Below are positions 1 to 64,000 of a stretch of DNA of 64,000 nucleotides, in pieces (positions within the stretch are counted from its first letter, which is position 1; every line of letters starts with the position of its first letter). This DNA comes from Chromatiaceae bacterium (GTDB lineage Bacteria > Pseudomonadota > Gammaproteobacteria > Chromatiales > Chromatiaceae). The position numbers were made by a program, and so were the translations under genes. A model generated the notes under the pieces. That model did no database searches and was not told the DNA's origin. It saw only the letters and a list, made by a program, of their open reading frames with translations. Location of the stretch: the NCBI GenBank assembly GCA_019356535.1, contig CP037918.1, forward strand, positions 930,001 through 994,000, in the 5' to 3' direction.

Positions 1-195
1 ACCACTCTGGTCATCGCCCATCGCCTGTCCACCGTGGTCGATGCCGACCAGATTCTGGTCATGGACCAGGGACGCATCGTCGAGCGCGGCACCCACACCG
101 AGCTGCTGCGCGCTGGCGGCGCCTACAAGGCCATGTGGGAGTTGCAACAGCAGGAGGCCGACGAGCAGGGGGACGAAAACGCGGCAGAATCCTGA
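1..195 (+). CDS. ABC exporter, ATP-binding C-terminus (partial, ATM1-like)
   Basis: The last 64 codons of an ABC-type exporter whose start lies before the window. The reading frame is open from base 1 and ends at TGA 193-195. The H-loop region IAHRLSTV is followed by the D-A-D-x-I-x-V strand and the sequence [13 protein letters not shown], which is the standard end of an ABC nucleotide-binding domain in fused permease/ATPase half transporters. The tail [15 protein letters not shown] resembles heavy-metal or glutathione-conjugate exporters of the ATM1/HMT1 group more than MsbA, but substrate cannot be judged from this fragment. It converges on the small minus-strand membrane gene that follows. 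Confidence 0.85.
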
Positions 196-231
196 TTTTG
201 TGGGGAGGCCTGGGGCAGGGAAGTACCCCAT

Positions 232-259
232 CCCCACTCGCGGGGAGGGTCGGGGAGGG
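232..259. repeat. G/C-rich intergenic hairpin (family copy 1)
   Basis: CCCC-ACTCGC-GGGG hairpin core at 232-245 followed by GGGTCGGGGAGGGG. Similar C-run/G-run hairpins occur between genes near 33005 and 36773. It sits just after the ABC transporter gene and has no T-run, so it is more likely a dispersed intergenic repeat than a classic intrinsic terminator. Confidence 0.4.
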
Positions 260-324
260 GCGCAAGACAAAGGCCCGCGCTGCCGGCTGGCAGGCGAGCC
301 CTCTCCGAGGTCAGCGGTGCCGTG

Positions 325-573
325 TCAGTGCGCGCAGGGGGAATTGCGGCACAGACGCTTGATCAGGCGCTCGTTGTGGGTTACCTGAGACAGTCGACAG
401 GGCAGGCACCCCCAGGTCATGTTGATGGCCGAGACGGCTGCGCCGGCACCAATCAGGCTCCAGAAGACCACGTCGACCCACGCATGGGTCATGAGGCCTT
501 CCGTGCCCAGCACCATCGTCGATACGATTCCGAATACCGAGGCCGCTACTACGCCAAGAATGATAGGTAACAT
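325..573 (-). CDS. small cysteine-containing membrane protein (unknown)
   Basis: Predicted 82-residue protein not recognised as a named family. It begins with a hydrophobic helix (residues about 2-24), has a second helix around residues 34-53, and then a C-x-x-C (CLPC) just after the membrane followed by two further cysteines near the C-terminus (residues about 75-80). A GAGGA ribosome-binding sequence lies about 7 bases before the ATG, which supports the start. A plus-strand frame of similar length overlaps it but lacks such a signal. The gene faces the ABC exporter tail, and its promoter region contains the palindrome at 627-642. Function unknown; a redox or metal role for the cysteines is a guess. 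Confidence 0.5.
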   Translation of the reverse strand: MLPIILGVVAASVFGIVSTMVLGTEGLMTHAWVDVVFWSLIGAGAAVSAINMTWGCLPCRLSQVTHNERLIKRLCRNSPCAH

Positions 574-914
574 GGTCTTGTCCTCGTGCTGATAAAAAAA
601 GTTTATAAGCTACTCAATATTTTTAGATTAGCATATGCTAATAAAGTTTCAAGAAATTTAATCCCCCTGATTTGGCAAGGCATTGTCGTTCCATTCCGAC
701 GTTTCTCGAGGGCTGTCGCATGGACGGGGCTGCCAGATGAGCCCAAAAAATGCCGAAAAAGTTCATGGATTCTGTAAGGTGCCGAAACAGAAGAGCTTTT
801 TTTGTTGGTCCCGTGCGAGTCGGCGATGGACCATAGGCCGAGGCGGGGAATGGGCATGCCTTGCCCCACCAGAAATCCGGTACCTTGGTGAGTCTCTGCC
901 GTTTGGGGAACGCG
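574..914. other. intergenic region with AT-rich promoter zone
   Basis: 341 bases without a supported gene. Bases 590-660 are strikingly AT-rich against the GC-rich surroundings and hold the palindrome listed separately, as expected of the promoter of the minus-strand gene at 325-573. The rest (660-914) precedes cca. Short frames here have no ribosome-binding site or recognisable product. Confidence 0.6.
627..642. promoter_or_regulatory. perfect 16-bp palindrome, possible repressor operator
   Basis: The sequence ATTAGCATATGCTAAT is a perfect inverted repeat in the AT-rich stretch about 55 bases upstream of the small membrane gene at 325-573. On the minus strand a TTGAAA hexamer lies immediately before it, so a protein bound here could block transcription. 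Size and AT-richness resemble operators of small winged-helix repressors of the ArsR/SmtB family. That assignment is inference, and no such regulator gene is in the window. Confidence 0.45.
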
Positions 915-2039
915 ATGCGGAATGAACGAGACACCTACCTGGTCGGTGGCGCGGTGCGCGACGAGCTTCTGGGGCTGTCGGTCGGAGAGCGTGACTGGGT
1001 AGTGGTTGGCAGCACCCCGGAGGCCATGCGCGCGGCGGGGTTTCGCCAGGCCGATCCCGAGTTTCCGGTGTTCCTGCATCCCGAGACCGGGGAGGAATAC
1101 GCTCTGGCGCGGCGCGAGACCAAGGTCGGCGAGGGTTACCGGGGCTTCGTGGTGGATGCCAGTCCCGATGTCAGCCTCGAGGAGGACCTCGCGCGGCGCG
1201 ATCTCACCATCAATGCCATGGCGCGCGATGCCGAGGGGCGCTTGATCGATCCCTTCGGTGGCGAAAAGGACCTGGCCGAAGGGCTGTTACGGCATGTCAC
1301 CCCGGCCTTCGTCGAAGACCCGGTGCGCCTGTTGCGCATCGCCCGTTTTGCCGCCCGCTTCGGTCCTTTCGGCTTTCGGGTGGCACATGACACGCACCGG
1401 CTGATGAAGCGCATGGTCGCCGACGGCTTGATGCGTGAACTGCGTCCGCAGCGGATCTGGCAAGAGTTGCACAAGGCGCTTGGCTACGCGCAACCCTGGC
1501 GTTTCTTCGAGGTGCTCGCTGCCTGCGGTGGCCTGGCCGAGTTGCTGCCGGGGCTGGCCGCACAGATGCGTCCCGGCCATGGTGCCCCGGTCGCGGCACC
1601 GGCAATCGAGGCGCTGAAGCGGGTCAGCGCGCTGAGCGAGGACCCCGATGAACGCGTGCTCGCCCTGTTGTTGGCCTCGGGGGATGCACCGGATGTCGCT
1701 GCGCAGCGCCTGGGCATGCCGCCACGCCTGCAGCAGCGCCTGACACAGGCGCGGGAATTATGGTCGCAGGTGCGCGAGCTCGATCGGTTGTCGGGCCGCG
1801 AAGTGGCCGATCTGCTCGAGCGCATGGGGAGCTGGCGAGGGGGTGGCAGTTTCGAGGCCCTGCTGCGGGTATTCCGTGCGCAGCCCGGTGCACCAGCGAG
1901 ACTGGACGACCTGGCGCGGGTGCGCGAACAGGCGCTGGCCGTCGATCCCCGGGCCTTGCAGGCACGCGGGCTGGCGGGCCGTGCCTTGGGGGAGGCGCTG
2001 GCGCATGCGCGCCGCGAGGCCATTGAAACCGCATGGTAA
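915..2039 (+). CDS. cca: CCA-adding tRNA nucleotidyltransferase
   Basis: Adds or repairs the 3' CCA of tRNAs using CTP and ATP in the cytoplasm; class II poly(A)-polymerase-like fold. Predicted 374 residues. Visible motifs are LVGGAVRD (residues about 9-16), the metal-binding region where the usual D-x-D appears as E-R-D before WVVVG (about 25-27), the [10 protein letters not shown] block, and [16 protein letters not shown]. The start at 915 is preceded by GGGGA at good spacing and gives the usual short N-terminus; an upstream in-frame ATG at 861 adds residues not seen in the family. The C-terminal third has no H-D phosphohydrolase signature, unlike the roughly 410-residue E. coli enzyme, so only nucleotidyltransferase activity is expected. 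The narX-like gene follows after 64 bases. Confidence 0.93.
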
Positions 2040-2103
2040 GCGGCCTTGTCTTGCGCCTGGCAAGCACGCAAACTGCCGGTTGAAGGGGAACACACAGAAC
2101 ACC

Positions 2104-3753
2104 ATGGAATTGAGCAAACAACAGGCGCTACCCGCACAGAACCGACCCAGGGGGGCGGCCGACGCGCCAACCGCCGACTCGGTGCGCCATCGCATCCTGC
2201 GCATTCTCTGGAGTGCGCGGCTGGTGATGCCATTGAGCCTGCTGCTCGCGGGCATGGGTGTAATCCTGCTGATCGCGGCGCAGTTTCCCATGGGCTTGCT
2301 CGACCAGAAACTGGCCGCCCATGCCCTGCTGATCAGTGCCATTGTCGCCCTGATCGGACTGGTGCTGACGGCGCGGCGGTTGCGCACCCAGTTGCTCGAA
2401 CCACTGGCGCGGCTGGAGACCTCGGTGGCCAGGGTCTGTCAGGGCGAGCCGGGAGCCACCCTCTCGCACGAGGACACCGGGGTGTTGCGCGACATAGTCG
2501 AGGACATCGACAGCATCAACGAGGAGCTGACCGACCTCTACGAAGACATGGACAGCCGGGTGGCGCGTCAGACTGCCCGGTTGGCACAGAAGACCGCCTC
2601 GCTCAAGATCCTTTACGATGTGGCGGCCAGCATCAACCAGGCCGACAACCTCGACGAGCTGCTGCTGCGCTTCCTGCGCGTGCTCAAGGAGATGGTCAAT
2701 GGCATGGTGGCCACGGTGCGACTGGTGCAGGAGGACGGCAACATGCGCCTGGTCGGTGCCATCGGCCTGAACGATGCCGTGCTCACCGAGCAGGAGATGC
2801 TGCCGTTGGACCTGTGCCTGTGTGGTACTGCGCTCTCGCCTGGCGACATCCTGTGCGAGCATCCCGAGCGTCATTGCGCGCGCCGGTTGGGGCACAACAT
2901 GTTCGGCCCCGACGAGGTCGAGCGGGTGACGGTGCCGCTCGACTATCACGGTGATGTGTTGGGCTTCTACCATGTGTATGTACGCAAGCCGGGTATTTCC
3001 GGGCGCGAGGATATCCTGGAGCTGCTCAAGACCGTGGGCAGCCATCTGGGCATGGCGGTCGCCAAGCAGCGTTCGGACCGTGAGGCGCGGCGCCTGTCCA
3101 TCGTCGAGGAGCGCACCGCGCTGGCGCACGAGCTGCACGACTCGCTGGCGCAGACCCTGGCCAGCCTGCGTTTCCAGGTGCGCATGTTGCAGGACGTGCT
3201 GCGCAGCGGCGATATCGAGGCGGCCTGCAACGACCTGGCACGCATCAGTAATGGCCTGGATGAGGCGCACACCGAGCTGCGCGAGTTGCTGCACAGCTTC
3301 CGCGCGCCGGTCGGACAGCGCGGTCTCACCCAGTCGTTGCGCGCGCTGGTCGAGCGCTTTCAGCAGGAGAGCGGCGTCCAGGGCTTCTTCCAGGTGGCCT
3401 GCCGCGAGCCCGAGCTGAGCTCGGCCGAGGAGATGCAGATTCTGCGTATCGCCCAGGAGGCACTGGCGAACATCCGCAAGCACGCGAAGGCGCATACCGT
3501 GCGGGTGCTGCTCAATTGCCAGTCCGACGGTCGCCTGGTGCTGTTGATCGAGGATGACGGTGTGGGCTTCGACAATGCCCGGCGGCACGGATTGCCGGGC
3601 GAGCATATCGGCCTGGCGATCATGGAGGAACGCGCGCAGCGCCTGGGCGGCAGCCTACGTATCGAGAGTGAGCCGGGCGAGGGTACCCGTCTCGAACTGT
3701 GTTACAAGCCGGCGACGCGCAAGGACGAGAAGCCCAGGCGCTGGCTGGTTTGA
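2104..3753 (+). CDS. NarX-like sensor histidine kinase
   Basis: Predicted 549-residue membrane histidine kinase of the NarX/NarQ (HisKA_3) type. Two membrane helices (residues about 40-61 and 74-90) are separated by only about a dozen residues, so there is no periplasmic sensing domain. A HAMP-like linker with coiled coil (about 91-165), a GAF-like domain (about 166-320), a dimerisation box with the phospho-acceptor histidine in AHELHDSLAQ (His345) and an ATPase domain with N-box QEALANIRKH and DDGVGFD (485-490) follow. The GAF-like domain has four cysteines, 238, 240, 251 and 258. Its stop overlaps a possible ATG, and the response regulator begins 15 bases later, so the two are surely co-transcribed. 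The stimulus is likely cytoplasmic (redox, gas or ligand), by inference. Confidence 0.88.
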   Translation: MELSKQQALPAQNRPRGAADAPTADSVRHRILRILWSARLVMPLSLLLAGMGVILLIAAQFPMGLLDQKLAAHALLISAIVALIGLVLTARRLRTQLLEPLARLETSVARVCQGEPGATLSHEDTGVLRDIVEDIDSINEELTDLYEDMDSRVARQTARLAQKTASLKILYDVAASINQADNLDELLLRFLRVLKEMVNGMVATVRLVQEDGNMRLVGAIGLNDAVLTEQEMLPLDLCLCGTALSPGDILCEHPERHCARRLGHNMFGPDEVERVTVPLDYHGDVLGFYHVYVRKPGISGREDILELLKTVGSHLGMAVAKQRSDREARRLSIVEERTALAHELHDSLAQTLASLRFQVRMLQDVLRSGDIEAACNDLARISNGLDEAHTELRELLHSFRAPVGQRGLTQSLRALVERFQQESGVQGFFQVACREPELSSAEEMQILRIAQEALANIRKHAKAHTVRVLLNCQSDGRLVLLIEDDGVGFDNARRHGLPGEHIGLAIMEERAQRLGGSLRIESEPGEGTRLELCYKPATRKDEKPRRWLV

Positions 3754-3767
3754 TGTCAGGAGACACG

Positions 3768-4427
3768 ATGAAGGTACTACTGATCGACGATCACGCCCTG
3801 TTTCGCATGGGGCTGCGCGAGCTGCTGGAGCGGCGTGGCATCCAGGTAGTGGCTGCCGAGGGCTGCTGCGAACAGGGGATCGTCCTGGTCGGCGAGCTGG
3901 AGCCCGACGTGGTGCTGCTGGACATGCGCATGCCCGAGATGAGTGGCATCGAGATGCTGCGTGCGCTGCGCGAGGGTGGCCAGCGCATGCCGATCGTGAT
4001 GCTCACCACCAGCCGCGATGAGGAGGACGTGGTGCAGTCCCTGCAGGCCGGGGCCAATGGCTACCTGCTCAAGGACATGGAGCCCGACTCGTTGATCCGT
4101 GCGCTGGAAGACATCGTCAAGGGTCAGACTGTGGTCGCGCCCGAGTTGGCCGCGGTGCTGGCGCGTGCGGTGCAGGGCGAGGCAGCACGCCCCGAGAGCG
4201 ACATCGAACGCCAATTCGGCGAGCTCACCCCGCGCGAGCACGAGATCCTCTGCCTGCTGGCCGAGGGCCAGAGCAACAAGGTCATCGCACGTAACCTGGG
4301 GATATCGGACGGCACCGTCAAGCTGCACGTGAAGGCCATACTGCGCAAGCTGGAGGTGCACTCGAGGGTCGAGGCGGCTGTGCTCGCTGTCGAGCACGGC
4401 CTGTGCAACCGTAATGGAAGGGACTGA
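3768..4427 (+). CDS. NarL/FixJ-family response regulator
   Basis: Predicted 219-residue DNA-binding regulator, partner of the kinase just upstream. The receiver domain shows the acidic pair Asp7-Asp8, the phosphorylation site Asp52 in VVLLDMRMP and the conserved Lys in YLLKD. The C-terminal LuxR-type helix-turn-helix begins at LTPREHEILCLLAEG and includes NKVIARNLGISDGTVKLHV. The start at 3768 was chosen over the ATG at 3753 because AGGAG lies 5 bases upstream and the protein then begins MKVLLIDDH as in the family. Target genes are not shown by the sequence; nitrate regulation, as for E. coli NarL, is possible but unproven because no nitrate genes are nearby. Confidence 0.92.
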   Translation: MKVLLIDDHALFRMGLRELLERRGIQVVAAEGCCEQGIVLVGELEPDVVLLDMRMPEMSGIEMLRALREGGQRMPIVMLTTSRDEEDVVQSLQAGANGYLLKDMEPDSLIRALEDIVKGQTVVAPELAAVLARAVQGEAARPESDIERQFGELTPREHEILCLLAEGQSNKVIARNLGISDGTVKLHVKAILRKLEVHSRVEAAVLAVEHGLCNRNGRD

Positions 4428-4432
4428 CTGCC

Positions 4433-4465
4433 CCCCCTGACAGGGTCATTGGCCCTGTCAGGGGG
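4433..4465. terminator. bidirectional hairpin terminator between convergent genes
   Basis: A perfect 13-bp stem (CCCCCTGACAGGG / CCCTGTCAGGGGG) with a 7-base loop fills the gap between the response regulator and the oppositely oriented ppiB. Neither side has a long T-run, but position and strength suggest transcription termination for both genes. Confidence 0.7.
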
Positions 4466-4476
4466 CAGGTGGGGAT

Positions 4477-4968
4477 TCAGTCCTCGCTCAGGGAGGCGGA
4501 CTCGATCACCACCGGTTCCACCGGGACGTCGGAATGACCGGCGCGGTTGGTGGTCGGCACGCCCTTGATCTTGTTGACCACATCCATGCCCTCGACCACG
4601 CGCCCGAACACGCAATAGCCCCAGCCGTCCTGGCCCGGGTAGTCGAGGAACTTGTTGTCGGCCACGTTGATGAAGAACTGCGAGCTGGCCGAGTGCGGCT
4701 GCATGGTGCGCGCCATGGCGATGGTGCCGGTCTCGTTGCTCAGGCCGTTGTTGGCCTCGTTCTCGATGGGGTCACGCGTGGCCTTCTGCATCATGTCGGG
4801 CATGAAGCCGCCGCCCTGGATCATGAAGTTGTCGATCACGCGGTGAAAGATGGTGCCGTCGTAGAAGCCGTCGCGCACGTATTGCTCGAAGTTTTCGCAG
4901 GTCTTGGGGGCGGCCTCGTGGTTCAGTTCGATGACGATGTCGCCCAGGCTGGTCTTCAGGGTAATCAC
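4477..4968 (-). CDS. ppiB: peptidyl-prolyl cis-trans isomerase B (cyclophilin)
   Basis: Cytoplasmic cyclophilin of 163 residues that catalyses cis-trans isomerisation of X-Pro bonds. The fold is visible from the start [15 protein letters not shown], through [15 protein letters not shown] (catalytic Arg and the Q-G-G-G substrate loop), [17 protein letters not shown] and [15 protein letters not shown]. Length matches E. coli PpiB. There is no signal peptide, so it is the cytoplasmic rather than the periplasmic (PpiA) form. It converges on the NarL-like gene, separated by the hairpin at 4433-4465, and the palindromic element at 5101-5222 lies upstream. Confidence 0.95.
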
Positions 4969-5100
4969 GGAATCTTCCTCACTCTGTCAGGCGGGCTATC
5001 GGCCCGGTGCGCGCATTCTCGGGGATATGCCGGCGAAAATCCATTGCCTGGCACACAGGCGGAAACGGCCTGGGTGCGCAAGCCCGGATGTTTCACCGGC

Positions 5101-5222
5101 ATCCCGAGAGCCGGCGGAATTCGCAGCCGCTGTGGCGCCGGTTTGGCGCTCAAGTGATAGCCTGCGCTATCGCTTGAGTGAAAACCCAGCCACAGCGAGC
5201 GAGAAAGCGCCGGAATCGGGAT
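5101..5222. repeat. 122-bp near-perfect palindrome (long hairpin or MITE-like element)
   Basis: Arms of about 60 bases surround a 4-base loop (5162-5165). Paired blocks from outside inward are ATCCCGA 5101-5107 with TCGGGAT 5216-5222; CCGGCG 5111-5116 with CGCCGG 5208-5213; CGCTGTGGC 5128-5136 with GCCACAGCG 5189-5197; and CTCAAGTGATAGC 5149-5161 with GCTATCGCTTGAG 5166-5178 (one G-T wobble). No flanking target duplication is apparent. A second, shorter inverted pair (GAACAACGC 5224-5232 / GCGTTGTTC 5309-5317) follows. The whole gap 4969-5336 (368 bases) holds no convincing gene. It could be a miniature transposable element, a structured RNA or a strong bidirectional terminator. Confidence 0.75.
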
Positions 5223-5336
5223 AGAACAACGCGGGGGACAAACTGTAACCGACGACTGGCCTCCCTGTTTGCCATTTTTGCTCGATCATTCAGTATCTTG
5301 GATTTTAAGCGTTGTTCGGCCGGTGAAATATTCGGG

Positions 5337-6068
5337 CTAGAGTTCGACTGTCTCGCCGGCTTCGAAGCGGTGCCACTCCTGCCCGTCGTACAGCTCGATG
5401 GGGCGGAACCCGGTCTTGTAACGCATCTTCTCGCAGTCGCGTATCCAGTAGCCCAGATATAGCCAGGACAGGCCGAGCTCGCGTGCCCGCTCGATCTGGG
5501 CAAGGATGGCCCAGGTGCCCAGCGAGCGCCCGGCCTGATCGGGATCGAAGAAGGTGTAGACTGCCGACAGGCCGTCGCTCAGCCGGTCGGTGATGGCCAC
5601 GCCCAGGAGTCGTTTGCCGAGGCGTATCTCGAGGAAGTCAGTCGTGCACCAGTTGGCGACCAGGAAATCCATGTATTCCTGCGGGCTCGACTCGGCCATG
5701 GGGCCACCGGCATGACGAGTGCGGGTGTAGCGCTGGTACAGGGCGAAGTGTTCTTCACGGAAGCCCGGTGGCACTGGCACGATTCGCAGGTCGCAGTTGG
5801 TCCGCAGGGTCCGGCGGTGACGCCGCCGAGGCTGGAAGTCGGCGACCGGCACACGGGCTGAGCGACACTGTTCGCAGGCTGGACAGTGCGGCTGGTACAC
5901 CAGTCGCCCGCTGCGGCGGAAGCCGCGGTCCACCAGCTGACTGTAGATCCGTGTGTCCATGGGGCCCTGTGGGTCGGCGAACAGGCTCTGTGCCTCCTGT
6001 TCCGCCAGGTAGCTGCACGGGTGTGGGGCCGAGAGATAGAGCATCAGGCGCAATGAGCGCTCGTTCAC
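5337..6068 (-). CDS. bpt: aspartate/glutamate leucyltransferase (Bpt, bacterial ATE family)
   Basis: Predicted 243-residue aminoacyl-tRNA-protein transferase that transfers leucine from Leu-tRNA to proteins with N-terminal Asp or Glu, marking them for N-degron proteolysis. The N-terminal ATE domain has the conserved Cys-rich patch HPCSYLAEQEA and CPACEQCRSARVPV. The C-terminal part (YLGYWIRDCEKMRYKTGFRP) is also typical. The start codon is GTG at 6068, overlapping the TGA of the upstream aat gene (GTGA), which implies translational coupling. It is the last gene of the acetyltransferase-aat-bpt operon. An internal ATG at 6044 would remove eight residues and is less likely. Confidence 0.93.
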   Translation of the reverse strand: MNERSLRLMLYLSAPHPCSYLAEQEAQSLFADPQGPMDTRIYSQLVDRGFRRSGRLVYQPHCPACEQCRSARVPVADFQPRRRHRRTLRTNCDLRIVPVPPGFREEHFALYQRYTRTRHAGGPMAESSPQEYMDFLVANWCTTDFLEIRLGKRLLGVAITDRLSDGLSAVYTFFDPDQAGRSLGTWAILAQIERARELGLSWLYLGYWIRDCEKMRYKTGFRPIELYDGQEWHRFEAGETVEL

Positions 6069-6790
6069 CGTGCGTGCTCCAGGGCGCTGCAGTCGAGCGG
6101 TGGGGTCTGCCAGGTGGTGGACTCGCTGGGTGCCTCTACTGCTTCGGCCAGCAGGCGCTGGAACTGGGCGCGCGGGATCTCGCGCGCGCCCATGCGTTCC
6201 AGGTGAGAGTTGTGGATCTGGCAGTCGATCACCGGGAAGCCGTTGGCGGAGAGGTGTTCACAAAGATAGACCAGGACGATGCGCGAGGCGCTGGGAATTC
6301 GGCTGAACATGGACTCGCCGAAGAACATTCTCCCCAGGGCCACGCCGTAGAGCCCGCCGACCAGCCGCTGATCCTGCCACAGCTCGAAGGAATGTGCCCT
6401 CCCCATGCGGTGCAGGGCCAGATAGGCGGCACGCATTTCCGGGGTCAACCAGGTGCCCTCGTCGTCGCGCCGCGGTGCTGCGCAGCCATCGAGCACGCCG
6501 GCAAAGTCGCTGTCGATGCGCAGCTCCAGGCCGCCGCGCCGCATCTGCCGGCGCAGGCTGCGTGCGACATGGATCTCTCCGGGGAACAGCACCATGCGTG
6601 GGTCTGGGCTCCACCAGAGGATGGGCTGGTCCTGGCTGTACCAGGGAAAGATGCCATGACGGTAAGCGTTGAGCAGACGCTGCGGGTGCAGGTCGCCGCC
6701 GACCGCGAGCAGGCCGTTGGGGGCGCTCTCGGCCAGTTCGGGATCGGGGAAGGGGTGATCGGGGGCGGTGTTATCGAGGCGAAATATCAT
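6065..6790 (-). CDS. aat: leucyl/phenylalanyl-tRNA--protein transferase
   Basis: Transfers Leu or Phe from tRNA to proteins with N-terminal Arg or Lys, creating a ClpS-recognised degron; cytoplasmic. Predicted 241 residues, similar to E. coli Aat (234). Diagnostic stretches are GLLAVGGDL, YRHGIFPWY, ILWWSPDPRMVL, AYLALHRMGRAHSFELW, GGLYGVALGRMFFGESMFS and the C-terminal CQIHNSHLERMGAREIPR. Its ATG overlaps the stop of the upstream acetyltransferase gene (ATGA) and its own stop overlaps the bpt start, so the three are one translationally coupled unit. No clpA or clpS is adjacent within the window. Confidence 0.96.
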   Translation of the reverse strand: MIFRLDNTAPDHPFPDPELAESAPNGLLAVGGDLHPQRLLNAYRHGIFPWYSQDQPILWWSPDPRMVLFPGEIHVARSLRRQMRRGGLELRIDSDFAGVLDGCAAPRRDDEGTWLTPEMRAAYLALHRMGRAHSFELWQDQRLVGGLYGVALGRMFFGESMFSRIPSASRIVLVYLCEHLSANGFPVIDCQIHNSHLERMGAREIPRAQFQRLLAEAVEAPSESTTWQTPPLDCSALEHAR

Positions 6791-7941
6791 GCACTCTCCG
6801 ATCGGCGGTAGGGCGAGTGCCCGGCCAGTTCTTCCATGTAGTCCTGCATTCCCTCGGTCTCGTGTTGCAGGAATTGTTGCACGGCCCGGGCGAAGTGCGC
6901 ATCTGCCAGCCAGTGCGCCGACCAGGTGGGCGTGGGGAGAAAGCCGCGGGCGATCTTGTGCTCGCCCTGGGCGCCCGGCTCGAAGCGTTGCAGGCCGCGT
7001 TGCAGACAGAAGTCCAGTCCTTGGTAGTAGCAGGTCTCGAAGTGCAGGCTGTCGTAGTGCGCGCGGCAGCCCCAGTGGCGTCCGTAGAGGGTTGTCTCGC
7101 CCACCAGGTTGAAGGCGGCAGCGACCACCTGGTCGTCTTTCAGTGCCTGTACCAGCAGAACTTGTGTCGACAGGTGTTCGGCAAGGTCGAGGAAGAAGTC
7201 GAGCGAGAGGGTGGGAATGCCGCCCTTGCGGTCGAAGGTGGCCGCGTAGAGCTGGTGGAAGTCGGCCCAGTCGGCCTCGCTGGCGGTCTGTCCGTCGAGC
7301 CGGCGGAAATGGATGCCGGCTGCATGCACCTTGCGACGCTCGCGGCGAATGTTCTTGCGCTTGGCGTGATTGAACGCCGAGAGAAAATCGTCGAAGTGGC
7401 GCCAGCCCTGATTCTCCCAGTGGAACTGGCAGCCGGTGCGGCGAAGGTAACCGCAGGTCTCGAGAAAGGCGGTTTCCTCGTCGGGGGTGAACAGCCAGTG
7501 CAACGAGGAGGCGCGCTCTGCCTCGGCCAGTTGCCGGGCGGTCTCCAGTAACAGACGGCGCAGGCCGTCAGGTTCGGGTGCATCCTGTGCGACCAGCAGT
7601 TTCGGGCCGGTGGCTGGGGTGTAGGGTGAGGCTGAGACCAGCTTGGGGTAGTAGCGCAGCCCGTTGCGTTCGTAGGCATCGGCCCAGGCCCAGTCGAACA
7701 CGAATTCGCCGTAGGAGTTGAACTTGAGGTACAGCGGGCAGGCGGCGATCAGCCGGTCCTGCGTGTCGTGCACCACGATATGTCGCGGCAGCCAGCCAAA
7801 GCGCTCGCCCAGGCAGCCGTGGACCTCGAGGGCGCGCAGGAACTCGTGCCGCAGGAAAGGCAGGGCGGCCACGCCGAGCCGGTTCCATTCCCCGGCCGAT
7901 ACCGTGGACAGGTCCTCGAGGATCTCCACCCGCGGCTTCAT
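6787..7941 (-). CDS. GNAT-family N-acetyltransferase (DUF482/COG3146)
   Basis: Predicted 384-residue cytoplasmic protein of the DUF482 (COG3146) group, which has a FemAB/GNAT fold. Recognisable segments are LPFLRHEFLRALE, AWADAYERNGLRYYPKLV and SPYTPATGPKLL, the block NIRRERRKV, then YGRHWGCRAHYDSLHFETCYYQGLDFCL and the C-terminal EHKIARGFLPTPTWSAHW. The substrate of this family is not established; some annotations call it a peptidoglycan-biosynthesis-like protein. First gene of the operon with aat and bpt, overlapping aat by 4 bases. The association with N-terminal tagging transferases suggests, without proving, that its substrate may be a protein or aminoacyl group. Confidence 0.85.
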   Translation of the reverse strand: MKPRVEILEDLSTVSAGEWNRLGVAALPFLRHEFLRALEVHGCLGERFGWLPRHIVVHDTQDRLIAACPLYLKFNSYGEFVFDWAWADAYERNGLRYYPKLVSASPYTPATGPKLLVAQDAPEPDGLRRLLLETARQLAEAERASSLHWLFTPDEETAFLETCGYLRRTGCQFHWENQGWRHFDDFLSAFNHAKRKNIRRERRKVHAAGIHFRRLDGQTASEADWADFHQLYAATFDRKGGIPTLSLDFFLDLAEHLSTQVLLVQALKDDQVVAAAFNLVGETTLYGRHWGCRAHYDSLHFETCYYQGLDFCLQRGLQRFEPGAQGEHKIARGFLPTPTWSAHWLADAHFARAVQQFLQHETEGMQDYMEELAGHSPYRRSESA

Positions 7942-8042
7942 GGACGAGGCCTCCTGCGGAGGGTGGCTGGTTGTTCGGGGTCGTGGGAGATGACGCAGTG
8001 CATGTCGGGATAAAGGTTCCTGAGGGACTGCCGCTATTGGCC

Positions 8043-8732
8043 ATGATGTCCGAAGATACGCTCAATCTGGCCGTAGGGGCACCGATGCAAATTCAGCCGC
8101 TGGTGCCGGAGGGTGCACCGCGCGAGCTGGTGCGCGTGATCGGCTACCTGGTGGGTTCCAGTCTTGTGGTCACCAATCCGGTGACCCGGCAAGGCAAGTA
8201 CAAGATCGTCCGCGAGGGCCAGGTTTTCAAGGTGCGCATGCTGCGTGGCGACACCGTGGTGGGCTTTACCTCGCGGGTGCTGGCCGCGCCGGTCAAGCCC
8301 TATCCGCATCTTCACCTGGCCTATCCACGCGAGTTCGAGCAGATCGTGGTGCGCAACTCGGCGCGGGTGAGGACGCTGATCGCCTGTCAGGTTCGCAATA
8401 CCCGGCAGCCGGACCAGCCTGAGCATTTCCAGCAGGCAGAGATCGTCGACTTGAGCGAGACCGGGGTGCGCGTGCAGTCTCTGGGCCCTCTGGGCGAGGT
8501 GGGCGACATGGTGCAGATCCTGTTCCGCCTGGAGGTGCTGGGACAGGCTGAGCCGTTGAATCTGGTCGGTGACGTGCGCAGCCGCAGCGAGCGCATGTTC
8601 GAGGAGGATGGCAGGCGCCGCCTGGTTCATTTGCACGGGATCCAGTTCCGCGCGATCAACCGGTTCCAGCAGGTGCTGTTGCACGCCTGGGTGATGGAAC
8701 AGTTGGCCACCGGGGCCGGGGACCTCGGCTGA
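8043..8732 (+). CDS. PilZ-domain cyclic di-GMP-binding protein (YcgR-like)
   Basis: Predicted 230-residue cytoplasmic effector. The N-terminal half (residues 1-105) resembles the YcgR/PilZN domain (LNLAVGAPMQIQPL, then a KYKIVREGQVFKVRMLRG core). The PilZ domain follows, with the arginine-rich c-di-GMP switch (R-N-S-A-R-V-R, about residues 105-111) and the D-L-S-E-T-G-V-R-V motif. Such proteins brake flagellar rotation or adjust secretion when c-di-GMP rises. The start is uncertain: ATG 8043 or 8046 fits the domain, but the frame stays open upstream to TTG 7971. The gene lies alone between the minus-strand operon 5337-7941 and trxB. Confidence 0.82.
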   Translation: MMSEDTLNLAVGAPMQIQPLVPEGAPRELVRVIGYLVGSSLVVTNPVTRQGKYKIVREGQVFKVRMLRGDTVVGFTSRVLAAPVKPYPHLHLAYPREFEQIVVRNSARVRTLIACQVRNTRQPDQPEHFQQAEIVDLSETGVRVQSLGPLGEVGDMVQILFRLEVLGQAEPLNLVGDVRSRSERMFEEDGRRRLVHLHGIQFRAINRFQQVLLHAWVMEQLATGAGDLG

Positions 8733-8751
8733 GTCCCCGGCCGTCGTCGTT

Positions 8752-10898
<2,147 letters not shown>

Positions 10899-11012
10899 GG
10901 GAGCGACCCTGTCGTGATCCCGGTTGGGCAGGGTGCGGGGTTTTGTGGAATAATCTGGAAATTGCGCGAAATTCCACGCATATCCACTTGATTCAACAAG
11001 GTTGAACGGGTC

Positions 11013-13288
<2,276 letters not shown>

Positions 13289-13292
<4 letters not shown>

Positions 13293-13906
13293 AGAGACTG
13301 CTCATTCTCCTGCTGCTGGTCGCCGGCCAGCTCGCCGTCGCCGGACCGGGCCGCGAGGCGCTGGATCGTTTCAGCCAGGGGCTCACCACGCTCGAGGCCC
13401 GCTTCGAACAGGCGGTGCTGGATACCGAGAACGCCCGCCAGGGGCTGTTCCACGGGGTGCTGCTGCTCAAGCGTCCCGGCCGCTTCCGCTGGGACTATGT
13501 GATGCCCGAGCAGCGGCACATCATCGCCGATGGTCACGACCTGTGGATCGTGGAAGATGACCTCAACCATGTCACCAAGGTCTATCAAAAGACTGCACTC
13601 AAGGGGTCGCCGGCGAAGATCCTGCTGGCCCAGGAGCCGGTGGACAAGGAGTTCAACGTGGTCGAGCTGGGCGAGCGCCAGGGCCTGCAATGGCTGGAGC
13701 TCTCGCCGAAGGATCCCGAGAGCGACATCCTGCGCATCCTGGTTGCCTTCAAGGACGACGAGTTGCGCAAGCTCGAACTGACTGACCAGTTCGGGCAGAT
13801 TTCGCGCTTCACCTTCTTCGAGGTCAAGCGCAATCCGCCCCTCGACGACAGTCTGTTCACCTACCAGCCGCCACCCGACTGGGACCTGCTGAACCAGCAG
13901 AACTGA
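13289..13906 (+). CDS. lolA: outer-membrane lipoprotein carrier protein
   Basis: Periplasmic chaperone that takes lipoproteins from the LolCDE or LolF complex to LolB. Predicted 205-residue precursor with an N-terminal signal peptide ([19 protein letters not shown], cleavage near residue 19). Typical features are [11 protein letters not shown], the hydrophobic-cavity strand PGRFRWDY, and [17 protein letters not shown]. The start overlaps the ftsK stop (ATGA), a gene pair conserved in many gammaproteobacteria. The inner-membrane partners lolC and lolD are also in this window, at 25993-27913. Confidence 0.95.
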
Positions 13907-14008
13907 AGCCCCTTGTCCAGTCTGCCCCGCAAGCGCAATGGCGTCGCTTGGGGGCTGGGCGTTCGCGTGGGGTGCGGCCTTGCGGCACGGAACCGGTACA
14001 ATCGCGGC

Positions 14009-15340
14009 ATGGATACCGCTGATCTGTTCGCTGCCGAGAATGCCGCCAGCCAGCCGCTGGCCGATCGCATGCGCCCGCGCAGTCTCGACGAATATGTCGG
14101 TCAGGCGCATATCCTCGGTGAGGAAAAGCCCTTGCGCCGGGCCATTCTCTCCGGGCACCTGCACTCGATGATCCTCTGGGGGCCGCCGGGTACCGGAAAG
14201 ACCACTTTGGCGCGGCTGCTGGCCAACCACGCGGGGCAGCGTTTCATCACCCTCTCGGCGGTGCTCTCGGGCGTCCGCGAGATTCGTGCCGCTGTCGAAC
14301 AGGCCCGCCAGACCCTGGCCACCGAGGGGCGGTCCACACTGCTGTTTATCGACGAGGTGCACCGTTTCAACAAGGCCCAGCAGGACGCCTTTCTGCCACA
14401 TGTGGAGGACGGAACCTTCGTGTTCGTCGGTGCCACCACCGAGAATCCTTCGTTCGAACTGAACAATGCGCTGCTTTCGCGCGCCCGGGTCTATGTGCTC
14501 AAGGCGCTCGACCGCGAGGCTATCCGTACCCTGCTCGAGCGCGCTGTGAACGATACCGAACGCGGGCTAGGGGCGTTGGGTCTGCAGCTGGGCGACGAGC
14601 AGCTCGAGCTGCTGGCCGAGGCGGCCGACGGTGATGCCCGGCGCGCGCTCAACCTGCTCGAGATCGCCTCCGACCTGGCCGAAGAGGGGCGTATCCCCCA
14701 GACGGTGCTCGAAGAAGTCGTTGCCGGTCAGGTGCGGCGTTTCGACAAGGGGGGCGAGGCCTTCTACGATCAGATCTCGGCGCTGCACAAGTCGGTGCGC
14801 GGTTCGTCGCCGGATGCCGCGCTCTACTGGCTGGCGCGCATGCTCGACGGTGGCTGTGATCCGCTCTACATTGCCCGCCGCGTGGTGCGCATGGCCTCGG
14901 AGGACATCGGCAACGCCGATCCACGCGCCTTGCAGATAGCGCTCGATGCCTGGGAGGTGCAGGAACGGCTGGGCAGTCCCGAGGGTGAGCTGGCGATCGC
15001 CCAGGCGGTGGTCTACCTCGCCTGCGCGGCCAAGAGCAACGCGGTGTACAAGGCCTTCGGCCAGGCCATGAAGCTGGCCCGCGAGTCGGGCTCGCTGGAG
15101 GTGCCCTTGCATCTGCGCAATGCGCCCACGCGGCTGATGAAGGAACTGAACTACGGCAAGGCCTACCGCTATGCCCACGACGAGCCCGGGGGCTATGCTG
15201 CTGGCGAGAATTATTTTCCCGAGGCGCTGGCTGGCACGCGCCTGTATCACCCGGTCGATCGTGGGCTGGAAATCCAGATCGGCGAGAAGCTGCGGCGGCT
15301 GGCCGAACTGGACCGGCAGGCACGGGAAGAGGAGAAGTGA
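14009..15340 (+). CDS. rarA: replication-associated recombination protein A (MgsA/RarA AAA+ ATPase)
   Basis: AAA+ ATPase of the WRNIP1/Mgs1 family that acts at stalled replication forks with single-strand binding protein. Predicted 443 residues. N-terminus [16 protein letters not shown], Walker [10 protein letters not shown] (residues 58-66), Walker [11 protein letters not shown] with Asp115-Glu116, sensor 1 [10 protein letters not shown], the arginine-finger region, and the C-terminal oligomerisation domain ([12 protein letters not shown], then [18 protein letters not shown]). Start at 14009 gives the standard N-terminus; upstream in-frame codons do not look like protein. Follows lolA by about 100 bases. 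Confidence 0.96.
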
Positions 15341-15413
15341 GGTGGTCCGCCAGCCCCTTGAGCGGCCTGTTTCGGCATCCTGTTAGAATGCGCCTTTTTG
15401 TGGAGAGGGTGGC

Positions 15414-15791
15414 GTGAACCAGGTGCTGGCCATCGCGGCAGGAGGGGCCATCGGCGCGGTGATGCGTTTCGGCGTGTCCTCGGCGGTCTATACCTGGCTG
15501 GGGCGGGGCTTTCCCTGGGGCACGCTGGCGGTGAATCTCCTGGGCTCGCTGGCGATGGGTTTCCTGTCGGTGTTCATGCTTGAGCGCCTGGCGCTGGGTT
15601 CGGAATGGCGTGCCTTCGTGCTGGTGGGCCTGCTGGGTGCCTTCACCACCTTTTCGACCTTCTCCATCGAGACTCTGAACCTGATGCAGGAGGCGCTCTA
15701 CGGGCGTGCCCTGCTGAACGTGCTGGTGAGCGTGATGGCCTGCGTGGTTGCCGCCTTTGCCGGCGTGATCCTGGCGAGGCAGATCGGATGA
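15414..15791 (+). CDS. crcB: fluoride ion exporter CrcB
   Basis: Dual-topology four-helix fluoride channel (Fluc), 125 residues. Signature stretches are GGAIGAVMRF, WGTLAVNLLGSLAMGF with the conserved Asn that lines the pore, and FTTFSTFSIET with the phenylalanine box. Starts with GTG at 15414 preceded by GGAGAGG. No fluoride riboswitch is apparent in the 73 bases upstream. The stop overlaps the start of the DUF190 gene (ATGA), so they are coupled. Confidence 0.94.
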   Translation: MNQVLAIAAGGAIGAVMRFGVSSAVYTWLGRGFPWGTLAVNLLGSLAMGFLSVFMLERLALGSEWRAFVLVGLLGAFTTFSTFSIETLNLMQEALYGRALLNVLVSVMACVVAAFAGVILARQIG

Positions 15792-16096
15792 CGACGAGCG
15801 ACGTGACCGTGGTGCGCATCTATTGCAGCGAGAAGGGCGGGGAGCACCGCCGCCTGCTGGATCTGTTGCATGACCGTGAACAGGTTGCGGGCGTCACGGC
15901 CTTTCGCGGCATTGCCGGTTTCGGCGGCTCGGGGCGCATCCACGAGACCCACCTGCTGGACATCTCGCTCGACCTGCCCGTGATCATCGAATTCTTCGAC
16001 CGCCCGGAGCGGGTCGAGGCGATCATGGAACACCTGCGCCCGCTGGTGAAGCCGGGCCACATGATCGCTTGGCCAGCGCGGGCCAACCTGGACTGA
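15788..16096 (+). CDS. DUF190 protein (PII-like fold)
   Basis: Predicted 102-residue cytoplasmic protein of the DUF190 family, which has a PII-like ferredoxin fold. Recognisable parts are VVRIYCSEKGG, the G-V-T-A-F-R-G-I-A-G-F-G-G-S-G-R-I-H core, DLPVIIEFFD and the HMIAWPA end. DUF190 genes are often next to crcB, and here the ATG overlaps the crcB stop. A regulatory or accessory role in fluoride export is inferred from this coupling only. The seryl-tRNA synthetase gene follows after 3 bases. Confidence 0.88.
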   Translation: MTTSDVTVVRIYCSEKGGEHRRLLDLLHDREQVAGVTAFRGIAGFGGSGRIHETHLLDISLDLPVIIEFFDRPERVEAIMEHLRPLVKPGHMIAWPARANLD

Positions 16097-17377
<1,281 letters not shown>

Positions 17378-17393
17378 GAGGCGGCCTGGTGAC

Positions 17394-17576
17394 TCAGCGC
17401 ACTGCGGTGATCAGCAGCAGGATCAGCGCCAGCACCGCACCGAACACGCCGATCACCGCGGCCCAGTCGCCCTTCTGTGCCTTGGGGCTGTTCTGGCTCC
17501 AGTGTTTGTAGGCCGGCCACAGGAAGAACAGCATCATCACCCCGGCGACCAGGCTGAGAATCTTCATCCAGTCCAT
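17394..17576 (-). CDS. small two-helix membrane protein (unknown)
   Basis: Predicted 60-residue protein: a membrane helix at residues about 5-22 (ILSLVAGVMMLFFLWPAY), a polar loop K-H-W-S-Q-N-S-P-K-A-Q-K-G-D-W, and a second helix at about 39-58. GAGGAAA lies about 5 bases upstream of the ATG, and the hydrophobic pattern is protein-like, so I think it is real. No named function is recognised. Converges on serS with a 16-base gap. Confidence 0.6.
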   Translation of the reverse strand: MDWMKILSLVAGVMMLFFLWPAYKHWSQNSPKAQKGDWAAVIGVFGAVLALILLLITAVR

Positions 17577-17693
17577 TCGGTTTCCTCGGTAACGCGATTC
17601 GCTCCATTGTGCCGTTCGAGTGGCCTGACGTCACCTTGCCGTGAGGGGAGGAGACGCGAGGCGCAGGAAGTTCCAAGGTTTCTCGCCTCATGC

Positions 17694-17712
17694 CCCTTCG
17701 CGTTCTTGGTGT
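17694..17712. repeat. single degenerate arm of CTTCG-type dispersed repeat
   Basis: The sequence CCTTCGCGTTCTTGGTG matches the core of the inverted-repeat arms of the element at 46211-46355 with a few changes and lacks a partner arm. Probably a decayed or half copy. The surrounding 17577-17731 has no gene. Confidence 0.35.
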
Positions 17713-17731
17713 TGTCGTCTGAACGACAAGC

Positions 17732-17758
17732 AAAAAAGAGGCGGCCAGTTGGCCGCCT
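17732..17758 (-). terminator. intrinsic terminator of the rhodanese operon
   Basis: On the minus strand a 9-bp stem (AGGCGGCCA / TGGCCGCCT) is followed by CTTTTTTG. It lies 68 bases beyond the stop of the secreted rhodanese gene and matches a factor-independent terminator. Confidence 0.85.
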
Positions 17759-17825
17759 GAACGTCGCACGAGGATGCGTACGACGCACCGGCACCACGGC
17801 GCCGGTACGCAATGGGGGTGTCTTG

Positions 17826-18491
17826 TCAGGGCTTCACGGTGCTCAGGCCCAGGATCTCCCAATCCTGCATACCGCCGCGGTACCACTTGATCTTGTGCGC
17901 CGGGTAGCCGAAGCGCAGCAGGTTCTTGATGTTGTTGGGTGACTGGCCGCACCACATGCCATTGCAGAACATGACCAGGGTCTTGGCGTTGGAATAGTCC
18001 CAGAGGCCCTCGATCTCCTTGGCACCGAACTGGTTGGTCAGGATCTCTCCGATGGAGATGGGGTCGGCGCCCTTCGCCGGGTTCAGCTTGGTCCAGGGGA
18101 TATTGACGGCGCCGGGAATGGTGCCCCTGGCAACCCAGTCGGGGGTGCGCGAATCGACCAGCATCACGCTCTTGTCACCTTCGGCCATGCGCTTGATATA
18201 ACCGATGACTTCGACCTCGCCGATGGTCTCCACGCCCGGTGCCAGCTTGATCGGCTGGATGCAGAAGGGCGGGCAGGGGCGCGAGGTCTTGGCGAAGGCC
18301 GGGTTGACGGTGTTCTTGGTGTTCTGATTACGCATGATCGTAATCTTCTTGCCGTTCACCGTGCCCTCGAATTTCTTCATGGTCGGGGTGATGCCGACCT
18401 TCATGTTGCCATGTGAACCCGCCAGCGCGCCGCCGGCGAAGGCGAGCGAACATGCCAGGATACCAGTGGTGATCAGCGTCTTGAGTTTCAT
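17826..18491 (-). CDS. secreted rhodanese-domain protein
   Basis: Predicted 221 residues with a signal peptide (residues 1-24, MKLKTLITTG then ILACSLAFAG). A conserved-looking spacer has a C-P-P-F-C pair (Cys73, Cys77). The rhodanese domain (about 95-215) shows VMLVDSRTPDWVARGTIPGAVNIPW and the active loop CNGMWCGQS with catalytic Cys176 and an additional Cys181. Rhodaneses move sulfane sulfur between thiols or other acceptors; the export signal places this one in the periplasm. Start at 18491 has GGGAGGA 8 bases upstream. Probably co-transcribed with the small acidic protein gene 117 bases upstream. Typical of sulfur-metabolising proteobacteria, but its substrate is unknown. Confidence 0.85.
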   Translation of the reverse strand: MKLKTLITTGILACSLAFAGGALAGSHGNMKVGITPTMKKFEGTVNGKKITIMRNQNTKNTVNPAFAKTSRPCPPFCIQPIKLAPGVETIGEVEVIGYIKRMAEGDKSVMLVDSRTPDWVARGTIPGAVNIPWTKLNPAKGADPISIGEILTNQFGAKEIEGLWDYSNAKTLVMFCNGMWCGQSPNNIKNLLRFGYPAHKIKWYRGGMQDWEILGLSTVKP

Positions 18492-18608
18492 GTTGAATAG
18501 TCCTCCCGGGTGGAATGCCCGTTTTGTTTTCATGTGATCGGTCGCGTCACGACCGGTAAGAGGGTTGGCTCTCCTTGCCGTGAATCGCTTCCGGTGCATC
18601 AGTGACGG

Positions 18609-18779
18609 TTAGTCACATTCGGGTTCCTCGTCTTCTTCGCCCTTGTCGCCATCAGGGGTCTTGGTGTCGTTGTCAGCCGCGGCGACGCAGGAAGGCGCGA
18701 CCGAGAGTGCGGCCAGAGCACTCCCTTGCCATGCAAGGATCAGAACCAATGCGACGAAAAGAATTTGCAAAAAACGCAT
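18609..18779 (-). CDS. small secreted acidic protein (unknown)
   Basis: Predicted 56-residue precursor: signal peptide at residues 1-23 (hydrophobic FLQILFVALVLILAW, cleavage near SALA-A), a mature part with Cys near residue 30, and an acidic C-terminus dense in Asp and Glu that ends in a second Cys. A near-consensus GGAGGT lies 6 bases before the ATG, which is why the short start was chosen over longer frames. No family is recognised. It lies immediately upstream of the secreted rhodanese in the same direction, and a plausible promoter is present at 18905-18932, so the two probably form an operon. Confidence 0.65.
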   Translation of the reverse strand: MRFLQILFVALVLILAWQGSALAALSVAPSCVAAADNDTKTPDGDKGEEDEEPECD

Positions 18780-18904
18780 TTGTTTACCTCCAGGCCTGCA
18801 GGCCATGCGAACCAGATCTGATGCCTGGTTTGGGTGATGTATATGTTCCTCACACGTGGCCGCTTGAAAGCGGACGGGACGTTGTCTCGTTTTCACGCGG
18901 CCAC

Positions 18905-18932
18905 ACTATAGCCCAAAGCATAGTCGGCGCAA
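18905..18932 (-). promoter_or_regulatory. putative sigma-70 promoter for acidic protein-rhodanese operon
   Basis: On the minus strand TTGCGC (18927-18932) and TATAGT (18905-18910) are 16 bases apart, about 125 bases before the acidic-protein ATG. The gap 18780-19096 (317 bases) holds this promoter and, on the other strand, the upstream region of the hydrolase gene; nothing else was recognised there. Confidence 0.5.
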
Positions 18933-19096
18933 ACCAGTAGTAGTATCGCCTAATACACTGATTTGAAAAGAAAAATAAGGACACGACTGACAGTTTGCGT
19001 GGCAGTGTGTCAGAAGTGGCAGTTGCTTGTCGCCGGTGACTGGGCTCGCTAGAGTGGCCCAACCATACGCCCTGAACGACATGGGAGATCGAGTTC

Positions 19097-19897
19097 ATGA
19101 AAGGCTTCTTGTGCAAACTGTCACCCGTTCTTTGGTTGCTGTTCTGTGCCGTTGCCTGGGCCGGGCGTCCCGATTTTGCACGTGAGCAGCGCATGGCCGA
19201 GGAGATTGTGGATGCCATTCTCGATGGTGAGCCAGTGGAGCTGGAGGCGCAAGGGCAGCCTTTTCTCGGCATTTATACCGAGGCCGAGCAGCCACGCGGC
19301 AGCGTGCTGATCCTGCACGGTCGCGGGTTCCACCCCGACTGGCCAGAGCTGGTGCAGCCTCTGCGCGTGGGCCTGGTGGAACGTGGCTGGAACACCCTGT
19401 CCATCCAGTTGCCGGTGCTGGACAAGCAGGCGAAGTATTTCGACTACATCTGGCTGTTTCCTCACGCCATGCCACGCATCGAGGCGGCGCTGGACTACCT
19501 GGAGAAGCAGGGCGGGCACCCGGTGGTGATCGTGGCGCACAGTTGCGGTTCGCATATGGCGCAGCACTGGATTCGCGAAAGGGGCGACGCGGCGCTGCGT
19601 CGCTTCGATGCCTATGTGGGTATTGGCATGGGGGCCACCGATTATCGGCAACCCATGGTGGAGCCCTTCGTGTTGAACCGCATGCCCATGCCGGTGCTCG
19701 ATGTCTATGGCGGGAACGACTATCCGGCGGTGCTGCGTATGGCGCCGCAGCGTGCTTCCATGCTGGAGCAGGCCGGCAACCCGGTATCGCGCCAGGTCGT
19801 GGTGCCGGGCGCCGATCACTATTTCACCGACATGAACGAGGTACTGCTGGAAGTGGTGGCGGAATGGCTGGATCAGGTCTTTCCAGCCACCGATTGA
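19097..19897 (+). CDS. secreted alpha/beta-hydrolase (DUF3530 family)
   Basis: Predicted 266 residues with a signal peptide (MKGFLCKLSPVLWLLFCAVAWAG, cleavage about residue 22). The alpha/beta-hydrolase fold is indicated by VLILHGRGFHPDWPEL (oxyanion strand), the nucleophile elbow A-H-S-C-G-S-H (serine in the middle), an acid candidate in DVYGGNDYP and the histidine in VPGADHYF. Family members are annotated DUF3530, substrate unknown. Converges on the HupE-like gene with a 6-base gap. Nothing shows regulation. Confidence 0.8.
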   Translation: MKGFLCKLSPVLWLLFCAVAWAGRPDFAREQRMAEEIVDAILDGEPVELEAQGQPFLGIYTEAEQPRGSVLILHGRGFHPDWPELVQPLRVGLVERGWNTLSIQLPVLDKQAKYFDYIWLFPHAMPRIEAALDYLEKQGGHPVVIVAHSCGSHMAQHWIRERGDAALRRFDAYVGIGMGATDYRQPMVEPFVLNRMPMPVLDVYGGNDYPAVLRMAPQRASMLEQAGNPVSRQVVVPGADHYFTDMNEVLLEVVAEWLDQVFPATD

Positions 19898-19903
19898 TCC
19901 CGC

Positions 19904-21022
19904 TCAGGCAGTGGTCAGGAACACCCGCTCCCAGGTCCAGTACAGGCCGATAGCAGCTATCACCAGCGAGGCAGGCACCACGATCAGCCGGCGGTAGCTG
20001 TCGCGGCGTGACCAGGGCAATACCAGCAAGCCAGCGCTGGCGATGATGGCCAGCTGGCCGAGTTCCACCCCCAGGTTGAAGCTCAACAAGGCCGTGAGAT
20101 ATTGCGAATCGGGCAGGCCCAGTTCCGTCAGTACCCCGGCGAAGCCCATGCCGTGCAGCAGTCCGAAGCCGAACACCAGGGCCACCCGCCAGGGCTTGAG
20201 CTGTGGCGACAGGATGTTTTCGATGGCAACGAAGGCGATGGAGGCGGCGATCAGCGGCTCGACGATGGCCGGCGACAGCGCGATCAGGCCGTATACCGAG
20301 AGCCCCAGGGTGAGGGTATGTGCCAGGGTGAAGGCCGTCACCTGGTAGAGCAGCGGCCGCCAGTGGGTGCTGAGAAGAAACAACCCGAGCACGAACAGGA
20401 TGTGGTCGACGCCCTTGGGCACGATGTGGGTGAAGCCGAGCACCACGTAATTGCGGAAGACTTGCGCAGCAGACGGTTCGACCAGGCCCGCGATGTCCAC
20501 CGGGTCGCTGGGGCGGCCGTCGCGCAGCCAGGCGGTGTACAGTTTCTGCTCGCCCGGTAGGCGCACGCGCAGGACGTTGTCGCCCAGGCGCCGGGGCCAG
20601 GCCCAGCGCAGCTGCTGGCTGCCCGGCGGGATGGTGGTTTCCAGGGCCAGCTCGCTGGTGCGCGCCACCGTGGTGTCGGGTGCCTCGGGGATGCGCAACT
20701 CGCGCAGTTGCAGGCGGGCGGGGCGATCATCGAAAGACAGGCGCAGTTCCTGCAACAGCCCGTCGATACGACGCCGTGTCTCGGCGGCCAGCTGCGTGGG
20801 TGACAGCGCGCGCAGGGCCCGGTACTGTGCCGCTTGCGGGGCGTCGTCGGTGTTCTTGTGACGGGTGCCGATGCCGGCCAGCAGGGCTTCGAGATTGGCC
20901 TTGATGGTGATCGTGACAGCGGGCGCGGCCGACAGGTCCACGGTGATCACCGGTGGGCGCAGCTCGTGGGCCGGTGTGCCGGCGATACAAGACAGCAGCA
21001 ATAGGGTAACGAGAACGCGCAT
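19904..21022 (-). CDS. HupE/UreJ-family membrane protein (HupE/UreJ_2 type)
   Basis: Predicted 372 residues: signal peptide (MRVLVTLLLLSCIAG), a periplasmic domain of about 150 residues rich in beta-strand-like sequence, and six or so membrane helices from about residue 180 on. The conserved histidine/aspartate motif G-F-T-H-I-V-P-K-G-V-D-H-I-L-F and the later GLLHGMGFAGVL match the HupE/UreJ_2 group, which includes likely nickel/cobalt permeases. Metal transport is inferred from the family. Start at 21022 chosen because the signal peptide begins there. It is divergent from the DUF4198 gene and the hexanucleotide repeat 21037-21066 lies at the junction. Confidence 0.82.
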   Translation of the reverse strand: MRVLVTLLLLSCIAGTPAHELRPPVITVDLSAAPAVTITIKANLEALLAGIGTRHKNTDDAPQAAQYRALRALSPTQLAAETRRRIDGLLQELRLSFDDRPARLQLRELRIPEAPDTTVARTSELALETTIPPGSQQLRWAWPRRLGDNVLRVRLPGEQKLYTAWLRDGRPSDPVDIAGLVEPSAAQVFRNYVVLGFTHIVPKGVDHILFVLGLFLLSTHWRPLLYQVTAFTLAHTLTLGLSVYGLIALSPAIVEPLIAASIAFVAIENILSPQLKPWRVALVFGFGLLHGMGFAGVLTELGLPDSQYLTALLSFNLGVELGQLAIIASAGLLVLPWSRRDSYRRLIVVPASLVIAAIGLYWTWERVFLTTA

Positions 21023-21036
21023 GGAAAATCCGCTTC

Positions 21037-21066
21037 GGCAATGGCAATGGCAATGGCAATGGCGAT
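21037..21066. repeat. hexanucleotide tandem repeat (GGCAAT)4-5
   Basis: Four exact GGCAAT units (21037-21060) and a fifth GGCGAT sit between the start of the HupE-like gene and the DUF4198 gene. If the DUF4198 protein starts at 21021 the repeat encodes Gln-Trp repeats; if at 21072 it lies in the untranslated leader. Unit changes keep the reading frame, so length variation would alter leader or spacer length, not frame. Confidence 0.9.
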
Positions 21067-21071
21067 GCATT

Positions 21072-21848
21072 ATGCCCTTTTGGCTGGCATGCGCGTACCT
21101 GCTGGCGAGGCCGGTGCTGGCGCATGATTTCTGGATTCAGGCTTCGGATTTCCGGCCCCCACCGGGGGCGCGCGTCGAGCTGTCGCTGCGCGTGGGACAG
21201 GACTTCGGTGGCGAGGTGTTACCGCGCATCGACGAGTGGATCGTGCGCTTCGATTACCACGATGCGGGCGGCCTGCAGCCGGTGCCGGGCGAACTCGGTG
21301 ACGATCCGGCTGGTTACCTCCCGGCGGTGCGAACCAGTACCCTGGTGGCCTACCAGGGCGAGCGTGACGGTGTGAAGCTCAAGCCGGCGAAGTTCCATGC
21401 CTACCTGCGCGACGAGGGGCTGGAATGGGTGATCGCCGAACGTGAGCGACGGGGCGAGGCCGATTGGCCGGCTCGCGAATGGTACACCCGGCACGCCAAG
21501 GCGCTGATCTGTGTCGGTGAGGGGGCACCGGGCTGGGACTTCCGCTTCGGCTTGCCGTTGGAACTGGAGCCGGAGCGGGATCCGTGTGCCTGGCGACCGG
21601 GCCAGTCGTTGCCGATGCGGCTGCTGTTCCGGGGGCGACCAATCGAAGGCGTACTGGTCACTGCCTACCGCGATACCGATCCGCAACACAAGATTCGGCA
21701 ACGCACGGACGCCGAGGGGCGGGTATCGCTGCCGCTGGATGGCCCCGGAGTCTGGCTGATCAAGGCCGTGCATATGGTGCGCGCCGGGGATGACGATCCG
21801 GAGTGGGACTGGGGCAGCTACTGGGCCTCGTTCACCTTCGAGAGGTGA
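21072..21848 (+). CDS. DUF4198 periplasmic protein
   Basis: Predicted 258-residue secreted protein: a signal peptide begins at the ATG at 21072 (PFWLACAYLLARPVLA, then HDFW). H-D-F-W-I-Q at the mature N-terminus and the beta-rich body, including GVLVTAYRDTDPQHKI and ending WASFTFER, match DUF4198, a family often linked to nickel or cobalt uptake genes. An in-frame ATG at 21021 would add 17 residues of Gln-Trp repeat and overlap the divergent gene, so the shorter start is preferred. Divergent from the HupE-like gene, consistent with a joint metal-related role, which is inference. Confidence 0.75.
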   Translation: MPFWLACAYLLARPVLAHDFWIQASDFRPPPGARVELSLRVGQDFGGEVLPRIDEWIVRFDYHDAGGLQPVPGELGDDPAGYLPAVRTSTLVAYQGERDGVKLKPAKFHAYLRDEGLEWVIAERERRGEADWPAREWYTRHAKALICVGEGAPGWDFRFGLPLELEPERDPCAWRPGQSLPMRLLFRGRPIEGVLVTAYRDTDPQHKIRQRTDAEGRVSLPLDGPGVWLIKAVHMVRAGDDDPEWDWGSYWASFTFER

Positions 21849-21930
21849 GGCGGTTTCCAGGAGCCCGCCGGGCACGCCAACCGAACGGCCTGCTCACCAC
21901 GTGGCGTGCGGGGAGGGCTGCCCTGGCGGA

Positions 21931-22269
21931 TCAGCGGCGGCAGCGGGATTCGGGGCGTGTCTGCGCGGGGTCGACCCACACCTGGCCGTTTTCTACCTTC
22001 ACCCGATAGCTGCAGATGGGTTCGTCGGCCGGTTCCTCGTCCGGCTCGCCGGTGGCCAGGTCGAAGTAGCTGCCGTGCAGCGAGCACTTGATACGCCGGC
22101 CCTTGATGCAGCCCAGGGCCAGGGAATAGTCCTCGTGGGTGCACATCTCGTCGACCACGTAGAAGTCGTCGGCGGTACGCACCAGCAGCAGGCGGCGACC
22201 GTCGAGCTCGAAAGCCTTCATCTCGTCGACTGCCAGTTCGTCCGCGGCAGCGATGGCGACGAAGCCCAT
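21931..22269 (-). CDS. Rieske-type [2Fe-2S] ferredoxin
   Basis: Predicted 112-residue soluble protein with the two Rieske iron-sulfur ligand motifs Cys43-Thr-His45 and Cys62-Ser-Leu-His65, linked by DYSLALGCIKG and followed by GSYFDLATGEPDEEPAD, like the small Rieske ferredoxins that donate electrons to oxygenases. No signal peptide. It overlaps the upstream TrpD-fold gene by one base (TGATG), so the two are translated from one message. No oxygenase gene is in the window, so its electron acceptor is unknown. Confidence 0.88.
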   Translation of the reverse strand: MGFVAIAAADELAVDEMKAFELDGRRLLLVRTADDFYVVDEMCTHEDYSLALGCIKGRRIKCSLHGSYFDLATGEPDEEPADEPICSYRVKVENGQVWVDPAQTRPESRCRR

Positions 22270-23387
22270 CAGACCACCCGCTCGGCAGCACGGCCGGAAT
22301 CGAGGATGGCGCGCAGTTGCGCTGCCCCGTCGGCCAGCGAGTCGGCCCGGCCCAGATGGTGCAGGATCAGCGAGCCCGAGTACACCAGCGAGTCATAGGT
22401 CGCGCCCTTCTCGCCGCGCAGCGCGGCCAGGCCCAGTTCGGCGGCGCGTTGTGCCCCGGCGGCGGTGTCGGTGATGGTCACCGCGCCTTCACCCTTCGGC
22501 GTCTGCGGGATGTCTTCGGGGACGGGCACGCAGCGGTGCTCGCTGGCGATGCCGATGCTTGCCGGGTCGATGTCATGAGCGGTCTCCTCGCCGCCGTCGT
22601 GATAGGCGAAGTACTTGCCCGCCTGGCGCAGCGAGGGGATGACGCCGCCCTCCACGCCGCGCACCAGCAGCGCGGAATCGAAACCGGCATGACGCGCCAG
22701 GTCGGCATATACCGGCGGATAGGGCTTGTGCACGTAACCGGTGACGAAGTGGGTCTTGTGACGGCCGGTGATCGGCTTGGCCAGTACCTCGACGGTGGTG
22801 ATCACCGAGCGCTTTATCATCTTGCGGCGCAGCTCGATCAGGTCGTGCAGCTTGGGGGCGAAGTTTGCCTGGTCCACGTAGGCCCAGCCGGGGCCGTCGG
22901 ACAGGCGGCGCGCCGCGGCACGGGTGTCGAGATCGACGTCCACCCCGGCGGCGGCCAGCACATGGCGATGAGTGATGCCGTATTTGGGACCGACCTGGTC
23001 GAGACCATGGCTCACCGTGGCGACACCGGCTTCGGCGAGCAGGGGCGGCAGGAAGGGCGAGGCGGGCAGGGTGCGGTTGTAGCCGTCGTAGGGGTCGGCC
23101 AGGTCGAGTACCTCGTCCACCTCGGCAGTGACCCGGTCGGTGGTCTCGAGGATGGCCGCGAGCACGCCGCGGTTCTCCTCGCGGGTCTCGCGCTTCATGC
23201 GCAGGGCGATCAGGAAGATGGCGGCGCGTACCGGGTCGACCGCGTTCTCGAGCACGCCGAGCATGCCCAGGCGGGCCTCTTCCTCGGCGATGTCCTTGGA
23301 CAGATCGGGCCCGGTGGCGATGCGCTGGATGATCGATGCCATCATGGCGTCGAGTTCGGCGGGCCCGGGAAGGTTCGCTGTAGTCAT
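22269..23387 (-). CDS. TrpD-fold phosphoribosyltransferase-like protein (degenerate PRPP motifs)
   Basis: Predicted 372 residues with the two-domain fold of anthranilate phosphoribosyltransferase: helical N-terminal domain (residues about 10-80), then the glycosyltransferase-family-3 core. TrpD landmarks can be aligned, but key residues differ. The PRPP loop G-T-G-G-D-G is replaced by an A-D-P-Y-D-G-Y stretch, the K-H-G-N-R motif by S-H-G-L-D, and G-P-L-x-N-P by E-V-L-A-K-P. AAGVDVDLDTRAAARRL and DPASIGI remain. It therefore looks like a TrpD2/YbiB-type relative without normal PRPP binding. It is coupled to the Rieske ferredoxin and no tryptophan genes are nearby. Start at 23387 is the best-supported ATG. 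Confidence 0.75.
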   Translation of the reverse strand: MTTANLPGPAELDAMMASIIQRIATGPDLSKDIAEEEARLGMLGVLENAVDPVRAAIFLIALRMKRETREENRGVLAAILETTDRVTAEVDEVLDLADPYDGYNRTLPASPFLPPLLAEAGVATVSHGLDQVGPKYGITHRHVLAAAGVDVDLDTRAAARRLSDGPGWAYVDQANFAPKLHDLIELRRKMIKRSVITTVEVLAKPITGRHKTHFVTGYVHKPYPPVYADLARHAGFDSALLVRGVEGGVIPSLRQAGKYFAYHDGGEETAHDIDPASIGIASEHRCVPVPEDIPQTPKGEGAVTITDTAAGAQRAAELGLAALRGEKGATYDSLVYSGSLILHHLGRADSLADGAAQLRAILDSGRAAERVV

Positions 23388-23467
23388 TGATCGTCTGTCT
23401 CTCGGTTGACAACGGGCCGAAGTATAGGGGATGGCGCGGCGGGAGAAACCGTCCAAAGGGCACTGGA

Positions 23468-24355
23468 TCAGTCGTCGCGCCAGCGACGGGTCAGGTCCGC
23501 ATAGGCGTCGATGCGCCGGTCGCGCAGGAAGGGCCAGATGTTACGCACCGGCTTGCTGCGCGCCAGGTCGATCTCGGCCAGCAGCAGCGTCTCCTCGCTG
23601 CCGGCCTCGGCCAGCAGCTCGCCCTGTGGCCCGCAAACGAAGGAGTGGCCCCAGAAGTCGATGCCGGGGTCGCCTGTGCGTGGCGAGGGCTCGAAGCCGA
23701 CGCGGTTGCAGGCCGCCAGCGGCAGGCCGTTGGCCACCGCATGGCCGCGTTGCACGATGCGCCAGGCATCGAGCTGGCGCTGGCGTTCGTCCTCGGGGTC
23801 GCGGCGGTCCCAGCCGATGGCGGTGGGATAGAGCAGCAGCTCGGCGCCCGCCAGCGCCATCAGCCGCGCCGCCTCGGGATACCACTGGTCCCAGCACACC
23901 AGCACGCCGAGTCGGCCGACCGCAGTGTCGATGGGCGTGAAGCCGCTATCGCCGGGTGTGAAGTAGAACTTCTCGTGAAAGCCTGGGTCCTCGGGGATGT
24001 GCATCTTGCGGTAGCGACCGGCGATACGACCGTCGGTGTCGAATACCACCGCTGTGTTGTGATACAGGCCGGTAGCGCGGTGCTCGAACAGCGAGGCGAC
24101 GATCACCACCGCGTGTTCGGCGGCCAGCCGGCCGAGGCGCTCGGTGGTCGGTCCGGGGACGGGTTCGGCCAGGTCGAAGTGTCGCGGGTCTTCACTCTGG
24201 CAGAAATAGGCGCTGTTGTGCAGTTCCTGCAACAGCACCAGGCGCGCGCCCTGAGCCGCGGCGGTGCGGATCTGCTCGGCGATATGCGCCAGGTTGTGTT
24301 CGGCATCGCCCTGGTGGGCATGCTGGGTCAGCGCGATGGTCAGCTTGCGGCTCAT
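23468..24355 (-). CDS. aguB: N-carbamoylputrescine amidase
   Basis: Nitrilase-superfamily enzyme hydrolysing N-carbamoylputrescine to putrescine, CO2 and ammonia; 295 residues, cytoplasmic. The catalytic triad is visible as Glu44 (LLQELHN), Lys117 (YRKMHIPEDPGFHEKFYF) and Cys154 (VLVCWDQWYPEAARL). DAWRIVQRGHAVANGLP and FWGHSFVCGPQGE are further family features. ATG at 24355 overlaps the aguA stop (ATGA), so the two steps of agmatine-to-putrescine conversion are coupled. Confidence 0.95.
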   Translation of the reverse strand: MSRKLTIALTQHAHQGDAEHNLAHIAEQIRTAAAQGARLVLLQELHNSAYFCQSEDPRHFDLAEPVPGPTTERLGRLAAEHAVVIVASLFEHRATGLYHNTAVVFDTDGRIAGRYRKMHIPEDPGFHEKFYFTPGDSGFTPIDTAVGRLGVLVCWDQWYPEAARLMALAGAELLLYPTAIGWDRRDPEDERQRQLDAWRIVQRGHAVANGLPLAACNRVGFEPSPRTGDPGIDFWGHSFVCGPQGELLAEAGSEETLLLAEIDLARSKPVRNIWPFLRDRRIDAYADLTRRWRDD

Positions 24356-25407
24356 CAGGTGTCCTCGCCGCTGCGCAGCGGCAGCGCTTGCGGGTATTGC
24401 ATGGTCAGGCAGTGCAGGCTGCCATTCTGGCGGATCAGCGGCCGGCAGTCGATGGGGACGATGCGCCGGTCGGGTACGGCTTCGGCGAGGCGGCGTGCCG
24501 CCTCGGTGTCGGCCGCTACCCCATAGACCGGCAACAGCACCGAGCGATTGGTGACCAGGAAGTTGGCGTAGCTGGCGGGCAGGCGGCGGCCGTCGGTATC
24601 GTGGTGTTCGCCGGCGAAAGGCAAGGGGATCAGCCGGTAAGGTCGACCTTCGGCATCGCGGAAGGTGGTCAGTTGCGCGTGCATCGCCGCCAGGGCGGCG
24701 TGGTCGGGGTCGCCTGGTGGAGCGGTGATATGCACGATGGTGTGCGGGTCGGTGAAGCGTGCCAGCACGTCGATGTGGGCATCGGTATCGTCGCCGCTCA
24801 GTGCGCCGTGGTCCAGCCACAGGAAACGCGAGAGACCGAGGTGTTCGCGCAGCAGCGCCTCGATGTCGGCCTGGCCGAGCCCGGGGTTGCGTTTCGGATC
24901 GAGTACGCTGGAACGGGTCGCCAGCAGGGTGCCGCGGCCGTCGGTCTCGATGGCACCGCCCTCCAGCACCAGCCCGTGTCGGCGTAGCGGGGTGTCACCA
25001 AAACAGCCCTGGGCATGCAGGACGGTGGTGATGGCGTCGTCGCGTCGGGCGGCGAACTTGCCGCCCCAGCCGTCGAAGCGGAAGTCGTGCAGGAGGGGCC
25101 TGCCATCGTTCAGGGTGGTCAGTGGGCCGTGATCGCGCGCCCAGGTGTCGTCGCTGTCGGCCAGGCTCCAGAGCAGGCGGCTCGGGGCAATACCGGCCTG
25201 CTGGAGCAGGTCCTGTACGTGCCGCCGGTGGTCGAGGTCGCGACAGACGCAGAGCAGGGGCTCGTCGGCGGTAATCGTGCGGGCGATCTGCAGAAAGACC
25301 GCTTCGACCGCTGGCAGGTCGTCGGCCCAGTCGGTGTCGGGATGCGGCCAGGTGAGCTGGACGCCTGCCTGCGGTTCCCACTCGGCAGGCAGTCGGGGGG
25401 TCAGCAT
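24355..25407 (-). CDS. aguA: agmatine deiminase
   Basis: Converts agmatine to N-carbamoylputrescine plus ammonia, the first step of putrescine synthesis completed by the adjacent aguB. Predicted 350 residues. Features are RLPAEWEPQAGVQLTWPH at the N-terminus, SDDTWARDHGP, FDGWGGKF, LVLEGGAIETDGRGTLL, HGALSGDDTDAHIDVLARF, and the nucleophile Cys333 in NGSLHCLTMQYP. Start at 25407 gives the standard N-terminus. The frame remains open to 25524 and a start at 25467 cannot be excluded because no clear ribosome-binding site marks either. Confidence 0.93.
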   Translation of the reverse strand: MLTPRLPAEWEPQAGVQLTWPHPDTDWADDLPAVEAVFLQIARTITADEPLLCVCRDLDHRRHVQDLLQQAGIAPSRLLWSLADSDDTWARDHGPLTTLNDGRPLLHDFRFDGWGGKFAARRDDAITTVLHAQGCFGDTPLRRHGLVLEGGAIETDGRGTLLATRSSVLDPKRNPGLGQADIEALLREHLGLSRFLWLDHGALSGDDTDAHIDVLARFTDPHTIVHITAPPGDPDHAALAAMHAQLTTFRDAEGRPYRLIPLPFAGEHHDTDGRRLPASYANFLVTNRSVLLPVYGVAADTEAARRLAEAVPDRRIVPIDCRPLIRQNGSLHCLTMQYPQALPLRSGEDT

Positions 25408-25575
25408 GGTATCGAGGAGTCTCTGAAGCAGTTTGTGAAACGCGACTTCGTCGCCGAAAACCGCCATTTTGGCGTTGCCAATCTTCGCAATGGCTTGCTG
25501 TTCCGCGCAATTGGCGCCATGCACTGGTGCATTTCGATCGGCGATCTCATCGTCGCAGGCTTGTTCACCGGTTCC

Positions 25576-25860
25576 TTAGCGCTTGACGACGCTGTGGATG
25601 ACCCGGTCGTACTCGAAGAACACGCTGAAACTCGGGTAGTCCCAGCGGGTAATGGGCGGATCGCCCACCGGCCCCTTGATGGCCAGAGGCTTGCCGAAAC
25701 GGTCTTCGACCCGGGACATGGTCTCGCCGCCACGGGGACGTAGCAGGCCCTGCGGGTTGTTGGGCGGCTGTTTCTCGATGGCTTCGATCAGCAGGGTCTC
25801 GGCAGAGGCGACGGCGCCGAGGCAGAGAAGAACGATCGATAGGGCCAAGGCTCTGTACAT
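25576..25860 (-). CDS. small secreted protein (SmpA-like hypothetical)
   Basis: Predicted 94-residue precursor with signal peptide MYRALALSIVLLCLGAVASA (residues 1-20). The mature part contains the polar stretch K-Q-P-P-N-N-P-Q-G-L-L-R-P-R-G-G-E-T, then RVEDRFGKP and the C-terminal W-D-Y-P-S-F-S-V-F-F-E-Y-D-R-V-I-H-S-V-V, a pattern like the small BamE/SmpA-like fold; that resemblance is weak and function is unknown. AGGGAG lies 5 bases before the ATG at 25860. It is upstream of, and divergent from, lolC. Confidence 0.65.
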   Translation of the reverse strand: MYRALALSIVLLCLGAVASAETLLIEAIEKQPPNNPQGLLRPRGGETMSRVEDRFGKPLAIKGPVGDPPITRWDYPSFSVFFEYDRVIHSVVKR

Positions 25861-25992
25861 GGGGACTCCCTGATGCAAACAGGTGACTCCTGCCACCGGT
25901 CGTCCAAGTGTACAAGTGGCAGCACGGCTGGCAAGTGCTCCGTGTCACAGAGGTTGCCGCCGATCGGCGGCGGTTGTGGTCTAATGTGCGCC

Positions 25993-27240
25993 ATGTTTCG
26001 CCCAGTATCCCTGTTCGTCGGTCTGCGCTATACCCGCTCGCGGCGCAGAAACCATTTCATCTCTTTCATCTCGCTGTTCTCCGCGCTGGGGATTGCGCTG
26101 GGAGTGATCGCGCTGATCACTGTGTTGTCGGTGATGAACGGCTTTCACAAGGAGATCCGCGAGCGCATCCTCGGCATGGCCTCGCATGGCGATGTACAGG
26201 CGCTCGACGGCAGCATGGAGGAATGGCGTCAGGCCATGGAGCAGGTGCGTCGGCATCCTGAGGTGCTGGCTGCTGCGCCCTATATTCAGGCGCAGGCCAT
26301 GCTCACGCACAAGCAATATGTCTCCGGAGCACTGATACGCGGCGTGGACCCGGAGTTCGAGAAGGACGTGGTGGACGTGGCGCAGCACATGCGCGAGGGG
26401 CGCCTGGACGATCTGAAGGCCGGGAGTTACGGCATCATCCTCGGCCGTGAGCTGGCGCAGGCGCTGGCAGTGGAGGTTGGCTCCAGGGTCACCTTGGTGG
26501 TGCCGCAGATGACGGTGACCATCGCGGGCAGCATGCCGCGCCTGCGGCGCTTCACCGTGGTCGGCATCTTCGAGGTCGGGATGCACGAGTATGACAGCGG
26601 GGTGGCCATGATCCATATCCGCGATGCCGCCAGGCTGCTGCGCATGGGTGATGCGGTCACCGGGGTACGCATCCGTATCCGCGACGTGTGGCAGGCGCGC
26701 CGGGTGTCGCTACAACTGGCCAACGGCCTGCCCGGTGTCTACCGGGTACTCAACTGGACCGATTATCACCGCAACTTCTTTGCCGCGCTGAAGATGGAGA
26801 AGCGCATGATGGGACTGCTGTTGTTCCTGATCGTGGTGATCGCGGCATTCAATATCATCACCACCTTGGTCATGATGGTGGTGGACAAGCAGAGCGACAT
26901 CGCGATCATGAAGACATTTGGCGCCTCGCCGGGGATGATCATGCGCATCTTCGTGGTACAGGGCGCGACCTTGGGGGTGGTGGGCACCGTGCTGGGTACC
27001 GTGCTGGGCCTGTTGCTGGCGTTAAACGTGGAAGACGCGGTGGCGGCCATCGAGCGCGCCTTCGGTATTCATTTCATCGATCCCAGCGTCTACTACATCA
27101 GCAAGCTGCCTTCCGACGTGCAGTGGTCGGACGTGGCGCTGGTTGCTGGCGGCTCGCTGTTGCTCAGCCTGTTGATGACTCTGTACCCGGCCTGGCGGGC
27201 CTATCGTACCGAGCCGGCGGAGGCGTTGCGCTATGAGTGA
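25993..27240 (+). CDS. lolC: lipoprotein-releasing permease subunit (LolC/LolF-type)
   Basis: Inner-membrane subunit of the ABC complex that extracts outer-membrane lipoproteins and passes them to LolA. Predicted 415 residues with four helices (about 20-45, 270-295, 325-350 and 380-400) and a periplasmic domain from residue about 50 to 250; the stretch S-M-P-R-L-R-R-F may correspond to the LolA-binding Hook. N-terminus [47 protein letters not shown] is the family signature. ATG at 25984 is an alternative. lolD follows with an 8-base overlap and no second permease gene (lolE) is present, so a LolF-type homodimer is possible. Confidence 0.9.
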
Positions 27241-27913
27241 GGTCGTCCTGCGTGCCGAGGCCCTGCATAAGGCCTTTCAGCTCGGGCCGGACCGGGTAGA
27301 GGTGCTGCGCGGCGTGGACCTGACGATCGAGCGCGGCACCCAGCTCGCTATCGTTGGTGCTTCAGGTTCCGGCAAGAGTACCTTGCTGCATTGCCTGGGC
27401 GGGTTGGAACCGCCCGACCAAGGACGCGTGATCCTGGCGGGGCGTGATTTTAGCGGCCTGCCCGAACCGGTGCGTGGCCACCTGCGCAACCGCCACATTG
27501 GGTTCATCTACCAGTTCCATCACCTGTTGCCCGAGTTCACCGCTCTGGAGAACGTGGCCATGCCGTTGCTGATCCGCGGTGACCGCCCGGTGCAGGCCGA
27601 GGCGGCGGCGACAGCCATCCTGCAGCGGGTGGGGCTCGGCGAGCGCCTGCGCCACAAGCCGGCCGAGCTGTCCGGCGGCGAGCGTCAGCGCACCGCCATT
27701 GCGCGGGCGCTGGTGACCAATCCCTCGTGCGTGCTGGCCGATGAACCGACGGGCAATCTCGATCCACAGACCGCGCAGTCGGTCTATGAACTGCTGCTCG
27801 AAATGCACCGGGAACAGGGTACGGCCTTCGTCATTGTCACCCACGACCGCACTCTGGCGCGGCGCATGCAACAGGTGCTGGAGCTGCGCGACGGGCGTCT
27901 CGAACCGCTCTGA
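27233..27913 (+). CDS. lolD: lipoprotein-releasing ABC transporter ATP-binding protein
   Basis: ATPase driving lipoprotein release from the inner membrane, 226 residues. Walker [10 protein letters not shown] (about residues 42-50), Q-loop [20 protein letters not shown] (typical of LolD/MacB-type ATPases), signature motif [15 protein letters not shown], Walker [12 protein letters not shown] and H-loop [11 protein letters not shown]. Overlaps the end of the permease gene by 8 bases, so co-translated. Converges on the DUF2062 gene. Confidence 0.96.
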
Positions 27914-27916
27914 ACC

Positions 27917-28438
27917 TCAGGTGCGCCGCTGGCGATGTTGTCGGGCACGATACTGGCGCACCACGTGCCAGCGCCAGAATCCGCGTATGCCGATGTAGCC
28001 CAGTACCCCAGCGATCACCCCAACCACGAAACTGCCGAAGTACAACGGCAGCCAGATGGCGTGCAGTTGTGAACCGATCCACTCCAGGCTCATCTGGAAT
28101 CCACCCACGTCTGTCGGTTTGCCCAGTATCCAGGTGCCCACCAGATAGTTGAAGTAGAACACTGGCGGCATGGTCAGTGGGTTGGTCAGCCATACCAGTG
28201 CCACCGCGATCGGCAGATTCACCCGCACCACGATGGCGGTGATCGCCGCTGCGATCATCTGGAAGGGGATAGGGATGGAAGCCCAGAACAATCCCGCGGC
28301 GAAGGCGCCGGAGACCGAGTGCCGGTTCATGTGGAACAGGTTGGGATCAACCAGGAAGTGCGCCAGCCAGCGCAGGTGCCGGTGGTTCCGCACCGTGTGC
28401 GGGTCGGGCGTGTAGCGCTTGAGCAGTTTGCGGGGCAT
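27917..28438 (-). CDS. DUF2062 membrane protein
   Basis: Predicted 173-residue inner-membrane protein of the DUF2062 family. It starts P-R-K-L-L-K-R-Y-T-P-D and has three or so hydrophobic segments (about residues 38-75, 80-110 and 125-152), with the family signature S-V-S-G-A-F-A-A-G-L-F-W-A-S-I-P-I-P-F-Q and W-L-T-N-P-L-T-M-P-P-V-F-Y. Function unknown. ATG 28474 is an alternative start. Nothing in the context suggests a pathway; it lies between lolD and the aap operon. The gap 28439-28691 contains the upstream regions of both this gene and aapJ. Confidence 0.85.
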   Translation of the reverse strand: MPRKLLKRYTPDPHTVRNHRHLRWLAHFLVDPNLFHMNRHSVSGAFAAGLFWASIPIPFQMIAAAITAIVVRVNLPIAVALVWLTNPLTMPPVFYFNYLVGTWILGKPTDVGGFQMSLEWIGSQLHAIWLPLYFGSFVVGVIAGVLGYIGIRGFWRWHVVRQYRARQHRQRRT

Positions 28439-28691
28439 CAGGCGGCGATATTCGGCTGGTTGGTTCGTCGGCATTGAATCACGAGACAGCGGTCTGTACC
28501 AAGTGGCGGGGCGGTAAATTTGGCGCCATTTTGGACCTTCGAGTGCCCGAAAATGGTGCATGGTGACATTGTGTTCACGCATGCCTTGACCTGCACCGGA
28601 GGGCACGCGACACTTGCCGCGATTCGGCCTGCGGGCCGGACATCATCCGAACAATACTAATTGCCTTGTCGAGACAAAGACGGAGGAATTA

Positions 28692-29714
28692 ATGAAGATA
28701 AAACATCTGCTTGCCGGCGGTTCCCTGCTGGCGCTCAGCACCTTGCCGGTCGCGCATGCCGGTGCCACCCTGGATGCAGTGAAAGCCAAGGGCTTCGTTC
28801 AGTGTGGTGTATCTACCGGTCTGCCCGGTTTCTCTGCCACCAATGACAAGGGTCAGTGGACCGGTCTCGATGTAGACGTGTGTCGCGCAGTGGCGGCCGC
28901 CGTATTCGGCGATGCCTCCAAGGTCAAGTACACCCCGCTGACCGCCAAGGAGCGTTTCACCGCTCTGCAATCCGGCGAGATCGACATGCTCTCGCGCAAC
29001 ACTACCTGGACGTTGACCCGCGACACCAACCTCGGTCTCAACTTTGCCGGGGTCAACTACTATGACGGCCAGGGCTTCATGGTGCACAAGAGCCTGGGCG
29101 TGAAGAGCGCCACCGAGCTCGACGGCGCGGCGGTCTGCATCCAGGCCGGCACCACCACCGAGCTGAACCTGGCTGACTACTTCCGTTCCAAGGGCATGAA
29201 GTACACCCCCATCACCTATGACACCTCGGACGAGACGGTGAAGGGCTTCGAGGCCGGTCGTTGCGACGTACTCACCTCCGACCAGTCTCAGCTGTACGCC
29301 CTGCGTATCAAGCTGAAGGATCCGAACAGCGCGGTGGTGCTGCCCGAGATCATCTCCAAGGAGCCGCTGGGCCCGGTGGTTCGCAACGGCGACGACGACT
29401 GGCTGAAGGTCGTGCGCTGGGCGCTGTTCGCCATGATCAACGCCGAGGAGATGGGTGTCACCTCGAAGAACGTGGACGAGGTCCGCAAGACCACCAAGGA
29501 CCCGGGCAAGCAGCGCCTGCTGGGCCTTTCGGGCATCAAGGGACAGGGTCTGCAGATCCGCGACGACTGGGCCTACCAGATCATCAAGCAGGTGGGCAAT
29601 TACGCCGAGGCCTTCGAGCGTAACGTTGGCCAGGGCTCGCCGCTGAAGATCGCCCGCGGCATCAATGCCCTGTGGAAGGATGGCGGCATTCAGTACGCTC
29701 CGCCGATCCGCTGA
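28692..29714 (+). CDS. aapJ: general L-amino-acid ABC transporter, substrate-binding protein
   Basis: Periplasmic binding protein of the Aap/Bzt general amino-acid importer. Predicted 340 residues, signal peptide MKIKHLLAGG then SLLALSTLPVAHA (cleavage about residue 23). Characteristic segments are GFVQCGVSTGLPGFSATNDKG (binding region), GLDVDVCRAVAAAVFGD, YTPLTAKERFTALQSGEIDMLSRNTTWT and ARGINALWKDGGIQYAPPIR at the C-terminus. GGAGGAATTA precedes ATG 28692. It heads aapJQMP. An intrinsic terminator directly downstream suggests higher expression of the binding protein than of the membrane parts. Confidence 0.95.
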   Translation: MKIKHLLAGGSLLALSTLPVAHAGATLDAVKAKGFVQCGVSTGLPGFSATNDKGQWTGLDVDVCRAVAAAVFGDASKVKYTPLTAKERFTALQSGEIDMLSRNTTWTLTRDTNLGLNFAGVNYYDGQGFMVHKSLGVKSATELDGAAVCIQAGTTTELNLADYFRSKGMKYTPITYDTSDETVKGFEAGRCDVLTSDQSQLYALRIKLKDPNSAVVLPEIISKEPLGPVVRNGDDDWLKVVRWALFAMINAEEMGVTSKNVDEVRKTTKDPGKQRLLGLSGIKGQGLQIRDDWAYQIIKQVGNYAEAFERNVGQGSPLKIARGINALWKDGGIQYAPPIR

Positions 29715-29720
29715 GCGATG

Positions 29721-29757
29721 GGCATCCCGCCGTTCCGGCGGGATGCCTGGTTTTTTT
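29721..29757 (+). terminator. intrinsic terminator after aapJ (intra-operon)
   Basis: A 12-bp perfect stem (GGCATCCCGCCG / CGGCGGGATGCC, 3-base loop) is followed by TGG and seven T residues. A second GC-rich hairpin (GGGGGCGC / GCGCCCCC) follows at 29763-29780. Both lie between aapJ and aapQ, so they probably terminate part of the aapJ message. Confidence 0.9.
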
Positions 29758-29809
29758 CTTGGGGGCGCTTTGCGCCCCCGATCTTCTGATACAGACCTGT
29801 AGTAGATCC

Positions 29810-30997
29810 ATGAGCGACGCAAGCAGCGAAAAGGCGCCGGCCGCGGCGAGCTTCTGGCGGGACCCTGAAAAACGTGCCTGGCTGTTCCAGGTCCTGGTAG
29901 TGGCCGTGGTACTCGCGCTGTTCGGCTATATCTTCCAGAACACCCTGCACAACCTGGAAAAGCGCGGCATCAGCACCGGCTTTGCCTTCCTGAACAACGA
30001 GGCGGGCTTCGGGGTTCTGATGAGCCTGATCCCCTATGACGAAACCTATACCTTCGGTCGCACCTTCCTGGTTGGCCTGCTTAACACCCTGCTGGTCTCG
30101 GCGATCGGCATCGTGTTTGCGACCCTGTTCGGATTCATCATCGGTGTGGCCCGGCTGTCGTCCAACTGGATCATCAGCCGCCTGGCAGCACTGTACATCG
30201 AGATCTTCCGCAACCTTCCATTGTTGCTGCAGATCCTCTTCTGGTATTTCGCCATATTGCCCTTGCTGCCACATCCGCGGCAGAGCATCGAGCTGGGAGA
30301 GGCGGTGTTTCTCAACAAGCGTGGCATGTACCTGCCAGCACCGATCACCGAGTCGGGCTTTGGTTGGGTGCTGGCGGCGCTGGGGGTGGCGATCGTTGCC
30401 TCGGTGTTCATAGCGCGCTGGGCGCGCCACCGCCAGGACACCACCGGCCAGACCTTTCCCGTGTTCTGGACCTCGCTGGGGTTGATCGTCTTCCTGCCCT
30501 GGCTGGCCTTTGGTATCACCGGCTTCCCCTTGTCGTGGGAATACCCGGAGCTCCGGGGCTTCAACTTCCGCGGCGGCATCACCGTGATTCCAGAGCTGTT
30601 CGCGCTGGCATTGGCGCTGAGCATCTATACTGCGGCCTACATCGCTGAGATCGTGCGTTCGGGCATCCAGTCGGTCAGCCATGGACAGACCGAGGCCGCC
30701 TATGCCCTGGGTCTCAAGCCCGGGCAAACCCTGCGCCTGGTCATCATCCCGCAGGCGATGCGAGTGATCATCCCGCAGCTCACATCGCAGTACCTCAACC
30801 TGACCAAGAACTCGTCGCTGGCCCCGGCCATCGGCTATCCCGACCTGGTGGCCCTGTTTGCTGGCACCACGCTCAATCAGACTGGGCAGGCAGTCGAGAT
30901 CATCGGCATCACCATGGGGGTGTATCTCACCATCAGCCTGAGTATCTCGGCCTTCATGAACTGGTACAACAAGCGCATGGCGCTGGTGGAGCGGTAG
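29810..30997 (+). CDS. aapQ: general L-amino-acid ABC transporter, permease
   Basis: Inner-membrane permease subunit, 395 residues. It begins with a cytoplasmic tail and a first helix (residues about 24-46), followed by the long Aap-specific insertion (NTLHNLEKRGISTGFAFLNNEAGFG), then the HisMQ-type core with R-N-L-P-L-L-L-Q-I-L-F and the EAA-like loop around E-A-A-Y-A-L-G-L-K-P-G-Q-T (residues about 297-309). The C-terminal IPQLTSQYLNLTKNSSLAPAIGYPDL is strongly conserved. Start at 29810 follows the terminator by 52 bases. Followed closely by aapM. Confidence 0.94.
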   Translation: MSDASSEKAPAAASFWRDPEKRAWLFQVLVVAVVLALFGYIFQNTLHNLEKRGISTGFAFLNNEAGFGVLMSLIPYDETYTFGRTFLVGLLNTLLVSAIGIVFATLFGFIIGVARLSSNWIISRLAALYIEIFRNLPLLLQILFWYFAILPLLPHPRQSIELGEAVFLNKRGMYLPAPITESGFGWVLAALGVAIVASVFIARWARHRQDTTGQTFPVFWTSLGLIVFLPWLAFGITGFPLSWEYPELRGFNFRGGITVIPELFALALALSIYTAAYIAEIVRSGIQSVSHGQTEAAYALGLKPGQTLRLVIIPQAMRVIIPQLTSQYLNLTKNSSLAPAIGYPDLVALFAGTTLNQTGQAVEIIGITMGVYLTISLSISAFMNWYNKRMALVER

Positions 30998-31006
30998 GAG
31001 ATGGAC

Positions 31007-32122
31007 ATGAGCGAAGGCAAGACTGACTACATTCCGGGCCAGTATCCCGACCTGCCGCCGCCGATCACTGAGGTGGGGGTAGTCGGCTGGCTGCGCCAGA
31101 ACCTGTTTTCCAACTGGTGGAACACCGGGCTCACCTTCCTGGGCCTGTATCTGGTCTACCTGATCTTCGTGCCGCTGATCCAGTGGGCCATCATCGATGC
31201 CGACTGGGTAGGCGATTCACGTGAGGCATGTACTTCGGGTGGGGCCTGCTGGGTGTTTATCCGCGTGCGCCTCGACCAGTTCCTGTACGGCTTCTATCCG
31301 GTGGGCGAGCAGTGGCGGGTGAACATGACTGGCCTGCTGCTGGCGGCCACCATCGCCTGGCTGACGGTGCCGAAGATCCCGGGCAAGCGCTATGCCGGCC
31401 TGTTTGCCCTGGTGATTTTCCCAGTGATTGCCTATCTGCTGCTCAGCGGAGGCAGCTTCGGCCTCGAGCCGGTGGAGACCACCCTCTGGGGTGGTCTGAT
31501 GCTGACGCTGATCCTGGCCTTGGTAGGTATCGTGGCAGCTTTCCCTCTGGGTATTCTGCTGGCGCTGGGACGGCGCTCGAAGATGCCCATCGTTCGCGCC
31601 CTGAGCGTGGCATTCATCGAGCTGTGGCGCGGCGTGCCGCTGATCACCGTGTTGTTCATGTCTTCGGTGATGCTGCCGCTGTTCCTGCCCGAGGGGGTCA
31701 ATTTCGACAAGCTGTTGCGCGCGTTGATCGGTATCGTGCTGTTCCAGTCGGCTTATATCGCCGAGGTGGTGCGCAGCGGTTTGCAAGCCATACCCAAGGG
31801 CCAGTACGAGGCCGCCGATGCGCTGGGCCTGAGCTACTGGAAGAAAATGGGCCTGATCATCCTGCCGCAGGCGCTCAAGTTGGTGATCCCCGGCATCGTG
31901 AACACCTTCAACGAACTGTTCAAGGACACCACGCTGGTGATGATCATCGGCCTGCTCGACCTGCTGGCCATCATCAAGGCTGCACTGGAAGACCCCAACT
32001 GGCTGGGTTACTCCATCGAGGGTTACACCTTTGCCGGATTGGTGTTCTGGCTGTTCTGCTTCGGTATGTCGCGCTACTCCATGGCCATCGAGCGCAAGCT
32101 GCATACCGGACACAAACGTTGA
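31007..32122 (+). CDS. aapM: general L-amino-acid ABC transporter, permease
   Basis: Second permease of the Aap importer, predicted 371 residues. A soluble N-terminus, one helix near residue 40, a long loop with a cysteine pair ([10 protein letters not shown]), further helices, then the binding-protein-dependent transport core with [13 protein letters not shown] and the EAA loop [18 protein letters not shown] lies 6 bases before the ATG at 31007, preferred over the in-frame ATG at 31001. Ten bases separate its stop from aapP. Confidence 0.92.
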
Positions 32123-32132
32123 GGTTTACATC

Positions 32133-32903
32133 ATGAGCGAAAACAAGATCCACCATGCGCCCGAAGGGTTGCCCGCAGTGCAGATGCAGGGCGTGCATAA
32201 GTGGTACGGCGAATTCCACGTGCTCAAGAACATCAACCTGGATGTGGCGCGTGGCGAGCGCATCGTCATCTGCGGGCCTTCAGGATCGGGCAAGTCCACC
32301 ATGATCCGCTGCATCAACCGGCTCGAGGAACACCAGAAGGGTCACATCGTGGTGGACGGCACCGAGCTGACCAACGATGTGAAGAATATCGAGATCATCC
32401 GCCGCGAGGTCGGCATGGTGTTCCAGCACTTCAACCTGTTCCCGCATCTCACAGTGCTCGAGAACTGCACCCTGGCACCCATCTGGGTGCGCAAGATGCC
32501 CAGGGCCGAAGCCGAAGAGATCGCCATGCACTACCTGGAAAAGGTGCGTATCCCCGACCAGGCCAACAAGTATCCCGGGCAACTCTCCGGCGGCCAGCAG
32601 CAACGCGTGGCCATCGCACGCAGCTTGTGCATGAGCCCGCGCATCATGCTGTTCGACGAACCCACTTCCGCGCTCGACCCCGAGATGATCAAGGAAGTGC
32701 TCGACACCATGATCGAACTGGCCGAGACCGGCATGACCATGCTGGTGGTGACCCACGAAATGGGCTTCGCCAAGACCGTGGCCGACCGCGTGGTGTTCAT
32801 GGACGGCGGTGAGATCATCGAGGTCAATGAACCCCATGAATTCTTCAACAATCCGCAACACGAACGCAGCCAGCTGTTCCTGAGTCAGATCCTGCAGCAT
32901 TGA
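32133..32903 (+). CDS. aapP: general L-amino-acid ABC transporter, ATP-binding protein
   Basis: Cytoplasmic ATPase of the Aap importer, 256 residues. Walker [10 protein letters not shown] (about residues 48-56), the Q-loop [15 protein letters not shown], signature [15 protein letters not shown], Walker [15 protein letters not shown] and the H-loop [26 protein letters not shown] at the front is typical of polar amino-acid ATPases. Starts 10 bases after aapM and completes the operon aapJQMP. A GC-rich hairpin at about 32924-32937 follows but lacks a T-run. Confidence 0.96.
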
Positions 32904-33004
32904 GGGCAGGCTGGGCCTCGGCCCCGCTGAAATGCGGGGCGGGCTTCAGCCCACCAGGGCAGCCCAGAACCCAGCCTGAATCAACGGAACCTCTGGTCAA
33001 CCTT

Positions 33005-33028
33005 CTCCCCCCCGCTCGTGGGGGAGGG
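33005..33028. repeat. G/C-rich intergenic hairpin (family copy 2)
   Basis: C-rich arm CTCCCC at 33005-33010 pairs with GGGGAG at 33021-33026, with CTCG in the loop, the same pattern as at 232-259. It lies in the gap between aapP and the flhB-like gene. Confidence 0.4.
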
Positions 33029-33077
33029 CAACAGGTGGATGACACGGATTCTTGCGTTCCGTTGCGGTGACAGGTCT

Positions 33078-33386
33078 TCAGTTTTCTTGGGGTTCGTTTC
33101 CCCGGGGTGTCTTCCCCGCCACCACGTAGGCAAACCCGATGACCTCGGCCACGGCCCGGTAGAGGGCTTCGGGCACTTCCTCGCCCAATGGGATCTGGAC
33201 CAGGGCGGTGGCGAGTTCCGGGTTGGGATAGAGAGGCACGTCGTGTTCTTCGGCCAGCTTCACGATCTGTTCGGCGGTCAGGTCACGTCCGCTGGCGGTC
33301 ACTTTCGGCGCGTTCTGGCCATCGTAGCGCAGGGCCACGGCGATATCGGTGTTGCCCGAGACGGTGTGGGGTGGACGGCGTTTCAT
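33078..33386 (-). CDS. FlhB-like cytoplasmic-domain protein (orphan export switch)
   Basis: Predicted 102-residue protein resembling only the cytoplasmic C-terminal domain of the type III export switch protein FlhB (often called FhlB or FlhB2). It has V-A-L-R-Y-D-G-Q-N-A-P-K-V-T-A-S-G-R-D, then A-E-E-H-D-V-P-L-Y-P-N-P-E-L-A-T-A-L and the C-terminal EALYRAVAEVIGFAYVV. The membrane part and the self-cleaving N-P-T-H motif are absent, as in other stand-alone forms. The ATG overlaps the stop of the fliK-like gene, supporting a joint role in hook-length or substrate-switch control. No other flagellar gene is in the window. Confidence 0.82.
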   Translation of the reverse strand: MKRRPPHTVSGNTDIAVALRYDGQNAPKVTASGRDLTAEQIVKLAEEHDVPLYPNPELATALVQIPLGEEVPEALYRAVAEVIGFAYVVAGKTPRGNEPQEN

Positions 33387-34489
33387 GCCTGTTCGTCCAG
33401 CAGGCCGGCCGGGGGCGCCGTTCCGGAGTGGGACGGCATGCCTTCGAGGCTGCTCAGGGCGGCGACCTCCAGGCCGGCATCTTTCAGGCGGCTCCCCAGA
33501 CGGGACAGGGCCTGTTCAAAGCGCCTTGCGGTTGCGGGTCGCTGCGAATGAAAGGCGCAGCGTACCTGGCCATCGCACAGGCTCACCCGGGCACTGACCT
33601 TTCCCAGCTCACCGAAGTCGAAATGGATGTCTACGCGCCAATTGATAGAGGGTCTGTCCTCGGTGGGCGTTTTTCGGTCCTTTTCAATGTGAATCGTCAC
33701 CTCCTGGTGCTGTGTGCCCTGGCGTAGTGGCAATTCGAACTGCCAGACCTGCCGGTTGGGATCGTCGCCGGGCAGGGCACGAGCCTGGTGTTGCTGGATG
33801 CGCCCCAGTTCGCCCTCGACCAGCGTCAACAGGCGGTTGAGGAGCTGGTCGGTACGGGGATGGCGGATGTCGTCGGCGGATCGCTCGACAGCGGAGGCGA
33901 TGCGCCCCTCCGGCAACAACTGCTGGCGCAGGCGCAGTAGCATCAACTTGCGGTCGTCGGCCGGGGGCGGGGTGCCCGCGGCCAGGCGTGCTTCCAGAAA
34001 GAGCCCGGAGCGCTCGAACTGGTGGCGTACTGTCGCCGCGTTCAGCTGATCCGTTGACACGCCGGTTTTCAGCGTCGCGGCCGTGGTGCGTGCCAGGGTC
34101 GGGGCTTCCGCCTCGTCCAGCGCGAGTCGGGCCAGTTGCTGGTGCACTTCGGTGGCGGGTAGCTGGCGCGCCAGGGCGTGACGCAGCAGCGTGATCGGCG
34201 CGGCCGCGTGTTGCGGCGCCTCGGGCAGGATGCGCAGTACCGGCGTGGGCAGGCCCTGCTCGACGCGCAGGCGGAGTCGCATCCCGCTGGCCAGGGGGGT
34301 GCTGCTCTGCGCAGTCAATGTCGTGCCACCGATACGCAGCAGTACCTGCCCGAGACGCGCCTCGAGTACCTGGGCCTGTACCTGCTGTCCAGGGCGCAAC
34401 CGTGCCAGTAGCGCGGCAGAGTCGCCTGTCGTGCGAATGCGCTCGACGACCAGTGGCAGGCCGGGGCGGATGTTGGAAATCTCCGACAT
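33383..34489 (-). CDS. FliK-like flagellar hook-length control protein
   Basis: Predicted 368-residue protein with a variable N-terminal half and a C-terminal FliK (Flg_hook) domain from about residue 255 on: W-Q-F-E-L-P-L-R-Q, V-T-I-H-I-E-K, I-H-F-D-F-G-E-L-G-K-V-S-A-R-V-S-L-C-D, then V-R-C-A-F-H-S. In flagellar systems such domains sense hook length and act on FlhB, and here the FlhB-like partner is the very next gene, overlapping by 4 bases. The repeat-rich, proline-containing middle is typical. Because no other flagellar gene is near, the pair may serve a flagellum encoded elsewhere or a different export role. Confidence 0.78.
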   Translation of the reverse strand: MSEISNIRPGLPLVVERIRTTGDSAALLARLRPGQQVQAQVLEARLGQVLLRIGGTTLTAQSSTPLASGMRLRLRVEQGLPTPVLRILPEAPQHAAAPITLLRHALARQLPATEVHQQLARLALDEAEAPTLARTTAATLKTGVSTDQLNAATVRHQFERSGLFLEARLAAGTPPPADDRKLMLLRLRQQLLPEGRIASAVERSADDIRHPRTDQLLNRLLTLVEGELGRIQQHQARALPGDDPNRQVWQFELPLRQGTQHQEVTIHIEKDRKTPTEDRPSINWRVDIHFDFGELGKVSARVSLCDGQVRCAFHSQRPATARRFEQALSRLGSRLKDAGLEVAALSSLEGMPSHSGTAPPAGLLDEQA

Positions 34490-34649
34490 GATACTGCCTT
34501 ATCGGCTGCAGGACGGGAAAGTTCAGTGGTTGTTCGAAGGCGTGACGACTGCAGCGCTTTCCAGCGTGACAACAAGGGTGCTAGCATTTCGATCGCCTAC
34601 AGGGCGTGACATTTCGTTGTTTCTCATGTTGGTCCAAGGAGGGATTGCC

Positions 34650-34907
34650 ATGACACCTTTCCGTATCATCAAGATCTCTGCGCCGCTGTTCCTTGGCGCT
34701 ACCGTGATTGCCCAACCGGTGCATGCGGGCTCGCCCGTGCAGTGCAAGGCCCTGTCCAGGGAGGCTTGCAGCGCCCACCCGGAGTGCACCTGGGTTGATG
34801 GGTATGTTCGCAAGGACGGGCGCCACGTGAAGGCCTATTGCCGTACTGTCTCGCGCAGAGCGAGCAAGGAGCCGACCGGTTCCGGGCCGAAGAAGCTCGG
34901 GGACTAG
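34650..34907 (+). CDS. small secreted four-cysteine protein (unknown)
   Basis: Predicted 85-residue precursor with a signal peptide (MTPFRIIKISAPLFLGATVI, cleavage near AQPVHA-G) and a compact mature part holding four cysteines (C-K-A-L, E-A-C-S-A, H-P-E-C-T-W and K-A-Y-C-R-T), enough for two disulfides. A strong AAGGAGG lies 7 bases before the ATG. No family is recognised; the C-terminus is lysine-rich. It stands alone between the minus-strand fliK-like gene and the antiporter. Confidence 0.65.
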   Translation: MTPFRIIKISAPLFLGATVIAQPVHAGSPVQCKALSREACSAHPECTWVDGYVRKDGRHVKAYCRTVSRRASKEPTGSGPKKLGD

Positions 34908-35007
34908 GGCAGAACAGCGGTCGGGAAGCACTGACCTGCGATCCTGAAACAGGAAGACAGGGTCTTTCCGGGTACCCGTGCCAGGACTTGCTTGCTAAGG
35001 TTCCGGC

Positions 35008-36171
35008 ATGGATACCGGTTCCATCGGCTTTACTATCTTTATCGTGTTCACGGGCGCGGCGGTCTTCGCGACCGTCGCGCTCTATGCCCGGCAGTCTTTA
35101 TTGATAGCCTATATTCTGCTGGGCATACTGCTCGGCCCCTGGGGACTGGGCTGGGTCAATGACCCGGAGCTGGTACGCGAAATTGCCGAGTTTGGCATCA
35201 TGTTCCTGTTGTTTCTGCTGGGACTGCACTTGCAGCCGCAGGACCTGCTTCACATGGTGCGCAAGACCACCCTGGTAACCCTGCTCAGTTCCGCAGTGTT
35301 CTTCGTGGTGGGGTTCGGTATGGCGCTGGCGTTCGGGATGACGCTGATGGAGTCGGTGCTGGTCGGCGGGGCGGCCACCTTCTCCAGCACCATCATCGGC
35401 CTCAAGCTGCTGCCGACGACCATTCTTCATCACCAGCATACTGGCGAGGTCATCGTCAGTATCCTGCTGTTGCAGGATCTGCTGGCTATCGTGCTGCTGC
35501 TGATCGTGCAGGGTGGCAATGGCATGCCGCTGTTCGATCTGCTCAAGCTGCTGGGTGCGCTGCCGGCGTTGGTCTTGCTGGCCTGGCTGGGCGAGCGTTA
35601 TCTGTTGCTGCCATTGATCCAGCGCTTCGACCGCATTCAGGAGTACATCTTTCTTATGGCCATCGGCTGGTGCCTGGGCATGGCCGAGCTGGGGCAGTTG
35701 ATGGGGTTGTCGGCCGAGATCGGCGCTTTCATTGCCGGGGTGACCCTGGCTTCCAGTCCGATTGCCCTGTTCATTGCCGAAAGCCTGAAGCCACTGCGCG
35801 ATTTCTTCCTGGTGCTGTTCTTCTTTTCGCTGGGCGCGGGTTTCGACCTGGGCATGATGAGTTCGGTATTGCTGCCGGCACTGTTGCTGGCGGTTGCGCT
35901 GTTGCTGCTCAAGCCGCTGGTGTTTCGACTGTTGCTGCACCGCACCGGTGAGTCTCTGCGGCGATCGCACGAGATCGGCTATCGCCTGGGGCAGATGAGC
36001 GAGTTCTCGCTGCTGCTTGCGGTACTGGCAGAGGAGCGGCAGGCGATCGGTGCCCAGGCTTCGTACCTCATTCAGCTGGCCACCCTGCTGACCTTCCTGG
36101 CGTCGTCCTACCTGATCGTCAAGCGCTTTCCGACTCCGATCGCGGTGTCCGAGCGCTTGCGGCGTGACTGA
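35008..36171 (+). CDS. CPA2-family cation/proton antiporter (Kef-type, no RCK domain)
   Basis: Predicted 387 residues with about 11-12 membrane helices. The family core is recognisable: AYILLGILLGPWGLGWV, then I-M-F-L-L-F-L-L-G-L-H-L, the unwound helix region G-G-A-A-T-F-S-S-T-I-I-G-L-K-L-L, and L-G-M-A-E-L-G-Q-L-M-G-L-S-A-E-I-G-A-F-I-A-G-V. It lacks the nucleotide-binding RCK/TrkA-N domain of KefB/KefC, so it is a bare transporter. Ion specificity (potassium or sodium against protons) cannot be told. It follows the four-cysteine gene in the same direction and converges on the SYLF gene. Confidence 0.88.
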   Translation: MDTGSIGFTIFIVFTGAAVFATVALYARQSLLIAYILLGILLGPWGLGWVNDPELVREIAEFGIMFLLFLLGLHLQPQDLLHMVRKTTLVTLLSSAVFFVVGFGMALAFGMTLMESVLVGGAATFSSTIIGLKLLPTTILHHQHTGEVIVSILLLQDLLAIVLLLIVQGGNGMPLFDLLKLLGALPALVLLAWLGERYLLLPLIQRFDRIQEYIFLMAIGWCLGMAELGQLMGLSAEIGAFIAGVTLASSPIALFIAESLKPLRDFFLVLFFFSLGAGFDLGMMSSVLLPALLLAVALLLLKPLVFRLLLHRTGESLRRSHEIGYRLGQMSEFSLLLAVLAEERQAIGAQASYLIQLATLLTFLASSYLIVKRFPTPIAVSERLRRD

Positions 36172-36174
36172 GGT

Positions 36175-36708
36175 TCAGCGCGGTTCGAAGGTGAACTGCT
36201 GGCCGCCGACCGAGGCCTCGGCCATCAGGCCGCCCTTGGGCAGGGTGAACACCGCGACACTGCCATGGTAGTCGGCATTGAGCGCTGCCCCCTTGTCGGC
36301 TACCACGGCCGAGGCCTGGGCGTCGAATTCGAGTCGTTCGCGCTTGAAGCGATCCAGAGCGGCCTGGTCGCGGAAGAAAATGATCTCGCTGTAGGCCTGG
36401 CCGCCAAACTGGAAGCCGATGCTGACCTGGCGAAGTTCGCTGAAGCCGATGACCTGGCCGCGCCGATAGACCACGCCCTTGCCATAGGCGCCGCCCACCC
36501 AGAAGCCTGCCTTGCCGACCGTGGGATAGACTGCCCAGGCCGCTGCGTTGTTGAAGAAGCGCTTGAGGGACGGGTCCTTGCGCATGAAGCGCTGGATGGT
36601 GGCCGAGGCTTCCTGTACCAGCTCCTTGCGGTCGGCCGGGTCCCAGCCGGCCGGCGCGGTCGAGGCGATGGAGAGCAATACCGAAAGCAGTAGCCAATGA
36701 CGCAACAT
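36175..36708 (-). CDS. SYLF-domain lipid-binding protein (YSC84-like)
   Basis: Predicted 177-residue exported protein: signal peptide at residues 1-20 (LRHWLLLSVLLSIASTAPAG), then helix L-V-Q-E-A-S-A-T-I-Q-R-F. The SYLF/YSC84 signature follows: A-W-A-V-Y-P-T-V-G-K-A-G-F-W-V-G-G-A-Y-G-K-G, S-I-G-F-Q-F-G-G-Q-A-Y-S-E-I-I-F-F, and the last strand K-G-G-L-M-A-E-A-S-V-G-G-Q. Such domains bind phosphoinositide-like lipids in eukaryotes; the bacterial role is unclear. GGAG precedes the ATG at 36708. Transcribed toward the antiporter gene with a 3-base gap. Confidence 0.85.
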   Translation of the reverse strand: MLRHWLLLSVLLSIASTAPAGWDPADRKELVQEASATIQRFMRKDPSLKRFFNNAAAWAVYPTVGKAGFWVGGAYGKGVVYRRGQVIGFSELRQVSIGFQFGGQAYSEIIFFRDQAALDRFKRERLEFDAQASAVVADKGAALNADYHGSVAVFTLPKGGLMAEASVGGQQFTFEPR

Positions 36709-36772
36709 GGATGAACTCCGCAGGGTGATCGAGTAGGTTGTCAGTAGGGTCACGGGGAGCCTCCGATCAAGT

Positions 36773-36801
36773 CCCTCCCCCACTTGCGGAAGGCGGGAGG
36801 G
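36773..36801. repeat. G/C-rich intergenic hairpin (family copy 3)
   Basis: CCCTCCC (36773-36779) pairs with GGGAGGG (36795-36801) around a 15-base loop. Similar to the hairpins at 232 and 33005. It lies in the 197-base gap between the SYLF gene and the GGDEF-EAL gene, where no gene is seen. Confidence 0.4.
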
Positions 36802-36905
36802 GAAGACAGCACTTTTTCAGAGGTGCCGTAGGGTAACAATCGTGGCTGGCTGTACCAAGGTGGGAGCCCCTGTTGGTCTGACCGACCCGTGACCAGAGGA
36901 TGAGT

Positions 36906-38834
36906 TCATTCGACCAGGCGAAGTTGTGCGCCCAGTCGCAGTTCCTCACGGAATGCCTGCCGGTCGAGTGGTGGGCGACCGAGAAAGCCCTGGTAGCAGG
37001 TACAGCCGTGTTCGCGCAGGAAATGCAACTGTTCTCGGTGCTCCACCCCCTCGGCGATCACCTGCATGCCCATATGGCCGGCGATGCCCAGCACGGTGCG
37101 CACGATGGCGGCATCGTCCGGGTCACGGGTCACCTCGCTGACGAAGCTGCGATCGATCTTCAGCGTATCGGCTGGCAATTGCTTGAGATAGGCCAGCGAG
37201 GAGTAGCCGGTGCCGAAGTCGTCGATGGCAAAGCGCAGGCCCAGTTCCTTGAGTGCCAGCATGCGCGCTCGTGCCTCGCGGGCATTGGTCATGATGACCG
37301 TTTCGGTGATCTCGAACAGCAGATGGTGGGGGTCGGCGCCGGTCGCCTCGATGATGCCGCGGGTACGTGAGACGAAATCAGGCTGGTGAAACTGCTGGTG
37401 GCTGATGTTGACGGCAATGTAGCCCGGTGGATGCATCCCGGGCGTGGCCATGATCGTGGCCAGCTCTTGACAGGTTCGTTCCAGTACCCAATCGGCCAGT
37501 GTGAGCATCAGGGCGCCGTCTTCAATCTGTGGCAGGAAGCGGTCGGGGAGGATCAGTCCGTCGTGGGGATGACGCCAGCGCAGCAGGGCCTCGGCGCCCA
37601 GGATGCGACCATCCTGGATGCGCAGCACAGGCTGGAAATAGAGTTCCAGGTGGCCGTCCTGCAGCGCCTGGCGGATCTCGTTTTCCACGCGCATGCGCTG
37701 GGTGGCGATCTCGTCCATGCTCGGGTGGAAGCGGGTGACGGTGTCGCGTCCGGCCTTCTTGGCCTGGTACATGGCCAGATCGGCATGACGTAACAGGGTC
37801 TCCATGGTCTGGCCGTCACGCGGGAAGACAACATGGCCGATACTGGCGGTCATGTGCAGCTCGTGGCCGTTGAGGTGATAAGCCGGTGCCAGGGCAGCAC
37901 GGATCTTGTGCGCGATTTCGCGTATCTGGCGATCGGCTTCTTCCGGGTCGCGCCCCAGGTGCTCGAGCAGGACCACGAACTCGTCACCCCCCAGGCGGGA
38001 GATGGTGTCTTCCTCGCGCAGGGTGCGGCGCAGTCGGGCGGCCAGTTCCTGTAACAGCAGGTCGCCGATGGAGTGTCCGAGTGAATCGTTGATACGCTTG
38101 AAGTTGTCGAGATCGAGAAACAGCAGGGCGCCGTGTTGTCCGCTGCGCTGGCTGCGTTGCAGGGCGTGGTTCACTCGGTCGGTGAGCAGGGTGCGGTTGG
38201 GCAGGTCGGTGAGGGTGTCGTGATAGGCCAGATGCAGGACGCGGCTCTCGGCCTCGGCATGGCGGGTCTGGTCCTGCCCCAGCAGCAGAATCAGTGGCCG
38301 GCCCTGCACGTGGAGTTGTTCTGCGCTCATCTCGAAATACAGGATCTTGCTGTTCTGCGAGCGCAGTCGGATGTTGCGATGATGGACGCCCGCTATCTCC
38401 TGGGCCTGGCGCAACAGCTCCAGCAGCGGATCGGTCTGTTCTGCCAGTTCGAGGATGTTGTGCCGCAGCAGCTGTTCTTTCGACAGTCGCAGCAGGTGGC
38501 TGGCCTGGTGGTTGCAATCGAGTATCAGATGGGTGTCCGGGTCGACCAGTAATCCCACGTCGTGGGTGCGCTCGTGGATTCGGCAGCTGGCCAGCAGGTC
38601 GGTCTCGTCGGCGTGTCGGGGCGCGGCGAGGTCGTGGCGGATCGACAGGAACAGGGCCGGGATGCCGCGTGCCACGGCCAGCGAGGCAGTGGCGCCGGAG
38701 AGCAGGGTCAGCAGCCAGGTCGGGCTGCCGGCCATCGACAGCAGGGCCACTGCGGCACTGGTGACGCTGAGCACCAGTGCCGAGAGGCGAAACAGGTCGC
38801 GTCGTGCTACGTAGGCATGTTCGTCCTGACCCAA
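36906..38834 (-). CDS. GGDEF-EAL dual-domain cyclic-di-GMP protein with PAS domain
   Basis: Predicted 642-residue membrane protein. One or two N-terminal helices (residues about 15-60), a PAS-like domain (about 85-190), a GGDEF domain with intact RLGGDEF and the inhibitory-site pattern R-E-E-D five residues before it, and a C-terminal EAL domain in which the key residues appear complete: GAEALLR, VNISHQQF, FEITETV, IDDFGTGYSS, KIDRSFV and IAEGVEH. Both synthesis and hydrolysis of c-di-GMP therefore look possible. The start is a TTG at 38834 with GAGG about 9 bases upstream; no upstream ATG fits. It is a likely signalling partner, in function, for the PilZ protein at 8043. Confidence 0.92.
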   Translation of the reverse strand: MGQDEHAYVARRDLFRLSALVLSVTSAAVALLSMAGSPTWLLTLLSGATASLAVARGIPALFLSIRHDLAAPRHADETDLLASCRIHERTHDVGLLVDPDTHLILDCNHQASHLLRLSKEQLLRHNILELAEQTDPLLELLRQAQEIAGVHHRNIRLRSQNSKILYFEMSAEQLHVQGRPLILLLGQDQTRHAEAESRVLHLAYHDTLTDLPNRTLLTDRVNHALQRSQRSGQHGALLFLDLDNFKRINDSLGHSIGDLLLQELAARLRRTLREEDTISRLGGDEFVVLLEHLGRDPEEADRQIREIAHKIRAALAPAYHLNGHELHMTASIGHVVFPRDGQTMETLLRHADLAMYQAKKAGRDTVTRFHPSMDEIATQRMRVENEIRQALQDGHLELYFQPVLRIQDGRILGAEALLRWRHPHDGLILPDRFLPQIEDGALMLTLADWVLERTCQELATIMATPGMHPPGYIAVNISHQQFHQPDFVSRTRGIIEATGADPHHLLFEITETVIMTNAREARARMLALKELGLRFAIDDFGTGYSSLAYLKQLPADTLKIDRSFVSEVTRDPDDAAIVRTVLGIAGHMGMQVIAEGVEHREQLHFLREHGCTCYQGFLGRPPLDRQAFREELRLGAQLRLVE

Positions 38835-38901
38835 GGCCTTGCCTCGCTGGGGGTGGCGGTTCAGCTAGCGTACCATTGTGCCATAGCCTCGATATGAGTC
38901 C

Positions 38902-39639
38902 ATGATCATGAGCGACCACGGCCTTCACCTGCAAGCGATCGCACGGGTGGTCTCGCCCTATCGCGAAAAGTTCGGTATCCCGCGCCAGGCTGGCCTGGTC
39001 GAGGCGGCGCGCGGCTGGCTGGAGATGGTTCCCGAATTCGCGCGCCCCGAGGCCTTCGAGGGCCTGGAGGGGTTCGAGCGGATCTGGGTGATCTTCGGTT
39101 TTCACGCTTGTGAGGGACGCTATCGTCTGCGGGTGCGACCACCACGGCTGGGCGGCAATCGCGAGGTGGGCGTGTTCGCCAGCCGTTCGCCTTTCCGACC
39201 CAACAACCTGGGGCTGTCACTCCTGGGTCTCGAGGGGATCGAGCAGGTGGATGGGCGATTGCGCCTGCGGGTCTCGGGGATGGACTTGCTGCATGGCACG
39301 CCGGTTTACGACATCAAGCCTTATCTGCCCTATGCGGATGCCCATCCGGACGCGGCTGCCGGCTTTGCAGCGCAGCCGCCCTCACCGGTGCTGGCGGTGC
39401 ACTTCGGCGAGAGGGCTGATGCGGTGTTGCGCGAACAGCCGGGCCTGCGCGAGTTGATCGTGCAGACCCTGACGCTGGATCCGCGCCCGGCCTACCGGAA
39501 GGGGCAGGACCAGCGGCGTTACGGCATGCGCATCGAGGGCTTCGACGTGCGTTGGCAGGTCGAGGGCGACCGCGCCGAGGTGGAGGCCATCGTGCCGGTC
39601 GGCGCGGAGGATGCACCGGGGCTCAGTGCATCAGATTGA
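38902..39639 (+). CDS. trmO: tRNA N6-methyladenosine methyltransferase TrmO (TsaA family)
   Basis: S-adenosylmethionine-dependent enzyme that methylates N6 of t6A37 in tRNA-Thr(GGU); YaeB/TsaA beta-barrel fold. Predicted 245 residues. The TsaA signature is present: A-I-A-R-V-V-S-P-Y-R-E-K-F-G-I-P-R-Q, F-E-R-I-W-V-I-F-G-F-H, and G-V-F-A-S-R-S-P-F-R-P-N-N-L-G-L, then V-Y-D-I-K-P-Y-L-P-Y-A-D. ATG 38902 and 38908 both fit; neither has a strong ribosome-binding site. It converges on cnoX, their ends overlapping by 17 bases. Confidence 0.93.
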   Translation: MIMSDHGLHLQAIARVVSPYREKFGIPRQAGLVEAARGWLEMVPEFARPEAFEGLEGFERIWVIFGFHACEGRYRLRVRPPRLGGNREVGVFASRSPFRPNNLGLSLLGLEGIEQVDGRLRLRVSGMDLLHGTPVYDIKPYLPYADAHPDAAAGFAAQPPSPVLAVHFGERADAVLREQPGLRELIVQTLTLDPRPAYRKGQDQRRYGMRIEGFDVRWQVEGDRAEVEAIVPVGAEDAPGLSASD

Positions 39640-40483
39640 ACAGGCGGCGCCGGCCGTCCTGCACCAGCGGGTCGTCGCCCAGCATGTCGAACAGCCTGAG
39701 CAGTGCCTTGCGCGCGGCGTCGTCGCCATACTGGCGGTCCTTGCGCATCAGGGTGAGCAGGTGCTCGATAGCCTGTTCGAACCGCTGTTGCAGTACCAGG
39801 CCCATGGCCAGGCGGTAGCGGGCCTCGCTGTCGTTCTCGTCGGCCGCAAGGCGTGCCTCCAGCTCGGGCAGATCCTGTGCCGGTGGTGCCTCGCTGGCAA
39901 AGTGCAGTTGGCCGCGCAGCCGGGTAACCTCGGGCTGGTCCTGCTCGCTGGCGGGTAGGCGGTCGAGCGCGGCCTTTGCCGCTTCCCAGTCGCCGGCTGT
40001 CATGTGCGCCTGGGCCAGCGCCACCGGGATGCGCGGGTTGTCGGGATCGGCCGCGGCCGCCGCCTCGAGGGCCGCGATGGCGCTGGCGGTGTCCCCCGTG
40101 GCCAGGGCCTGCATGGCCTGTTCCACAGTGCTGTCGGATTCACGCGGGATGTGCTTGTCCAGAAACTCGCGAATGGCTGACTCGGGCAGGGCGCCGGTGA
40201 AGCCGTCTACCTCGCGGCCACCGTGAAACAGGCGCACGTCGGGGATGGAACGTATGCCGAACTGTGCCGCCACGGTCTGCTGTTCCTCGGTGTTGACCTT
40301 GGCCAGGATGAAGCGGCCCTGATATTCCTCGGCCAGTTTCGCCAGCACGGGCATCAGCATCTGGCAGGGCTGGCACCAGCTGGCCCAGAAGTCCACCAGC
40401 ACGGGGCGCTCCATCGAGCCCTGAATGACGACCTGTTCGAAATTTTCGGCAGTGACTTCTTGTATGTAGGGCGAATTGCTCAT
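39623..40483 (-). CDS. cnoX: thioredoxin-TPR chaperedoxin CnoX/YbbN
   Basis: Predicted 286-residue cytoplasmic protein with a thioredoxin domain (residues 1-110) and a tetratricopeptide-rich C-terminal part (about 118-286, including ALATGDTASAIAALEAAAAADPDN). CnoX proteins hold unfolding client proteins for GroEL. The active site reads W-C-Q-P-C (Cys37, Cys40), differing from the thioredoxin W-C-G-P-C and from E. coli YbbN, which lacks the pair. GIRSIPDVRLF contains the conserved cis-proline loop. Divergent from trxC, so both could share one promoter region (40484-40622). Confidence 0.9.
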   Translation of the reverse strand: MSNSPYIQEVTAENFEQVVIQGSMERPVLVDFWASWCQPCQMLMPVLAKLAEEYQGRFILAKVNTEEQQTVAAQFGIRSIPDVRLFHGGREVDGFTGALPESAIREFLDKHIPRESDSTVEQAMQALATGDTASAIAALEAAAAADPDNPRIPVALAQAHMTAGDWEAAKAALDRLPASEQDQPEVTRLRGQLHFASEAPPAQDLPELEARLAADENDSEARYRLAMGLVLQQRFEQAIEHLLTLMRKDRQYGDDAARKALLRLFDMLGDDPLVQDGRRRLFNLMH

Positions 40484-40622
40484 GCTCGTCTGTTCCTGGG
40501 TAGTCGTGGAGATGCGGTCTGGCGGGCAGATGGGGGCGGTCTGGGGATCTTCAAGCTTGAACGTGCGGCATGCCGTCCCCATTTGCCCCTCAACTCAACA
40601 GTATTTCACGGAGATTCCATCG

Positions 40623-41066
40623 ATGCCCGATGCCATGCATATCGTCTGCCCCAGCTGCGGCGGGGTCAACCGCGTGCCAGCCGAACGGCTGGGGCAAAAT
40701 CCCAGATGCGGCAAGTGCAAGCAGCCGCTGTTCCAGGCCAAGGCCTGGCCGGTGGGTGGCCAGATGTTCGAAAAGCAACTGACACGCAGCGATATCCCCT
40801 TGCTGGTGGATTTCTGGGCACCCTGGTGCGGTCCCTGCCGCATGATGGCCCCGGCCTTCGAGCAGGCGGCAGCAAGCCTGGAGCCGCAGGTGCGCCTGTT
40901 GAAGGTGAATACCGAGGAAGAACAGGCGGTGGCGGCGCAGTTCGGCATCCGTTCCATCCCTACCATGATGCTGTTCGCGGGAGGCCGCGAGGTCGACCGC
41001 CTGTCCGGGGCGCTGGATGCAAGGGGTATCGTGGACTGGACGCGGCAGGTATTGGCCCGCGGCTGA
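40623..41066 (+). CDS. trxC: thioredoxin 2 (zinc-ribbon type)
   Basis: Predicted 147-residue cytoplasmic thioredoxin. A zinc ribbon of two CxxC pairs (Cys9/Cys12 and Cys29/Cys32) precedes the thioredoxin fold, with the redox site Cys69-Gly-Pro-Cys72 in FWAPWCGPCRMMAP and the cis-proline loop GIRSIPTMMLF. Receives electrons from TrxB and reduces proteins, often under oxidative stress (family knowledge). GGAG precedes the ATG at 40623; an in-frame ATG at 40635 is also possible. Divergent from cnoX. Confidence 0.95.
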   Translation: MPDAMHIVCPSCGGVNRVPAERLGQNPRCGKCKQPLFQAKAWPVGGQMFEKQLTRSDIPLLVDFWAPWCGPCRMMAPAFEQAAASLEPQVRLLKVNTEEEQAVAAQFGIRSIPTMMLFAGGREVDRLSGALDARGIVDWTRQVLARG

Positions 41067-41181
41067 TCCCGTAGTCTGCCCGGCCGGGCTGTTTCTTTTG
41101 CTGCCCGTGCCGTGGGGGAGCTGGTGGCTGGTATTTTCGGCATGGCGCAAAGCCAGCTTTTCCCGTAACATTGCCTCCCCA

Positions 41182-41274
41182 ATGCGGGGCTTCGTGCCCA
41201 TCGTCCAACAGATCCTGTTTTCTGCCGGAAGACCTGCCTCGCAGTGCCTTCCGGTTTTTGGTGTGCGCGCATAA
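41182..41274 (+). CDS. possible carA leader peptide
   Basis: A 30-codon frame begins at ATG 41182 and ends with TAA at 41272-41274, sharing its last base with the carA ATG (TAATG). It spans the hairpin at 41224-41259. It has no strong ribosome-binding site and could be chance, but the position is that expected of a leader peptide used for transcription attenuation of carAB. Listed as a candidate. Confidence 0.3.
41224..41259 (+). terminator. intrinsic terminator/attenuator before carA
   Basis: CCGGAAG (41225-41231) pairs with CTTCCGG (41248-41254), extended by one G-U pair, around a 16-base loop and followed at once by five T residues. It ends 15 bases before the carA ATG and would overlap the ribosome-binding region. 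It could terminate read-through from trxC or act as a regulated attenuator for carAB. Confidence 0.55.
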
Positions 41275-42410
41275 TGACCAGACCGGCAATCCTTGTTCTC
41301 GAAGACGGCAGCGTGTTCCGCGGCCAGTCCATCGGCGCCGACGGCCAGACGGTAGGCGAGGTGGTGTTCAACACCGCGATGACGGGTTACCAGGAGATCC
41401 TCACCGATCCCTCCTATTCGCGGCAGATCGTGACCCTGACCTATCCGCACATCGGCAATGTGGGGGTCAACCACGAGGACGAAGAGTCCTCGCGCATCCA
41501 TGTCGCCGGGTTGGTGATCCGCGACCTGCCATTACTGATGAGCAACTTCCGCGCCGAGCAGCGGCTGGATGACTACCTGGCGGAGCAGGGCATTGTCGCC
41601 ATTGCCGATATCGATACCCGCCGCCTGACCCGTATCCTGCGTGAGAAGGGCGCCCAGGCCGGCTGTATCATCGCCGGCGAGGCGCCGTCCGAAGACGAGG
41701 CGCTGGCCGCGGCGCGGGCCTTCCCGGGGCTCAAGGGCATGGACCTTGCGAAGGAGGTCACCACCGACGCGCCTTATGAGTGGGCGCAGGGGAGCTGGAC
41801 GCTCGAGGGCGGTCTGCCCGAGGCGCCACACCCGGTCGAGGAGAAGCTGCCGCGGCACGTGGTGGCCTGGGACTACGGCATCAAGCGCAACATCCTGCGT
41901 ATGCTGGTCGATCGGGGCTGCCGGGTAACCGTGGTGCCGGCACAGACGCCAGCATCGGAGGTGCTGGCCATGCGGCCCGACGGGGTCTTCCTGTCGAACG
42001 GCCCGGGCGACCCCGAGCCCTGTACCTATGCCATCGAGGCGATCCGCGAGGTGCTGGATGCCGGCGTGCCCACCTTCGGCATCTGTCTGGGGCACCAGCT
42101 GCTGGCGCTGGCCAGTGGAGCACGCACGGTAAAGATGAAGTTCGGCCACCACGGCGCCAACCACCCGGTGCAGGATCTCGACACCGGCCGGGTGATGATC
42201 TCCAGCCAGAACCACGGCTTCGCGGTGGACGAGGACAGCCTGCCGGACAACCTGAAGGCCACCCACAAGTCGCTGTTCGATGGTTCGCTGCAGGGCATCC
42301 ACCGCACAGATGTGCCGGCCTTCGGCTTCCAGGGGCACCCGGAGGCCAGTCCCGGACCGCACGACGTGGCGCCGGTGTTCGACCACTTCATCGAGCTTAT
42401 GGATCAGTAA
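41274..42410 (+). CDS. carA: carbamoyl-phosphate synthase small (glutaminase) subunit
   Basis: Class I glutamine amidotransferase subunit that delivers ammonia to CarB for carbamoyl phosphate, the first shared step of pyrimidine and arginine synthesis. Predicted 378 residues. N-terminal small-subunit domain with [24 protein letters not shown] and [16 protein letters not shown]-terminal amidotransferase domain with catalytic Cys271 in [13 protein letters not shown] and later H-P-E-A-S-P-G-P. It begins at ATG 41274 overlapping the candidate leader. carB follows after a 99-base spacer containing a REP-like pair. Confidence 0.97.
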
Positions 42411-42427
42411 CGAGAACGATCGCGCAT

Positions 42428-42493
42428 GTAGGTCGGGCTTCGGCCCGACAACAGAACCCGAACCGAAGCACGATGTCGGGCTGAAGCCCGACC
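42428..42493. repeat. REP-like palindrome pair between carA and carB
   Basis: Two facing palindromes: GTAGGTCGGGCTT plus CGGCCCGAC (42428-42449) and TGTCGGGCTGAAGCCCGACC (42474-42493), separated by 24 bases. They resemble bacterial repetitive extragenic palindromic elements and are common in spacers inside operons. No other full copy was noticed in the window; the stretch at 32911-32960 is only loosely similar. Confidence 0.75.
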
Positions 42494-42509
42494 CACAGCC
42501 AGAAAGCCC

Positions 42510-45500
42510 ATGCCCAAACGCACAGACATCGAAAGCATCCTCATCATCGGCGCCGGCCCCATCGTCATCGGTCAGGCCTGCGAGTTCGACTATTCCGGTG
42601 CCCAGGCCTGCAAGGCGCTGGCCGAGGAGGGCTACCGGGTCATCCTGGTCAACTCCAACCCGGCCACCATCATGACCGATCCGGAGATGGCCGATGCGGT
42701 CTACATCGAGCCGATCAACTGGCGTACCGTGGCGCGCATCATCGAGAAGGAGCGTCCCGACGCTTTGCTGCCGACCATGGGTGGGCAGACGGCGCTGAAC
42801 TGCGCGCTCGACCTGGAGCGCGAGGGCGTGCTCGAGCAGTTCGGCGTGGAGATGATCGGCGCCTCGCGCGAGGCCATCGACAAGGCCGAGGACCGCGACC
42901 TGTTCCGCAAGGCGATGCAGAAGATCGGCCTGGACATGCCGCGTTCGGCAATCGCCCACTCGCTCGAAGAGGCCTTCCAGGTGCAGGCGCAGATCGGCTT
43001 CCCGACCATCATCCGTCCGTCCTTCACCATGGGCGGCTCGGGTGGTGGCATCGCCTACAACCGCGAGGAGTTCGAGGAGATCTGCACCCGTGGCCTGGAC
43101 CTTTCGCCCACCCGCGAGCTGCTGATCGAAGAGTCCATCGCGGGCTGGAAGGAGTTCGAGATGGAGGTGGTGCGCGACCGCAAGGACAACTGCATCATCG
43201 TCTGCTCCATCGAGAACCTCGACCCCATGGGTGTGCACACCGGGGACTCCATCACCGTGGCGCCGGCGCAGACGCTCACCGACAAGGAATACCAGATCAT
43301 GCGCGACGCCTCGCTGGCGGTGCTGCGCGAGATCGGGGTGGACACCGGCGGCTCCAATGTGCAGTTCGCCATCAACCCCGAGAACGGGCGCATGATCATC
43401 ATCGAGATGAACCCGCGGGTGTCGCGTTCCTCGGCGCTGGCCTCCAAGGCCACCGGCTTCCCCATCGCCAAGGTGGCGGCCAAGCTGGCGGTGGGCTACA
43501 CCCTCGACGAACTGCGCAACGAGATCACCGGCGGCGTCACCCCGGCCTCGTTCGAACCGGCCATCGACTACGTGGTCACCAAGGTGCCGCGCTTCGCCTT
43601 CGAGAAGTTCCCCGAGGCCGACCCGCGCCTGACCACGCAGATGAAATCGGTCGGCGAGGTGATGGCCATCGGTCGCACCTTCCAGGAGTCGCTGCAGAAG
43701 GCCCTGCGCGGGCTGGAGACCGACAAGCATGGTCTGGACCCTGTCGTCGACCTGTCCACTGATGGCGCACTGGAGCTGATCCGTAACGAGATCGGTCAGC
43801 CCAGCGCCGAACGCCTGTGGTACGTGGCCGATGCCTTCCGCGCCGGCATGACCCTCGACGAGGTATTCGAGATCACGCGCATCGACCGCTGGTTCCTGGT
43901 GCAGATCGAGGACCTGGTCGCCGAAGAGGCGCGGGTGCGCGAGGAGGGTCTCGAGGCCCTGGATGCCGAGCGACTGCGCGCGCTCAAGCGCAAGGGCTTC
44001 TCCGACCGCCGCCTGGCCGACCTGCTGGGCGTGGCCGAGGCCGAGATCCGGCAACGCCGGCAGGCGCTGGGTATCCGTCCGGTGTACAAGCGGGTGGATA
44101 CCTGCGCCGCCGAGTTTGCCTCCAGCACCGCCTACATGTATTCCACCTACGAGGAGGAGTGCGAGGCCGAGCCCTCGGATCGCCGGAAGATCATGGTGCT
44201 CGGTGGCGGGCCCAACCGCATCGGCCAGGGTATCGAGTTCGATTACTGCTGTTGCCATGCCGCCTATGCGATGCGCGAGGACGGCTACGAGACCATCATG
44301 GTCAACTGTAACCCGGAGACGGTCTCCACCGACTACGACACCTCGGACCGGCTGTATTTCGAGCCGCTCACCCTCGAGGACGTGCTCGAGATCATCGAAA
44401 AGGAGCGGCCTACCGGCATCATCGTGCAGTACGGCGGGCAGACACCACTGAAGCTGGCCGAGGACCTGGCCGCCGCCGGCGCGCCGATTATCGGCACCTC
44501 GCCCGATTCCATCGATCTGGCCGAGGACCGCGAGCGCTTCCAGCATCTGGTCGAGGAACTGGGGCTCAAGCAGCCCCCCAACCGCACCGCCACCGACCCC
44601 GAGCAGGCCATCGCCCTGGCCGAGGAGATCGGTTTCCCGCTGGTGGTGCGGCCCTCCTATGTGCTCGGCGGACGGGCGATGGAGATCGTGCACGATGTCG
44701 AGGATCTCAAGCGCTACATGCGCGAGGCGGTACGCGTGTCCAATGACTCGCCGGTGCTGCTCGACCGCTTCCTCGACGACGCCATTGAGGTGGACATCGA
44801 TGCTGTCTGCGACGGCACCGATGTGCTCATCGGCGGTATCATGGAACATATCGAGCAGGCGGGGGTGCACTCCGGTGACTCGGCCTGCTCGCTGCCTCCC
44901 TATACCCTGAGCCAGGCGGTGCAGGACCGCATGCGCGAGCAGATCCGCGCCCTGGCGCGCGGGCTCAAGGTGGTCGGCCTGATGAACACCCAGTTTGCCA
45001 TCCAGGGCGACGATATCTACCTGCTTGAGGTCAACCCGCGCGCGTCGCGTACCGTGCCCTTCGTGTCCAAGGCCACGGGCCGGCCGCTGGCCAAGATCGC
45101 GGCACGCTGCATGGCCGGCACTTCCCTGGCCGAGCAGGGACAGACCGAGGAGATCGTGCCGCGCCATTACTATGTAAAGGAAGCGGTCTTCCCCTTCATC
45201 AAGTTCCCCGGGGTGGATACCATTCTCGGTCCCGAGATGAAATCTACCGGTGAGGTGATGGGCGTGGGGGCGACCTTCGGCGAAGCCTTCGCCAAGTCGC
45301 TCGAGGGTGGCAGCATGCGCCTGCCGCGCTCCGGCAAGGTGCTCATCTCGGTGCGCGAGGCCGACCGCGCGCGCGCGGTGCGGGTGGCTGCGGAGCTGGC
45401 CGAACTGGGCTTCGAGCTGTATGCCACGCGCGGCACCGGCAAGGCCATCCAGGATGCGGGCACTTCCTGTACCCTGGTCAACAAGGTGGCCGAGGGACGG

Positions 45501-45719
45501 CCGCACATCGTGGACATGATCAAGAACGACGAGTTCGATCTGATCATCAACACCACCGAGGGCAAGCAGGCCATCATCGACTCGCGTTCCATCCGTGCCG
45601 CGGCCCTGCAACACAAGGTGAGCTACACCACCACCATCGCCGGTGCCGAAGCGGTGGTGCTGGCCCTGCGCCAGCCCGACGAATTGAACGTGCGCAGTCT
45701 GCGTGAACTACAGAACTGA
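42510..45719 (+). CDS. carB: carbamoyl-phosphate synthase large subunit
   Basis: Synthetase subunit producing carbamoyl phosphate from bicarbonate, ammonia and two ATP; predicted 1,069 residues, matching the usual about 1,073. Two homologous ATP-grasp halves: the first opens [25 protein letters not shown], the second [22 protein letters not shown]. Grasp loops such as [11 protein letters not shown] and [15 protein letters not shown] and ligand-binding V-N-P-R-A-S-R-T are seen. The C-terminal allosteric MGS domain (about 935-1069, with [10 protein letters not shown]-like [17 protein letters not shown]) is present. Followed by greA after 9 bases, as in pseudomonads. Confidence 0.98.
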
Positions 45720-45728
45720 GGTGGCAAG

Positions 45729-46205
45729 ATGCAGAAGACTCCCATGACGCTGGCTGGCGCGGAGAAACTGCGCGCCGAACTGCAGGAACTCAAGACCGTC
45801 AAGCGGCCCGCTATCATCCAGGCTATCGCCGAGGCGCGTGAGCACGGCGATCTCAAGGAAAACGCCGAGTACCATGCCGCGCGCGAGCAGCAGGGCTTCA
45901 TCGAGGGACGCATCAAGGAGATCGAGGCCAAGCTGTCGAATGCGCAGATCATCGACGTAGCTTCGCTGGATGCCGGTGGCAAGGTGGTGTTTGGCGCCAC
46001 CGTGGTGTTGCTGGACCTCAATACCGATGAGGAAAAGACCTACCAGATCGTCGGCGAGGACGAGGCCGACATCAAGGAAAACAAGATCTCGGTCAGTTCG
46101 CCCATCGCCCGCGCCTTGATCGGCAAGGAAGAGGGTGACGAGATCACCCTCCAGGCGCCGGGCGGAACCCACGAGTTCGAGATCCTCGAGGTCCGCTACG
46201 AGTAA
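45729..46205 (+). CDS. greA: transcription elongation factor GreA
   Basis: Binds the secondary channel of RNA polymerase and stimulates cleavage of backtracked transcripts. Predicted 158 residues, standard length. The N-terminal coiled coil carries the acidic tip in [17 protein letters not shown], and the C-terminal FKBP-like domain includes [26 protein letters not shown] and [15 protein letters not shown]. Starts 9 bases after carB, so it is in the car operon. The inverted repeat at 46211 follows within 6 bases. Confidence 0.97.
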
Positions 46206-46210
46206 GCGGG

Positions 46211-46355
46211 TTCACCACGAAGAACACGAAGAGCGCAAAGAATGCTCATGCTGGCTTGCTGACAAGTCACGGGCCGGGAACAGCGAAACGAGCCCAGCCT
46301 GTAGGTGCCCGTCATTTGCAGCTTTCTGCGTGTTCTTTGTGCCCTTCGTGGCGAA
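46211..46355. repeat. 145-bp element with CTTCG-rich terminal inverted repeats
   Basis: Arms of 32 bases (46211-46242 and 46324-46355) pair at 24 of 32 positions as inverted repeats, each containing repeats of the CACGAAG or CTTCGTG type. It looks like a miniature dispersed element between the convergent greA and yhbY genes. A single decayed arm may occur at 17694-17712. It contains no gene. Confidence 0.7.
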
Positions 46356-46358
46356 AAG

Positions 46359-46655
46359 TCATTTCGAGGGTAGGGCAATCTTCGGCTTTTTGTCGTTACG
46401 CCTGAAGAATACCGCCATCTGGCCGATATGCTGGACCAGGGTGGCGCCGGTAGCCTCGGCGAGGCGGTCGATGATCGCCAGCCGTGCGGCCTTGTCGGCA
46501 GCGATCTTGATCTTGACCAGTTCGTGGTGGTCGAGGGCGATCTCCAGTTCCTCGAGCAGCGCCTCGCTCACCCCGTGCTGGCCGATGCGCACCACCGGTT
46601 TCAGGTGATGGGCCAGGCTGCGCAGGTGGCGGATCTGGTGGTTGGACAAGGTCAT
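46359..46655 (-). CDS. yhbY: ribosome-assembly RNA-binding protein YhbY
   Basis: CRS1/YhbY-domain protein associated with pre-50S ribosomal subunits, predicted 98 residues. MTLSNHQIRHLRSLAHHLKP-V-V-R-I-G-Q-H-G-V-S-E-A-L-L-E-E (with the G-x-x-G loop), L-V-K-I-K-I and ATLVQHIGQMAVFFRR are typical. Start at 46655 (ATG) gives the standard N-terminus. It lies divergent to rlmE, as in E. coli, and converges on greA across the repeat element. Confidence 0.95.
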   Translation of the reverse strand: MTLSNHQIRHLRSLAHHLKPVVRIGQHGVSEALLEELEIALDHHELVKIKIAADKAARLAIIDRLAEATGATLVQHIGQMAVFFRRNDKKPKIALPSK

Positions 46656-46725
46656 GAGGCGGTCCCGGTAGCGGAAAGGCGCGTAATATAGCGCCTGCAG
46701 GCTTCCCCGAACAGGTCCCGGATGC

Positions 46726-47346
46726 ATGGGTAGATCGAAGAGCAGTCACCGCTGGATGCAGCGGCACGTCAACGACGAGTACGTGAAACGGTCTCAGAAG
46801 GAAGGCTATCGCTCGCGTGCGGCCTACAAATTGCTCGAGTTGCAGGAAAAGGATCGTTTTCTCAAGCCCGGCCAGGTGGTCGTGGATCTGGGGGCGGCTC
46901 CCGGTGGCTGGTTACAGGTGGCGCAGTCCGTGGTCGGTGCCAAAGGGCGGGTGATCGGCCTGGATCTGCTGGATATCGATCCGCTGCCTGGCGTCGAGCT
47001 GCTGCAAGGGGATTTTCTCGAGGAGGCGACGCTGGCGCGCCTGGAGACCTTGCTGGATGGCCGCCCGGTCGATGTGGTGCTCTCGGACATGGCGCCCAAC
47101 ATCAGCGGCATCGCCGCAGTGGACCAGCCGCGGTCGATGTACCTGTGTGAACTGGCGCTGGATTTTTGCCGCCAGGCGCTGCGTGAGGGGGGTGTTTTTG
47201 TGACCAAGGTGTTCCAGGGCGAGGGCTTCGACGACTACTACCGGGACGTGAAGGCCAGTTTCCGGCGGGTGGTCACGCGCAAGCCGAAGGCCTCGCGCCC
47301 GAAAAGCCGCGAGGTCTATCTGGTAGCCGGGAACTATCATTCGTAG
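46726..47346 (+). CDS. rlmE: 23S rRNA 2'-O-methyltransferase RlmE (FtsJ)
   Basis: Methylates U2552 of 23S rRNA with S-adenosylmethionine. Predicted 206 residues. Features are [16 protein letters not shown] at the N-terminus, [13 protein letters not shown] catalytic Lys, the SAM motif [15 protein letters not shown], the catalytic DMAPNISG and the C-terminal [13 protein letters not shown]. Followed by ftsH after 105 bases, a conserved pairing. Confidence 0.97.
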
Positions 47347-47451
47347 TAGCTTACATACACCCAACACGTCCTTTCGACGGGGAGCGGTGCCAACGACCGC
47401 CCCGTGGCGAGAGGCTGAAGTTTCATTCCAGGGAGCGAGAGGTTCCGGACC

Positions 47452-49392
<1,941 letters not shown>

Positions 49393-49444
49393 GACGACGA
49401 GGCCGGGGCGACCCGGCCTCGAGCATTGCAAGGCGCGGCACGTC

Positions 49445-50287
49445 ATGCCTCAGCTCGATCTTTCTGTTCCCCGCATCATGGGGATTCTCAACGTCACTCC
49501 CGATTCCTTCTCGGACGGTGGTCGCTACGATCGCCTGGATGCGGCCCTGTATCATGCCGAGAGGATGGTGGTCAGCGGTGCCGACATTCTCGACGTGGGG
49601 GGGGAATCCACGCGCCCAGGTGCGCAGCCGGTGAGTGAGGCAGAGGAGCTCGACCGGGTGATCCCGGTGATCGAGGCGCTGTCCGCGCGTTTTGAGAAGC
49701 CTATCTCGATCGACACCAGCAAGCCTGCCGTGATGCGCGAGGCAGTGGTTGCCGGTGCTGACATGATCAATGACGTCAACGCCTTGCGCGCCGAGGGCGC
49801 CGTGGCGGCGGCCGCCGAAGCCGGCGTGCCGGTCTGCCTGATGCACATGCAGGGTGAGCCACGTACCATGCAGCGTTCCCCCCGCTACGACGATGTGGTG
49901 ACCGAGGTGCGTGATTTTCTGCTCGAACGCGCCCGGGTCTGCGAGGTGGCGGGGATCCCGCGCGACGCCATTGTGCTCGATCCGGGCTTCGGTTTCGGCA
50001 AGACACTGGAACACAACCTGGAACTGCTGCGGCAGCTGCCGGTGTTGTGTGCCACTGGCTATCCGGTACTGGCCGGCATCTCGCGCAAGTCCATGGTCGG
50101 TGCAATCACCGGGCGCGAGGTGGACGACCGACTGGCTGGCAGCCTGGCCATGGCGTTGCTGGCGCTGGAGGGCGGGGCGCGCATCCTGCGCGTGCACGAC
50201 GTGGCCGAGACACGCGACGTGCTGCGCGTTTGGGTGGCGGTGCGAGAGCGGTCCGTTGCGGCAGGCGATGATGGCAAGGGAGATTGA
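49445..50287 (+). CDS. folP: dihydropteroate synthase
   Basis: Condenses 6-hydroxymethyl-7,8-dihydropterin pyrophosphate with p-aminobenzoate in folate synthesis; TIM barrel of 280 residues. Family motifs are [65 protein letters not shown] and [11 protein letters not shown]. The start at 49445 is favoured; the region upstream belongs to the ftsH end in another frame. Eight bases separate its stop from the preferred glmM ATG. Confidence 0.96.
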
Positions 50288-50292
50288 CCACC

Positions 50293-51645
50293 ATGGGTAG
50301 ACGCTATTTCGGGACCGACGGCATCCGTGGGCGGGTGGGCGAGTGGCCCATTACCCCCGAGTTCGTGCTCAAGCTGGGCTGGGCTGTGGGCAAGGTGCTC
50401 GGTGGGGGCGAGGGAGGCAAGGTGCTGATCGGCAAGGACACACGTATCTCGGGTTACCTGTTCGAATCGGCGCTGGAGGCAGGTCTTGTCGCCGCGGGGG
50501 TACATACCTGCATGCTCGGTCCCATGCCCACGCCGGGCATTGCCTATCTCACCCGTACCCTGCATGCTGATGCCGGCATCGTCATCAGTGCCTCGCACAA
50601 CCCCCATCACGACAACGGTATCAAGTTCTTCTCGTCCTCTGGCCAGAAACTGCCGGATGCCGTCGAGGCCGAGATCGAGGCCATGATCGATCGGCCCATG
50701 GACTCTTTCAGCTCCGAGCGCCTGGGCAAGGTGGTGCGCCTGGAGGACGCGCGCGGCCGCTACATCGAGTTCTGCAAGGCCACCATCCCTTCGCGCATGG
50801 GCTTCCAGGGCCTGAAGATCGTGGTGGACTGTGCGCATGGCGCGGCCTACCACATCGCGCCTGATGTATTCGGTGAGGTCGGCGCCGAGGTGATCGCTAT
50901 CGGCGTGCAGCCCGACGGGCTCAACATCAACGACGGCTGCGGTGCCACAGCCCCCGAGGCCCTGCAGGCCGCCGTGCTCGAGCACGGCGCTGATCTGGGG
51001 ATTGCGCTCGACGGTGACGGCGATCGTCTGATCATGGTCGATCACCAGGGGCGGATCCACGATGGCGACGACATCCTCTATGTGCTCGCCTGCTCGCGGC
51101 GGCGCAGTGGCGAAATGGTCGGCGAGGTGGTGGGCACCCTGATGACCAATCTGGGGTTGGAGCTGGCGCTGCGTGAGCAGGACATCGGCCTGTGTCGGGT
51201 CAAGGTCGGCGATCGTTACATCATGGAGCGCCTGGTGGACGAGGGCTGGCTGCTTGGTGGCGAGCCGTCGGGGCATATCATCTGCCTCGATCGCACCACC
51301 ACTGGTGACGGCATCATCTCGGCACTGCAGGTGCTCGCCGAGATGCACGAAACCGGTCGATCGCTGGCCGAGCTGTGCGCAGGCGTGGAGAAGTTCCCGC
51401 AGGTGCTGGTGAACGTGGGTCTGGGCGAACACGCGGCTGAGACCGTCATGAGGGCCCCGTCGGTGAACGCCGCAGTGGCCGAGGCGGAGCGGCGCATGAA
51501 CGGCGAGGGCCGTGTGTTGTTGCGGCCTTCCGGTACGGAACCGCTGATCCGCGTGATGGTCGAGGGGCGCGACCCTGAACTGGTGCGCGAGCTGGGCGAC
51601 AGCATCGCCGACGAGGTGCGGGGGATTTGTGGCGGCGGTCGTTGA
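50293..51645 (+). CDS. glmM: phosphoglucosamine mutase
   Basis: Interconverts glucosamine-6-phosphate and glucosamine-1-phosphate for UDP-N-acetylglucosamine, the precursor of peptidoglycan and lipopolysaccharide. Predicted 450 residues. N-terminus [15 protein letters not shown]; the phosphoserine site is in [10 protein letters not shown] (Ser101), metal-binding D-G-D-G-D-R in [13 protein letters not shown], sugar-binding G-G-E-P-S-G-H-I, and the phosphate-binding [13 protein letters not shown] 50293 is preferred to the TTG frame start at 50284. GGAG is upstream. tpiA begins 65 bases later. Confidence 0.97.
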
Positions 51646-51710
51646 TTCATTCGGGGGTTGCCGGTAAAGTACGCCGCCTGATTCGAACGGCTTGAAACAG
51701 AGGTAGGGCC

Positions 51711-52466
51711 ATGCGACAGCCACTGGTTGCCGGAAACTGGAAGATGAACGGCTCGCGCGCTAGTATTCGCGAGCTGCTCGACGGCGTGAAGGCCGGCATG
51801 GGCGAGGTGAAGACCGCCGAGGTGGCGGTGTGTTCGCCGCACATCTTCCTGTGTGACGTGCAGCAGCAGCTCGAGGGCAGCGCCGTTGCCTGGGGTGGCC
51901 AGGACATCTCGGTGTACGAGTCCGGCGCCTACACTGGCGAGACCGCTGGCAGCATGCTTGCCGAGTTTGGCTGCAAGTACGTCATCATCGGCCATTCCGA
52001 GCGTCGCACCTACCATGGTGAGACCGACCAGGTGGTCGCCGAGAAATTCGTCGCCGCGCGTAAGGCCGGGCTGGTGCCCATCCTGTGCATCGGCGAAACG
52101 CTGGAGGAACGCGAGTCTGGCATCACCGAAGAGGTGGTGGGGCGCCAGGTCGACGCCGTGATTGCCCATTGCGGCGTGGAAATGCTGGGCGAGGGCGTGA
52201 TCGCCTACGAGCCGGTCTGGGCGATTGGTACCGGCAAGACGGCCTCACCCGAACAGGCGCAGGAAGTGCATGCCTTCATCCGCGGTCGGGTTGCCGAAGC
52301 GAGCGCTGCGGTGGCCGAGGGCTTGCGTATTCTTTATGGTGGCAGTATGAATCCGGGTAACGCTGCGCAACTGTTGGCGCAGCCGGACATCGACGGCGGC
52401 CTGATCGGTGGCGCTTCGCTGAAGGCAGCAGATTTTCTGGCTGTTGCCACCGCGGCCAACGCCTGA
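51711..52466 (+). CDS. tpiA: triosephosphate isomerase
   Basis: Interconverts dihydroxyacetone phosphate and glyceraldehyde-3-phosphate; 251-residue TIM barrel. Active-site residues are Lys11 in AGNWKMNG, His95 in GHSERR and Glu167 in AYEPVWAIGTGK, with flexible loop 6 following the glutamate and phosphate-binding G-G-S-M-N-P and G-G-A-S-L. The RBS GAGGTAGGGCC lies immediately before the ATG. secG follows, as in many gammaproteobacteria. Confidence 0.97.
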   Translation: MRQPLVAGNWKMNGSRASIRELLDGVKAGMGEVKTAEVAVCSPHIFLCDVQQQLEGSAVAWGGQDISVYESGAYTGETAGSMLAEFGCKYVIIGHSERRTYHGETDQVVAEKFVAARKAGLVPILCIGETLEERESGITEEVVGRQVDAVIAHCGVEMLGEGVIAYEPVWAIGTGKTASPEQAQEVHAFIRGRVAEASAAVAEGLRILYGGSMNPGNAAQLLAQPDIDGGLIGGASLKAADFLAVATAANA

Positions 52467-52495
52467 GTCGGGCGCGTAACACGAGAGGCAACATC

Positions 52496-52864
52496 ATGGA
52501 AACCGTACTCGTCGTCATTCATCTGCTTCTGGCCATCGGTCTGGTCGGCCTGGTGCTGATCCAGCATGGCAAGGGCGCGGACATGGGCGCTGCCTTCGGC
52601 TCCGGCGCCTCGGCGACCGTGTTCGGTTCTGCGGGTGCCAGCAATTTTCTCAGCCGCACCACTGCCGTCTTGGCTGCGCTGTTTTTTCTCACCAGTCTGG
52701 CGCTGGCATGGTTCGCCATGCAGAAGGGTGAGCAGGAGTCGCTGGTTGAGAAACAGCTCGCCGTTGAGCAGTCAGCCCAGCCGGCCGATCTGCCGGCAGT
52801 GCCTGAGGCGGCCTCGCCGGGGGGCGCAAAGGACGACTTGCCCGTAGTGCCGGCGCAGCAGTAA
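52496..52864 (+). CDS. secG: protein translocase subunit SecG
   Basis: Small subunit of the SecYEG channel. Predicted 122 residues with two membrane helices (about residues 2-20 and 52-70). The conserved loop L-V-L-I-Q-H-G-K-G-A-D-M-G-A-A-F-G-S-G-A-S and F-G-S-A-G-A-S-N-F-L-S-R-T-T are visible. The tail (about 76-122) is Glu/Ala/Pro-rich and less conserved. tRNA-Leu begins 10 bases after the stop, so both are probably on one transcript with tpiA. Confidence 0.94.
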   Translation: METVLVVIHLLLAIGLVGLVLIQHGKGADMGAAFGSGASATVFGSAGASNFLSRTTAVLAALFFLTSLALAWFAMQKGEQESLVEKQLAVEQSAQPADLPAVPEAASPGGAKDDLPVVPAQQ

Positions 52865-52874
52865 CAACGTATTT

Positions 52875-52959
52875 GCCGAAGTGGTGGAATTGGTAGACAC
52901 GCTATCTTGAGGGGGTAGTGGCGAAAGCCGTGCCGGTTCGAGTCCGGCCTTCGGCACCA
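52875..52959 (+). tRNA. tRNA-Leu (anticodon GAG)
   Basis: Acceptor GCCGAAG (52875-52881) pairs with CTTCGGC (52949-52955); the encoded end is ACCA (52956-52959). The anticodon stem CTATC/GGTAG (52902-52906, 52914-52918, one G-U pair) surrounds loop TTGAGGG with anticodon GAG at 52909-52911. The long variable arm and the T-arm (GGTTCGAGTCC) are typical of leucine tRNAs. The conserved TGGTGGAATTGGTAGACACG D-arm is present. Reads CUC and CUU codons. It sits between secG and nuoA. Confidence 0.95.
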
Positions 52960-52963
52960 TATA

Positions 52964-53000
52964 AACGGTATTGCTTCACAGAAGTGATGCCGTTTTTTTT
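52964..53000 (+). terminator. intrinsic terminator after tRNA-Leu
   Basis: AACGGTATTGCTTC (52964-52977) pairs fully, with three G-U pairs, with GAAGTGATGCCGTT (52981-52994) around a 3-base loop, followed by six more T residues. It ends the tpiA-secG-tRNA unit before the nuo promoter. Confidence 0.9.
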
Positions 53001-53048
53001 GTCTGACAAAAACACAAAAAAATCAATGACTTGAACTGTGGAAGGGAT

Positions 53049-53077
53049 TTGACAGGGAAGGGCATGCCCGATATTCT
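53049..53077 (+). promoter_or_regulatory. sigma-70-type promoter of the nuo operon
   Basis: Consensus TTGACA (53049-53054) and TATTCT (53072-53077) with the ideal 17-base spacing, downstream of the terminator at 52964-53000 and about 63 bases before the nuoA ATG. An 8-base palindrome GGGCATGCCC lies in the spacer. Not proven, but the best promoter match seen in the window. Confidence 0.75.
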
Positions 53078-53139
53078 CGGTGTCGAGTTTATATCCGACG
53101 GCGTAACCATAAACTGAAATTGAGGGGAGGCCGGCCCGC

Positions 53140-53496
53140 ATGCTGGAAAACTATTTGCCTGTCCTGATCTTCCTGGCGGTGGGCGTGTTTGTGGGCGTCG
53201 CTGCCATCGGCATCGGTTTCGTCCTCTCCCCGCATCGTCCCGATAGCGAGAAGCTTTCGCCCTACGAGTGCGGCTTCGAGGCCTTCGAGGATTCGCGCAT
53301 GAAGTTCGACGTGCGCTACTATCTCGTGGCCATCCTGTTCATCATCTTCGACCTGGAGATTGCCTTCTTCTTCCCGTGGGCGGTAGTGCTCGACCAGATC
53401 GGTTGGGTCGGTTTCTGGGTCATGATGCTGTTCCTCGGCGTGCTGGTCGTCGGCTTTATCTACGAGTGGAAGAAGGGGGCGCTGGAATGGGAGTAG
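53140..53496 (+). CDS. nuoA: NADH-quinone oxidoreductase subunit A
   Basis: Membrane subunit of complex I (ND3 homologue), 118 residues with three helices (about 5-28, 60-82 and 87-108). The family signature [13 protein letters not shown] and the conserved membrane stretch [17 protein letters not shown] are present. GGGGAGG lies 9 bases before ATG 53140. First gene of the nuo operon; its stop overlaps the nuoB start. Confidence 0.97.
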
Positions 53497-53963
53497 AAGG
53501 CATCCTGGAGAAGGGTTTCGTCACCACCACGGCCGACAAGCTCATCAACTGGGCACGTACCGGTTCCATGTGGCCCATGACCTTTGGTCTGGCCTGTTGC
53601 GCGGTGGAGATGATGCACGCGGCCGCCTCGCGTTATGACCTGGATCGCTTCGGCATCATCTTTCGGCCGAGTCCGCGCCAGTCCGACGTGATGATCGTGG
53701 CCGGCACCCTGGTCAACAAGATGGCGCCTGCGCTGCGCAAGGTCTACGACCAGATGGCCGAGCCGCGCTGGGTGATCTCCATGGGGTCGTGCGCCAACGG
53801 CGGCGGCTACTACCACTATTCGTACGCAGTGGTTCGCGGCTGCGACCGCATTGTGCCGGTGGACATCTACGTGCCCGGCTGTCCGCCCACTGCCGAAGCG
53901 TTGCTCTACGGCATCATTCAGTTGCAGAACAAGATCTGCCGCACCAACACCATTGCCCGCTGA
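53487..53963 (+). CDS. nuoB: NADH-quinone oxidoreductase subunit B
   Basis: Peripheral subunit that carries the last iron-sulfur cluster (N2), 158 residues. Four cluster cysteines: the adjacent pair Cys37-Cys38 in [10 protein letters not shown], Cys102 in [10 protein letters not shown] and Cys132 in [37 protein letters not shown] is diagnostic. The start overlaps the nuoA end by 10 bases; nuoC follows after 31 bases. Confidence 0.97.
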
Positions 53964-53994
53964 ACGCGCAGGCAACGAGAGAGATCGTGACCCC

Positions 53995-54696
53995 ATGACT
54001 CCCCAAGAACGACTGGAAGAACTGCAAGATGCGCTCGAAGAGCTGCTCGAGGACTTCGAGGGCTGTTCGTGGCGTACCGAGTACGGTGAGCTGACGCTCA
54101 CGGTGCCGCGCGAGGACTTGCTTGCGGTGATGCGCATCCTGCGTACCCGCGCGCCCATTGCCATGGAGCAGTGTATCGACGTCTGTGGCGTGGACTATGC
54201 CACCTACGGTCAGTCCGAGTGGGATGTCGGGGATGCGCCCAATACCGGTTTCGAGCGCGGCGTCACGCCCATGCGTCCCGAGGCCGACCCGGCAAACCGT
54301 TTCGCGGTGGTCTATCACCTGCTGTCGCTGACCCACAATGTGCGCATGCGGGTGAAGGTGTTCCTCGATGCCGATCAGCCCGTGGTTGATTCGGTCACCG
54401 GCATCTGGGCCTCGGCCAACTGGTTTGAGCGCGAGGCCTTTGATCTGTTCGGCATCCTTTTTGCCGGCCACCCCGACTTGCGACGCATTCTCACCGACTA
54501 CGGTTTCATCGGGCACCCCTTCCGCAAGGATTTCCCGCTGATCGGCGAGGTGGAGATGCGCTACGACCCCGAGCAGCGGCGCGTGATCTACGAGCCGGTT
54601 TCGATTGAGCCGCGCACCCTGGTGCCGCGTGTCATCCGGCACGACTTCCGCTACGAGGATGGTCACAAGCCCGAGGCGACCGAAGAGGCGGAATGA
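53995..54696 (+). CDS. nuoC: NADH-quinone oxidoreductase subunit C
   Basis: Peripheral-arm subunit (30-kDa homologue), 233 residues, separate from nuoD (they are fused in E. coli). Characteristic region [23 protein letters not shown], then [25 protein letters not shown] and [19 protein letters not shown]. The N-terminus is a charged helix. Ends 3 bases before nuoD. Confidence 0.96.
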
Positions 54697-54699
54697 ACC

Positions 54700-55953
54700 A
54701 TGGCTGAGATTCGCAACTACACTCTGAACTTCGGTCCTCAGCACCCGGCGGCACACGGTGTGCTGCGCCTGGTGCTGGAGATGGACGGCGAGGTCATCGA
54801 GCGAGCCGACCCGCACATCGGCCTGCTGCACCGTGGCACCGAGAAGCTGGCCGAGAGCAAGCCGTACAACCAGTCGATCGGTTACATGGACCGCCTCGAC
54901 TACGTCTCGATGATGTGCAACGAGCACGGTTACGTGCTCGCCATCGAGAAGCTGCTGGGTATCGAGCCGCCGATCCGTGCGCAGTACATCCGCACCCTGT
55001 TCGACGAGATCACGCGCATCCTCAACCACCTGATGTGGCTGGGTACTCACGCGCTGGATATCGGCGCGATGACCTTGTTCCTGTATTGCTTCCGCGAGCG
55101 TGAGGACCTGATGGACTGCTACGAGGCGGTCTCGGGGGCGCGTATGCACGCTACCTACTATCGTCCGGGGGGCGTCTATCGCGACCTGCCCGAAGAGATG
55201 CCGCGCTTCGAGCCGGGTCGCTTCTGCAGCGAGAAGGACGCGAAGATCCGCAACCGTGCGCGCGAGGGTTCGCTGCTCGACTTCATCGACGACTTTGCCG
55301 ATCGCTTCCCCGGCCTGGTGGACGAATACGAGACCCTGCTCACCGACAACCGCATCTGGAAGCAGCGTACCGTGGGCATCGGCGTGGTCTCGCCTGAGCG
55401 TGCTCGCCAGCTCGGCTTTACCGGCCCCATGCTGCGTGGTTCGGGGATCGCCTGGGATCTGCGCAAGAAGCAGCCCTATGCCGCTTACGACCGGGTCGAT
55501 TTCGACATCCCCGTGGGTACCAACGGCGACTGCTACGACCGCTACCTGGTGCGTGTCGAGGAGCTGCGCCAGTCGGCACGCATCATCAAGCAGTGTGTGG
55601 CCTGGCTGCGCGAGAATCCCGGCCCGGTGATGATCGACGACCACAAGGTGGCCCCGCCGAATCGCGAGGAGATGAAGCAGAGCATGGAGGCGCTGATCCA
55701 CCACTTCAAGTTGTTCACCGAAGGCTATTGCCCGCCGGAGGGCGAGGTGTACGCGGCCGTGGAGGCCCCCAAGGGCGAGTTCGGCTGCTACATCATCTCG
55801 GACGGCGCCAACAAACCCTACCGGCTCAAGGTCCGTGCTCCGGGCTTTGCCCACCTTGCGGCCATGGACGAAATGGCGCGCGGGCACATGCTGGCCGACG
55901 TGGTGGCCATCATCGGCACCATGGACATCGTTTTCGGGGAGATTGACCGATGA
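54700..55953 (+). CDS. nuoD: NADH-quinone oxidoreductase subunit D
   Basis: 49-kDa homologue of complex I that forms the quinone-binding pocket with NuoB, 417 residues. It has [14 protein letters not shown] near the N-terminus, [14 protein letters not shown], the [14 protein letters not shown] block with the conserved quinone-site Tyr, and the end F-G-E-I-D-R. Overlaps nuoE by 4 bases (ATGA). Confidence 0.97.
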
Positions 55954-56480
55954 GCATGCGCGCAGAACCCATGCAACGTACTCGGCGCTGCGAGGACAAG
56001 GAGACGCTGTTCACGCCCGAGATCCGCGCCGAGATCGACCAGTGGATCGCCAAGTATCCCGAGGACTGGAAGCAGTCGGCCTGCATGGCTGCGCTGCGCA
56101 TCGTGCAGGACGCCAATGGCGGGCACCTGACCACCGAGCTGATGGACCAGGTGGCCGACTATCTCGATATGCCGCCGATCGCGGTCTACGAGGTCGCCAC
56201 TTTCTACTCCATGTACGAGCACAAGCCGGTAGGAAGGCACAAGATCTGCCTGTGCACCAACGTCTCGTGCATGATCAACGGCTCGGACGGCATCTATGAG
56301 CACCTGCGCTCGCGTCTGGGCATCGGTTTCGGGGAAGTGACCGAGGACGGTCGCTTCAGCCTCAAGGAAGTCGAATGCCTCGGTGCCTGCGGTGGCGCGC
56401 CCATGATGCAGATCGGTAATACCTACTACGAGAATCTGACCCCCGAGCTGGTGGATCAGATCCTCGACGGGCTGGAGTGA
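55950..56480 (+). CDS. nuoE: NADH-quinone oxidoreductase subunit E
   Basis: 24-kDa homologue with one [2Fe-2S] cluster, 176 residues. The cluster cysteines are in CLCTNVSCM (two) and [12 protein letters not shown] (two). The helical N-terminal part ([16 protein letters not shown] and [22 protein letters not shown]) is typical. ATG at 55950 overlaps the nuoD stop. nuoF follows after 3 bases. Confidence 0.96.
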
Positions 56481-56483
56481 GTC

Positions 56484-57749
56484 ATGGCCAACGAAGTCTG
56501 CTTCCGTACTCTGCACAAGGACCGGCCCTGGCGCCTCGAGACCTACGTCAGTGAGGGCGGTTACGAGGCGCTGAAGAAGATCCTCTCCGAGAAGATCTCG
56601 CAGGACGACATCATCGAGATGGTCAAGCGCTCGGGCTTGCGCGGGCGTGGCGGTGCGGGTTTCCCCACCGGGCTCAAGTGGAGCTTCATCAACCGCGCTG
56701 CGCCGGGCGACAAGTACATCGTGTGCAACTCCGACGAGGGCGAACCGGGCACCTTCAAGGATCGCGACATCCTGCGCTACAACCCGCATGCGCTGATCGA
56801 GGGCATGATCATTGCCGGTTACGCCATTGGCGCGACCGCCGGATACAACTACATCCGCGGTGAGTTCTGGGAGCCCTACGAGCGCTTCGAAGCGGCACTG
56901 GCCGAGGCACGCGAGGCTGGCTTCCTCGGCGAGAACATCCTCGGCTCGGGCTTCAGTTATGACATCCACAGCCATCTGGGTGCCGGTGCCTATATCTGTG
57001 GCGAGGAGACCGCGCTGCTCGAGTCCATCGAGGGCAAGAAGGGGCAGCCGCGTTTCAAGCCGCCGTTCCCGGCCATGTTCGGCCTCTACGGTCGGCCCAC
57101 GGTGATCAACAACACCGAGACCCTGGCCTCGATTCCCGACATCATCCGCCAGGGGCCGGACTGGTTCCGCGAGCTGGGGGTGGAGAATTCCGGCGGCTCC
57201 AAGCTGTTCTCGGTCTCCGGCAACGTCAATCGGCCCGGTAACTACGAGGTGCCTATGGGTACCCCCTTCGCCGAGCTGCTGGAGATGGCCGGCGGTGTGC
57301 GTGAGGGGCGCAAGCTCAAGGCGGTGATCCCGGGCGGCTCCTCGGCGCCGGTACTGCCGGGCGAGGTGATGATGGATCTCACCATGGATTACGACGCCAT
57401 CCAGCAGGCCGGCTCCATGCTCGGCTCGGGTGCGGTCATCGTCATCGACGATTCCAACTGCATGGTGAAGATCCTCGATCGCATCTCGTACTTTTATTAC
57501 GAGGAATCCTGCGGCCAGTGCACGCCCTGCCGCGAGGGCACCGGCTGGATGCACCGGGTAATCCACCGCATCGAGACCGGGCGCGGACGGCCCGAGGACC
57601 TGGACCTGCTCGACGACGTGGCTAACAAGATCATGGGTCGCACCATCTGCGCCCTGGGCGACGCCGCGGCCATGCCGGTGGCAAGCTTCGTCAAGCACTT
57701 CCGCGACGAGTTCCAGTATCACATCGATCACAAGCAGTGCATGGTGTAA
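56484..57749 (+). CDS. nuoF: NADH-quinone oxidoreductase subunit F
   Basis: 51-kDa homologue that binds NADH and FMN and carries a [4Fe-4S] cluster, 421 residues. The glycine-rich NADH/FMN region is [16 protein letters not shown] and the FMN region is [14 protein letters not shown]. The cluster is in [12 protein letters not shown] with a fourth cysteine in T-I-C-A-L-G-D. Ends just 5 bases before nuoG. Confidence 0.97.
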
Positions 57750-57754
57750 GCGGC

Positions 57755-60082
57755 ATGAGCGACGAGAAGATCACAATCGAGGTCGATGGTCAGCCGCTCG
57801 AGGCACGCCCCGGGCAGATGCTGATTGAGGTCACCGATGCCGCCGGCATCACGGTACCGCGTTTCTGCTATCACAAGCACCTGTCGGTGGCCGCCAACTG
57901 CCGCATGTGCCTGGTCGAGGTCGAGAAGGCACCTAAGCCGCTGCCGGCCTGTGCAACGCCCTGTACCGACGGCATGAAGGTCTACACTCGCTCGCCACTG
58001 GCGCGCGCTGCGCAGAAGGGAACCATGGAGTTCCTGCTCATCAACCACCCCCTGGACTGCCCGATCTGCGATCAGGGCGGCGAGTGCGAGCTGCAGGACG
58101 TGGCCATGGGCTTCGGTGGCGATATCTCGCGCTACAACGAAGGCAAGCGCGTGGTGCGTGACGAGGATATCGGTCCACTGATCGCCACCGACATGACCCG
58201 CTGTATCCACTGTACCCGCTGCGTGCGCTTCGGCGGCGAGATCGCCGGCCTGCGCGAACTGGGGGCCACCGGACGCGGCGAGCACATGCGTATCGGTGTG
58301 TTCGTCGAGCACAGTGTGAGCTCGGAGCTGTCGGGCAATATTATCGACCTGTGCCCGGTGGGCGCGCTCACCTCCAAGCCTTTCCGCTTCCAGGCCCGTG
58401 CCTGGGAGCTGATCCAGCGCGACGGTATCGCGCCCCACGACGGCGTGGGGAGCAACCTCCACCTGCACCTGCGGCGGGGCCAGTTGATGCGGGTGGTGCC
58501 GCGTGAGAACGATGCGCTCAACCAGACCTGGATCAGCGACCGCGACCGCTTCTCGTACAAGGGGCTGGAATCCGATCGCCTGACCCGTCCGCTGCTGCGC
58601 GAGAACGGCCAGTGGCAGGAGGTCGAATGGGACCAGGCGCTGCAGGTCGCCGCCCAGGCGCTCAAACGCACCGAGGCGGGCCGCCTGGGTGCTCTGGTCT
58701 CGCCCAGCGCCACCCTCGAAGAGATGGCGCTCGCCGCTGCGCTGGTGCGCGGCCTGGGTTCGGACAACATCGACCACCGCCTGCGCCAGTGCGATTTCCG
58801 CGGTGATGCGGCTGACCCTGCGCTGCCCTGGCTGGGCCGGCGTTTCGCCGATATCGCGAACAACGAGGCGACCCTGCTGGTCGGCTCCTGGCTGCGCAAG
58901 GACCAGCCCCTGCTCAACCACCGGGTGCGCGAGTCCTGGAAGCGCGGCGGGGTGGTGATGACCATCAATCCGGTGGACTACGACTTCAACTACGAGCGCG
59001 AGGTGGATGTGGTCTGCAAGCCCTCTGAGCTGGCTGCGGAGCTGGCCGGGGTGGCCGCCGCACTGGGCGCCGACACCGCTGGGGTGGCGGTCGAAGTCGA
59101 CCAGGCCCACCATGCCATCGCCGAACAACTCAAGCAGGCGGGGCACGGCAGCCTGATCCTCGGCAGCCAGGCCCTGATGCATCCCGATTTCGCCCTGCTG
59201 CGCCGGTTGGCGGCGAACATCGCCGAGGCAGCAGGCATCGATTGGGGTACGGTCGGATTCGGCGCCAACGACACGGGCGCCTGGTTGGCCGGCGCGGTCC
59301 CGCACCGGCGTGCGCCCGGCGAGTCGGCGGGCGGTGCGAACGTTGCGGCCATGCTCGATGGGGGCTGCGACACCATACTGTTGCTGGGCGCCGAGCCCGA
59401 ACTCGATTTCGCTGATCCGGCCGCCAGCCGGGTCGGGCTGGAGCAGGCCTTCGTGGTGGCTCTGGGCACCCATGACAGCGAGGCGCTGCGCGCGGTGGCC
59501 GATGTGATTCTGCCGGTTGGCGCCTTTGCCGAGACCTCCGGCACCTTCGTCAACCTGCAGGGTGACGTGCAGTCCTTCGCCGGTGCCATGCCGCCGCCGG
59601 GAGACGCGCGGCCGGCCTGGAAGGTATTGCGTGTGCTGGGCAACCTGGTGGATCTCGACGGCTTCGAGTACACCGACAGCGCCGAGGTGCGCGATGAACT
59701 GCTGGGCCGCTTGGGTGACTGGCAGCCCGACAACCGTCTGGCCGATGCCGCAGTCCCGGCGCGTCAGTTTGTACCGTCCGGTACCGAGCGCATCGGTGGC
59801 GTGCCGATGTACTCGGTTGATGCCCTCAGCCGTCACTCGGCTCCCCTACAGGCCACGCCAGACGCCTGGGATGGCCGGGTGCGTATCGCCCCGGGACTGG
59901 CGGAGCGGCTGGGCCTGGACAACGAGGCCCGGGTGCGCATCACCCAGGGCGAGGCCAGCGTGGAGCTGCCGGCGGTAATCGACGAATGTGTGGCGAACGA
60001 CTGTATCTGGCTGCCGACCGGGGTGCCCGAGAGTGCGGCATTGGGGTGTGGTTTCGCCGAAGTCAGCGTGGAGAAGATCTGA
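57755..60082 (+). CDS. nuoG: NADH-quinone oxidoreductase subunit G
   Basis: Largest peripheral subunit, 775 residues, with several iron-sulfur clusters. A [2Fe-2S] site near the N-terminus (C-Y-H-K-H-L, N-C-R-M-C-L-V-E-V and A-C-A-T-P), a His/Cys cluster region with C-P-I-C-D-Q-G-G-E-C-E-L-Q-D, then R-C-I-H-C-T-R-C-V-R-F and D-L-C-P-V-G-A-L-T. The rest is a molybdopterin-oxidoreductase-like domain that has lost its cofactor (about 220-775). Start at 57755 is chosen because MSDEKITIEVDG begins the ferredoxin fold. nuoH follows after 3 bases. Confidence 0.96.
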   Translation: MSDEKITIEVDGQPLEARPGQMLIEVTDAAGITVPRFCYHKHLSVAANCRMCLVEVEKAPKPLPACATPCTDGMKVYTRSPLARAAQKGTMEFLLINHPLDCPICDQGGECELQDVAMGFGGDISRYNEGKRVVRDEDIGPLIATDMTRCIHCTRCVRFGGEIAGLRELGATGRGEHMRIGVFVEHSVSSELSGNIIDLCPVGALTSKPFRFQARAWELIQRDGIAPHDGVGSNLHLHLRRGQLMRVVPRENDALNQTWISDRDRFSYKGLESDRLTRPLLRENGQWQEVEWDQALQVAAQALKRTEAGRLGALVSPSATLEEMALAAALVRGLGSDNIDHRLRQCDFRGDAADPALPWLGRRFADIANNEATLLVGSWLRKDQPLLNHRVRESWKRGGVVMTINPVDYDFNYEREVDVVCKPSELAAELAGVAAALGADTAGVAVEVDQAHHAIAEQLKQAGHGSLILGSQALMHPDFALLRRLAANIAEAAGIDWGTVGFGANDTGAWLAGAVPHRRAPGESAGGANVAAMLDGGCDTILLLGAEPELDFADPAASRVGLEQAFVVALGTHDSEALRAVADVILPVGAFAETSGTFVNLQGDVQSFAGAMPPPGDARPAWKVLRVLGNLVDLDGFEYTDSAEVRDELLGRLGDWQPDNRLADAAVPARQFVPSGTERIGGVPMYSVDALSRHSAPLQATPDAWDGRVRIAPGLAERLGLDNEARVRITQGEASVELPAVIDECVANDCIWLPTGVPESAALGCGFAEVSVEKI

Positions 60083-60085
60083 CCC

Positions 60086-61141
60086 ATGGATTCATTGATC
60101 GCAATCTGGGATTCGCTGCCGCTGGTGGTGCAGATCCTGCTCAAGATCATGTTGATCGTGGCGCCGCTGATGGTGCTGGTCGCCTATTACACCTACGCCG
60201 AGCGCAAGGTCATCGGTCACATGCAGGTGCGCATGGGACCGAACCGGGTGGGCTTCTTCGGCTACCGCATGTTCGGTCTGGGGCAGCCGATCGCCGATGC
60301 GGTCAAGCTGATGTTCAAGGAGATCATCATCCCCAGCGGTGCCAACAAGCTGCTGTTCCTGATCGCACCCATGCTGGCAATCGCGCCGGCGCTGGCGGCC
60401 TGGGCGGTATTTCCCTTCGATGCCGAGTGGGTGTTGGCCGATGTCAACGCCGGTCTGCTCTACATCCTGGCGCTGACCTCGCTGGGCGTGTACGGCGTGA
60501 TCATCGCCGGCTGGGCCTCGAACTCCAAGTATTCGCTGCTCGGCGCCATGCGCTCGGCGGCACAGATCGTGGCCTATGAGATCCCCATGGGCTTTGCCCT
60601 GGTGGGCGTGCTGGTGGCCGCCGGCAGCCTCAACCTGCGCGAGATCGTGCTGGCCCAGCAGGGCAGCCTGTTGCACTGGTTCTGGCTGCCGCTGCTGCCG
60701 CTGTTCGTGATCTACTTCGTCTCCGGCGTGGCCGAGACCAACCGCGCGCCTTTCGACGTGGCCGAGGGCGAGTCCGAGATCGTTGCCGGTTTCCACGTCG
60801 AGTACTCCGGCATGACTTTCGCGGTGTTCTTCCTCGCCGAGTACGCCAACATGATCCTGATTTCGGCACTGAGCTCGCTGCTGTTTCTCGGCGGCTGGCT
60901 CTCGCCCTTCCAGGGTACTGCGCTGGAGGGCGCCTTCGAGTGGGTGCCTGGCTTCATCTGGCTGCTGGGCAAGACCTTCCTGTTCATGTTCCTGTTCCTG
61001 TGGTTCCGCGCCACCTTCCCTCGTTATCGCTATGACCAGATCATGCGCCTGGGGTGGAAGGTGTTCATGCCCATCACCATCGTGTGGATCGTGGTGATTG
61101 GCGCCATGAAGGTGGGACAACTGCCCTGGTGGTTCGATTGA
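60086..61141 (+). CDS. nuoH: NADH-quinone oxidoreductase subunit H
   Basis: Membrane subunit ND1 homologue that links the peripheral arm to the proton-pumping part and helps form the quinone channel, 351 residues with eight or so helices. Signatures are [24 protein letters not shown], the conserved loop [19 protein letters not shown], and [19 protein letters not shown]. nuoI starts 13 bases later. Confidence 0.97.
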
Positions 61142-61154
61142 GGAGGGCGTACGT

Positions 61155-61643
61155 GTGAAAAGGGTCATCGACTACATCCGCAGCCTGTTCCTGTTCGAGC
61201 TGTTCCGCGGGCTGGGGCTTACCGGGCGCTACATGCTGAGCCGGCCGTTCACCCTGGAGTATCCCGAGGAGAAGGCCCCGGTGTCGCCGCGCTTCCGTGG
61301 CTTGCACGCACTGCGTCGTTATCCCAACGGCGAGGAGCGCTGTATTGCCTGCAAGCTGTGCGAGGCGGTGTGCCCGGCGCTGGCGATCACCATCGAGGCC
61401 GAGCCGCGCGAAGATGGCTCACGGCGTACCACACGCTATGACATCGACCTGTTCAAGTGCATCTACTGCGGCTTCTGCGAGGAGTCCTGTCCGGTGGATT
61501 CCATCGTCGAGACCCGGATCTACGAATACCACTTCGAGAACCGCGGCGAGCAGATCATGACCAAGGAAAAGCTGCTGGCCATCGGCGACCAGTACGAGGA
61601 GCAGCTGGCGGCCGACCGGGTCAAGCGGGCGGCGCTGTACTAG
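61155..61643 (+). CDS. nuoI: NADH-quinone oxidoreductase subunit I
   Basis: Ferredoxin-like subunit with two [4Fe-4S] clusters (N6a and N6b), 162 residues. Both CxxCxxCxxxC motifs are seen: [13 protein letters not shown] (about residues 60-72) and [13 protein letters not shown] (about 99-111). The start is GTG at 61155. Spaced 13 bases from nuoH and nuoJ on both sides. Confidence 0.97.
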
Positions 61644-61656
61644 GAGTCCGACGAGC

Positions 61657-62262
61657 ATGAGTTTCGAGAAAATCCTGTTCTACCTGTTTGCCGCCCTGCT
61701 GATCGGCGCGGCGCTGATGGTCATCACCCGCCGCAACCCGGTGCACTCGGTGCTGTTCCTGGTGCTGGCGTTCATCAACAGTGCCGGGCTGTGGATGCTG
61801 GCCGAGGCCGAGTTCCTGGCTATCGCCCTGGTACTGGTCTATGTGGGGGCGGTGATGGTGCTGTTCCTGTTCGTGGTGATGATGCTGGACATCAACCTCG
61901 CGGAGCTGCGTGCCGGCTTCGTGCGTAATCTGCCGGTGGCGCTGGTGGTGGCCATCGTGATGGTGGCCGAGCTGGTGATAGTGCTCGGCCCCGAGCGCTT
62001 CGGCCTGGCACGTTACGCCAAGCCCGAGCACAAGCCGGCTGACTACAACAACACCGCCGAGCTGGGCCTGGCGTTGTTCACCCAGCACGTCTATGCCTTC
62101 GAGATCGCGGCGGTGATCCTGCTGGTGGGTATCGTTGCGGCGATCAGCCTGACCCTGCGCCGGCGCCCCGATACCAAGTACCTCGATCCGGGTCGCCAGG
62201 TGCGCGTGCGCGCCGCTGACCGGCTGCGCGTGATCAAGATGAAGGCGGAGGAGAAGGCCTGA
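61657..62262 (+). CDS. nuoJ: NADH-quinone oxidoreductase subunit J
   Basis: Membrane subunit (ND6 homologue), 201 residues with five helices in residues about 1-165; [21 protein letters not shown] is the family signature. The hydrophilic C-terminus is basic ([10 protein letters not shown] and so on). Its stop TGA lies at 62260-62262 and shares one base with the nuoK ATG at 62262. Confidence 0.95.
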
Positions 62263-62567
62263 TGATTGCGTTGTCCGATTACCTGATCGTTGCCGCCATC
62301 CTGTTCGCCATCAGCGTGGCCGGCATCTTCCTCAACCGCAAGAACGTGCTGTTGCTGCTGATGTGCATCGAGCTGATGCTGCTGGCGGTGAACATCAACT
62401 TCGTGGCCTTCTCGCATTACCTGGGAGATGTCCACGGACAGATCTTCGTGTTCTTCATCCTCACGGTGGCGGCTGCCGAGGCGGCCATCGGCCTGGCGAT
62501 CCTGGTGGTGTTGTTCCGCACACGCAACACCATCAACGTTGCTGATCTGGATACCTTGAAGGGCTGA
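62262..62567 (+). CDS. nuoK: NADH-quinone oxidoreductase subunit K
   Basis: Small antiporter-like membrane subunit (ND4L homologue), 101 residues with three helices. Conserved glutamates are in [15 protein letters not shown] and in [10 protein letters not shown], giving the proton-pathway residues. Followed by nuoL with a one-base overlap (TGATG). Confidence 0.97.
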
Positions 62568-64000
62568 TGATGATGGAAACGATCCTGCTTGCCATCGTAC
62601 TGGCGCCGCTGACTGGCGCGATCATTGCCGGTCTGTTCCGCAACCAGATAGGGCGCGCTGGCGCGCACACGGTCACCATTTTGGGTGTGGCCATTTCCTG
62701 CGCGCTGTCGCTGTATGTGTTCTGGCAGTACGCCTTCAACGACGCGCCGGTGTACAACGAGTCGGTCTACACCTGGATGGTGGTCGACGGGTTGCGCATG
62801 GAGGTCGGTTTCCTGATCGACCGGCTCACCGCCATGATGATGGCGGTGGTCACCTTCGTGTCGCTGATGGTGCACGTCTACACCATCGGCTACATGGCCC
62901 ACGAGGACGGCTACCAGCGCTTCTTCAGCTACATTTCGCTGTTCACCTTCTCGATGCTGATGCTGGTGATGTCCAACAACTTCCTGCAGCTGTTCTTCGG
63001 CTGGGAAGCGGTGGGCCTGGTGTCCTATCTGCTGATCGGTTTCTACTTCAAGCGCGAGTCGGCCATCTTCGCCAACCTGAAGGCCTTCCTGGTCAATCGC
63101 GTGGGCGACTTCGGCTTCATCCTGGGTATTGCCGCGGTGGCCATGTATATGAATACCCTGGACTATGCAGAGGCCTTCGCGCGTGCGCCCGAGTACGCGG
63201 ACACCACCATCAACGTTTGGGGTGACGCGCAGTGGTCGCTGATGACCGTGATCTGTGTGTTGCTGTTCGTCGGCGCCATGGGCAAGTCGGCACAGGTCCC
63301 GCTGCACGTCTGGCTGCCCGATTCCATGGAAGGCCCGACCCCCATCTCGGCGCTGATCCATGCGGCCACCATGGTTACCGCTGGTATCTTCATGGTCGCG
63401 CGCATGTCGCCGCTGTACGAGATGTCGGAGACGGCGCTGAGCTTCGTGATGATCACCGGCGCCACCACCGCGTTCTTCATGGGCCTGATCGGCATCGTGC
63501 AGAACGACATCAAGCGGGTGATCGCCTATTCCACGCTGTCGCAGCTCGGTTACATGATCGCCGCGCTCGGTGCCTCGGCCTATGCTGCCGGCCTGTTCCA
63601 CCTGATGACCCACGCCTTCTTCAAGGCGCTGCTGTTCCTGGGTGCGGGTTCGGTGATCATCGGCATGCACCACGATCAGGACATGCGCAACATGGGCGGG
63701 GTGCGCAAGTACATGCCCATCACGCACTGGATGATGGTGATCGGCACCCTGGCGCTGATCGGCTTCCCTGGCTTCTCGGGCTTCTTCTCCAAGGATGCCA
63801 TCATCGAGGCCATCCACCATTCGGAGCTGTTCGGCAGCGGCTATGCCCATCTGCTGCTGGTGGCCGGGGTCTTCGTGACCGCGCTCTACAGCTTCCGACT
63901 GTATTTCATGGTCTTCCACGGTGAAGGCCCGCGTGATCCCCACGCCAGGGAGCACCTGCACGAGTCGCCCAAGGTGGTGACGCTGCCGCTGATGGCGCTG
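62567..64000 (+). CDS. nuoL: NADH-quinone oxidoreductase subunit L (partial, runs off window)
   Basis: N-terminal 478 codons of the ND5-like proton-pumping subunit; the frame is still open at the last base, and a full NuoL is about 600-650 residues. Three ATG codons in tandem (62567, 62570, 62573) make the exact start uncertain. The antiporter-like core is clear: F-F-G-W-E-A-V-G-L-V-S-Y-L-L-I-G-F, G-A-M-G-K-S-A-Q-V-P-L-H-V-W-L-P-D-S-M-E-G-P-T-P-I-S-A-L-I-H, then I-G-F-P-G-F-S-G-F-F-S-K-D-A. Remaining genes of the operon would be nuoM and nuoN. Confidence 0.96.
   Translation, partial: MMMETILLAIVLAPLTGAIIAGLFRNQIGRAGAHTVTILGVAISCALSLYVFWQYAFNDAPVYNESVYTWMVVDGLRMEVGFLIDRLTAMMMAVVTFVSLMVHVYTIGYMAHEDGYQRFFSYISLFTFSMLMLVMSNNFLQLFFGWEAVGLVSYLLIGFYFKRESAIFANLKAFLVNRVGDFGFILGIAAVAMYMNTLDYAEAFARAPEYADTTINVWGDAQWSLMTVICVLLFVGAMGKSAQVPLHVWLPDSMEGPTPISALIHAATMVTAGIFMVARMSPLYEMSETALSFVMITGATTAFFMGLIGIVQNDIKRVIAYSTLSQLGYMIAALGASAYAAGLFHLMTHAFFKALLFLGAGSVIIGMHHDQDMRNMGGVRKYMPITHWMMVIGTLALIGFPGFSGFFSKDAIIEAIHHSELFGSGYAHLLLVAGVFVTALYSFRLYFMVFHGEGPRDPHAREHLHESPKVVTLPLMAL

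Follow-up and report, generated by a model that had tools for sequence, protein, structure and literature searches.

A TrpD-like protein paired with a Rieske ferredoxin in a Chromatiaceae genome: a possible accessory factor for siroheme enzymes

TrpD2-like families are widespread and of uncertain role: YbiB binds DNA, and CnaT, a cyanobacterial protein whose family we take to be PRK07394, has a positive effect on nitrate assimilation. NirB, DsrAB and NirA all use siroheme, in whose synthesis CysG and CobA act; we know of no dedicated siroheme chaperone. In the excerpted text of a study of Dsr evolution, DsrN is held necessary for amidation of the DsrAB siroheme (PMC10504309), and the excerpted text of a neighbourhood survey of the InterPro family reports trp, deoA and YbiB-helicase contexts (PMC5445326). 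Against this background a TrpD-like protein of 372 residues, encoded next to a Rieske ferredoxin, was characterized in a window of 64,000 nt, the whole stretch of DNA analysed (Chromatiaceae bacterium, assembly GCA_019356535.1, contig CP037918.1, positions 930,001-994,000). Our tentative reading, to which we give a little short of an even chance, is that the protein, TrpD2-like in kind, assists siroheme enzymes that handle sulfur and nitrogen compounds. In the Chromatiaceae bacterium these would most probably be the reverse dissimilatory sulfite reductase DsrAB, the nitrite reductase NirB or both.

Fold and pocket motifs of the TrpD-like protein

The TrpD2-like protein is encoded on the minus strand at 22269..23387, stop codon included, as delineated from the ORF, Pfam and NCBIfam matches and an AlphaFold2 model. 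The probable start is the ATG at 23387, and an alternative TTG upstream extends the ORF to 23456. Two Pfam domains were detected above cut-off, Glycos_trans_3N (residues 18-82) and Glycos_transf_3 (residues 110-367). The AlphaFold2 model (mean pLDDT 92.4) superposed along its length on solved TrpD enzymes, with a best Z of 35.6 and an rmsd of 2.2 A over 321 residues at 17% identity, confirming the full-length alignability with TrpD claimed in a preliminary description of this DNA; the whole fold and an R-x-K-x-E helix motif are thus common to both. Fold matches among those listed were catalytic TrpD, and YbiB chains were absent from the best 50 fold matches listed, an absence to which we attach no weight. 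Amongst named NCBIfam families PRK07394 (NF005635) scored best at 134.9 bits, yet under its cut-off of 287, with YbiB/PRK08136 (NF006005; 93.8 bits, cut-off 185), PRK09071 (NF006564; 85.8 bits, cut-off 257) and TrpD (TIGR01245; 67.7 bits, cut-off 199.05) also under cut-off. The preliminary description had overlooked this TrpD2-like group (PRK07394, YbiB and PRK09071) as the nearest by score. We call the protein TrpD2-like because of its HMM ranking and its motifs. The tree, a quick one of 101 of 119 rows, was used for broad grouping alone, as many of its forks are unresolved, long branches come together and the trimmed trpD_G076 row is wrongly placed. A genuine TrpD that keeps GTGGD is encoded separately in the same genome (C1:389444, located by family profile search), and the window locus was the sole match when the TrpD-like protein was searched against its own genome (E <= 0.001).

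Among TrpD motifs we take GTGGD to be the PRPP loop and the DE pair to be the metal motif, with KHGN as a third signature. Where the genome's genuine TrpD has GTGGD, KHGN, the DE pair and the GVF...LLEP stretch, the window protein has DPYDG, SHGL, VI and GYVHKPYPPV, respectively; where a solved TrpD has GPLTNP, it has EVLAKP. The replacement of the PRPP loop and of the KHGN-type and GPLxNP motifs, previously noted from the sequence, therefore holds in aligned positions. Of the earlier interpretation, the conserved pair and the loss of the TrpD PRPP and metal signature stand, but the description of the site as 'degenerate' does not, since the replacement motifs are nearly invariant: at 139 of 372 positions the residue of the window protein is conserved in 95% or more of 81 homologues (window included), and 16 residues (G26, R63, K65, E67, E71, G102, R105, G137, R187, R193, T198, G217, H220, Y223, G244 and G247) are invariant in a 103-protein alignment that includes PRK09071-type relatives at 24-28% identity. 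Alignment A1 drew on 40 of the 80 near loci, that is the best 80 of 139 genomic stretches encoding a relative, plus 62 others, after removal of duplicates and of any match covering fewer than 330 columns; alignment A2 drew on 73 of the 80. Because the replacement motifs are themselves so constant, the old TrpD pocket looks, by sequence comparison, repurposed, that is replaced rather than decayed.

YbiB and the window protein have in common a Tyr-x-Gly in place of the PRPP loop and a His-Pro-x-Tyr-like motif, and a Y-x-G motif followed by basic residues, together with H-x-x-(Y/F), is seen again, though not without exception, in the aligned sequences of PRK09071 and YbiB-like type. The window protein might be a YbiB-like nucleic-acid- or protein-binding regulator of siroheme-enzyme operons, as has been described for CnaT, with the Rieske protein as a redox sensor. 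In keeping with such a role, the excerpted literature reports that YbiB, which belongs to this superfamily, binds both DNA and ObgE (PMC10123104) and that cnaT is a positive element for expression of the nirA operon (PMC9430850). The 'Cnat' of PMC7744380 is an isotope symbol and has no bearing on CnaT. However, the window protein is acidic (pI 5.6; family median 5.95 for 73 ORFs under 400 aa), unlike the positively charged grooves described for YbiB in the excerpted text (PMC10123104), and differs from YbiB further in its low family score and in being paired with a Rieske protein. YbiB Arg92 and Arg123 (numbering of 7y3p_A), which according to the same excerpts contact ObgE and are a conserved feature of TrpD2 proteins (PMC10123104), align with N104 and Y136 of the window protein; the invariant R105 and the nearly invariant K135 adjoin them, one position off. 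The acidity, the replaced arginines and the catalytic TrpD enzymes among the fold matches listed make a regulator rather unlikely.

The very strong conservation of the pocket and the complete fold of the transferase/phosphorylase superfamily would also suit an enzyme that is still active as a transferase or phosphorylase but uses a different donor or acceptor, working through the pocket DPYDGYNR / R-x4-K-R / HKPYP / RGVEGG, with the Rieske protein acting in another step. This is improbable in our estimation, as the TrpD PRPP and metal motifs are replaced, PRK09071 relatives keep the new motifs only in part and the genomic context described below suggests no substrate pathway but siroheme.

A third TrpD-like type, here called type C, was observed at L123:6404-7441, L124:5996-7045 and L125:5945-6982, with GPYDG in place of GTGGD in L123 and L125. 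The L123 protein scored 211.5 bits, over the NCBIfam trpD cut-off of 199, and so would probably be misnamed anthranilate phosphoribosyltransferase. Directly upstream of type C in all three loci is an ORF of 422-472 aa, and the one scanned gave a weak match to a CADD-like folate family.

The gene pair in the window and its conservation

The Rieske [2Fe-2S] ferredoxin of 112 aa is encoded at 21931..22269 on the minus strand, as identified from its ORF, Pfam Rieske match and ligands. At the junction TGATG its start codon shares one base with the stop codon of the TrpD-like gene, so that coordinates and junction agree with the two ORFs and the one-base overlap originally described. The protein scored 59.8 bits against Pfam Rieske (cut-off 20.3) and contains both ligand pairs, C43-x-H45 and C62-x-x-H65, as expected of a Rieske [2Fe-2S] ferredoxin. 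Its size and CxH...CxxH ligands are common to the dioxygenase Rieske ferredoxins (HcaC, AndAb, naphthalene, carbazole), but it fell under the cut-off of all seven NCBIfam families matched. Pfam and NCBIfam scans of nine window proteins between 17.8 and 25.9 kb showed no trp gene product, and no oxygenase or ferredoxin reductase that could be a partner encoded beside the Rieske gene, in agreement with the earlier remark that tryptophan and oxygenase genes are not nearby.

Directly upstream of the TrpD-like gene is an AguB-like (N-carbamoylputrescine amidase) gene (23468..24820, minus strand; ORF over-extended at its 5' end), which together with AguA (agmatine deiminase) occupies 23468-25524 on the strand of the pair; both window proteins are under their NCBIfam cut-offs. 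An AguB cluster was present in just 25 of 81 loci (window included), leading us to reject these polyamine genes as partners of the pair, and the AguB-like gene is probably a neighbour outside the mechanism. An AguA-like cluster was found in 7 of 81 loci, the AguA of the window having been dropped by mechanical ORF choice. Neighbouring genes for a sigma-54 regulator, cytochrome bd and a globin, identified by inspection of their sequences, occur in a subset of near loci only and were likewise rejected. Also present in the window are a rhodanese-domain protein (17826-18599, minus strand) with a weak match to a CXXCW family, which accompanies the pair in 11 of 81 loci counting the window, and two divergently encoded proteins at 19904-21848, a membrane protein of the HupE/UreJ type and a protein with DUF4198, whose mechanical ORFs overlap at their 5' ends.

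The best 80 of 139 loci came, by record title, from Chromatiaceae, Thiobacillus, Hydrogenophilales, Gallionellaceae, Beggiatoa and other Gamma- and Betaproteobacteria; Allochromatium palmeri DSM 15591, a purple sulfur bacterium, also has the pair (L104). By tblastn, a Rieske gene directly followed the TrpD-like gene in the same orientation in 78 of these 80, with the two hits 3-279 bases apart; the two loci without it were L079, where flank is present and gave no hit, and L090, where the contig ends. ORF clustering alone gave a Rieske gene in 68 of 81 loci, the tblastn figure of 78 of 80 excluding the window. With 78 of 80 related loci carrying a same-strand Rieske gene, the pairing is not due to chance, and it is not confined to this genome, a possibility the preliminary description had raised against itself, being conserved in Gamma- and Betaproteobacteria. 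The adjacency that it had suggested surveying thus holds in the near group, but of more distant window-type loci only 13 of 50 had a Rieske gene no further than 1.6 kb away (a class-wide sample contained 60 window-type loci, of which 50 were viewed, seven being unfetched and three close to the window being excluded). In some loci the gene lies upstream and not downstream (L169, L172 and L173), a rearrangement that speaks for the two proteins being functionally linked where both genes occur. The other 37 distant loci have no Rieske gene at that distance, which shows the TrpD-like protein to be capable of acting by itself or with a different partner. Searches of open-licence papers found no literature joining Rieske, anthranilate phosphoribosyltransferase and sulfur, nor 'glycosyl transferase family 3' with Rieske; fold and superfamily are known, and no description of the role or of the pairing with a Rieske protein was found among these papers.

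Siroheme-enzyme genes around TrpD-like genes

An initial set of 93 relatives contained the window-type gene in 41 genomes (at least 280 bits, or as a split copy in G053), and dsrA was present in 36 of these 41 (in G044 as a split gene). A link to autotrophy was considered and rejected, RuBisCO being present in 60 of the 93 relatives with no clear specificity by eye. In a class-wide draw of 274 genomes, window-type genes (type A; E <= 1e-40) were detected in 60 genomes, with relatives down to 37% identity, PRK09071-type genes (type B; E <= 1e-60) in 41, dsrA (E <= 1e-60) in 92, of which 87 were over cut-off, and nirB (E <= 1e-100) in 135, some by the reductase half only, with 124 over cut-off.

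Physical linkage of type A genes to siroheme genes was observed in distant loci. The type A gene lay within 25 kb of dsrA (5.0 to 23.8 kb) in 14 of the 39 genomes having both; in 23 of the 39 the two are on different contigs, so that linkage cannot show there, and in two of 16, G166 and the window's own genome, they share a contig at distances of 0.4 and 1.1 Mb. The Rieske gene, the type A gene and dsrAB occur together in L194, L197, L201 and L202; loci L194-L206 were chosen because coordinates showed linkage, and 14 of 39 is the unbiased figure. CysG or CobA genes were found within 6.5 kb of the type A gene in nine loci (L114, L115, L205, L208, L210, L212, L214, L222 and L225), leaving out L224 with its weak partial hit at the edge. 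In L208 the Rieske and CobA genes are paired and divergent from the type A gene, and L210, L212, L214 and L222 are CysG-adjacent loci of dsrA-negative genomes. None of the siroheme genes searched for was found within 6.5 kb of the pair in the best 80 of 139 loci, 39 of which have about 6 kb on both sides, and all dsrA, nirB and tetrapyrrole-methylase hits in the window's genome, which encodes both DsrAB and NirB, lie outside the window. Linkage to and co-occurrence with siroheme-enzyme genes characterize the families; no such linkage was seen around the pair in the window or at its 80 nearest loci.

Other neighbours were observed in the dsr loci. Genes for 2OG-Fe(II) oxygenases lie beside the TrpD-like and Rieske genes (L194:3749-4420, L202:5980-6579), the one in L202 overlapping the TrpD-like gene and L197 being similar by sequence. 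Encoded divergently upstream of dsrA in L202 are a Cas6-like protein (8037-8714; 183.6 bits) and a TauD-like protein (8911-9738), and similar ORFs were found in nine other loci of 16 compared.

The PRK09071-type proteins have the 16 invariant residues and siroheme-enzyme contexts in common with the window type, from which they differ in sequence (24-28% identity) and in that their gene is often inside a dsr operon rather than beside a Rieske gene. Loci were viewed for 32 of the 41 type B genomes, and in 12 of them the gene is directly beside dsrN (L120, L122, L126, L153, L155, L157, L159, L160, L161, L163, L164 and L166), with dsrP on its other side in all but L126, where the contig starts. 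In the window's own genome (L144) dsrP and dsrN are adjacent and the slot between them is empty. The dsr names rest on gene order and similarity to the genes of L120, and DsrA itself on TIGR02064; NCBIfam assigns the L120 protein to PRK09071 (433 bits, cut-off 257), and the protein encoded next to it gives matches to tetrapyrrole a,c-diamide synthases. Including L119, where the gene is near dsrAB, 13 of 32 loci are dsr-linked; two (L213 and L233) are in loci of the nirB/nitrate reductase/CysG kind and one (L151) has CysG and tus-like genes. The remaining 16 have no siroheme gene within 6.5 kb, and in 11 of them a YccA-like gene is present instead. YccA-like genes (BAX inhibitor-1 family), a name given from the look of the sequence, were seen near type B genes in L121, L151, L154, L156, L158, L165, L226-L229, L231 and L232, and hits also occur near window-type genes in L195 and L196.

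Nitrite reductase contexts recurred elsewhere. In L138 (G083, counted as neither type A nor type B), nirB, Rieske, nitrate reductase, CobA and CbiX-like genes run along one strand, with a divergent TrpD-like gene between nitrate reductase and CobA, some of the names having been given by eye. Eight of 13 plasmid records with a match were inspected. Four from Sulfitobacter and one from Ponticoccus, which are related to each other and so not independent, have the order nirB-nirD-nitrate reductase-glycosyl transferase-cysG, the nitrate reductase being annotated 'molybdopterin-dependent oxidoreductase' in one. In a Catenovulum plasmid the glycosyl transferase gene stands next to that for nitrate reductase, and cobA-nirB-nirD follows after a few other genes; an Acinetobacter record showed no nir or cysG context and a Photobacterium record carries no annotation at that place. 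The window protein itself gave no plasmid match at 1e-10. Open-licence papers yielded no report combining 'glycosyl transferase family protein' with nirB and nirD, or combining three of dsrN, dsrP, phosphoribosyltransferase and glycosyl transferase. No glycosyl or Rieske term appears in the excerpted text on Dsr evolution (PMC10504309), and the excerpted text of the neighbourhood survey contains no siroheme or Rieske link (PMC5445326).

Co-occurrence pointed the same way. Genomes with type A or B carried dsrA or over-cut-off nirB in 89 of 100 cases, compared with 69 of 174 without either type (Fisher p 1.5e-16, ignoring phylogeny), and the lax nirB list gave 94 of 100 and 72 of 174. By type, dsrA was present in 39 of 60 type A genomes vs 53 of 214 without (p 2e-8) and in 21 of 41 type B genomes vs 71 of 233 without (p 0.01); as these p values ignore shared ancestry they serve as guides only. 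The two types are nearly mutually exclusive, occurring together in one of 274 genomes, and the 92 dsrA-positive genomes comprise one with both, 38 with type A only, 20 with type B only and 33 with neither (p 3e-5). Those 33 genomes indicate that the TrpD-like protein is not universally needed, and eleven genomes have type A or B yet neither dsrA nor over-cut-off nirB. Physical linkage is the stronger evidence. This association of TrpD2-like genes with siroheme-enzyme genes had been overlooked in the preliminary description.

A sulfur-relay accessory acting with DsrC/TusE and DsrEFH/TusBCD, and not with siroheme, is very unlikely, for although a PRK09071-type gene adjoins a tusE-like gene in L151 and lies near a tusD-like gene in L129, and DsrC-like genes are near window-type genes in several dsr loci, such a role leaves unexplained both the nirB-nirD-nitrate reductase-TrpD-cysG operons and the CysG-adjacent loci of the dsrA-negative genomes.

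Proposed role

The accessory role for siroheme enzymes draws on the observed fold, replaced motifs, strong constraint, near-group pairing and family linkage to dsr, cysG and nirB, together with the invariant basic residues and the top family score of PRK07394. As TrpD-like genes occur repeatedly among these genes in separate groups, a shared siroheme-enzyme job explains the data best, and the window pair is one branch of a TrpD2-like group for which such a role is likely. Several results count against it: the 33 dsrA-positive genomes with neither type, the eleven genomes with a type but neither dsrA nor over-cut-off nirB, the lack of searched siroheme genes near the pair in the window and within 6.5 kb in the 80 nearest loci, the 0.4 and 1.1 Mb between type A gene and dsrA in two of 16 genomes, the 16 of 32 type B loci with no siroheme gene nearby, and the Rieske gene's presence in only 13 of 50 distant loci. 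In the mechanism we propose, the old PRPP cleft with its invariant R63, K65, R105, R187, R193 and H220 would bind a polyanion. The simplest candidate is siroheme, which has eight carboxylates, or else its amide or one of its precursors. The TrpD-like protein would deliver this ligand to, or prepare it for, the apo-reductase, and the Rieske ferredoxin may be a redox partner in some lineages, for example by keeping iron or the cluster in an assembly-ready state.

A broader proposal, which we regard as doubtful, is that TrpD2-like proteins of the window type, the PRK09071 type embedded between dsrP and dsrN and the PRK07394/CnaT type are unrecognised chaperones or insertases that supply siroheme or siroheme amide to sulfite and nitrite reductases, their PRPP cleft having become a tetrapyrrole-polycarboxylate site, with a dedicated Rieske partner in sulfur oxidisers. 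PRK07394 was over cut-off in one of 14 control genomes, presumably (a guess) that of Synechococcus elongatus. If true, the shared siroheme link would provide a single function to test across the TrpD2-like families and would inform the question of how siroheme is brought to the proteins that use it, and the conserved gene pair described here offers a subject for the study of dsr-dependent sulfur oxidation.
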